A stretch of DNA of 35,754 nucleotides, taken from NCBI RefSeq assembly GCF_011319465.1, contig NZ_RCMB01000011.1, positions 1-35,754 of the forward strand. Direction: 5' to 3'. This DNA is from Candidatus Nitrosotalea sp. TS. GTDB taxonomy: Archaea; Thermoproteota; Nitrososphaeria; Nitrososphaerales; Nitrosopumilaceae. Below the pieces are notes generated by a model, which worked only from the letters and a program-made list of their open reading frames with translations, made no database searches and was not told where the DNA came from. The position numbers and the translations under genes are program-made. The stretch's first letter is position 1; every line of letters begins with the position of its first letter. Shown one piece after another: positions 1 to 35,754 of the stretch.

Positions 1-277
1 AACCTGCATGAAATAATATTTGCATCAGACTTGGTAATATCGCTTGCAGGAAAAGTCTACCATAGATGAATCAAGGCACTATGGCACGCCTGGAATATTC
101 ATCCCGATCAAGGGGCATTTTGAGCAAGAAGAGAATGCAAGAGATGTCGGATATTCCTATGAAGACATCTTCCGATTGGAAAAATTAATTCCTGAGAAGA
201 TGAATGAAAAAAGAAGCCCCCTGCATTTTCAGGGCAGTAAAGTGGCTGCAGATTTGATTAGAAAATTTTTGTGCTAG
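1..277 (+). CDS. Glycosyltransferase, MurG/Alg13-like C-terminal part (5' end outside window, frameshifted)
   Basis: This is the last ~90 residues of a protein that begins before the window. Joined across one frame change, the visible part reads SLAGKSTIDESRHYGTPGIF followed by IPIKGHFEQEENA. It resembles the nucleotide-sugar-binding end of family 28 glycosyltransferases (MurG/Alg13), with a Gly-x-Ser/Thr loop, Glu after it and a conserved HxEQxxNA-like segment. The frame changes at an AAAA run near 51-54; removing one A restores the reading. Its stop codon shares the tetranucleotide CTAG with the stop of the convergent gene on the other strand. The family call rests on motif pattern only. 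Acceptor and sugar donor cannot be told from this fragment. Confidence 0.5.
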
Positions 278-503
278 TTATTTTTTTGAAAGTCAATGCA
301 GCCTGTTATTTCCTTGCAAAGCTCTTCGTTGTGAACCAGTCCCATTTCAGGCAGGTACTGGAGTATGTGATTTGTGTTCTTGTCTTTGAAGAGCTCACCA
401 TGTTCTATGCTCACAGAAGACACCCAGTCATGGAAGCAATTGCCAAGTTTTTCCTTTTAAGGCATGCGTACAAATGATCTGGCTTGTCACTACACTATCT
501 CAT
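274..503 (-). CDS. Small conserved-looking hypothetical protein, frameshifted
   Basis: The minus strand reads as a compact acidic protein of about 75 residues in two pieces: DKPDHLYACLKRK, then LGNCFHDWVSSVSIEHGELF and onward through HILQYLPEMGLVHNEELCKE to the stop. The pieces join if one A is added to the A5 run near 455. Composition and lack of low complexity look like real coding sequence. I recognise no family. The start is uncertain: an ATG at 503 lies about 28 nt from a TATA-like box but runs into TAG after two codons, so a second indel or another start is needed. The gene is divergent from lysC and convergent with the glycosyltransferase, whose stop it overlaps at CTAG. Confidence 0.4.
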
Positions 504-524
504 GTGCTGGTGCCACTTGCTCAA

Positions 525-533
525 ACTTTATAG
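525..533. promoter_or_regulatory. TATA-like box between divergent genes (lysC and the minus-strand hypothetical)
   Basis: The sequence aactttata lies 27-30 nt before the proposed TTG start of aspartate kinase. Read on the other strand as tataaagtt, it lies about 25 nt before the proposed start of the small divergent gene. Both spacings fit archaeal TATA boxes driving leaderless transcripts. Confidence 0.4.
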
Positions 534-559
534 AAGGTACAGACAGATGTAATCAAGTT

Positions 560-1975
560 TTGCAGAATCTCATTGTAGCAAAGTTTGGAGGAAGTGCAGT
601 AGGAATTGACGGCGTACTAATACCTACAATAATTAAAAGAATTAACGAGTTAAAAAAAGACTCCAAAGTAATTGCAGTTTTTTCGGCTCCCCTTACGACA
701 TATGATAACAAGCAAAGATCACTGACAGACATTGCCCTTGAGCTTGGCAGAAAGACGGAGAAGGGCCAGAGCACAGATGTTGACGAGCTGCGCAAGCCGT
801 ATCTTAAGATACTCTCACTTGTAGATGGAAAATTTCAAGACGAGTGCAAAAAGACAATCGAATCATTCTTGGAAAAAGCGTCAATATCTCTTGGAGAGGC
901 GCTGCAGAAAAAGGAATTTGCAAACGAGACGCGGGCAAGAGTTCTTGCATATTCTGGGAGATACTAATGTCTAATGTAATGAGCCATGTTCTAAAAAGCG
1001 CTGGCATAAAATCAGATGTTGTAAGTTTTGACATGTGGCCTATCATTACTGATGAAAATATACGAGTCTGCCAACTTTCTTGCTACGCAGTCGTCTGAGA
1101 ATTTGGGTGCAATGGAGTCTATGCTTGAGAAAAATGATGTGCTATCCATGGGGGGATTTATCGGAAAGACCACCAGTGGTCTTGAGACTACCTATGAGAG
1201 AGGGGGCTCTGACAGGACTGCTGCCGATCTTGGAATTTTGTTTAGTAAAAAGTACAATACCAGAATTGATTTTGAAAAAGACAGTGCAGTATTGTCAGCA
1301 GATCCGCGTGTCGTAAAGGAGGAACTAGAATACATAACGCATCTCTCATACAACGAGGCACGAATTGCAGGCATGTTTGGAATGAAGATTTTAGATCCCA
1401 TTGCAATAAAGGAGATAGTGGAAAACGGGGTAGACATGCCAATTACAATAACTGACATGGGAAATCCCGCCAAAGTTACAACAATAGAGCGAAGCCCTGG
1501 CGACAAGAACGGCCATCCGCTAAAGATAGTAACAGGAAAGAAAAACTGCGCCATACTTCGAATGGAAAGCGAATCGTCCCAGAATCTTTTTGAATCGCTT
1601 GACAAAGTAAAGAGGTACAGCGAGTTTGTTGTGCTGTCTCCATTTACAAAAGATGATATCGAGTTTACAAGAATTCTCTTCTTGGACGGGGACTATGTAA
1701 AGCGCAATGAGAGATATGTCCTGGGCTTTGACCCGTTGGCCTCTATTACATACAACAGGGGGGTAATCACGTTGATTGGAGACGAGATGTGGCGCGTACA
1801 GCAGATTGCATCAAAGGCAAGCTCAAGGGTTGGCGAAGCTGGCCTTAACATCCTCAACATGGATGCACAAGAAGAGACATCACGCATAATCATAGTTACA
1901 GAAGACAGCGGCAACAACATAGAGCGGGCAATTTGTGCCGTTCATGCGGAAAGATCAAAAATAAAATTTGTGTAA
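560..1975 (+). CDS. lysC: Aspartate kinase (two frame changes)
   Basis: Aspartate kinase phosphorylates L-aspartate, the first step towards lysine, threonine and methionine. The N-terminal kinase motif VAKFGGSAVG and the nucleotide-binding segment GFIGKTTSGLETTYERGGSD are visible. An ACT regulatory domain follows (NRGVITLIGDEMWRVQQIAS and GLNILNMDAQEE), implying feedback control. The frame moves twice: near 957, where one G is missing from a G run, and near 1055, where one A is extra in AAAA. The intermediate stretch reads MSNVMSHVLKSAGIKSDVVS and supplies the missing part of the kinase domain. I place the start at TTG 560, just before LIVAKFGG and about 28 nt after a TATA-like box; an ATG at 464 gives an unusual N-terminal extension. 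Homopolymer positions suggest sequencing error rather than a dead gene. Confidence 0.85.
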
Positions 1976-2007
1976 TTATACAGAGAAACGATTAATCAGA
2001 AAATTTT

Positions 2008-2100
2008 TTACTTTTTCTTCTTTCTGCGTGCAGCCCTTTGGTCTGCCTTTCTCATGTGCTTGCCTGCTTTTCGTGCTACCATACGATGCCTGTGATACAT
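2008..2100 (-). CDS. Candidate very small basic protein (30 aa)
   Basis: A 30-codon frame encodes MYHRHRMVARKAGKHMRKAD followed by QRAARRKKKK. About half the residues are Arg, Lys or His. The composition resembles tiny nucleic-acid- or ribosome-binding proteins such as the L41e type, but I cannot assign a family. A second ATG at 2082 gives a 24-residue form. Upstream in frame, the codons stay open back to a TGA and read VFDFLQNGTRYIGI, so the true start could be further upstream. It lies in the gap between lysC and the next gene and could be chance. Conservation across related genomes would decide it. Confidence 0.35.
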   Translation of the reverse strand: MYHRHRMVARKAGKHMRKADQRAARRKKKK

Positions 2101-2292
2101 GATACCGATATATCTTGTACCATTTTGCAGAAAATCAAAAACTCAGAAAACATTTGGCCTCTACAAGCCTATACCTGTAGAAGTCAAAGTGGGTTTGTTC
2201 TTGGGCCTTTTATCTAGAATCAGCCCGGCGTTACCCAAAACACGCGCTAACTATAGTACGTAGAAGAAATATTTAGAGTTGATCTATATAGA

Positions 2293-2502
2293 TCAAGTAT
2301 GGACATTGCCTATAGCCATCAGTACGAGGGCAGCCCCTATGCATGCGAACCACTTAAAGTTCCTCCTGTCCAAAAACATGTTCTTTGGAGCCATATTCTC
2401 GTCTCGCATGGTACCAAGACGTGCCTTTCTCATCTCAAACCCGTTTCCAGCAAGACCTATGATTAGCAGGGCAGCTGCTGCAAATGATGTGACATAGCTC
2501 AT
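2293..2502 (-). CDS. Small two-helix membrane protein, unknown function
   Basis: The protein is about 69 aa. One hydrophobic helix lies near the N-terminus (SYVTSFAAAALLIIGLAG) and another at the C-terminus (WFACIGAALVLMAIGNV). A basic, polar loop rich in Arg, Lys and Met sits between them. I choose the ATG at 2502 because a TTTAAA box lies about 30 nt upstream, which suits a leaderless mRNA. Starts further upstream (2517, 2541) would fall too close to or inside that box. The gene is divergent from ilvE with a shared short intergenic region. I do not recognise a family. Confidence 0.55.
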   Translation of the reverse strand: MSYVTSFAAAALLIIGLAGNGFEMRKARLGTMRDENMAPKNMFLDRRNFKWFACIGAALVLMAIGNVHT

Positions 2503-2525
2503 ATGGTACAGAGCCATCTTACTAC

Positions 2526-2532
2526 ATTTAAA
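2526..2532 (-). promoter_or_regulatory. TATA-like box of the small membrane protein
   Basis: The sequence atttaaa on the plus strand (tttaaat on the coding strand) lies about 27 nt before ATG 2502. This is the spacing of archaeal leaderless promoters and it decides the start. Confidence 0.45.
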
Positions 2533-2570
2533 GAAAACCAAGATCTTGCCACCTGCAAAATCTAGATCAA

Positions 2571-2580
2571 TTCTTAAATT
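2571..2580 (+). promoter_or_regulatory. TATA-like box of ilvE
   Basis: The sequence ttcttaaatt is centred about 25 nt before the ATG at 2602. No Shine-Dalgarno site follows, consistent with leaderless transcription. Confidence 0.5.
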
Positions 2581-2601
2581 ACCAAAACTTTACCCAATCA
2601 T

Positions 2602-3517
2602 ATGAAAGAGCAGGGCAAGATATGGATGAACGGCAAACTTGTTCCGTTCAAGAACGCAAAGGTACACGTTCTTACCCATGCGTTACACTATTCCACTGCA
2701 GTCTTTGAGGGAATCAGGTGCTACAAGACAACAAAGGGTCCTGCAATCTTTAGGTTACAGGAACATGTTGACAGGCTGTTCAAGTCTGCAAAGATCTATT
2801 CCATGAAAGTTCCATATTCAAAAAAAGTGATCTCAGATGGTATCATCAAGACAGTGCTTGCAAGCGGGCTAAAAGAGTGCTACATCAGACCAATCGCATA
2901 CTATAGCTATGGTGTTCTTGGCCTAACACCAACACCCAACAAGATAGATGTTGCAATAGCATGCTGGGAGTGGAATACTGGCGAGTCAAGTGCTGGAAAG
3001 GTTCGCGGTGCAAGATGCAAAGTTTCAAGTTGGTTGAGAATTGATTCCAGGTCACAGCCAATGCAGGCAAAGGCTGCGTCAAACTATGCAAATGCTGCAC
3101 TTGCAAGAGTGGAGGCGCTAAAGGATGGATACGATGAGGCAATAATGTTAAATTATTATGGAAAAGTTTCAGAGGGAAGTGCTGAAAACATTTTCACAGT
3201 AAACAAAGGAGAGATAGCTACTCCTCCATTGAATGCAGGAATCTTGGATGGAATAACAAGGGACAGTGTAATCAAGATAGCAAGATCGGAGGGAATCGAC
3301 TATAGTTCAAAGAGATATCGACAGAGACGAGCTGTATACTACAGATGAAGTCTTCATGACAGGTACTGCTGCAGAGGTAAAATCTGTTACAGAGATTGAC
3401 AATGTTCCAGTAGGTGACGGCAAGGTAGGCCAGATTACACGCAAGCTTCAGGAGTTGTTCCATGAGGCATCAAGAGGAAACGACGAAAGATTCACAGACT
3501 GGCTCACCCCCATCTGA
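2602..3517 (+). CDS. ilvE: Branched-chain amino acid aminotransferase (one frame change)
   Basis: This class IV PLP aminotransferase makes the last step of valine, leucine and isoleucine synthesis. Motifs seen are FEGIRCY near residue 35, the likely PLP lysine at about residue 157 ([15 protein letters not shown]), [10 protein letters not shown] near 190, and [15 protein letters not shown]. The first frame then ends early at 3348. Shifting one base near 3304 continues into [19 protein letters not shown], the expected cofactor-binding loop, and runs to TGA at 3517. The full length is about 304 aa, normal for the family. The start at 2602 has a TATA box at the right distance. One extra base near 3302-3306 explains the break. 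Confidence 0.88.
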
Positions 3518-3574
3518 TGATACCGTGAAAGGTTCAATTACGCCTGCACAGAATATTATTTCATGGTACTCTCA

Positions 3575-3736
3575 ATGGTAGACCAACACAAGCCAAAATG
3601 CTACATTTGCAGCAATGTGTTTGCAAGTTTGGAAGAGCTGAGAATGCATCAAGAAGCAGACCACAGGGAATTTGTGGAATTTCACAAGGACGTAAACAAT
3701 CATTCTCCTGCACCAGGAGATGTTACTGTATTTTAG
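3575..3736 (+). CDS. Single C2H2 zinc-finger mini-protein (53 aa)
   Basis: The frame contains one classic C2H2 pattern: Cys-x2-Cys-x12-His-x4-His within CYICSNVFASLEELRMHQEADH, with the usual Phe and Leu core positions. Most of the protein is the finger plus a short tail (FVEFHKDVNNHSPAPGDVTV). It probably binds zinc and may bind DNA, RNA or a partner protein. An alternative in-frame ATG lies at 3563. It follows ilvE by about 60 nt and precedes another Cys-rich mini-protein by 10 nt, so the two are likely co-transcribed. The finger pattern is seen directly; the role is unknown. Confidence 0.65.
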   Translation: MVDQHKPKCYICSNVFASLEELRMHQEADHREFVEFHKDVNNHSPAPGDVTVF

Positions 3737-3746
3737 GGGATTTTGC

Positions 3747-3899
3747 ATGGACATTGAGAATCCCGCACTCATTTGTTGGTTTTGCAAAAAAGGCCGCCAT
3801 GACGAATGCATGCAAAAGATCCCAACAGATGCCAAGTCAGAAGGTCCGCACGACTGTACCTTTGATACAAGGCTCCTAGACTGCCAGTGCTCACACTAG
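3747..3899 (+). CDS. Cys-rich small protein, probable metal binder (50 aa)
   Basis: The sequence MDIENPALICWFCKKGRHDE and onward has Cys-x2-Cys near the N-terminus, further Cys and His residues in the middle, and ends DCQCSH. The spacing suggests one or two zinc sites. It begins 10 nt after the C2H2 mini-protein and probably shares its transcript. The stop TAG overlaps the stop of the convergent secreted protein within CTAG. I know of no named family. The reading frame is supported by dense Cys/His motifs and by the tight gene fit. Confidence 0.6.
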   Translation: MDIENPALICWFCKKGRHDECMQKIPTDAKSEGPHDCTFDTRLLDCQCSH

Positions 3900-4465
3900 A
3901 CGGTTTTGGGTTTTCTTTTTTGCATTATCACTATACCAGTACCTGCACCTGCTGCGGCAATTGCTATGCCGACATAGATGAAGGTGTTATCGTTATTTGG
4001 AATTGCATTTTGTACAGGCACAAAGACCTTGAACTCGCCAATGGCAATTGGACTGTTTGGTCCATAAATTGCAGAAGGATAGTTTACGCGCAAAAACACT
4101 GGAAAGAGTCCGTCATTTGGAAATGCATAGCTTACAGACAAATTTCCATTTGGTACATTTATGCCGCTGAAATTATAGTAGCCACTTCCACCGGTAAAGT
4201 TTACAACGTTACTGACTGTTACTGAGGCGATAAAATTTTGCAGTGGCTTGCCAGTTGTTGTGTTTATGACATTAAATGTAAGATTTGTGTAACCGTTGAT
4301 GACAGGGCTTGACGGATAGTAGCTAAACTGCATCAGTATTCCGTTTTGTTGTATCTGCTGAATTGCGCTGCCCTCAACCTGTGCATTTGCAGGCAAGACA
4401 TGCAATGTGGTTACCAGCATGACAAGTAAAAGTGGAATTGTACACAAATAGAAAAGCGGTTTCAT
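3896..4465 (-). CDS. Secreted Ig-like protein with C-terminal membrane anchor
   Basis: The N-terminus is a signal peptide (MKPLFYLCTIPLLLVMLVTT, cleavage likely after ANA). A beta-rich region of about 110 residues follows with many Asn, Thr and Ser residues and several N-glycosylation sequons (NLTF, NTTT, NFSG, NLSV). The C-terminus has a Gly/Ala-rich membrane helix (FIYVGIAIAAAGAGTGIVIM) and a basic tail. This is the layout of an outward-facing, membrane-tethered protein. The start is the second ATG (4465), which begins the signal peptide; an ATG three codons earlier is possible. I do not recognise a specific family; Ig-like is inferred from composition. The stop overlaps the plus-strand gene at CTAG. 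Confidence 0.6.
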   Translation of the reverse strand: MKPLFYLCTIPLLLVMLVTTLHVLPANAQVEGSAIQQIQQNGILMQFSYYPSSPVINGYTNLTFNVINTTTGKPLQNFIASVTVSNVVNFTGGSGYYNFSGINVPNGNLSVSYAFPNDGLFPVFLRVNYPSAIYGPNSPIAIGEFKVFVPVQNAIPNNDNTFIYVGIAIAAAGAGTGIVIMQKRKPKTV

Positions 4466-4553
4466 TAGATACAATTTGGCAATTCTTGTACGTAAACCTT
4501 TAGAGAATTCTCACAAAAAAGATTTAGTTTTTGACTGCGATATATTATAAAAT

Positions 4554-4602
4554 CAGCTGGTATGGCGAGATTCGCAACCATGTAGTTCGTTTTGGGTTCC
4601 GC
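4554..4602. repeat. Diverged copy of the tRNA-Lys 3' end (copy A)
   Basis: This stretch contains cagctggtatggcgagattc followed by gcaaccat. It aligns with copy B at 5223-5272 over about 45 nt, sharing gattcgcaaccat exactly and tagttc after it. More weakly, it aligns with the T-arm and acceptor end of tRNA-Lys at 6820-6850. It sits just upstream of the RelBE-like module. Confidence 0.5.
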
Positions 4603-4691
4603 CTAGAGCATGTGTTTACGTATGCATTCGTACTAGCATACATAATGACACCAAGAATACCAATAATAAGAAGTTGGTACATTACTAAATC

Positions 4692-4898
4692 ATGCAGAAG
4701 GCAGAGAAGAAAAGACCTGTAATTGATGCAAATGACTATGATCTTTCAAAGAAGGCTACGAAAAAACTGCCAAGAACAGATCTAAGCTCGAAAGTGGAAA
4801 AAACATTAGATAACATAGCAACTGGGAAAGAGAAATTAGTCAAATATGACAATTTCGATGAATATATCAAGCATGTTAAACAAGTTTTAGAAGAATAA
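4692..4898 (+). CDS. Antitoxin of a RelBE-type module
   Basis: This small charged protein (68 aa) has a lysine-rich N-terminal half and a C-terminal segment IATGKEKLVKYDNFDEYIKH. That segment recurs in a second, shortened copy at 30835-30912 (MEGKEKLKTYTFDEHKKQVK). It precedes the toxin gene by 4 nt, the usual antitoxin-toxin order. It would bind and neutralise the toxin and probably repress the promoter. The family is inferred from position and from the repeated association with a RelE-like gene, not from a DNA-binding motif I can see. The start ATG 4692 is the first in frame with good coding character. Confidence 0.65.
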   Translation: MQKAEKKRPVIDANDYDLSKKATKKLPRTDLSSKVEKTLDNIATGKEKLVKYDNFDEYIKHVKQVLEE

Positions 4899-4902
4899 AA
4901 AC

Positions 4903-5190
4903 TTGCATAGGGTAGAAGCACGTGACAATACAATAGATAAAAAATTAAAGAAATTCAAGTCAGATAAAGCTGTAATTGAAGGATATTTTCGGGTTTTGGA
5001 AGAGTTGAAAATAACACAGGATCCAAGAATTATTGGAGAACGAAAACATGGGATTTATAGAAATTGCCATACCATTCATATAACAAAAAGCCACAGCCTG
5101 CTTTACATTTACTATCCTGAACAAAATTTAGTGCAACTAATTGACTTGGATGATCACAAGAATCTCTATGGTAGAGATAATAGGAACTAA
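4903..5190 (+). CDS. RelE/YoeB-like toxin
   Basis: The protein is about 95 aa with the compact RelE layout. It has helical basic KLKKFKSDKAVIEGYFRVLE, then GERKHGIYRNCHTIHITKSH, strand LLYIYY, and a conserved end LIDLDDHKNLYG. Basic and His residues in the middle could form the mRNA-cleaving site typical of RelE-fold ribosome-dependent RNases. It starts at TTG 4903, 4 nt after the antitoxin stop. A second copy at 30550-30830 shares the DLDDHKNLYGRDNR ending and the same 4-nt gap, which supports this start. The module is bounded by partial copies of the tRNA-Lys 3' end. Confidence 0.7.
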   Translation: MHRVEARDNTIDKKLKKFKSDKAVIEGYFRVLEELKITQDPRIIGERKHGIYRNCHTIHITKSHSLLYIYYPEQNLVQLIDLDDHKNLYGRDNRN

Positions 5191-5222
5191 TCTATTATGT
5201 AGTAACAGATAGAATTAAGAAT

Positions 5223-5272
5223 CAGCGGGTCTAGTGGGATTCGCAACCATATAGTTCATTTCAGGCTCCATG
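5223..5272. repeat. Partial copy of the tRNA-Lys 3' end (copy B)
   Basis: Positions 5224-5241 (agcgggtctagtgggatt) are identical to 6820-6837, which is the acceptor stem and part of the T-arm of tRNA-Lys(CTT). The match then decays (cgcaaccat versus tgaacccac). With the tRNA on the minus strand, this is the arrangement expected when an element integrates at a tRNA 3' end and leaves a distal attachment copy. It separates the RelBE module from the two sugar genes. Confidence 0.7.
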
Positions 5273-5279
5273 AAGAATT

Positions 5280-6068
5280 CTAGCGGACTGCATTTACAAT
5301 TTCTGCCAGATCGATTCCTCTAACAATCTTGACATTTTCTTGAGATGTAAGATACTCTAGTATCTTCTCATACATTCTTCCACCTTTCATCTTCAATACG
5401 TTATCATGCCATAGAATAGATACAATATTAAAATCATTATTCAGACTTGCTTCGTTTCCCATCTTTAACATACGAGCAAATGTACCAATAATGTCATTTT
5501 CATCTATTTTCATATAGGTAAACAAATATGCATCCATTATCGTTATAGGAAATTCTATTAGCTTGTCTATCTTGTAGTAATTCATATCATCGAGTTCGAT
5601 TGTGTCTCTAAACTTTTTGATAGAAGAGTCATACACAAAACCTAGACTTTGTAATTTATGAGGAAGTTCAGAATTAGATTTTAAATAATGAACGCGATTT
5701 GCCAACACTTTTTGTTTGGTCAGATTTTCAAGCAATGTCTTTTCTTCTTTAAGCTTGTCTATATTTTCAACAGAAGAAGGATCAGAATGCAGTCCAATTT
5801 CCCATCCGTTTTTTATCAGTGATTGTATATCATCTTCATAATCCAGATAACTTCCATTTTCATAGATAGTTCTAAAGAAAAATGTAGTTCGAACACCAAA
5901 TTTTTCTTCTAATGACATGATTTCAGGTATGTTATAGTATGGATTTTTGATGTGAATGTTTTTTATGGCTTCGTCATCAAATCTGTCTTTTCTGGCCAAA
6001 ATATGTTCTATAGGGGCCCCTTGTTTTCTCCAATCTACATCATGACTGAGAAAGATATACAGAGTCAA
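5280..6068 (-). CDS. Polysaccharide deacetylase-like (NodB-fold) protein
   Basis: About 262 aa. The N-terminal strand ends in SHDVDW, matching the first metal-binding motif of NodB-fold deacetylases (Asp/Asp pair). A second motif IGLHSDPSS corresponds to the HxxxH/S motif but lacks the second His. A RVHYLK segment and SILWHDNVLK match later motifs. Members remove N-acetyl groups from surface polysaccharides or act on related amidated sugars. The start is TTG 6068, 1 nt beyond the stop of the acetyltransferase gene, so the two are one operon. Both are clearly richer in A and T than the flanking genes and lie between tRNA-Lys and a partial tRNA copy, which suggests acquisition by transfer. Substrate unknown. 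Confidence 0.75.
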   Translation of the reverse strand: MTLYIFLSHDVDWRKQGAPIEHILARKDRFDDEAIKNIHIKNPYYNIPEIMSLEEKFGVRTTFFFRTIYENGSYLDYEDDIQSLIKNGWEIGLHSDPSSVENIDKLKEEKTLLENLTKQKVLANRVHYLKSNSELPHKLQSLGFVYDSSIKKFRDTIELDDMNYYKIDKLIEFPITIMDAYLFTYMKIDENDIIGTFARMLKMGNEASLNNDFNIVSILWHDNVLKMKGGRMYEKILEYLTSQENVKIVRGIDLAEIVNAVR

Positions 6069-6069
6069 C

Positions 6070-6732
6070 TTACAAATTTTTCAGCATATCACTAGTTATG
6101 TCTAGTTTTGTAGTTGACCGTGAAACATACACTTCTTTTTCTTTTGTATTTTCTAATATTACCGCACCTGCACCAATGACACATTCACGTGCTATTGTTA
6201 TTCTGTTTCTAACAGTAGAGTTTATACCAAGAAAGCAAAAGGGTTCAACAACCACATTTCCAGCGATAGCAACATGAGATATAATAAAACAGTGATCTTT
6301 TATCACGGTATGATGACTGATTACATTTCCTGTCCAAATTACCACATTGTTTCCCAATGTCACATAAGGCTGTAAAACATTATTTTCAAAAATGAAACAG
6401 TTTTCTCCCATTACAAAGCCATCGTTGATAATAGTAGAAGAATGTATGTAACTTGTTAATTCATATCCTTTACTTTTTGCTTCATCAAATACTCTAGCTC
6501 TTTTTTTATTCATATTAGAATACCCTATTGCGATAAACATTTGAAATTTTGTTGGTGGATAAACAGTTTCAATATTTTCAAATGGAACTACTGGAAGACC
6601 AAACAAGTCATTTTCTTTGATAGCAGATTCATTTGCAGTAAAAGCAACAACATTAAACGATGGATTTTGTTTAAAATACATATACACAATCTCGGCAAAT
6701 CCACCCAGTCCAAAGATAATAATATTTTTCAA
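6070..6732 (-). CDS. NeuD/PglD-family sugar O/N-acetyltransferase
   Basis: About 220 aa. It begins with a Rossmann-like PglD N-terminal domain (MKNIIIFGLGGFAEIVYMYF). A left-handed beta helix of hexapeptide repeats follows (GENCFIFENNVLQPYVTLGN, VVIWTGNVISHHTVIKDHCF, SHVAIAGNV) with a typical cap (VIGAGAVILENTKEKEVYVS). The His in ISHHTVI/SHVAIAG matches the catalytic His of PglD/NeuD, which transfer acetyl from acetyl-CoA to an amino or hydroxyl sugar. It is the first gene of a two-gene operon with the deacetylase, and starts about 90 nt from the 3' end of tRNA-Lys. The likely role is modification of a nucleotide-activated surface sugar. Confidence 0.8.
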   Translation of the reverse strand: MKNIIIFGLGGFAEIVYMYFKQNPSFNVVAFTANESAIKENDLFGLPVVPFENIETVYPPTKFQMFIAIGYSNMNKKRARVFDEAKSKGYELTSYIHSSTIINDGFVMGENCFIFENNVLQPYVTLGNNVVIWTGNVISHHTVIKDHCFIISHVAIAGNVVVEPFCFLGINSTVRNRITIARECVIGAGAVILENTKEKEVYVSRSTTKLDITSDMLKNL

Positions 6733-6819
6733 ATTATTCCACCTAGAGTAATTAATATCAGATACATAATTAAGAGTATTTTGGAATTCATTGAATCTTT
6801 ATGTATAAATATGAAATCT

Positions 6820-6837
6820 AGCGGGTCTAGTGGGATT
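6820..6837. repeat. tRNA-Lys 3' end, identical to 5224-5241
   Basis: This is the 18-nt exact match (agcgggtctagtgggatt) inside and just past the 3' end of tRNA-Lys. It is the tRNA-proximal member of the pair of candidate attachment sequences. Confidence 0.7.
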
Positions 6838-6911
6838 TGAACCCACGACATAGGGATGTCTCCGAAATGATCATAAGAGTCCCTCGCTCTACCTGGCTGA
6901 GCCATAGACCC
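6822..6911 (-). tRNA. tRNA-Lys(CTT) with a 16-nt intron
   Basis: The cloverleaf folds fully. Acceptor GGGTCTA pairs with TAGACCC with discriminator G, the D-stem is GCTC/GAGC, the anticodon stem AGGGA/TCCCT, and the T-arm GTGGG-TTCAAAT-CCCAC. The mature anticodon loop is CTCTTAA, so the anticodon is CTT (Lys). An intron TGATCATTTCGGAGAC (6858-6873) sits at the canonical position after base 37. It makes a proper bulge-helix-bulge: outer helix GGGA/TCCC, 4-bp central helix CTCT/GGAG (one G-U), and 3-nt bulges TA|T and AC|A, cut after the second base. CCA is not encoded. The 3' end is the probable integration site for the sugar-gene segment. Confidence 0.93.
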
Positions 6912-6935
6912 GCAAAATAGCAAACGCTAATGTCG

Positions 6936-6944
6936 TTATTTAAA
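6936..6944 (-). promoter_or_regulatory. TATA box of tRNA-Lys
   Basis: The sequence ttatttaaa (tttaaataa on the coding strand) ends about 25 nt before the tRNA 5' end at 6911, which is normal spacing for an archaeal TATA box. Confidence 0.5.
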
Positions 6945-7043
6945 CTGATTCTGTAAAATTAACGATTCAAGAAAAGATCAAGAGCTAAAGTTATTGTGAA
7001 ATAACATTCTGATTTATTATGTGACTTGGGTAGAACTGACATC

Positions 7044-8212
7044 TTGTTAGTATACAAAGCAATAAGACAGCAGTTTACACCAACCCAAGAACTTTGTTCC
7101 ATGATGAAACATTTCGACAAATGGTAAACGAATGCATCAGAATAGGTCTTGATAACAATGTATCAGCACTGAAAAAATTTCATTAAATCACTACCATGAT
7201 CTCATAAAATATGATATCCAGTCAAAATACAAGCTTCTGCCATGTCACAGGCCTGTGGCAAACTAGCCCAAATGAAGCGTTCAATAAGAGAAGGCCAGAC
7301 TCCAAAATCCCCATACGTACAAAAACCATATCTTGTCTCACGTTACGGCTTTAAGATAAACGGATGCTGCTTTCAATCCCAGTAGGAGATAGAAACTACA
7401 TCCATATTATACTGAATCATCATACACAATGCAATTTCTACAGACAAGTCACTCAAGGTCAAGTCGTTTGTAATCACATCTGATTCAATCAGTCTTGGAA
7501 TACAAAAGGAAGTTGAGGAGATTAAATGTAATAATACCATTGGAATAGACAGAAATCTGCGAAATGTTACGGCAGGAAACTATGATAAAGTAATAATGTA
7601 TAATATGGAAGACCTTCCAAAGATCACGTATCGAACCAAAAAAGTAACATCGTCATTCAAACGCAATGATCATAGGATAAGGCAAAAAATCTATTCAAAA
7701 TTAGGCGATAGAAGAGCAAGAAGAATAAAACAATTCCTAAATCGAGTCTCAAAAGATATTGTAAGTAAAGCAAAAAAATCTTGTTCTCTTATTGTATTGG
7801 AAGATATCAAGGGAATCAGAAAACTCTACAGAAAAGGAACGGTCAAGGAAATAAACGCAGAGTGATGATGAACTCTTGGCCTTTCTATGAGTCGCAAAGA
7901 CAAATACGATACAAATCAGAATGGGAAGGAATCCAGGCGAGATTTGTATCACCAGTACGCACCAACATACTGTATCCAATATACGGGAGTAGAATCCAAG
8001 AGGGCCGGTACCAACATTGTCAATTGTGGTGCATCAGTCGTAAGAGAACAATGGACAGGGATATTGTAGTTGCCATGAACATATCTTACAAGGAGTTGCA
8101 AAGGTTTTGCAATCCTAGTGGGCTTTCAGTTGAAGCAATGAAGGGGAACCTGGGTAAGGCAATGCCAGTAATCCTTCGAGTGGATGGAAGCAAGTTGAGT
8201 TTGAAGGCGTAA
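7044..8212 (+). pseudogene. tnpB: Decayed tnpB (IS200/IS605-type RNA-guided nuclease)
   Basis: Fragments in all three frames align in order with the better-preserved tnpB at 23403-24606. Examples are KAIRQQF, then MVNECIRIGLDNN, then a long intact part from about 7520 (NTIGIDRNLRNVTAGNYDKV, TSSFKRNDHRIRQKIYSKLG, SLIVLEDIKGIRKLY), then RRVMMNSWPFYESQRQIRYK, MDRDIVVAMNIS and PVILRVDGSKLSLKA. RuvC acidic positions (GID, LED, DRD) remain, but there are several stops and frame changes, and the CxxC zinc ribbon is lost. The number of lesions exceeds what sequencing error explains elsewhere in the window. No TnpA or clear terminal repeats were found. It lies 130 nt from the 5' end of tRNA-Lys. Confidence 0.85.
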
Positions 8213-8262
8213 ACCATCAAGCTCGATAAAACCTTTAAACTTGAGTTGAAAAATAAAGTAAT

Positions 8263-8859
8263 TTAGTTTTTGACTGTCTCGATTTGAGAATATTTTTCTA
8301 GTATTTTTGTCAATACTGTAGAAACTGGAGCATTGTTCATTTTCTCTTTTTCTTCCAAGAGTTTTCGGTATGCATCAAGTGTGATGTATACTGGAATTGA
8401 ACCGTTACCTTCCAATAATCCTCTAACTTTGTACAAGGCAGTTTCCATTCCCTTCTCAGCTGTCTTTGCAAACTTGATCTTGTTGAGAATTCCGCCTAGA
8501 GGACCAAATGGCATTTCATAGTCTACTGTCATGGTAACACGGGTTGATTTCTCACCTAGTTCCTTGAACTCGACTGAAATATTCCACGCTTTGAATGGTC
8601 CCTTGATCATTTTAGCGGCGATCTTTTGTTCTTGTACAAATTCTGTTGTCTCACAGTCCCACTCTAGTCTCTTGCCATCAAAGTCACCTATTACTCTAAA
8701 GGTTGTACCTACGCCCATTCCTGCTTTTACATCCATAGGAACTACTGTCATTCCTACTCGCTCTTCGAACTGGTCAGAAATGTGCTCTGGCCTTGCGAAA
8801 TATGTAAAAACATTCACGGTCTTTTCTTTGATGTCAATTGATTTGCTGACATGAGTCAT
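8263..8859 (-). CDS. SRPBCC-fold protein with a ribbon-helix-helix-like C-terminus
   Basis: Residues ~1-145 look like a START/polyketide-cyclase (SRPBCC) domain. The pattern is an N-terminal strand, RPEHISDQFEERVG, WDCETTEFVQEQKIAAKMIK, then FKAWNISVEFKELGEKSTRV and a long C-terminal helix with FGPLGGILNKIKFAKTAEKG. Such domains bind hydrophobic ligands. The last ~40 residues (IPVYITLDAYRKLLEEKEKM and the StvltkileKYS helix) resemble a small ribbon-helix-helix DNA-binding fold, an unusual partner. I choose ATG 8859 because a ctttaaatc box lies about 30 nt upstream; a TTG seven codons earlier would be too close to it. Ligand and target unknown. Confidence 0.65.
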   Translation of the reverse strand: MTHVSKSIDIKEKTVNVFTYFARPEHISDQFEERVGMTVVPMDVKAGMGVGTTFRVIGDFDGKRLEWDCETTEFVQEQKIAAKMIKGPFKAWNISVEFKELGEKSTRVTMTVDYEMPFGPLGGILNKIKFAKTAEKGMETALYKVRGLLEGNGSIPVYITLDAYRKLLEEKEKMNNAPVSTVLTKILEKYSQIETVKN

Positions 8860-9021
8860 ACAGTGGGCAATCTTTTCCAACTTGATTTAAAGCTTTTGTT
8901 AATTTCCAACGATCGTAAGAGCTGTAGGAATAACTTGGGCATTTTTTATCAGATACTGATTTGCATCTTTGTGGCTATGAAGATCTAATATTATATTAAA
9001 GAAAGCGGCCAGTAAAAGGAT

Positions 9022-9585
9022 ATGGTTAACTTTCGATTTCCAGTTGCCATGTTTTCCTTACTGCTAGTTCTCTCTCCAATGATACACTATGCAGGCGCTC
9101 ATGAAAATCTAAACTCGGGTGACGAATCCATAGGAAATTATGAAGTACAGGTAGCAACAGATCCTGAGATCCCGTCTGCAAACCAGCCTTTCAAGCTAAG
9201 TTTTCGAATTCTAAATTATCAGTCTGCTTCTAACCTGCTCAATTCATTTAACACCAAGCTAAGCGAGGTCGATCACTTTAGGATGGGAGTTAGAATTTAC
9301 TACAACAATGAGCTAGTGTCGACAATTCCAGTGCAGGACTTCAAAGGCGGGGAGTGGTCTACCAGCTACATATTTCATGAATCTGGGAACCATATCATGT
9401 TCGTTGATCTCTACGATGTAGGGCCTGGCGGACAGCCATTGACGTTTATTTACAATATCAGCGTGCTTGACGTGTTTGGCCCACTGTTCCAGTATATCAT
9501 CTCGGCAGGAGGCATAGCGTGCTTTGTCTTGCTTGTATGGGTAATAATTACAAATAAGAAAAAAAAGGAAAAACCTAAGGCTTGA
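9022..9585 (+). CDS. Secreted, membrane-anchored protein near the terminal oxidase genes
   Basis: The N-terminal signal peptide is FPVAMFSLLLVLSPMIHYAG with cleavage near AHA. A beta-sandwich-like extracytoplasmic domain follows (YEVQVATDPEIPSANQPFKL, FRMGVRIYYNNELV, STSYIFHESGNHIMFVDLYD). A C-terminal membrane helix (YIISAGGIACFVLLVWVIIT) ends in a run of lysines. The DPxxPxxxxPFxLxF pattern resembles YtkA-like/copper-handling or Ig-like domains found near oxidases, but no metal site is evident. A TATA box (ttatattaaa, 8991-9000) lies ~25 nt upstream of ATG 9022. It is convergent with heme A synthase. Function unknown. Confidence 0.65.
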   Translation: MVNFRFPVAMFSLLLVLSPMIHYAGAHENLNSGDESIGNYEVQVATDPEIPSANQPFKLSFRILNYQSASNLLNSFNTKLSEVDHFRMGVRIYYNNELVSTIPVQDFKGGEWSTSYIFHESGNHIMFVDLYDVGPGGQPLTFIYNISVLDVFGPLFQYIISAGGIACFVLLVWVIITNKKKKEKPKA

Positions 9586-9613
9586 TGATTTGCAAAAATA
9601 TTTCGAACAAAAT

Positions 9614-10060
9614 CTAGGCACTAGTCTCTATGGTAGCACTGCGCGGTAGTTTGAACGCATAGAGTGCGGTAAGCAGAGTCATTGCAAACAACAATATTCC
9701 AATGCCGTTGTGAATTGCAACTATTGTTGCCTTGAGTTGTGTGTTGATCACAATTGCGCCAAGCACTATCTGCGATGCTACAAAGACTGCTGCAAGTGTT
9801 CCAGTGATTCTAAGGTTCTTGTGAGAGCCTGCAACCTTCCAGCTTGCAACTGCAGTAGCTATTATCATGGCACCAGTTATTGCTGCAATTAATCTATGAA
9901 TCCATTCTGTAAGATATTGTGCAGAGGGCAAAAATCCACTTGGACATAGTGGCCATTCAGGACACTCAAGCCCCTGTCCACTTGATTCCAGATATCCTCC
10001 AATGAACATTAGACAATAAAGAATTACAAGTGAAGCAAGTGCAAGATACTTGAAATACAT
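9614..10060 (-). CDS. ctaA: Heme A synthase (half-size archaeal CtaA/COX15)
   Basis: It oxidises heme O to heme A for the terminal oxidase. The protein is 148 aa with four membrane helices, the half-size archaeal form that likely works as a dimer; bacterial CtaA has eight helices. Visible are the cysteine pair loop LECPEWPLCPSG (C33, C39), the conserved EWIHR motif with heme-ligand His about residue 55, and AIHNGIG with His about 117. It is the last gene of the minus-strand oxidase operon and starts immediately next to the stop of the cupredoxin gene, so translation is probably coupled. Confidence 0.85.
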   Translation of the reverse strand: MYFKYLALASLVILYCLMFIGGYLESSGQGLECPEWPLCPSGFLPSAQYLTEWIHRLIAAITGAMIIATAVASWKVAGSHKNLRITGTLAAVFVASQIVLGAIVINTQLKATIVAIHNGIGILLFAMTLLTALYAFKLPRSATIETSA

Positions 10061-11074
10061 TTACTTTTCTACGATAAAGTGTCCGTCCATTCCAAGTGCC
10101 GCGTGTCCTGGGACAGTACAGATGTAATGGTATAATCCCGGAGTGCCTGCAACAAATGTTACATCGCCGCTATCTCCTGGCTTCATTGGACTGTCTGCAG
10201 TCTTGTATGCTGCATTCCAGACAACTCCGCTTGGGTTGTTTGGATCTGTTACAATGCCAAATGCGTGAAATACCTTGCTTGGGTTGGTTACATGAATTGT
10301 AACTGTATCACCAGAGTGTACAGTGATGTCCGGATTGGTTCCTGTGCCTCCTGTTCCGTTAAAGCCATATTTTGAAAAGTCAGAGCTAACTTCAAAAGCA
10401 AGTGAGAATGATTCTTTGTTTCCGTTTGCAGATGCAGTGCCGCCAGTTCCTGCTGGGATGCTGGATCCACCGCTTCCTCCCCCTACAACTATCTTGCCTT
10501 CCATGCCAAGTTCTCTATGACCTGGAACTGCGCAGATGTAGTAGTAAGTTCCTGCAGATGCTGGAACAAAGCTAACAGTGCCGCTTTGTCCTGGCTTCAT
10601 TGGACTGTCAGCAGTTGCAATTGTTGTGCCATCAATTGCAGGTCCTGGACCGCTTGTTGATGCAGTAATTGCAAATGCGTGAAATGACTTGCCGCCGTTT
10701 GTTACAGAAAATACTATTTTATCGCCAACCTTTGCGTCAATCTCTGGATCAGATCCTGCAGAGCCCTTTGGTGCGTTAAAGCCATACTTTGAAAAGTCAG
10801 GCGACTCTACAAATTTTAGTGAGACGTCAATCTCTTTTCCTGTAAATGTTCCTTGAGTAGATGATGGACCACTGCTGGAAGACTGTGCAGTTTCGTTTTC
10901 CATCTGTTGTTCTTGAAGTTTACCTGCATTTGGCAGGTAAGAGTTCCAATAATCATAATGCGTGAAAAATATAATGCCTCCAATTATCTGGATGCCGATA
11001 ATAATTGCAAGCATCTTTCCAACTCTTCTAGGGGATGTCCTGTATATAGTATCAGGATGGTCACTATTACTCAT
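10061..11074 (-). CDS. Membrane-anchored tandem cupredoxin (two type 1 copper domains)
   Basis: Residues 19-38 form an N-terminal membrane anchor, followed by a Ser/Gln-rich linker. Two plastocyanin-like domains follow at about 82-197 and 222-337, each with a full type 1 copper ligand set: H132, C181, H186, M191 and H270, C319, H324, M329 (YYYICAVPGHRELGM and YHYICTVPGHAALGM). A Gly/Ser linker joins them. Shared KYGFN and TADSPMKPG motifs show internal duplication. It lies between coxA and ctaA with 1-nt or no gaps, so a role as electron donor to the oxidase, in place of cytochrome c, is likely. This fits ammonia-oxidising archaea, which use copper proteins for electron transport. Confidence 0.88.
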   Translation of the reverse strand: MSNSDHPDTIYRTSPRRVGKMLAIIIGIQIIGGIIFFTHYDYWNSYLPNAGKLQEQQMENETAQSSSSGPSSTQGTFTGKEIDVSLKFVESPDFSKYGFNAPKGSAGSDPEIDAKVGDKIVFSVTNGGKSFHAFAITASTSGPGPAIDGTTIATADSPMKPGQSGTVSFVPASAGTYYYICAVPGHRELGMEGKIVVGGGSGGSSIPAGTGGTASANGNKESFSLAFEVSSDFSKYGFNGTGGTGTNPDITVHSGDTVTIHVTNPSKVFHAFGIVTDPNNPSGVVWNAAYKTADSPMKPGDSGDVTFVAGTPGLYHYICTVPGHAALGMDGHFIVEK

Positions 11075-11075
11075 A

Positions 11076-12623
11076 TCAGTATCCCGAGTGGCCGCCGTGT
11101 GGATTCTTTGCTGCTACAGGATAGTAATACTTGCCGCCAATTCCCCATGGGTCGTCCATGTTTGCCGGCTTGCCTTTTGCAGAATAGTATATCAATGATG
11201 CCAAGAATATTGCAAAGCTTGCTCCAATCATCCATGCTCCTATGGTAGAAATCTGGTTCAGTGTTGTCCACGATGAGAACTCTGGCGGATAGTCATAGAC
11301 TCTTCTTGGCATTCCTTCAAGGCCAAGCAAGTGTTGTGTAAAGAACGTCTGAACAGTTCCCCAGAACATTAGCACAAAGTGAGCGCTTGCCAACTTTTCG
11401 TTGTACATTCTACCTGTGACGTATGGGAACATGTAGTATATCATGCCTACAAATCCAAATCCAATTGTTCCAATAAGGAACAAGTGCATGTGGCCTACTA
11501 CCCAGTAGGTTCCGTGAGTGATAAAGTCTAATGGCATTGCAGAGTTGAGCACACCGCCTGCACCTGCAGAGAAGAATAATGCAATTCCACCAACTGCAAA
11601 TTTCATTGGAGCTGCAAATCTGATTCTGCCTCCCCACATTGTTGCAAGGAAGTTAAAGACGTGCATTCCAGATGCAGGAACTGCAGCTAGAGTACCTATC
11701 ATAAAGACTACTTTGGTTGTAAAGTCCATTCCAGTTGAGTACATGTGATGTCCCCAAGAGGCAAAGCCAATGATGCCAAGCATGACAAATGCAAAGACAC
11801 CTGAAGCCTGACTGTATAACGGCTTTCTTGAAAAGCGAGGTATGATTTCATACATCATTCCAATTGCCGGCAACAGGAAGATGTACACCTCAGGATGGAA
11901 TGTGAACCAGAACAAGTGCAAGTATGCAATTGGGTCTCCTCCTGCAAATGGATTGAAGAAACCTGAGAGTCCAAGTCTGTCTGTTAACATCATGATTAGT
12001 GCCGCTGCATATGTTGGCATTGCAATAATTGTCATAAGGGAAACTGTGAACATGGACCATGCAAACAGTGGGACTCTTCTTAATGGAAGGTCTGGGTGTT
12101 TGCATTTGAGAATTGTTACAACGAAATTAATTGATGATAAAATTGACGATACACCAAGAATTTTCATGCCAAAGATGAACATGTCTGCAGCAGGTCCTGG
12201 TGCCCTGATTATAGAATATGGAGCATATGATACCCAAGTAGTATCTGCAAATCCAAGCCAGAGCAGTGCGGCACCGACAGGATTCATCCAAAATGCGATT
12301 GCATTGAGTTTTGGATACGCCATGTCTTTGTATCTGACCATGATTGGAACCAAGATGTTGCCAATACCGTTTGCAACCGGAAGTGCAAACAGGAAGAGCA
12401 TTGTAAGACCATGAACTGTAAATATTCTGTTAAATGTTGCCGAATCAGAAATTAGAACGCCTTGGCCTGGGAAGAACAAGTGTGTTCTAATTATCATGGC
12501 AAGCACTCCCCCCATAAACAAGAATATGATACCAAATACCAGATAGAGATAACCTACATCAGTGTGGTGTGTTGAAAACATTATCTGCCACACAGGTCGT
12601 GGCTTTTGAAGTTCTAGTACCAT
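11076..12623 (-). CDS. coxA: Heme-copper oxidase subunit I
   Basis: This is the catalytic subunit of the proton-pumping terminal oxidase: 515 aa, about 12 membrane helices. Key residues are visible: low-spin heme ligand H71 (VHGLTML), the CuB centre H243 with cross-linked Y247 in HPEVY, H292/H293 in WGHHMYS, and H378/H380 in VVGHMHLF for high-spin and low-spin heme. The HPEVY tyrosine marks an A-type oxidase. Length and motifs are complete with no frame break. It is followed after 1 nt by the cupredoxin gene. Heme A synthase in the same operon suggests heme A use. Confidence 0.95.
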   Translation of the reverse strand: MVLELQKPRPVWQIMFSTHHTDVGYLYLVFGIIFLFMGGVLAMIIRTHLFFPGQGVLISDSATFNRIFTVHGLTMLFLFALPVANGIGNILVPIMVRYKDMAYPKLNAIAFWMNPVGAALLWLGFADTTWVSYAPYSIIRAPGPAADMFIFGMKILGVSSILSSINFVVTILKCKHPDLPLRRVPLFAWSMFTVSLMTIIAMPTYAAALIMMLTDRLGLSGFFNPFAGGDPIAYLHLFWFTFHPEVYIFLLPAIGMMYEIIPRFSRKPLYSQASGVFAFVMLGIIGFASWGHHMYSTGMDFTTKVVFMIGTLAAVPASGMHVFNFLATMWGGRIRFAAPMKFAVGGIALFFSAGAGGVLNSAMPLDFITHGTYWVVGHMHLFLIGTIGFGFVGMIYYMFPYVTGRMYNEKLASAHFVLMFWGTVQTFFTQHLLGLEGMPRRVYDYPPEFSSWTTLNQISTIGAWMIGASFAIFLASLIYYSAKGKPANMDDPWGIGGKYYYPVAAKNPHGGHSGY

Positions 12624-12681
12624 GCTACTACCTCTATCTTTTCAAATGTTTCCAATGTACATAAAATGTTTTTGGTTATTT

Positions 12682-13110
12682 TCAAGTGGCGTTATCATCC
12701 TCCACTACAAGCGATCCCCTCATGTTATAGTGCAAAAGACCGCAATACTCCCTGCACTGTATAGGATATGTTCCTGCTGTATCTGGTGCAAACCATGCAT
12801 GGTTTACGTGGCCTGGGACTGCATCTTCGAAGACCACCCAGTCTGGAATGTTAAATGAATGCATTACATCTCTTGAATAGATCTCAAAGACATATGCATG
12901 TCCCTTCTTTACATGTAAAGTGCTAATCTCCTTTGTTCCGTCTGCATGCTCAAAGCTCCAGAACCACTGCTGGCCTGTTACTTTGATAACTTCTGCGTTA
13001 GCTGGAACGTCTTCTACTGCCTTTTGGACTATCCAGGAGTCTACACCGACATAACACAAAACTGCGATAACTATTGCAACAAAGACCCACTCGGCTGTAT
13101 CGTGACCCAT
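12682..13110 (-). CDS. coxB: Oxidase subunit II, CuA domain with one membrane helix
   Basis: 142 aa. It starts with one membrane helix (VFVAIVIAVLCYVGVDSWIV) and continues as the CuA cupredoxin domain. Ligands are complete: H84 (DVMHSFNIPDW), C119, E121, C123, H127 and M130 in CREYCGLLHYNM. It accepts electrons from the soluble or membrane donor and passes them to CoxA. The start ATG directly abuts the TAG of the upstream gene, which encodes a segment resembling the usual N-terminal membrane part of subunit II. The domain order therefore suggests a subunit split over two genes. A 58-nt gap separates it from coxA. Confidence 0.92.
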   Translation of the reverse strand: MGHDTAEWVFVAIVIAVLCYVGVDSWIVQKAVEDVPANAEVIKVTGQQWFWSFEHADGTKEISTLHVKKGHAYVFEIYSRDVMHSFNIPDWVVFEDAVPGHVNHAWFAPDTAGTYPIQCREYCGLLHYNMRGSLVVEDDNAT

Positions 13111-13419
13111 CTAATGACCGCCCTCGTCTTCGTAGCTTCCAGATGTTGGATCCTCAAGATGCTCCCACTTTGTAGGATTCTTGTTCTTTGGATTTGATTC
13201 TCTAAATCTCCATACAAGCCAGATCATTGTACCTGAAACAATTGCACCTACTGTAAATGCCGCAGTTGTCATTCTGAAGAACTCGTTCCATACCTCTGCC
13301 CTTAGGTTGATGTACTGTTTTGCAGATGTCTGCTGTGCAAGCTGGGCATGCGCATACATCTGGGGAATTAAGGCCAGAGCAATTATCGTTATAATTGAAA
13401 TAGCAATGAGAGTTTTCAT
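13111..13419 (-). CDS. Oxidase subunit II N-terminal membrane part (separate gene)
   Basis: 102 aa, first gene of the oxidase operon. An N-terminal hydrophobic segment (signal or first helix, TLIAISIITIIALALIPQ then MYAHA) is followed by EVWNEFFRMTTAAFTVGAIV and SGTMIWLVWRFRE. The latter looks like the second helix of subunit II, which characteristically ends in LVWRFR/KYR. A polar tail (SNPKNKNPTKWEHLEDPTSG) follows. The stop TAG is immediately followed by the ATG of the CuA gene. I infer that it pairs with that protein to make a complete subunit II. The gene boundary appears genuine, since a simple one-base correction does not fuse the two frames naturally. Confidence 0.65.
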   Translation of the reverse strand: MKTLIAISIITIIALALIPQMYAHAQLAQQTSAKQYINLRAEVWNEFFRMTTAAFTVGAIVSGTMIWLVWRFRESNPKNKNPTKWEHLEDPTSGSYEDEGGH

Positions 13420-13448
13420 TTGCTGTTTTGACGTGCACCCCGCTTTCT

Positions 13449-13457
13449 ATTTAAGCG
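13449..13457 (-). promoter_or_regulatory. TATA box of the terminal oxidase operon
   Basis: The coding strand reads cgcttaaata, about 32-35 nt before ATG 13419. Transcription would start some 9 nt before the ATG and cover the two subunit II genes, coxA, the cupredoxin and ctaA. Confidence 0.5.
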
Positions 13458-13529
13458 TTTTGAAGATTGTCAGCGATCGGTCTTGTTTTTAAGTTCTGGA
13501 TCGGTTGATTTTGTTTTGCTGTAAAACTT

Positions 13530-14647
13530 TTATTTTATTATTTGCTGCTGGGCAAGATACTGCAGCATATCACCAAAACTTCGCTTTGATATTTCACCGT
13601 TTGAAAGCCAGAGTGCTGGCTTTTCAACCCAAGACGGCATGCTGCTTCCTTGTACACCAAAATCATCAAGCAGTTGTTCGGTACCATTTTGATCCTGCGG
13701 ATACATTAGCCAGTTTGCAATATCGTCTGACAATGTTGTTGGATCGTCTTTTTGCAGCAATAGCAACATCTCTTCGCTTACAAGAACATGGTATTCTGGA
13801 TAACAGTCGAGGAATGTATAGTTAGATTCGTGATAAAAATTCCAGTCTTTGCATTTTACGTTATACTCATATTTTGATTGTCTGGGACTCCAGCCAAACC
13901 CATTTTTTACACTGGCATCCGGATAACCGTGGCCGTGGATGAGAGTTATGGTACCATTGTCATAATTTGCAGTCACTTTGGCATAAAGTGCGTTTGGATA
14001 AAGAAAGATAACATGAGGATGGCTTGTTATCGCATCAAACTCTCTTTGTGTGACGTATTCGTTGTGTAAGACTATGACTCGCTTGTACTGCTTTAAGATG
14101 TCTGGATTTTTATCAACATCTTGATCCATGACATAGGGATAGTCAAGTAGTTTTAGGATCCATGCGCTAACTATGCTTGATGCCTGACTACCATGTACAC
14201 CATCAGGTATTGGGACTGTAAGACAGCTAGAGTCGCATTGTTTCCGGTAGTAGTCATAGAATCCGTGTGGGCCATACGCGGCTTGCGTAAAACTTGGATA
14301 GATGAATACGGTATTTTTTGGTTTATCAAATAATCCTGCCTGTTGGTAAAAAGCTACTGAGTTCAGGCTTCAATGACAATGAAAGTGATACTTGGTTTCC
14401 CTTGTCATCATAAATCGGGGCAACATTGAAAATCATTTGATCTGTTGGAATATGCAGAGTCTGCAGGTGTCCTTCTGAATTTGAGATCATTTGTAGATAT
14501 CCAGAACCTTGCAGGTTAGGATGTGATTGTTGAAGCGTCTCCAAAATTATTGTCATCTGAAGTTTGTGCAATAGTTACATTTGACATCATTGAAAATAGC
14601 AAAGTAACGAAAAGAAATACAGATAGCTCTAACTTGTGCCCGTACAA
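13530..14647 (-). CDS. Secreted protein of unknown function (two frame changes)
   Basis: Three frames join into one protein of about 370 aa. The N-terminus is a signal peptide (KLELSVFLFVTLLFSMMSNV, then TIAQ). The middle segment (HPNLQGSGYLQMISNSEGHL, DQMIFNVAPIYDDKGNQVSL) follows a shift near 14540. The long C-terminal part follows a shift near 14345: KNTVFIYPSFTQAAYGPHGF, CDSSCLTVPI, VIVLHNEYVTQREFDAITSH, FLYPNALYAKV. The VIVLHNEYVT...HPHVIFLYPNALYAK segment resembles a Rossmann/amidotransferase-like fold, but I cannot name a family. A TATA-like box (ataaatatta) lies about 30 nt before the proposed TTG 14647. Four Cys residues in the C-terminal part could form disulfides outside the cell. 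Confidence 0.55.
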
Positions 14648-14676
14648 CCCGTGTTCTGTCGTGTGATCTAATATTT

Positions 14677-14847
14677 ATGCCATTATTGGAAGGACAGCGT
14701 AATCTACGGAAAGCAGTGGATAGTGGAACAGTTTTCTTCGTACTGAAAAGAATATTTGGAGAGCGTGTTATGGCGCATAAACGGCAGAACATGGTAAAGG
14801 AGCTGCAACGGAAGGCATAGATGTATAACAGATTCATGAGCGGGTAG
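14677..14847 (+). pseudogene. C-terminal remnant of an IS4/IS5-type DDE transposase
   Basis: The frame reads NLRKAVDSGTVFFVLKRIFG followed by ERVMAHKRQNMVKELQRKA, an in-frame TAG, then MYNRFMSG and a stop. The pattern (vDSvFsviKRxFGExVxaxxxxNmvkElxxKaxlYNxF) is the end of the catalytic domain of IS4/IS5-superfamily transposases. The internal TAG most simply replaces a TTG Leu codon. Everything upstream is gone: the promoter and start of the divergent secreted protein lie there instead. No terminal repeats are evident. It marks an old insertion. Confidence 0.55.
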
Positions 14848-15016
14848 CAAGAGCATCTTGCTAGATCTAACAATTAGAGGTGGTCAACAAAGCAGTAAAT
14901 CGCATAAACTATGAAACTGTCTTGAAATAGAATCATTCTTGCAGTAGTTTTTTGGCAAAATTAGTTTTGTATTAGAACAAAAATCTGGTCGATAACTTGC
15001 GTTACCTGGAATTTAC

Positions 15017-15035
15017 AAAAAGGAAAAAGGGGAAA
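15017..15035 (-). terminator. Oligo-T terminator after the S-layer gene
   Basis: About 25-40 nt past the S-layer stop, the coding strand reads ccccttttt cctttttgt, two consecutive T5 tracts. Archaeal RNA polymerase terminates at such tracts, and there is no obvious hairpin. Confidence 0.5.
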
Positions 15036-15060
15036 GTTAGTTGTTTTTGGTTTCTCTAGT

Positions 15061-18000
15061 CTACTGTACTGTGATCGGTAAACTCAATGGTGGCGACAGT
15101 GCGTTTGGATTGTCAATGCTCTGCCATACAAAGATTTGAGCAGTGTATGAGCCAGCTGCTGACGGAGTCCAAGACTGGGCCGGGTTGAGTGATTGACCTG
15201 CAGATAGTGTACCTGTGATCCATGAGAGTGACACTGTCACACCGTTGCTATCCTGTATTTGTACAAGATATGCAAATGGCTGGTCGGTGTTTTGTCCGTT
15301 AGCCAAATCAGCAGTCACTTGGACTTGCTGGCCTGTCTTTACGGTACCGTTGATTGCGTTGCCAAACGAGTCAACTACTCTTGGGTTGCTGGCCGGCGCT
15401 CTTTCGAGTGGAGGCACAACTGTACCAATGAATGTTGTCGCGGTCATGCGCAAATCATCAGCCGTGGTGTATGGCGGAGGCAATGTTCTATCATCGTACT
15501 CGCCTGTTACTGTATCACCTTGTGAAACGTGCAACCTGTTACCAGATGACTGGAAGTTGGTTGTAAAGTATACCGTACCTTGGAAGATACCGGTATCCTG
15601 GCCAGTCTCTGTCATGGTGAGTTTGATTCCACCTGAATCAGAGTCAGACCACACGTTGGTGTCGAATTTATCGACTGCCTTTGGATTGAGGTTCATGTCT
15701 GGGTCTACGATCTGCAATACTCCTTGACCATTAGCTGGGTAGCTTGCCTGTAACCATGAGACTTCACCGATGTTCCATCTGATTAGTGCTGAACCAGTAA
15801 CTGTTTGATCTCTTGTGAATTCAAACGATACTGATACACCGTCAGAGTCTTCTGCTGGGAGGAATCCATCTGTTGGACCACAAGGTGTTGATTGGCTGCA
15901 AGAGCCAGTGGCTCCGGTTCCAATTAATCCTGTTGGTTCGGTTCCTTCGCCATCAACACCGCCGATTCCCTTGAGGTTCTTATCGCCGGTGAGGATGACA
16001 TATCCAGTGAAGATACCTGTGTCTACTCCGGTTTCAGATAGCTTGTAGAAGATCTGGTTGCCTCTAGTTGAGACAATTACCTGGTCTTCTCCGCCATTGT
16101 TTCCGATAGTGTCAATCAGGTTTGGATCAAAGTTGTGATCTGGTGCGACTACGGTAATGTAGACCATATCAGTCCAAGTGTATACCTTCTGGTCGAGTTC
16201 AACTGTTGCGCCAAAGTTGGAGGTGTAAATTGTCAGCTCAATATCTTGGCTGTTTGCACCTACTGTCTTGGCTCCTGCTGGACCCCAGTCAGTATATTCT
16301 AGGTTGATTTGCTCTCCTCTCTCAAGTATTGTAGTTCCCAGTTTTTGTGGGATCTTTATTACTGATTGGAAGATGCCTGTATCTTTACCAGTCTCTACAA
16401 ATGTTGAGGGCTTGGCATCAAAGGATGCAAAGATCGAACCTGGCCGCTGCTTTATCGGCCAATGGACCCATGGTACCCTTGTATGCGTGCGAGTCCCACT
16501 CGATTAGATCAAGTGGTACTGTCTCAGCAGTTTGTGAGTCTAGGTTAAAGTCTGGTTCTACCAAGGTTAAGATCATGTCTGAACCTATGATGTAGACAGA
16601 CTTGTCAGACTGTAGTACACCGTTTCTTAAGTCAAATGTTGCAGAGTCTGTGACAGTTTGTGTTTGACCTGATGCGTCACTTGTATCAAAGTATGTTACA
16701 GTGAGTACATCTCCTTGTCTTACACAGTAGTTGCTTCCAGATGGAGCCGGTGTCCAGAATCTTCCACCTTGATGACTGGAGGCAGTGCCACCAGCATTAT
16801 TGTTTGGAGTCTGGGCTGTTGTGAACTTAGCGGTTCCATTGATTGACTGATCCCAGTTTGTTACTGCAGGGCAGTCTGTGCCGGCTGGACCATCAGTTAA
16901 CTCAATTGGCAAGTCAGCTTGGAAGATACCAGCACCTGGTGAGATCTCAGTCATAGGACCGAGGTCTGATACATGTGCCCAGACTGTTGAATTTTGAGCC
17001 GGGAGCTGAGTGCTGTTCAAGTTAATGATGTGACCGCCTCTGATGGCTGGACCACCTGCTGTTGCTAACAATACTGATTGACCTTGTCGTGTGATCTGGA
17101 AGGCTACTGGACCGTTATTCACATTTGTATGCGAGTTTGCATACCATACACCGCTTGCAATAAAGTTAGTACCTGATGCAGCTAGTGTATAGTCTGGGTC
17201 ATTGACTCTTGCGTGTACAAGGACAGTGCCTGCTGGCAATGTCAATTGTTGGCCTACGAGTCCGCCAGTAGATGGAATTAGTCCTGAGCCTGATAGATCT
17301 CTGTGTAATGGGAAGATACCGTTCAGGCTAGCATCTTTTGCTATATTGCCTGAGTCAGAAGAGGTATCAAAGTTAGCTCCACCAAGTCCTGCTACATTCA
17401 GTGCTCCGAATGGGACTGGGTAAACTGCTTTGTCCAACTTTACTGAACCGGTATTTCCTCTGATACCAGCATTGTCAGATACTTCGACCGATTTGCCTGA
17501 TTCATCTCTAAAGTCAACATAGTTGACCTTGATGTTCAGACCGTTGGTTATTACAGATGTGCCTGCTTGGCAGACATGATCTGGAACTTCGAATGTACCT
17601 GTGAAGATACCTGAACCTGCAGCAGTCTCAACTAGTGAGAATCCTGAGGCTGAAAGACTTGTTGCAAATCCACCTGGTACAGTACCTGTATTGCTTTCTG
17701 TAGCAAAGCAGGCTGCCTTATTAGGCATTAACACCGGCGATGTTTGCATCAGTCCATCTGAATATCTGCTTGACCAAATTGTATATCTAAGAGCCTTCCA
17801 ATGGCTGTGCCATCAGAATATGTACCAAGATCACGTGCACCGATTGTATCAGTTGCTACGTCTGGTATTTGGGTCTCATCGATAGCTCCACCAGAAATTG
17901 GTGGTGCTACTGCGGTATAGATTACAACGAGGTCGTTGTTGGTATTGAGGTCTGGGTCGTTAACTGTAACTGTCACAGTGTCTCCTACCTTGTATGTCTT

Positions 18001-20637
18001 CTGGTCAAATGATACGGTTCCAGAGTGAGTTGGGATATCCTTGCTGTGCAGATATCTGTGTGTTGACACCGTCGGCACCTAAATCTAAATAGGTTACCTG
18101 TGGTGCTCTTGCCTCAGACTGGAGCATATCTTGGATGGCTACAAATAACACATCATGGTTGATGGTTCTCAAATTAGCATAGGTACTTGGGTTGAGAAGG
18201 TTCAACTGGTTGAGCATAAGGAACTGTGTTGTTCCAGCGAATACACCAGTGTTGTCACCGGTCTCTTCAAGCTCCCATCTGTAGATGGCGTTGTTTATTC
18301 TCTGATTGTTGTTAGTACCGTCTCCTATGATACCGATTGAGAAGATATCAGCTACTGCCGGGATTCCAGCAGTTGTTACTGTGCTACCTGACTTGCTAAT
18401 CACTGGAAGTGTTGTGCCAGATGTTGTAAACTGGAACACAAATCCAATGCGTGCAGTTGCAGGGATGCTAAATATTCTCTCATCAAAGATTTGGCCTGTA
18501 GCATTTGTCGCATTGGTATTGACAAATGACTCTAGGTTGGTAGCGTTTGCAATAGAGATGGCATGCAAGTTTTGAACTGGAACTCCGCCACTGTTTATGA
18601 TGGCGCCGCCAGTACTATTGTATGCCAGGAATACCTGCACTGCTGTTGGGTCAGTTCCAGTTGCACCGTTCAGGCTGGTAAATCCTCTCAGGTCAAAGTT
18701 CACGAAGTTAAATCCGTGGAACCTTGTTGCTGCGGTTGTACCGGTCGTGTTGGTGTTGTGGATAGTGTTCAACAGTGTTTGCATGGTAGCCCCCGTGTCA
18801 ACAACTAGAGCACCAGTATTCTGGATATCAACGACAGTGCCGTTGGTAAACGAGAATACGGGTCTGTTGCTAAAGGACTCATCTACAGCATTATCTGCTG
18901 CTGTTGCAACTTTGCTAGGTGTAATTGAAAAGAGTGTGGTTCCGTTGGCCTGAAGTGCGCCTGCTGCTGTTGCAGCTAGTGCGGCAGTCTCCTTGCCAGC
19001 GTTCAATGAGAATGGAGTTCCAATCTTCATTGTTGACACTCTGTCTACATTACTACCATAATCGTTGAGATGTTCGGTAACTTTTGAGTTTTTGTTCTCA
19101 TCCATATCGGTTAGTGTGACTGGAATTCTTGTACCTGATGGCCAAGTGCCGTTTGTTGCGGTCATTGTTATACTACCAAATGCAAAGCCGCCTACGATGC
19201 TACCTCCAAGAGAATTATAGTTGAAGGTGGCAGACTGGCCTCGAATTGACTGTCCAATAGAAGTTTCTTCTGCTGGACTTAGTGTTACAATGTTTGACAC
19301 ATGTGCGCCGTCCCAGTTACCAAAGACGCCTGTATCCACACCACCTTGCTCGATGAAGGTGATTGGCTCAGAGTCTACACCGATTGACTCGGTTCTTAGG
19401 TGTGCTGGGTTTCCTCTGTTGCTGTTAGACGATGAGTCTGTAGTGCTGTTGAGGATTTGCTTGCCGTTAGACTGGAAGTCTACAACTCTAACAGACTGTG
19501 CTGTTGGATTGAATGTAAACTGTCCATTGTGGTTGAAGTTGAAGTGTGTCAGGTTGCCAATCAAGTTCTGCATAGCTGGTGCAGCTGCTGGCGCACCTGC
19601 CATCTTCCGTTGAAGACATCAGGTACGTATTTGTTACATCTTTTATACCATCTGCGCGTTGATTGTCGTTCCTGTCAAATGCCATATAGTACAATGTACT
19701 ATTTGTGGTATTTGCACCCCAAGTCCAAGAGTCTTCCTCTGTTGGGTCTACGTTAAGCTGTGGGTCGTTCATTGTCAAGAACACTTGTGTGTTTTCTGGA
19801 TAAGCTGTCCTATCCGTGGTAACACTGATCAAGTTACTAGGAATTCTATCAAAAGTCAGGTTGACGACTTGGTCGCCACCTGCTGCTGCATAGTCAACTG
19901 TTACTGGAGTTGGAATTGCTGAGAAATCATATAGCTGGATAATTGGCCATGCATCTGCATATTGTTTAGATGCGGCAAAGCCGTTGCCAATATTGGTGCC
20001 AGTTAAACCTACATTGCTCAGAGTCTTGTTCTCTCTGATCACGTTTTCTGCTGTGATACCTGTTGTTGCACCTGCATCATTGTTAAATGTACAAGAGTTG
20101 GAAAGAGTTCCAACTGATGCCAAACTAAATGGTGATAGTGGTGGCAGAAGTACTACCGTTGAATACATCTCTTGCAACAGTAAAGCCCTTGGTGTCTGTA
20201 TAAGACAAACCAGTTCTTAATCCTGATGCGTCAGATGTTGGACCACAGAAGTAACCAAAGTTTAGACCTTGACCAGATACTGGTGCAGTCTTACCTGCAA
20301 ATTCAGCTTGATTTCTATCAGCAAAGTATCCATACCAGTTGCCGTCTGTACCCTGTGCCATTCTCAGTCTCTTACCGTTGACAGTTACCACGGGTTCACC
20401 GTATGCTTGATTCAATTGATTGATGTTTGGATCAGATACGATTACTTGAACCACTTGTGGACCTGCAAAGTAATTGTTCCACTGAGAATTTTCAGCAGAG
20501 ACAAACAAGTTAGGATGCGAAGCTACTTGAGCGTGTGCTGCTGGCATTGCGTTTGGCAATGCAAATGCAGCGCTGCTCAGAAGTAGGATCGATAATAGTG
20601 ATAGACTAGTTATTTTTCGTAATAGATTGTTGTACAT
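15061..20637 (-). CDS. Major S-layer protein (about 1,850 aa; five frame changes)
   Basis: The N-terminus has a signal peptide ending AHA, then SHPNLFVSAENSQWNNYFAG, closely like S-layer proteins of Nitrosopumilus-type archaea. The whole is beta-rich with repeated Ig-like units. Phrases such as ETG-x-DTGIF/GSGIF-x-G, DP-D/N-L-N and GDTVTVTY recur through the length, as in calcium-binding S-layer domains. It lacks an obvious C-terminal anchor. Frames change near 20.13, 19.5-19.6, 18.0-18.1, 17.75 and 16.44 kb, yet the sequence stays conserved-looking across each, so one gene is annotated. S-layer genes are essential and heavily expressed; the breaks are probably sequence errors. The strong TATA box and downstream T-tracts fit high expression. 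The product assembles the outer lattice and would be the main glycosylation target. Confidence 0.85.
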
Positions 20638-20663
20638 AGTTATTGTAATTTTTGCACGAATTT

Positions 20664-20675
20664 AGATATATAAGC
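20664..20675 (-). promoter_or_regulatory. TATA box of the S-layer gene
   Basis: The coding strand reads gcttatatatcta, about 36 nt before ATG 20637, which leaves a leader of about 10 nt. The T/A purity suits a strong promoter. Confidence 0.55.
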
Positions 20676-20709
20676 ATAATGGACGATTTATTCACTTTTG
20701 GTACCAAGA

Positions 20710-20802
20710 TCATTTTATTTTGAATCTGGGAGCCGCAATTATGAATAATCCATAAACTGGTATTATAGATTTTACAATTTTGGTCATTTTTGGCAGATCC
20801 AT
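20710..20802 (-). CDS. Candidate 30-aa membrane peptide
   Basis: A short frame reads MDLPKMTKIVKSIIPVYGLF then IIAAPRFKIK. It has one hydrophobic segment between basic ends, like a tiny single-pass membrane protein. It lies between the glycosyltransferase and the S-layer promoter. It could be chance; there is no clear promoter or family. Synteny in relatives would be needed to accept it. Confidence 0.25.
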   Translation of the reverse strand: MDLPKMTKIVKSIIPVYGLFIIAAPRFKIK

Positions 20803-20906
20803 GTAAGATTCCTTACTGCCGCTCGCGCATTAATGTTGCGGTTCTGGGTTCTGCTAGCTTGTCATGATTTGGCGGCAAGCATGTCAGTCTCGTTTTTTAT
20901 GCAATG

Positions 20907-21782
20907 TTACTGTCTTTCGCGCATGAGTGTTGCCATTGAAAACAGTATTACTGCGGTAACGCATAAAATTGTCCCAACCAAAAATAAAATGATTGCTGCC
21001 ATAAGCGAGCCCAAAAAGATTACCTGCTTGCTCAGATATGCATCCAGGAATTGGTAGCCAATGACAGAGCCTGCAATTACTAGTGCGATACCTGGAAACC
21101 CGTAAAATGGAATCGGGTGTTTTACTGAAATAAACTTCAGAGTATTCATCAGTACTGCTACACCATGCGGGACAGGACTTTGCGTTGACGTGTCGCCGTT
21201 GTAGGATACCGTGATTGGAACTTCGGCCAGGCTCAATCCCTTGTTTGATATCTTGAGCAAAATTTCAGTTGATACTGACATGCCAGTTTCTGTTGGATGG
21301 ATTGACTCTATTGCCTGCTTTGAATATGCGCGAAATCCCGACTGGGCATCGCTTACCTTAAAGTCAGCTCCAAAGTTTGCAGCCGATGTTATTATTTTGA
21401 TTCCTTGTTTTCTGTATCCTGGCGTACTAGAGCTTTTGTTCAAAAACCTTGAACCAATTACGACATCTACATTGTTTTGTTTTAGTGTATCAAGCAAGAG
21501 GGGAATTTGATCAGGATTGTGTTGCCCGTCACCATCAATTGTCACCATGGTATCAGCATTTTCCTGTCTTGCCCTGTCAAATAGCGTAATGATTGATGCG
21601 CCATAGCCTTCATTTTTTTTGTGCGATATTACTGTCGCACCACTTTGCTTTGCAATTTTTGCAGTACCGTCAGTCGAGCCATCATCGCATACAATTACCT
21701 TGTCTGCATATTGGAGCGAGTGCTTTACCACATCTCCAATTATCTTTTCCTCATTGTATGCCGGAATGCAGACTAGAATCAT
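20907..21782 (-). CDS. GT2 glycosyltransferase, dolichol-phosphate mannosyl/glucosyltransferase type
   Basis: About 291 aa. The GT-A fold motifs are present: VCIPAYNEEKIIGDVV, DDGSTDGTAKIA, the metal-binding TIDGDGQHNPDQIP, and SDAQSGFRAYSKQAI. Two C-terminal membrane helices follow (FPGIALVIAGSVIGYQFLDA and FLGSLMAAIILFLVGTILCV). This matches enzymes that load a sugar onto a polyprenyl phosphate for N-glycosylation or surface polymers. The start is ATG 21782: a ttaaaag TATA-like box lies about 30 nt upstream, whereas the GTG at 21806 would fall inside the promoter. Its position near the S-layer gene suggests a role in S-layer glycosylation. Confidence 0.8.
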   Translation of the reverse strand: MILVCIPAYNEEKIIGDVVKHSLQYADKVIVCDDGSTDGTAKIAKQSGATVISHKKNEGYGASIITLFDRARQENADTMVTIDGDGQHNPDQIPLLLDTLKQNNVDVVIGSRFLNKSSSTPGYRKQGIKIITSAANFGADFKVSDAQSGFRAYSKQAIESIHPTETGMSVSTEILLKISNKGLSLAEVPITVSYNGDTSTQSPVPHGVAVLMNTLKFISVKHPIPFYGFPGIALVIAGSVIGYQFLDAYLSKQVIFLGSLMAAIILFLVGTILCVTAVILFSMATLMRERQ

Positions 21783-21939
21783 GATATCAACAAACTCTCT
21801 ATCCACTCTTTTAATTTAGTTTCCGGTTACCAACCAAAGCCACATATACCTAAACTACTTGCAAGCACTCCTACGCGTAGATATACTATTGTGAGAGATG
21901 ACAATCTATCAATTCAATGATTTGTTATGAAGTGATTCC

Positions 21940-23235
21940 CTAATTTGCATTCAAAAATTCCAGCACATTGCCATAGTCCCATGGTCCGCACCCTGTGTTC
22001 TGTATCTTTATGATTCCCTTTTGGCGCATCTGTTCAATTACATACACTGCAAACGGCAGTGCACCTGTAGCGCCAGGCGAGTTGTAGTTTAGGATGTGAG
22101 TTGACTTTGTTCCCTCTTTTATGACCGCATCTGGGACAAACTTGCCTGAGCTGTCAATTACCGATGCTCTCACCCCTGCAGTGCCTCGGGTATGGAATTT
22201 TGACGGAATCACCTTGGGGAGAAACTCCCTTACTCGATTTATCATTGCATTTTTTGATACAGAAGAGAGAAACTCGCTTGTCGCAAGCGAGAGAAATTTG
22301 GAGTCAAACAGCATCTTTGCTGCGCCAGACGACAGCATCTCGACAATCTTTGACGGAAACTCTTTGATGTTTTCTGTGAAATTATACCCGTATGGACTGA
22401 AGACCGGCACTGCATTTGGCCCCACCTCGCATCGCCCGTCATGTCGCACAATCCAGTGCGGATCCAGGAATGGATACTCGGGATGTTTTGGGACAGAATA
22501 TACTGAGACTCGGGTTAGGTTGCTGTAGATTTTGTCAGCCTGCCAGTATTCTCCGCGAAAGTGAATGTCTGTAAGATCTTGTGCAGTACCCATTGCGTGA
22601 GCAATATCAATTGACATTCCACCTGCTGCGTTTATGATATGGTCTGTCTGTATGGTACCAGAATTTGTTTTAATCTCAAGAAATTCTTTTTTGTCCTGTA
22701 TTTTCTCAGATCTTGTGTTTAGCAAAAAACTTGCACCGCTTTGCTTTGCGTCCTCCATCAGAGATTTGGTAAACTTGCCAAAGTCTACTGATGCGTCCTT
22801 GGTACAAAATATTGCCTTTTGGCAGTGCACCTCAGGCTCTTGTCTTGACACCTCGGAGCTGTCTAAAAATGTCATTTCGTCTTTTTTTAATCCGTTCTGC
22901 TCTCCCCATGACAGATACTTTTCAAGCCTCTTTGTTCCCTGCTCGTCAAGTGACACTTCCAAGACTCCGTCTTTTTTGAACGGCAAACTCTTTTGTTTTG
23001 CGTACGTCTCCCACATCTCAAACCCTAGTGCTGCGGCTTTTGCAAATAGCCTCTTTTTTTGTGGGTCGTAGAGAAACGGCGCGTGAACCTTTCCGGTGTT
23101 TCTTGAACTGGTATGGAATGCAACCTCTGGTGCTTGTTCTAGTACCAGAACTTTCTTGTCTGTCACATGGGATAGGAAATATCCAAGCGAAGTTCCTAAA
23201 ATTCCCGCACCAATTATCGTAATGTCAGACTTCAC
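21940..23235 (-). CDS. FAD-dependent oxidoreductase, L-2-hydroxyglutarate oxidase-like
   Basis: 431 aa, DAO superfamily. The N-terminal dinucleotide-binding fold is ITIIGAGILGTSLGYFLSHV, followed by a VLVLEQAPEVAFHTSSRNTG stretch typical of LhgO/GlpD-type enzymes. A second FAD contact is HIINAAGGMSIDIAHAMG, and the C-terminus has YNSPGATGALPFA. The substrate is probably a 2-hydroxyacid or similar. The LhgO resemblance is from the SSRNTGKVHAPFLYDP segment and overall length; the actual substrate is not determinable. The gene is intact. An insertion element begins less than 100 nt upstream of its start, so its promoter may be compressed or altered. Confidence 0.75.
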   Translation of the reverse strand: MKSDITIIGAGILGTSLGYFLSHVTDKKVLVLEQAPEVAFHTSSRNTGKVHAPFLYDPQKKRLFAKAAALGFEMWETYAKQKSLPFKKDGVLEVSLDEQGTKRLEKYLSWGEQNGLKKDEMTFLDSSEVSRQEPEVHCQKAIFCTKDASVDFGKFTKSLMEDAKQSGASFLLNTRSEKIQDKKEFLEIKTNSGTIQTDHIINAAGGMSIDIAHAMGTAQDLTDIHFRGEYWQADKIYSNLTRVSVYSVPKHPEYPFLDPHWIVRHDGRCEVGPNAVPVFSPYGYNFTENIKEFPSKIVEMLSSGAAKMLFDSKFLSLATSEFLSSVSKNAMINRVREFLPKVIPSKFHTRGTAGVRASVIDSSGKFVPDAVIKEGTKSTHILNYNSPGATGALPFAVYVIEQMRQKGIIKIQNTGCGPWDYGNVLEFLNAN

Positions 23236-23331
23236 AACTAGATTCTTGCCACTAAGGGATCCAATAGATGTTTTGATTGAATTGCCATATTATGATACCA
23301 TCACCTGAACATGATCAGTTTTGCTACATAT

Positions 23332-23356
23332 GGCTCTGTTGCGTTGCCGGGTGATA
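23332..23356 (+). repeat. Left terminal inverted repeat
   Basis: This 25-bp sequence starts ggctctgttgcgttg and ends ccgggtgata. It is complementary to 24608-24632 with two mismatches (positions 10 and 15). Confidence 0.85.
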
Positions 23357-23402
23357 TTGACATTACCAGTACTATAATTCTAATAAAAAAAAGCACGATC
23401 AG

Positions 23403-24606
23403 TTGAAGGCAATCAAGTCTGTCAGGCAATCATGCGTTCCAGATTCACACATACTTGATTTTCTTGAAACTTTTCGAGATATGGTAAATCACTGTATCAG
23501 AATTGGCCTTAAAAACGACACACACGCATTAAAGCGATTGTCGGTATTATCATACAGGGAACTGGCACAGTACGACATTCTGTCATACTACAAACTTTGT
23601 GCCATATCAAAGGCTGCCGGAATTCTATCAAACAGAAGACAATCTATCAAACGAGGAATCAACACAAAGAACCCATACCTGAAAAAGCCAATACTGATAT
23701 CATGCTACGGATTCAAGCTTGAAGGTAACATTTTCAAGATACCGCTTGGAGACACAATATTTTGAGATTCTATTGAATCATCATGCAAGAGAGATACTAT
23801 GTAACCATGAAAATAATTCCACGTTCAAGGTAAACTCCTTTGTTCTTACTCCAGATCACCTATCAATATCATATTCAAAAGATGTACCAGAGGTACAATG
23901 TAAAAACACGACAGGGATTGACAGAAATCTCAGAAACGTCACGGTAGGAGACTGCAACCAAGTGGTTCAGTATGACATTGCAAAGGCAGTCAGGATTGCA
24001 GAGAATACAAAATCCATCGTATCGTCATTTAAGAGAAACGATCACAGAATCAGAAAGAAACTGTATTCCAAGTATGGTACAAGAAGAAAAAATAGAGTAA
24101 ATCAGATGCTGCACAAGGTCTCAAAGGATATAGTGCAACATGCAGTACAAAGAAAACATGCCCTAGTCTTTGAAGATATCAGATACATCAGAAAGATGTA
24201 TCAGAAAGGAAACTGGCAGGGAAAAAAGCGTCGAGGCACCATGAATGGATGGTCGTTTTCTGAAATCAAATGCCAGATAGAATACAAGTCAAGATGGAGT
24301 GGAATTCCAATAATCCAGTTATCAAAATCAGACACTAGAGGAACATCAACACTATGTCCCAGATGCGGAAAGAGACTCCAAGACAAAGGGGCATGGAACG
24401 ATCCCATCCGTAAAAGAGAACTCTGGTGTGATACATGTCAGAGATGGCAAGACAGGGATGTGATAGCTGTCATGAACCAGTCTCTGCGGGGGCTGCCAAG
24501 GCTTGGCAGTTCTAAAGGCGATGCAGGTGAAGCAATGAAGTGGAATGTGGATAACGCACTGCCGCTAATCCTTAGAGTCGATGCATCGAAGTTACAGTCC
24601 GTGTGA
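23403..24606 (+). CDS. tnpB: TnpB RNA-guided nuclease (one frame change)
   Basis: TnpB is the RuvC-type, omega-RNA-guided DNA nuclease of IS605-like elements. The N-terminal wedge region (ETFRDMVNHCIRIGL, SYYKLCAISKAAGIL) is followed by RuvC motif I (TGIDRNLRNVTVGD), RuvC II (ALVFEDIRYIRKMY), the zinc ribbon (CPRCGKRL ... CDTC) and RuvC III (WQDRDVIAVMNQSL). All three acidic residues and four zinc cysteines are present, so the nuclease may be active. The frame moves by one base near 23755 (IPLGD then YFEILLNHH); dropping one base in gacacaata restores it. The start at TTG 23403 is tentative. The stop lies 1 nt before the right inverted repeat, so an omega-RNA would have to overlap the gene's 3' end and the repeat. 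Confidence 0.88.
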
Positions 24607-24607
24607 T

Positions 24608-24632
24608 TATCACCCGGAAACGTAACAGAGCC
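24608..24632 (-). repeat. Right terminal inverted repeat
   Basis: This begins tatcacccgg and ends cgtaacagagcc. Its reverse complement matches the left end at 23 of 25 positions, and it is followed directly by the duplicated ctacatat. Confidence 0.85.
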
Positions 24633-24703
24633 CTACATATAGAATGAATTTCAAATATGATTCTGTGGAAAAATTTAATTTGTTTCATGCATACTTGGAT
24701 GCA

Positions 24704-25153
24704 ATGAAGTTTGCCATACTTGGGTGCGTGATGCTGCTTGTGGCATCTTCCAGTCCTGCATGGGCTGCGTTTGATACTGACGGAAATTATTACTGCAATA
24801 GTTCCAACCTTCCACTGGAGGAGACGATCTACAAGTCATCTGTAGCCAAGATAGACAGTGATCTGAATTCATATCTCTCGCTGAATCCAAGTGCGACGGA
24901 CCAGGAACTGCATAGCTACCTAATATCTGATCCTGAAGTCGCACAGCCATATTCGATCATGGAGCAATCAAAGGCATGTCTCCAGTCAAATGGGGTCAGC
25001 CCCAATGCGATTGTATCACCAAGCTCGCTATTTCTTGAAGTCTTTGCAGCGCCAGAATTTGGAATAGTATCAGGGCTTGTGTTTGGCATTACACTTGCAA
25101 GTGTTGTTGTGCTTCAAAATAAAATTAACAAGTCCATACTTTTAAAAATCTAG
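24704..25153 (+). CDS. Secreted protein with C-terminal membrane helix, unknown function
   Basis: 149 aa from ATG 24704. The signal peptide is MKFAILGCVMLLVASSSPAW with cleavage after AWA. The extracytoplasmic part has two Cys (YYCNSS, ACLQS), probably a disulfide, and several Ser/Asn-rich loops. A C-terminal helix (FGIVSGLVFGITLASVVVLQ) ends with a basic tail. The upstream ATG at 24644 would place 20 polar residues before the signal; a TATA-like aaatttaat (24669-24677) about 27 nt before 24704 supports the shorter form. The tnpB element inserted about 65 nt upstream of this start, just beyond the promoter. Its stop overlaps the convergent gene at CTAG. Confidence 0.6.
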   Translation: MKFAILGCVMLLVASSSPAWAAFDTDGNYYCNSSNLPLEETIYKSSVAKIDSDLNSYLSLNPSATDQELHSYLISDPEVAQPYSIMEQSKACLQSNGVSPNAIVSPSSLFLEVFAAPEFGIVSGLVFGITLASVVVLQNKINKSILLKI

Positions 25154-25776
25154 GGAGCTGCATGGCCCCAGCCTCTTGCCTCAAGCACTGACATGGTATT
25201 TTGCGTTACACATGCAGGACGCGAGTTAGAGTTGTTTATCACCAAGTAAAATCCTGAAGGACACTTGACGTTTGTTGGCTGGGCTCCTGCAGCGACTTGA
25301 GCTCCTGGTGATGGCAACTTGCTTGCCATTGAACCTGAATTCATTGAACCTGTTGTCATTGTACCATTTCGCATGGTACTGTTTGTCATGGTTCCACTTG
25401 GCATTGTACTAATCATGGTACCATTTGATGACTTGGCTGTTGCATTTGTCCCCATTGCCATATTTTCTTTGGGTGATGTGCCGTTTGCATTATTTTTTGT
25501 TCCATTTGTAGTCTTGGCAACTGTTGCATTTGCCGATAGATTCACCTGGGTTGCAATCCTTGGAGTTACTGTCTGGTTTGTGCTCTGTGAAACTGATTTT
25601 GCATTAGAGCCTGTTGTGGCTGACCCAGGGGTCTCACCTGGTGTACACACATGGTTACCGCAGATTGGTACACACGGTTGTGACGCGGTGCAGGGGGTCT
25701 GGGCTGATGCATGCATCCCATAACCTAACATGGAACCTGCAAGCAATATTGATAACAGCACTGGAATAATCTTCAT
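25150..25776 (-). CDS. Secreted sequon-rich, low-complexity protein with Cys clusters
   Basis: 208 aa from ATG 25776. The signal peptide is MKIIPVLLSILLAGSMLGYG, with cleavage near ASA. A short Cys-rich domain follows (CTASQPCVPICGNHVCTPGE). A ~110-residue Asn/Thr/Ser/Met-rich region contains many NxT/S sequons and repeated GTM units (NGTMIST, SGTMTNS, NGTMTTG). The C-terminal domain has two more Cys (CPSGFYLVINNSNSRPACVT). The middle is likely a heavily glycosylated stalk. The starting ATG is chosen because it begins the signal and has a TATA-like actttattt about 30 nt upstream. Function unknown; a surface or adhesion role is a guess. Confidence 0.6.
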   Translation of the reverse strand: MKIIPVLLSILLAGSMLGYGMHASAQTPCTASQPCVPICGNHVCTPGETPGSATTGSNAKSVSQSTNQTVTPRIATQVNLSANATVAKTTNGTKNNANGTSPKENMAMGTNATAKSSNGTMISTMPSGTMTNSTMRNGTMTTGSMNSGSMASKLPSPGAQVAAGAQPTNVKCPSGFYLVINNSNSRPACVTQNTMSVLEARGWGHAAP

Positions 25777-25852
25777 ACTCTTGGTTGTACAGATGGGCAA
25801 ATAAAGTTTAAGGTACATGACTGATGCATTCTTTCAAATAAGGTGCAGCCTA

Positions 25853-26185
25853 TTAGAACTTGTTTATAGTTACATAATACATCATTATGTCTTTTTGTTC
25901 AAATCTTGTCTTTAGTTTTTTCTTTAAATTATGAAAAAACTCTACATTCTTTTTTGTCTTCTCACAGACCACCCAGTACGTACTGTTTTCATCGCTGATC
26001 CTATTTTTCGTATTGGGATCTGTCCATCCGCCTATTAGAGTCGAGTTATCTACTGTGCAGCCGCCAAATCTTTCAACAATCTCCTCAAAAGTTTTTGAAT
26101 ATTTCTTGCCTTCTATTTTCTTGCGTTTGCCAGCAGAACCATTGTAATAATGAGGAAGCAGAATTTCTACCTTAAGATAAGGCAC
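25853..26185 (-). CDS. Hypothetical protein, second gene of an unknown pair (110 aa)
   Basis: A compact soluble protein: YLKVEILLPHYYNG, a basic KRKKIEGKKYSKTFEEIVER helix, FGGCTVDNSTLIGGWTDPN, YWVVCEKTKKNVEFFHNLKK, and a C-terminal strand MMYYVTINKF. It looks like a small alpha/beta ferredoxin-like fold with a conserved FGGCT/GGW core. I do not recognise the family. It begins 3 nt after the stop of the 61-aa gene, so the two form an operon. No membrane segment or signal. The base composition is more A+T-rich than its neighbours, as often for accessory genes. Confidence 0.55.
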   Translation of the reverse strand: MPYLKVEILLPHYYNGSAGKRKKIEGKKYSKTFEEIVERFGGCTVDNSTLIGGWTDPNTKNRISDENSTYWVVCEKTKKNVEFFHNLKKKLKTRFEQKDIMMYYVTINKF

Positions 26186-26188
26186 TGT

Positions 26189-26374
26189 CTATTCGACAAG
26201 TTCGTACTTTATATTCTTATTTTTGAGCAACTTGCAGTCTTTTTTTTGCACGACAAGCGTATTTTTTCCAATGCCGCTGAATTGTGACTTTGAATGTATC
26301 AATTCATAGAACGCTTTTGCTTTTTCACTTTCAGTTTTAAAACTTATTGTGCAGGTGCCATTGCTTGATGTCAT
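26189..26374 (-). CDS. Hypothetical small protein, first gene of an unknown pair (61 aa)
   Basis: 61 residues: TCTISFKTESEKAKAFYELI then HSKSQFSGIGKNTLVVQKKD and a basic end LLKNKNIKYELVE. A beta-alpha-beta layout seems likely, with two Cys that are not arranged as a metal site. Translation of the 110-aa partner starts 3 nt downstream. A TATA-like ttttaaatac lies about 35 nt upstream. The partner order (short gene first, tight spacing) resembles toxin-antitoxin pairs, but no known toxin or antitoxin motif is visible. Confidence 0.5.
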   Translation of the reverse strand: MTSSNGTCTISFKTESEKAKAFYELIHSKSQFSGIGKNTLVVQKKDCKLLKNKNIKYELVE

Positions 26375-26474
26375 TTTTGATATACAGTAGATAACCTGTT
26401 ACTGTATTTAAAATAAATGTCACAGAGTTTGATATCGCTATCCGTATTGCATATAATTTGAAGCAATTTTTCTG

Positions 26475-26924
26475 CTATTTCTTTTTGGCACGCCTAAACC
26501 TATTGAGTAGATCTTTTGATGATATAGTCTCAAGATATCGACTAGCTTTCTTTAGCTCTTTGTCGTGTGTTACAAGATATCGTGCACCTTTTGCAAGTCC
26601 GGTGGCAATTATGATAGCATCAGGCAATCTAAGACCTGTATCTGCACTGATCCTTGCCGCTGCATCAGATATAGGCACATCAAGCCCGGCAATTACAAAA
26701 CCCTTGGTAGAAATCAAATGGGAAAGCAGTTCCTCTTTACCCCTTTTGTCTCCGTGTGAATAGTATTCGGTACACAATTCCGCAATTGAGATTACTGATA
26801 TGATCGCTTGTATGGAACCATCTTCAACTGCATCCAATACCTGCAAAGAGTGTATAGAATGCTGTTCGCCAGTATTCTTAGCATTCAATAAGATGTTGGT
26901 ATCAAGTATTGCAGTTATTACCAT
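26475..26924 (-). CDS. vapC: VapC-type PIN-domain toxin
   Basis: 149 aa, PIN nuclease fold. The four acidic metal-site residues are visible: D8 (AILDTNILLN), E49 (SIAELCTEYY), D102 (LRLPDAIIIA) and D121 (VTHDKEL). PIN toxins cleave tRNA or rRNA when freed from the antitoxin. The gene overlaps the upstream AbrB-type antitoxin by 7 nt, so translation is coupled. The C-terminal basic tail (RFRRAKKK) could contact RNA. Nothing is missing relative to the family. Confidence 0.88.
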   Translation of the reverse strand: MVITAILDTNILLNAKNTGEQHSIHSLQVLDAVEDGSIQAIISVISIAELCTEYYSHGDKRGKEELLSHLISTKGFVIAGLDVPISDAAARISADTGLRLPDAIIIATGLAKGARYLVTHDKELKKASRYLETISSKDLLNRFRRAKKK

Positions 26925-27151
26925 TCTTTACGCATTCTCTTTTGGAATTTGATACTATGTTCTTTCCACGGTTTCTGCCTGCGTAAAATTTCAGAAAGCC
27001 TTTCCCTTGAAGCTTTTTTTATTGTTGCCTGTCCGTCCTCAATGGCAAAGATTACTTTATCACCTTCCTTTAGATCAAGCGAAGCCCTGATCTCCTTTGG
27101 GATAGTTATCTGGCCCTTGGTAGTAATTGAACCTATACTCAGCTCTGACAT
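26918..27151 (-). CDS. vapB: VapB antitoxin, AbrB/SpoVT DNA-binding type
   Basis: 77 aa. The swapped-hairpin AbrB fold is plain: IGSITTKGQITIPKEIRASL then DLKEGDKVIFAIEDGQATIK. The C-terminal part (ERLSEILRRQKPWKEHSIKF) would wrap the PIN toxin. It precedes vapC with a 7-nt overlap. It likely represses its own promoter; paired palindromes lie immediately upstream of the start. Confidence 0.88.
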   Translation of the reverse strand: MSELSIGSITTKGQITIPKEIRASLDLKEGDKVIFAIEDGQATIKKASRERLSEILRRQKPWKEHSIKFQKRMRKEW

Positions 27152-27153
27152 TT

Positions 27154-27179
27154 CCTTACCTTATAGTAAGGAATTCCTT
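27154..27179. promoter_or_regulatory. Palindromic operator in front of vapBC
   Basis: Two overlapping symmetries lie 3-28 nt before the vapB start: ccttac-(6 nt)-gtaagg at 27154-27171 and the perfect 12-mer aaggaattcctt at 27168-27179. They fit binding sites for the AbrB-type antitoxin. Confidence 0.5.
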
Positions 27180-27198
27180 GCTATCAAGTATTAAAGTA

Positions 27199-28765
27199 TC
27201 AGACAGGTAGCAGTATGTGAATCTCTGTTCCCTGTCCCATCCCTTTTGATTCTGCCCAAATCTTTCCTCCATGTCCTTCTACTATTCCCTTGCATATTGA
27301 CAGGCCAAGCCCTGTGCCCTTGTGCTCCCTTGTGTTTGACGTGTCCACCTGATAGAACCTAACAAAGATCTTGTCCAGATTGTCTTTTTGAATTCCAGTA
27401 CCGTTGTCCTTTACAACTATAGAGTAGGACCTTTCTTCCTTGTCAAGTGTTATTGATATGTTGCCGCCCTTCTTTGGGCAAAAATTGATTGCGTTAAGTA
27501 TGAGATTCGTCATGACCTGGGATATTCTGGTATGGTCGCATGTGCATGTGATATCGTGTTTGAGTAACGTAGTTACCTCTATCCCATTTTTGTCAGTTAG
27601 CGGCTTTATGCTGGATATGGTATTTGAGATGATCTCTGCCAGGTTGTGCGCACTTTTGTCGAGTTTTAGCTGTCCAATCTCTATCTTTTGCACGTCAAGC
27701 AGATCAGATATCAGTTTTTGCATGGATTCGGTACTTGACTTTACTATCTCAAGCCTTTCATGCTGTGTTGTTGTGAGAGGACCGAACTTTCCTGCAAGTG
27801 TCAGATCAACGTAGCCCTGTATTGGAACAAGGGGCGTCTTTAGTTCATGTGTGACCATTGCCAAAAATTCGTCCTTTGTAAGCTCTGCATTTTTTAGTGC
27901 CGTGTACTGTTCGCTTAGCTTTGCCTGGTCTTCTTCTATCTTTTTTCTAGAGTAATAGATTTCAGTGATATCCCTTAATGCGACTGTCCTTCCAATCAGC
28001 ACTCCTTTCTCATCATAAATGTTGGTGCCGCTAAGCAGCGTTGGAAATGTAGAACCGTTCTTTCTTTTCATCCATATCTCCCTGTTGATTATCTTGCCGT
28101 TCTCTTTCCACTCTGCAATTGATTTTGCCAGCTCATCATAACTTTTTTCTGCAGTGTGATCAATTGCCTGTGCTTCTCCTATGATCTCCTCTTTTGTGTA
28201 TCCAAGGTTTTTTGCATATGCGTCATTGCAGTCAATTATTTTTTCATCAGCTGTAATGGTGCGTAGCATGTCAGGCGAGCCATCATACAGATTGCGGTAT
28301 TTTTTTTCCTGTCAGTATAAGGGACTCGTGTGTCTTTTTTAATTCTGCATACTGGTCTTTTATCCGAATCTCGCCCTCTTCTGCCTTTTTTAGTGTATCA
28401 TACAGTCGTGATATGTCCTGTATTGCAATGATGTATTCTGGAGGTTCTTTTTTTCCAAGTCTTGCACCGCTGCACATGCCGTAAAACTTTGCTCCATCTT
28501 TTTTTATCAGCAGTATCTCAATTAGCGGGCCCACTCCGGTCTTTTGCATCTGTGCAAACCCGTCTAGTGCCACCTTTTTGTAACTGGGCTCAATAAAGTC
28601 AAAGCACGACCTGCCAATAATCTCGTCTTCTGTATACCCAATGTAATCAAGCGCCCTCTTGTTGATGTCAGTTATTATTCCTCCAGAGTCAAGCGTGCAC
28701 ATTAGATTGGGAGATACCTCAAAAAGCATACTGAATCTGCTTTCGTCGTGGTCTTGCAAGTCCAT
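27199..28765 (-). CDS. PAS-PAS sensor histidine kinase (one frame change)
   Basis: About 520 aa across one break. The first PAS domain is FEVSPNLMCTLDSGGIITDI to IIAIQDISRLYDT. The second is SPDMLRTITADEKIIDCNDA to GRTVALRDITEIYYS. A coiled-coil linker leads to the HisKA H-box (FLAMVTHELKTPLVPIQGYV) and the ATPase N-box (NLILNAINFCP), G1 (VKDNGTGI) and G2 (GTGLGLSICKGIVEGHGG). The frame changes at a run of eight T on the plus strand (28300-28307): with one fewer, LTGKK continues as YRNLYDGSPDML. There is no membrane segment, so it is a cytosolic sensor. ATG 28765 is chosen from a ttataaaag box about 34 nt upstream; a TTG at 28819 is possible. No response regulator is adjacent. Confidence 0.85.
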
Positions 28766-28831
28766 ATTTTCATAACACGTACCGTCCACCCTTTTATAAC
28801 CCCAGTCACTGGTTGCCAAATTTTAGGATTT

Positions 28832-28936
28832 TTAGTAGCCTGTCTCATTGTAGCACGAACACTTTTTTGACTTGTGCGTAATGCACCCGACAAGCCTGTG
28901 GTCCTTGCAGCCACAGATTATGCATTTTTTGTTCAT
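28832..28936 (-). CDS. Cys-rich mini-protein (34 aa), probable zinc binder
   Basis: The frame reads MNKKCIICGCKDHRLVGCIT followed by HKSKKCSCYNETGY. Six Cys and two His fall into Cys-x2-Cys-x-Cys ... Cys-x-Cys, enough for one or two zinc sites. It sits upstream of the histidine kinase on the same strand with its own TATA-like stretch (catatagta). Size and Cys density make a chance frame unlikely. Function unknown. Confidence 0.5.
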   Translation of the reverse strand: MNKKCIICGCKDHRLVGCITHKSKKCSCYNETGY

Positions 28937-28999
28937 CTGAATTACCTTGTACCATATACTATATGTTAGTTGATTTATGAAAATGGTCTGTTAGTTTCT

Positions 29000-29401
29000 T
29001 CAATGCCCCAGATGCAATCCTCTTGTATTTTGATATGTTTTACCCGTCTTTATGTCATGACGTGAATTTGAAACAGGTAGTTCCAATGGCTTTAGCTGAT
29101 GTAACTTTGTTTTATTGTCATCTTTTTTCTGGTCCTTGATAATGTTTGCAAGTTCTTGTCTGAGATAATTTATTTCATGCATAAGATACGAGATCTCCTG
29201 CCCGCGATTTGTCTGGTTGAATCCAGTGAATGTCTGGTTTGAGTATCCGTTAAATGAGAGCTGTGTTCTGTTAGAGTATCCGTTAAATGAGAACTTGGCA
29301 TGGTCTGGCTCTGGCTTTTGATCTCCTTGGTATGAAAACGATGCGGGCACAGTAGCAGCGACAAGCACTAGTGCAAGAAATATCCCTAGCAGCCTAATCA
29401 T
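29000..29401 (-). CDS. Small secreted protein with FNGYSN repeats and a coiled-coil segment
   Basis: 133 aa from ATG 29401. The signal peptide is IRLLGIFLALVLVAATVPAS (cleavage near SFS). Two near-repeats follow (KFSFNGYSNRTQ and QLSFNGYSNQTF), each with a sequon-like Asn. A heptad-like helix comes next (ISYLMHEINYLRQELANIIK), then a basic, polar tail. ATG 29401 has a ccttaaaac box about 29 nt upstream, so the ATG at 29419 is rejected. I recognise no family. It shares the intergenic region with the divergent flavoprotein gene. Confidence 0.55.
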   Translation of the reverse strand: MIRLLGIFLALVLVAATVPASFSYQGDQKPEPDHAKFSFNGYSNRTQLSFNGYSNQTFTGFNQTNRGQEISYLMHEINYLRQELANIIKDQKKDDNKTKLHQLKPLELPVSNSRHDIKTGKTYQNTRGLHLGH

Positions 29402-29587
29402 TATTCCAAGTTTGTGCAAATTTGTTTTAAGGCTTGGTGAGGAATGTGAAGTAATCTTTAAATGAAAACTTGGGATTTTTTAAATTCTGCAATTGTTATT
29501 TTTTCTTCCATAAGATCAATTATCAATTCCAAAAATGGTGAGAATCTTCCATACGATTTTATTATATCACAGATGCATCTCACTTTA

Positions 29588-30492
29588 ATGTCTGGACAGG
29601 AGCCTATCGAGTGGCAGATCATTGACAAGGTACAGGAAACTGCCAATGCCTACACGTATACATTTTCTGCTGGAAAATCTGAGATTTCAATTGGACAGTT
29701 TGTGACAATTGGGATACATCTGAAAAGGCCTACGGCATCGGGAGGAGTAGAAGAGAGTTTTGTTGAACGCGCGTATTCCATTGCATCATCGCCTAACCGG
29801 GATAACGTGGAGCTTACGATAAAATGCGAAAAGCCCTACGGGTACATCAATCCTGCATTGAAAAAAGCTGATGGCTTTGCAGCATATTTTTTTGAGCAGG
29901 CAAAGATTGGCGATAAAGTCAAGGTAAAGTTTGGCTTGAAAAAAGACCATTTTCTCTCAAGGTTTCATCGGGGACCGAAAAGGATATCGCGTATTGGTCA
30001 GGCGAGAACGGGGCAGAGTCTGCAAGAGGGCTTGTGCAATATATGCAGGACAGACCAGACATTGGAATTAGGCTTGTACTGTTTTACAGCAACCCGCACC
30101 TGTACTTGGGTGATACCAAAACTGTCAATGTCATATATTACAACTGGCTAGTTGAGATGGCAAAAAAGATGGAAAATTTCAGAGTTGTCTTTGCATTTAC
30201 AAGAGATACTGACATTCCAGCATCTGATCATCCTCGGGTGTTTTTTCAAAAGGGCAGGTTCTTTTCAGACTCGGGAGCTGGAATTGAAAAGACCTTATCA
30301 AAATATCATGATTCCCCCAAGTCTGCATTCAATCCCATCTGCGGGAGCAGTGGCTTTATCATTGGCGTAACACAGGGACAAGACGGAAAACTTGTGAAGG
30401 GACGTGGCATCATGCAGAATTTAATGGAAGTGGAAGGCATCGTTCCAGAAAAGATTGACAAGGAGCAGTTTTACTTGGACCATGCGCACTGA
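29588..30492 (+). CDS. Ferredoxin-NADP reductase-like flavoprotein (one frame change)
   Basis: About 301 aa. The FAD-binding barrel is seen in QFVTIGIHLKRP and FVERAYSIASSPNRDNVELT (the RxYS FAD motif) followed by KCEKPYGYINPAL. The frame then shifts near 29955, continuing LKVSSGTEKDIAYWSGENGA into the NAD(P) domain (RLVLFYSNPHLYLGD, FRVVFAFTRDTDIPASDHPR, ICGSSGFIIGVTQGQ). The ICGSSGFI segment matches the C(G)-P-x-x-M/FI nucleotide-binding motif. Electron partners are unknown; ferredoxin is likely. ATG 29588 is chosen from domain start and a tattatatc box ~30 nt upstream. One missing base in the tctctc stretch explains the break. Confidence 0.75.
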
Positions 30493-30549
30493 GAAAAACT
30501 AGATGTGAGAGTGTAATAAATTAAAAATCCTTGATCTCTTTTACCAGGC

Positions 30550-30830
30550 CTAACCTCTGTTGTCTCTACCATACAAGTTCTTATGATCATCCAAATCTAA
30601 TAATATCACTACATCTTCTTTTGGCAAATACATGTAAACAAGGCATGATTTTTTGAAATATGTATTGCATGATAATTGACATATAGCCCATGTTTGCGTT
30701 CTCCTATTTTAGTGGGGTCTGGAGATGTTTCCAGATCGTCTAGTATTCTGTAATAACCCTCAATTATCGATTTATCTGATTTGAATTTCTTTAGTTTCTT
30801 GAATAACTTGTTGGACGGCTGTAAAGGCAC
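30550..30830 (-). CDS. RelE-like toxin, second copy (one frame change)
   Basis: This copy resembles the toxin at 4903-5190: KLKKFKSDKSIIEGYYRILD, GERKHGLYVNYHAIHISKNH and, after adding one T to a TTT run near 30640, ALFYMYLPKEDVVILLDLDD then HKNLYGRDNRG. Identity over this part is roughly 60 percent by eye. It starts at GTG 30830, 4 nt after the shortened antitoxin, the same spacing as the first copy. Either the T deletion is an error and the toxin is intact, or it is inactive. With its antitoxin reduced to the C-terminal end, the locus looks degraded. Confidence 0.65.
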
Positions 30831-30834
30831 AAAC

Positions 30835-30912
30835 TTATTCTTCTAAAATCGTCTTTACTTGTTTTTTATGCTCATCAAAAGTATAGGTCTTTAATTTCTC
30901 CTTTCCTTCCAT
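30835..30912 (-). pseudogene. Shortened antitoxin of the second RelBE copy
   Basis: 25 codons encode MEGKEKLKTYTFDEHKKQVK TILEE, matching only the C-terminal third of the antitoxin at 4692-4898. The N-terminal part is missing; in its place the DNA carries the start of an adenylylsulfate-kinase-like frame. Either the module lost its DNA-binding half or this is a remnant. Confidence 0.55.
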
Positions 30913-31002
30913 GATTTTCTTTAAGGTGGTTCTGGACTAGTCCTGCAATTGTGCTCTGCCAGATGCTGATAGTCCTGTAATCCAGAGTGCTAGAGATTTC
31001 AT
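30875..31002 (-). pseudogene. Truncated adenylylsulfate kinase (cysC) start
   Basis: From ATG 31002 the frame reads MKSLALWITGLSASG, then, if one A is added, KSTIAGLVQNHLKEN. This is the P-loop of APS kinase (LWITGLSGSGKSTIA). After about 36 residues the similarity ends and the sequence becomes the antitoxin remnant in another frame, with a stop at 30875. The rest of CysC (about 150 aa) is absent. The junction suggests that a toxin-antitoxin module recombined into or replaced the gene. Confidence 0.55.
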
Positions 31003-31014
31003 ATTGATTGTAAA

Positions 31015-32079
31015 TTACAGTCTTATTTGAGATCTCTCACCGAGCAGGAACTGGTGCTTTTTGGGATGTGTGTGGTCCTCGATCTCTGCGTCATTTGCAA
31101 TAATGCTGTCTACCAAGTGCACCTTGGCATCAATCTTTGCCCCTTCCATTATGATGGAATTTTCAATATCGCATTTTTTTAGTGTTACATTATTTCCAAC
31201 GCTGGCATAAGGACCAAGTCTGACTGCAGGCCCTATGGTACAATTGTCACCTATAATTGCAGGTCCTGTAACAAATGAGTCTCTTGATATGGTAGTGTTC
31301 TTTCCAATCACGATATTTCCTCTAACCTCAGAGCCGTGAGATATGACAAACTGGTTTGGTGTTCCTATGGAATCTAGTACCAGTTGGTTTGCATGCAAGA
31401 TATCTTCCGGGGTACCAGTGTCCTTCCACCAACCTGTCACTGTATCATATTCTATGGCATTACCACTATTCATCAAAAGATCCAGTGCATCTGTTATCTC
31501 AAGTTCCCCACGCCATGATGGCTTTAGTTTGTCTATAATATCGAAGATCTTGTGAGTGAGAAAATAGATTCCAATTACTGCCAGGTTCGATGGCGGGTTT
31601 TTTGGCTTTTCCACTATCTTTTTGATTTTTTTTCCGTCAAGCTCTGCAACTCCAAATCTTGTTGGGTCGTCTACCTCGCAGAGAAGTATCATTGCCCCTG
31701 CGCTTGAGCTTTGGAATTTTTTTGTATAGTCTATCAGTCCCTTTCGTAAAATGTTATCTCCAAGATATACGACAAACCTGTCATTTCCGATAAAGTCTTT
31801 GCACAATCGGATTGCGTGAGATATGCCAGCAGGTTTGTCCTGGTAAATGTAGGTGATTTTTACTCCAAATTTTGAGCCGTCACCGTAGAACTCTTTTACC
31901 TTTTCTGGATAAACGTCTCCTATTATGATTCCAATGTCTGTGATTCCTGCCTCTCTAAAGTCTTCCAGTGCATACTGTGACATTGGCTTGTTTGCAATCG
32001 GCAGTAGCTGTTTTGGTCCTGTGTGAGTAAGTGGTCTGAGCCTTGTCCCATGGCCGCCGTGAAGTATTATTCCCTTCAT
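31015..32079 (-). CDS. rmlA: Glucose-1-phosphate thymidylyltransferase (long RmlA type)
   Basis: It makes dTDP-glucose from glucose-1-phosphate and dTTP, step one of dTDP-rhamnose synthesis. 354 aa and intact. The nucleotide-binding signature is GIILHGGHGTRLRPLTHTGP then KQLLPIANKPM, followed by VVYLGDNIL and VEKPKNPPSNLAV. A C-terminal left-handed beta helix (GNIVIGKNTTISRDSFVTGP, NCTIGPAVRLGPYASVGNNV) is typical of the long archaeal form. The usual G-G-K/A before GTRLRP is G-G-H here. The start has an aaatatac box about 30 nt upstream. It lies downstream of rmlD and a plus-strand VapBC. Confidence 0.9.
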   Translation of the reverse strand: MKGIILHGGHGTRLRPLTHTGPKQLLPIANKPMSQYALEDFREAGITDIGIIIGDVYPEKVKEFYGDGSKFGVKITYIYQDKPAGISHAIRLCKDFIGNDRFVVYLGDNILRKGLIDYTKKFQSSSAGAMILLCEVDDPTRFGVAELDGKKIKKIVEKPKNPPSNLAVIGIYFLTHKIFDIIDKLKPSWRGELEITDALDLLMNSGNAIEYDTVTGWWKDTGTPEDILHANQLVLDSIGTPNQFVISHGSEVRGNIVIGKNTTISRDSFVTGPAIIGDNCTIGPAVRLGPYASVGNNVTLKKCDIENSIIMEGAKIDAKVHLVDSIIANDAEIEDHTHPKKHQFLLGERSQIRL

Positions 32080-32109
32080 TTTGATCCGTGTTGTGGGATA
32101 CAGTATATT

Positions 32110-32145
32110 TCAATTTGGTTTTTGCTTTATCTGTTCCATGGATAG
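32110..32145 (-). repeat. Orphan copy of an rmlD 3' end
   Basis: The minus strand encodes DILSMEQIKQKPN and a stop, resembling the real RmlD C-terminus DLFVEQMKQKPN. At DNA level 32110-32145 and 32915-32950 share 31 of 36 bases, and all five differences are transitions. The two copies bracket the plus-strand VapBC module. Confidence 0.6.
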
Positions 32146-32192
32146 AATATCTATGTAGCCCGCATATCATTATTCTGTCAATGAAAACTTAA

Positions 32193-32208
32193 ATGCATGT
32201 ACATGCAT
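32193..32208. promoter_or_regulatory. 16-bp perfect palindrome, operator of the plus-strand VapBC
   Basis: The sequence atgcatgtacatgcat is a perfect palindrome. It lies directly after a TATA-like cttaaat and 11 nt before ATG 32220, ideal for autorepression by the antitoxin. Confidence 0.6.
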
Positions 32209-32219
32209 TGTATTTCAAG

Positions 32220-32453
32220 ATGGGAACAACTACAATCTCACTTAACGACGAAGCATACAGGGTGCTCAAGGCCCAGAAAAGAGAAGGTGAGTCTTTCTCA
32301 GATCTTGTACTGCGCAAGTTTGGCAAGGGCAATCCCGCAGCAATCCTGGCCTATCTTGAGGAGACAAAGCCAAACATTGAACTTGCAGAATCTACCCGGA
32401 AATCAAGCGAAGAGTTACGCAAGAAGCTAAAGCTAGCAAAGGTCAAGCTGTAG
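32220..32453 (+). CDS. vapB: VapB-type antitoxin
   Basis: 77 aa from ATG 32220: TTTISLNDEAYRVLKAQKRE then GESFSDLVLRKFGKGNPAAI. This is the archaeal VapB-like family whose N-terminal ITL-x-E/D-AY-x-x-L pattern forms a small DNA-binding fold. The C-terminal part is charged and helical. The start is the ATG with the TATA box about 30 nt upstream, not the one at 32193. It is 2 nt before the toxin gene. Confidence 0.75.
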   Translation: MGTTTISLNDEAYRVLKAQKREGESFSDLVLRKFGKGNPAAILAYLEETKPNIELAESTRKSSEELRKKLKLAKVKL

Positions 32454-32455
32454 AC

Positions 32456-32845
32456 ATGGTCTGCGCCGAGACCAGTTTTATCATAGCACTTGAGAGACGT
32501 GAGCATAGCGCAATTGAAAAGATGCGAGAACTTGAAGAGAGTGGAGAGACTGTTTATATCACCGCCATTACCGTTGCCGAGATATACCACGGAGCCTATA
32601 CCTCAAAGGACAGGACAAGAGCGTTAAAGGATTCTGAGGAACTGCTAAATCGCTTTGCTGTACTAAATCTTGACTATGAATCTAGCAGAATATGGGGCCA
32701 GTTGGCAACCTCTATGAAATCAAATACTATAGGAGACAGAGATCTCTTCATTGCAAGCATTGCAATTGCAAATAGGCAGACCCTCATAACAAAGAACAAA
32801 AAACATTTTGAACGAGTAACCAGCCTAGATGTAGAAGACTGGTAA
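32456..32845 (+). CDS. vapC: VapC-type PIN-domain toxin with Glu in the first acidic position
   Basis: 129 aa PIN fold: MVCAETSFIIALERRE, ITVAEIYHGAYTS (E42), IGDRDLFIASIA (D94/D96) and LITKNKKHFERV. The first catalytic residue, almost always Asp in LDTSFLI, is Glu5 here, and the late Asp is not obvious. It may still bind metal, or be a weak or inactive nuclease. The gene starts 2 nt after the antitoxin stop. It sits as an opposite-strand insert between rmlD and rmlA. Confidence 0.8.
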   Translation: MVCAETSFIIALERREHSAIEKMRELEESGETVYITAITVAEIYHGAYTSKDRTRALKDSEELLNRFAVLNLDYESSRIWGQLATSMKSNTIGDRDLFIASIAIANRQTLITKNKKHFERVTSLDVEDW

Positions 32846-32914
32846 TCTGCACTAGATAAAAATCTATTTTTGGACTTTGTATTGTAATAGTTACCATAAT
32901 TATTCCATAACATC

Positions 32915-33802
32915 TCAATTTGGTTTTTGTTTCATCTGTTCTACGAATAGGTCTAGGCCTTGCTGTACAGTCATTGGCTTTTCCTTGAGAAGCGATGCTG
33001 CCTTTGATATATCAAGTGAAGAATCCCTTGGTCGCTTGGCAGTCCAGTTCATGTTTCCCATACTGGTTGGCCTCAATAGTTTTTTGTCAAGATTTAGCTT
33101 GTCTGCAACCATCATGGCCATGTCATATCTTGAGACTCTTGTTGCCCCTGATACGTGAAGTATTCCCTGAATTTTTCTTGAGGATATCTCAATTAACATA
33201 CGTGACAGATTTGGGACATATGTTGGAGACGTATACTGGTCGGTTATGATATCAAGTGGGATTCCTGATTTGAGATTTTCTGCAATAAATATTGGAAAAC
33301 TCTTCTTCTTTGGATGTATCCCGTACGGTGTGCTAGTTCTTGCTATACACCACTTTGTTGCAATCTCTTCTACTGCCTTTTCGCCTTCTAGCTTTGATTT
33401 GCCATAGTGATCAATGGATTCTGTGTTGTCAGACTCTATTTTCATCCCTTTTTCTCCGTCAAAGACATAATCTGTGGACACGTATACCAGAAATGCCCCT
33501 AGTTTTTTTGCTTGTTCAGCTATTACTGCAGTTGCTTTTGCGTTAATCTTTGTGGCAAGATCTTTTTGTGTTTCACATAGGTCAACATTTGTCATTGCAG
33601 CCAGGTGGATTATCACATCAGGCCTTGTGGATTCTATCACTTTGATTATACCATCGGGGCTTGTCAGGTCAAGATGCGTTGCAATTCCGTCTTCTGGTTT
33701 TGAGTTATTGTAACATGAATAGACTTGGGTGTAGGACTGCAGGAGATCCTTTATGACCTGCCTTCCGACTAATCCCGCAGAGCCTGTAACTAGAAATTTC
33801 AT
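32915..33802 (-). CDS. rmlD: dTDP-4-dehydrorhamnose reductase
   Basis: Last step of dTDP-L-rhamnose synthesis, reducing the 4-keto group with NAD(P)H. 295 aa, extended SDR. The Rossmann motif is FLVTGSAGLVGRQVIKDLLQ; active-site motifs are VYVSTDYVFDGE and HYGKSKLEGEKAV (Tyr-x3-Lys). LHVSGATRVSRYDMAMMVAD and AKRPRDSSLD match the C-terminal substrate loop. The gene is intact. A ttttaaaaac box lies about 30 nt before the start. Confidence 0.88.
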   Translation of the reverse strand: MKFLVTGSAGLVGRQVIKDLLQSYTQVYSCYNNSKPEDGIATHLDLTSPDGIIKVIESTRPDVIIHLAAMTNVDLCETQKDLATKINAKATAVIAEQAKKLGAFLVYVSTDYVFDGEKGMKIESDNTESIDHYGKSKLEGEKAVEEIATKWCIARTSTPYGIHPKKKSFPIFIAENLKSGIPLDIITDQYTSPTYVPNLSRMLIEISSRKIQGILHVSGATRVSRYDMAMMVADKLNLDKKLLRPTSMGNMNWTAKRPRDSSLDISKAASLLKEKPMTVQQGLDLFVEQMKQKPN

Positions 33803-33857
33803 ATATCATCTACACGAAAGACTTGTTTTTAAAATCAGATCATATACTTGTAATTTT

Positions 33858-34312
33858 TTACCTGAATATCTCATCCTTGTTCTTTATTACAGTATGTTCC
33901 TCCTTTTCAATACTGTTAACAAGTTGCCTTGCCTCAATTCTTGTGACTATACATCCTTGATTGCAAGCCTCAATATTCTTGGCAGCGAAAAATAACTCAT
34001 ATTGTCTTCCCTGCACAACCTATGTACGATCTTTTCGTTGCTTGCAAGCGGAATATTCCGGTTCTTTGCTATTACATAGCATTCCTTTTCTCCCTTGTCA
34101 AGTTCACTGTGTGCATACTTTAGATCCTTTAACTCGCCAGTTGTTAGTTGAGCAAACTCAGGTCCAAGCTTTTTGAGATCTATTTTTCCTTCTGCAAGTT
34201 CAACCTTTACTGATGGTGATACAATAATGGCTTCAAAAAGTTCATTTAATATATCAAGCCTATCAATTCTTGAAAAAATGCTCAGTATATCAGTATCAGC
34301 AACAAGCTTCAT
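33858..34312 (-). CDS. PIN-domain toxin (one frame change)
   Basis: The first frame gives LVADTDILSIFSRIDRLDIL, ELDKGEKECYVIAKNRNIPL and ASNEKIVHRLC, a PIN-like nuclease of the DUF3368-like kind, then stops at 33947. Shifting one base near 33955 continues CIVTRIEARQLVNSIEKEEH then TVIKNKDEIFR to a stop at 33858, giving about 150 aa. The start overlaps the antitoxin stop (ATGA). Acidic positions D6/D8 and the LDKGEKE motif are present. One missing T explains the break. Confidence 0.65.
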
Positions 34313-34635
34313 CCATACCTGCTCTTGATCTTTTCAATTGCGCTATCCATCTTTGACGCGCTTTCTGCTTCTATTATCCTCTTGATGCCGTACTCTTTTA
34401 GTCTCTCCTTGAATTCTAGTATGCTAACATCTGCAATCTCGGCAGCTTTTCCAAGAGTGACCTCGCCCTTTTTGTACAATCCGACTGCAGCTGCAAGTCT
34501 TAGGTTCTTTTTATTACTCAACATGTACCTAAGTGCATCCTTGACAACATCGGACTTGCTTGAATAATACCCTGATTTGACTAGCTCGTCTATCTCCTTT
34601 TTGACTATTTCTGGCAGGTTGTAGCTTGAAGGCAT
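34309..34635 (-). CDS. Antitoxin with ribbon-helix-helix and UPF0175-like helical part
   Basis: 108 aa. The N-terminal LPEIVKKEIDELVKSGYYSS then KSDVVKDALRYML is a clear CopG/ParD-type ribbon-helix-helix. The second half (AAVGLYKKGEVTLGKAAEIA then DVSILEFKERLKEYGI) is a UPF0175-like helical module resembling a helix-turn-helix. It overlaps the PIN gene by 4 nt. Upstream, ataactat occurs twice with a half-dozen-plus spacing (34649-34675), a possible operator. The module lies between rmlB and rmlD. Confidence 0.75.
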   Translation of the reverse strand: MPSSYNLPEIVKKEIDELVKSGYYSSKSDVVKDALRYMLSNKKNLRLAAAVGLYKKGEVTLGKAAEIADVSILEFKERLKEYGIKRIIEAESASKMDSAIEKIKSRYG

Positions 34636-34744
34636 ATGGTATATTGATAACTATTATCATAAATAACTATCGGTTCTTGCAATACGGGTTGCATCATTTC
34701 TGGCAGATCATAAAGTGGATCAATGGCTAGATGGTTTTTTCTTT

Positions 34745-35741
34745 CTACCAATGGACAGTCCAAGGTTGGGGATGTAAAGTTTTTTCATCTGCAAGCGGTT
34801 CCCACCAGCTTTTATTGTTCTGGTACCATGATACGGTTTCCTGCAAGGCCTGATCAAATTGGTATTTTGGCTTCCATCCAGTTGCCTTGATTATCTTTGA
34901 CGCATCAATTGAATACCTCTTGTCGTGTCCTGGTCTGTCTCCGACGTTTTCTATGAGGTCTAGTGATTTTTTCATTAGATTGAGAATCTTTTCAACTATG
35001 GATTTGTTTGTAATCTCGTTCCATGCAGTGATGTTGTACACCTCGCCTGACTTGCCCTTTTCAATTAATACGTCAATTGCCTGTACGTGATCCAAAACAT
35101 AGATCCAGCTTCGTATCTGGTTTCCCCCTCCATAGAGCGGGACCTTGAGGTTCTTTGTAGCACGGATTATTGTCTTGGGGATTAGTTTTTCTGGAAATTG
35201 ATTTGGTCCAAAGTTGTTTGTGCACCGAGTAGTGATGCATTTTATGCCATATGTTCTATGATATGATTCCACTAGGAGATCTGCTGATGCTTTTGTGGCC
35301 GAATATGGGTTGCTTGGCTTTAGTATATCATGTCTCTGTAAATGATTCCTTGTTTTCTGCATCTCCGTAAATCTCGTCAGTTGATACATGGATGAATAGC
35401 TTGTCGTGTCTTTCTTGCGGCTTCAATATGGAATATGTTCCTAAGACATTTGTCTCTATGAATGGTTTTGGGTTTGATATGGAACGGTCAACATGGGTTT
35501 CTGCTGCAAAGTTTACTAGTACATCTGATTCTTTTGCAAGATTTGATATTGTTTCTTGATTTCTGATATCATCTTTTATGAATGAATAATTTGGATTGTT
35601 TTCTATTTCTTTGAGATTTTGCAATGTTAGAGCCAATCGTTAGATTGTCAAGGTTTGTTATGGTATCATTTTTGGTCTTTAGGTGATTTCTGATAAATGC
35701 GCTTCCGATAAAACCTGCCCTCCACAGACTAGTAATTTCAC
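34745..35741 (-). CDS. rmlB: dTDP-glucose 4,6-dehydratase (three frame changes)
   Basis: Second step of dTDP-rhamnose synthesis. Four pieces join into about 330 aa. GTG 35741 begins MKLLVCGG, then AGFIGSAFIRNHLKTKNDTI (Rossmann), then NLKEIENNPNYSFIKDDIRN, HVDRSISNPKPFIETNVLGT, VSTDEIYGDAENKESF (catalytic Asp-Glu), then NPYSATKASADLLVESYHRT (Tyr-x3-Lys), NNFGPNQFPEKLIPKTI and RSWIYVLDH. Frames change near 35719 (G run), 35620 (A run) and 35335. Each correction is one base. The end of the gene is present; the promoter lies at or beyond the window edge. With rmlA and rmlD it gives three of the four enzymes; rmlC is not here. Confidence 0.85.
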
Positions 35742-35754
35742 ATATTGAAGAATC

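What the first reader, a model, noticed from the sequence alone, without database searches (positions are those of the whole stretch)
23324..24640. TnpB nuclease gene packaged in an element with terminal inverted repeats and an 8-bp target duplication
The DNA shows 25-bp inverted ends (23/25 identical) flanked by identical ctacatat, and only tnpB between them. IS200/IS605 and IS607 elements, the usual hosts of tnpB, lack this architecture. Ends starting GGCTCTGTTGC with 8-bp duplications recall the IS6 family of DDE transposases. The inference is that an RNA-guided nuclease has been captured by a DDE-type non-autonomous element. Its stop lies 1 nt before the right repeat, so an omega-RNA would have to read through the transposon end.
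Basis: partly seen in the sequence, partly recalled or inferred. Interest (0 to 1): 0.78.

Follow-up and report, generated by a model that had tools for sequence, protein, structure and literature searches.

The report
TnpB nuclease in IS6-type archaeal elements
In ammonia-oxidising archaea and their relatives, the RNA-guided DNA-cutting gene tnpB rides in elements with the ends of a different class of jumping gene, and where these elements sit suggests that the nuclease itself influences which insertions persist.

Summary
Window 23332-24632 is a 1301-bp element with 25-bp inverted ends (23/25) and an 8-bp duplication, CTACATAT. A near-identical contig of the same assembly holds the unoccupied site with one CTACATAT. 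A relative (G262) has an 83% copy with open tnpB at another site, with its own duplication and empty sites. The window's tnpB carries a frame break. Such elements are common in related archaea: 84 of 129 distinct near-complete tnpB genes are followed by the same right-end motif (control 2 of 129). IS6-type transposases of the same family have the same kind of ends, so an IS6-like DDE system probably moves tnpB; no element with both genes was found. New: T-[A/G] stands immediately outside the left duplication in 17 of 20 tnpB elements against 0 of 26 IS6 elements (0 of 19 after collapsing related sites), only on the left and only at that register. That is where a TAM must lie if the guide starts at the right end. 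The end of tnpB resists silent change and the right repeat is better kept than the left. TnpB-dependent retention (or TAM-directed insertion) fits best. Transposition, the guide RNA and cleavage are inferred, not tested.

The parts
23320..23323 (+). TTTG, putative TAM, immediately outside the left duplication
   Evidence: Motif T-[A/G] at this place in 17 of 20 tnpB elements, 0 of 26 IS6 elements; present in the empty site. TAM role inferred.
23324..23331 (.). left copy of the 8-bp target duplication CTACATAT
   Evidence: single copy in the empty site G000:C23 (L325)
23332..23356 (.). left terminal inverted repeat
   Evidence: 23 of 25 identical to the right repeat
23403..23765 (+). tnpB, N-terminal part (first open frame; similarity to G262 TnpB begins upstream at 23364)
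23755..24606 (+). tnpB, C-terminal part, other frame; RuvC and zinc-ribbon region
   Evidence: PF07282; 80% identical to G262 TnpB; frames differ
24482..24581 (+). block conserved at DNA level, putative omega-RNA scaffold overlapping the 3' end of tnpB
   Evidence: 96% identity to G262 against about 83% overall; silent-site constraint over the last 36 codons. RNA not shown.
24608..24632 (.). right terminal inverted repeat, probably also the 3' end of the omega-RNA scaffold
   Evidence: right ends of tnpB elements better conserved than left ends. RNA role inferred.
24633..24640 (.). right copy of the 8-bp target duplication
24633..24652 (+). predicted guide, first 20 nt after the right end, beginning with the duplication
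   Evidence: inferred from the register of the flank motif and from known TnpB systems; the same sequence follows TTTTG in the empty site

Best explanation
The window holds a non-autonomous IS6-type (DDE) element whose only gene is tnpB. It belongs to a family common in related archaea and is moved in trans by IS6-like transposases that recognise the inverted ends and duplicate 8 bp (mover inferred). RNA from the element's right side, overlapping the end of tnpB and the right repeat, serves as omega-RNA; transcription past the right end makes the flanking DNA, beginning with the 8-bp duplication, the guide (inferred). In any copy of the locus without the element, that sequence stands directly after the bases that precede the left duplication. 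If these form a TAM (NTTR-like), TnpB can cut the empty allele, and repair from the occupied copy or loss of the cut one favours the element. Insertions beside a TAM are therefore kept and others lost (inferred). The window copy was built this way, but its tnpB now carries a frame break.
For: Duplication proved by empty sites at two loci. Same boundaries in an 83% copy elsewhere. 84 of 129 distinct near-complete tnpB genes followed by the right-end motif, control 2. IS6-type transposases (one tested: NCBIfam IS6 model, 131.7 bits, cut-off 125) have similar ends and 8-bp duplications; matching beyond the shared core 12.8 of 17 against 8.6 for shuffled tails, best pair 23 of 24. IS6 transposases in 19 of 32 genomes with tnpB matches, 51 of 218 others (p 8e-5). 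T-[A/G] before the left duplication in 17 of 20 strict tnpB elements, 0 of 26 IS6 elements (Fisher 6.5e-10), 0 of 19 after collapsing related IS6 sites (2.6e-8); mirrored motif on the right flank at chance, 3 of 20; 21 other offsets 0-8 of 20; four elements not seen before, 4 of 4. Duplications themselves carry no motif (at most 0.14 bit), so they can serve as a variable guide. Fourfold silent sites agree at 71 of 82 in the last 36 codons, 280 of 499 elsewhere, five disjoint pairs (p 4e-8). Right end better kept than left, 3 against 24 mismatches in 34 tnpB elements; IS6 elements 11 against 9 in 26. Residues D, E and D of the three RuvC motifs (assignment recalled) are among the invariant columns of nine aligned TnpBs.
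Against: No element with both tnpB and transposase (0 of 49), and 13 of 32 genomes with tnpB matches show no IS6 transposase, the window's among them (many genomes incomplete). The Y1 transposase is rare (10 of 250) but also enriched in genomes with tnpB (6 of 32 against 4 of 218), so some tnpB genes there may belong to IS200/IS605. Three of 20 strict elements lack the motif (L145, L159, L239). IS6 elements show a flank bias of their own (A-T in 8 of the 17 not abutting another end), so the transposases are not blind to the flank. 45 of 129 tnpB genes lack the exact right-end motif. No consensus RNA fold, no significant single folds, no Rfam match. In the strict set alone the right-left difference is 1 against 6 mismatches (p 0.06). 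No RNA or cleavage data.
Confidence: 0.72

Rival explanations
1. The T-[A/G] before the duplication is a target preference of the particular IS6-like transposases that move the tnpB elements; TnpB is a passenger with no part in where the elements are found.
For: IS6 elements here have flank and duplication biases of their own: A-T outside the duplication in 8 of 17, and one group with duplications like TGTTTTAG. The two IS6 elements with ends closest to tnpB elements by subtype (L298, L299) are only two sites.
Against: A DDE enzyme acting on two similar inverted ends should give a mirrored motif on the right; it is at chance, 3 of 20. The motif is shared by tnpB elements with different end subtypes and absent from 26 of 26 IS6 elements, L298 and L299 included.
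Confidence: 0.12
2. TnpB takes part in insertion: TnpB bound at a TAM directs the IS6-like transposase to insert next to it, so the motif reflects site choice and not later selection.
For: Gives the same exact register and one-sidedness; the motif pre-exists in the empty sites.
Against: No known TnpB does this (recalled); nothing here separates it from retention.
Confidence: 0.1
3. The element is an ordinary IS200/IS605 or IS607 derivative (tnpB-only, IS1341-like) and the inverted ends are incidental.
For: The protein is TnpB; tnpB-only IS200/IS605-type elements are common (PMC3627910, passages seen); Y1 transposases occur in 10 of 250 family genomes.
Against: 8-bp duplications with empty sites and 25-bp inverted ends, which IS200/IS605 and IS607 lack (PMC3627910, passages seen); Y1 transposase not found in the window's genome or in the closed genome G165.
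Confidence: 0.03
4. Chance repeats or an assembly artefact.
For: The assembly mixes near-identical strains and tnpB has a frame break.
Against: Independent copies with the same boundaries in other genomes and empty sites.
Confidence: 0.01

Closest known systems
Eukaryotic Fanzor1 and Fanzor2* genes in DDE transposons (PMC3627910, PMC10711439; passages seen)
   Same: TnpB relative carried in elements with inverted ends and target duplications, often without a transposase of their own.
   Different: Archaeal, IS6-type ends, 8-bp duplications of variable sequence. In PMC10711439 the duplication is described as part of the Fanzor RNA scaffold; here it shares no sequence and the register of the flank motif makes it the start of the guide (inferred).
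IS200/IS605 and IS607 elements with tnpB, including tnpB-only elements
   Same: TnpB nuclease; putative omega-RNA at the right end; TAM-like motif at the left flank.
   Different: Here there are inverted ends and an 8-bp duplication between TAM-like motif and element, and no Y1 or serine transposase inside.
IS6 family insertion sequences and their MITEs (PMC7986276, PMC6807381; passages seen)
   Same: Ends starting GG with CTGT, 8-bp duplications, IS6-type DDE transposases in related genomes.
   Different: No transposase inside; tnpB is the only gene. The passages seen name one IS6 member with a passenger gene and two MITEs, and 'tnpB' does not occur in either paper. The tested transposase here is 377 aa with a SWIM zinc finger.

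Membership tests
TnpB RNA-guided nucleases | RuvC D-E-D and C4 zinc ribbon | tested here: met
   PF07282; NF040570 90 bits, below its cut-off of 100; TIGR01766 53.5, cut-off 32. D, E, D and the four cysteines are invariant in nine proteins (which D/E are catalytic is recalled). The window copy has the motifs but a frame break.
TnpB RNA-guided nucleases | omega-RNA from the right end that guides cleavage next to a TAM | tested here: inconclusive
   Silent-site constraint, TAM-like flank motif; no fold, no Rfam match, no RNA data.
IS6 family element | terminal inverted repeats starting GG with CTGT and 8-bp target duplication | tested here: met
   TIR consensus from passages of PMC7986276 and PMC6807381
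IS6 family element | encodes its own IS6-type DDE transposase | tested here: not met
   Only tnpB inside; none in the window's incomplete genome. So it is at most a non-autonomous relative.
IS6 family element | mobilised by an IS6-type transposase | not testable with these tools
   Similar ends and co-occurrence support it; movement was not shown.
IS200/IS605 | no inverted ends, no target duplication, Y1 transposase | tested here: not met
   Inverted ends and duplication; no Y1 in the window's genome.
IS607 | serine recombinase, no inverted ends, no duplication | tested here: not met
   Inverted ends and duplication. Serine recombinases were not searched for in the genomes.
Fanzor | altered RuvC signatures and place in the Fanzor clade | not tested
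   No tree was built with Fanzor sequences.

The most novel reading that the evidence does not exclude
TnpB takes part in choosing the site: in these archaea a DDE transposase inserts tnpB elements preferentially at TAMs occupied by TnpB, an RNA-nuclease-assisted DDE transposition, rather than insertions being sorted afterwards by TnpB cleavage.
Probability: 0.1. Interest if true: 0.95.

Novelty: new variant of a known kind. Interest (0 to 1): 0.77.

Why it matters
Why transposons carry TnpB is debated. In IS200/IS605 elements the TAM is also the transposase's preferred insertion motif (PMC11870625, passage seen), so a TAM at an insertion site says nothing about the nuclease. Here the mover appears to be a DDE system, and IS6 elements of the same archaeal family lack the motif, yet it stands at the tnpB insertions. 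That is a natural experiment in which an effect of TnpB on where elements persist may be read from genomes, and it suggests that TnpB can serve a mover of another class. It is also a prokaryotic counterpart to the capture described for eukaryotic Fanzors, with a different treatment of the duplication (guide, not scaffold; inferred). It offers a compact archaeal TnpB family with a predicted TAM and guide start that can be tested directly.

Tried and rejected
Consensus folding of 21 right-end sequences gave no pairs, probably because the alignment is gappy. Folding of pieces upstream of a conserved motif was not significant (mean z -0.26 over 25; 5 below -1; the anchor fell in different places in different sequences). 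Single hairpins, such as that near 24503-24525, are suggestive only. Rfam gave no match over 23200-24800.

Searches outside the lineage led nowhere: no plasmid DNA match, only distant phage TnpBs at 23-28% identity, no confirmed viral-contig relative.

The second tnpB remnant in the window (7053-8203) was checked for IS6-like ends: none at 11 of 15 or better within 6501-9500. End-like sites in G000:C10 and G316:C227 were not counted as insertions: both share the same flank and I found no second end.

Two of the three IS6 hits of the closed genome G165 were examined; neither gave a bounded pair with a duplication, so a partner for its seven listed tnpB matches stays unknown.

A plain IS200/IS605 reading was rejected on the empty sites. 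Chance was rejected. Boundary calls without IS6-like ends serve as decoys: 1 of 6 has T-[A/G]; that one (L108) may be a true element with decayed ends.

The 26 IS6 control elements are not all independent: L065, L241, L242, L243, L245 and L258 have similar duplications, L292 and L296 share a flank, L254 is listed twice; collapsed by hand to 19, of which 14 do not abut another end, the counts are still 0.

Literature: nine searches of the held library (listings and abstract starts seen) gave no listing that I recognised as joining TnpB with IS6 or another DDE element in a prokaryote. Passages were seen in PMC10711439, PMC3627910, PMC7986276, PMC6807381, PMC10432273, PMC9956272 and PMC11870625. 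A survey of TnpB diversity in PNAS 2023 is recalled and was not seen, so novelty in print is not certain.

Full report
What is there. Window 23332-24632 is a 1301-bp element with 25-bp inverted ends matching at 23 positions, between two copies of CTACATAT. It holds only tnpB, on the + strand, whose stop ends at 24606, one base before the right repeat. The gene is split over two frames, a net 2 bp different from an open homolog. I cannot tell a real break from an assembly error.

Is the duplication real? The genome has 24 contigs and is 71% complete. Contig 23 of the same assembly is 98-99% identical to both flanks and reads ...ATCAGTTTTG CTACATAT AGAATGAATTTC... without the element: one CTACATAT, an empty site. 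That contig also has roughly 150-165 bp, 10-20 bp to the left, that the window lacks. The closest relative, G262:C54:20466-21767, is 83% identical from end to end with an open tnpB and is flanked by CGTATTAA twice. In G316 and G248 the corresponding place reads TTTTCTTG CGTATTAA TCC without the element; G356 and G000 also align across it without the element, with changes in these bases.

How widespread? In 400 genomes of the order, 53 have a DNA match to the element. A protein search found tnpB matches in 32 of 250 family genomes. A scan of named genomes kept 80 of 117 tnpB loci, in records titled Nitrosotenuis, Nitrosotalea, Nitrososphaera, Nitrosopumilaceae, Thaumarchaeota, Crenarchaeota, Bathyarchaeota and a few others. 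Over all loci then held, 129 distinct near-complete tnpB genes had enough flank; 84 have CAGA[A/G]CC, the right end, within -10 to +120 bp of the gene's end, against 2 for the motif on the other strand; 41 have an exact left end within 200 bp (control 1); 36 have both. With an exact 8-bp duplication, both ends of type [GA][GA][TCA][TAC]CTG and an inverted match of at least 12 of 20, 300 loci gave 49 unique elements: 20 with tnpB, 26 with an IS6 transposase, 3 with neither, none with both. A 413-bp copy in G132 keeps both ends, its own duplication (CTAAAATA) and the 3' block of tnpB.

Who moves it? IS6-type DDE transposases (PF13610) occur in 70 of 250 family genomes, in 19 of the 32 with tnpB matches and 51 of the 218 others (p 8e-5). 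One tested protein scores 131.7 bits with NCBIfam's IS6 model (cut-off 125) and has a SWIM zinc finger. Elements with such transposases have the same kind of ends and 8-bp duplications. Beyond the shared first 7 bases, the best match of each tnpB element to an IS6 end averages 12.8 of 17, against 8.6 for shuffled tails; the closest pair is 23 of 24 (L138 with L298). The Y1 transposase of IS200/IS605 occurs in 10 of 250 genomes, 6 over the cut-off, and was not found in the window's genome or in the closed genome G165. It is however also commoner in genomes with tnpB matches (6 of 32 against 4 of 218), so some tnpB genes there may be of that kind. Movement in trans by an IS6-like transposase is the natural inference; it was not shown.

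The flank motif. In the 20 strict tnpB elements the two bases just outside the left duplication, read in the tnpB direction, are T-[A/G] in 17, and TT-[A/G] in 13. In the 26 IS6 elements the numbers are 0 and 0 (Fisher 6.5e-10 and 7.6e-7). Nine of the 26 have a flank that looks like another element's end; without them it is 0 of 17. Collapsing IS6 sites that look related leaves 0 of 19, or 0 of 14 without abutting ones (2.6e-8, 9.8e-7). The mirrored motif right of the right duplication is at chance (3 of 20), and at 21 other offsets the count is 0 to 8 of 20. The boundary search never looked at these bases. A looser search over 170 loci, many overlapping, gave 41 unique boundary calls: 29 of 35 with an IS6-like end have T-[A/G], 1 of 6 without. 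A later fetch of 40 tnpB loci, chosen from the class search, gave four elements not seen before, 4 of 4; three further rows were elements seen earlier. Strict sites are then 19 of 22. Strict exceptions are L145, L239 and L159. The duplications themselves share nothing (at most 0.14 bit per position). IS6 elements show another bias, A-T in 8 of 17, so their transposases are not wholly blind to the flank.

Why it looks like a TAM. In known TnpB systems the guide is the sequence after the element's right end and the TAM precedes the matching target. If the element sits in an 8-bp duplication, the target in an empty allele begins with the duplicated bases, so the TAM must lie just before them, outside the left duplication. 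That is the observed place, side and register. The bases pre-exist in the empty sites of the window and of G262 in G316 and G248. NTTR also resembles PAMs of some Cas12f enzymes (recalled).

Signs of the RNA. Window and G262 elements are 83% identical but 96% over element positions 1151-1250, the end of tnpB. At fourfold silent sites, five disjoint pairs agree at 71 of 82 in the last 36 codons and 280 of 499 elsewhere (p 4e-8, sites pooled). Of all 11 pairs printed, none was lower at the end, and one was level (6 of 9 against 61 of 92). The right end of tnpB elements is better kept than the left: 3 against 24 mismatches in 34 elements, 14 to 0 by element (p 1e-4); in the strict 20 it is 1 against 6 (p 0.06); IS6 elements show no such skew, 11 against 9 in 26. 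That fits a right repeat that is also the 3' end of the scaffold. Against this, no consensus fold was found, single folds were not significant, and Rfam has no match.

Mechanism. Most likely, an IS6-like transposase inserts the element; the new right flank reprograms the guide; where a TAM happens to precede the duplication, TnpB cuts alleles without the element, which favours the occupied allele by repair or by loss of the other; over time the survivors are those beside a TAM. Shown: duplication, empty sites, shared ends, motif with controls, silent-site constraint. Inferred: the mover, the RNA, the cleavage, the retention. Site choice by TnpB itself would give the same register and is not excluded.

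Known or new? Passages seen in PMC3627910 and PMC10711439 place prokaryotic TnpB in IS200/IS605 and IS607 and describe capture by DDE transposons for eukaryotic Fanzors; in PMC10711439 the duplication is predicted to be part of the Fanzor scaffold. In the IS6 papers PMC7986276 and PMC6807381 'tnpB' does not occur. PMC11870625 (passages) describes TnpB as a gene drive for IS200/IS605 in plasmids and says that the TAM equals the transposase's preferred site. The nine searches named under Tried and rejected listed no prokaryotic DDE-TnpB element that I recognised; the library lacks most subscription papers. I file it as a new variant: a known nuclease family and a known kind of ends in a combination with a new footprint.

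Noticed in passing
window 7053-8203: A second, degenerate tnpB with several stops, 38-46% identical to the G262 TnpB; no IS6-like ends found at the threshold used.
   Followed up: partly
window about 23305-23317; L325 about 1700-1867: The window lacks roughly 150-165 bp just left of the insertion that the near-identical contig with the empty site has.
   Followed up: partly
L246 964-4375 (G346): A 3.4-kb IS6-type element with duplication TAAATTAG carries, besides the transposase, ORFs of 255 and 230 aa without a Pfam match.
   Followed up: partly
L065, L241, L245, L250, L261, L268: IS6-type elements whose left flank ends like another element's terminal repeat, so that two ends face each other across the 8-bp duplication, as in arrays.
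   Followed up: no
L241, L242, L243, L258, L065, L245: IS6-type elements of several genomes with similar duplications (TGTTTTAG, TGTTCTAG, TGTTTCGA, TGTTTTGA), two or more with the same flank AAGAGTAT: target preference or orthologous sites.
   Followed up: no
L043 1501-2627 (G387) and L259 2516-6225 (G241): Two different bounded elements, one without tnpB or IS6 hit and one with IS6, in the same flank with the same duplication TTTTTTAA.
   Followed up: no
L035 1829-2241 (G132): A 413-bp deletion derivative that keeps both ends, an 8-bp duplication and the conserved 3' block of tnpB, perhaps an omega-RNA-only element.
   Followed up: partly
window 32193-32845, 34309-34635, 26475-26924: Small genes like toxin-antitoxin modules: VapB-type with PIN, a UPF0175-type gene, and a single PIN gene.
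   Followed up: no
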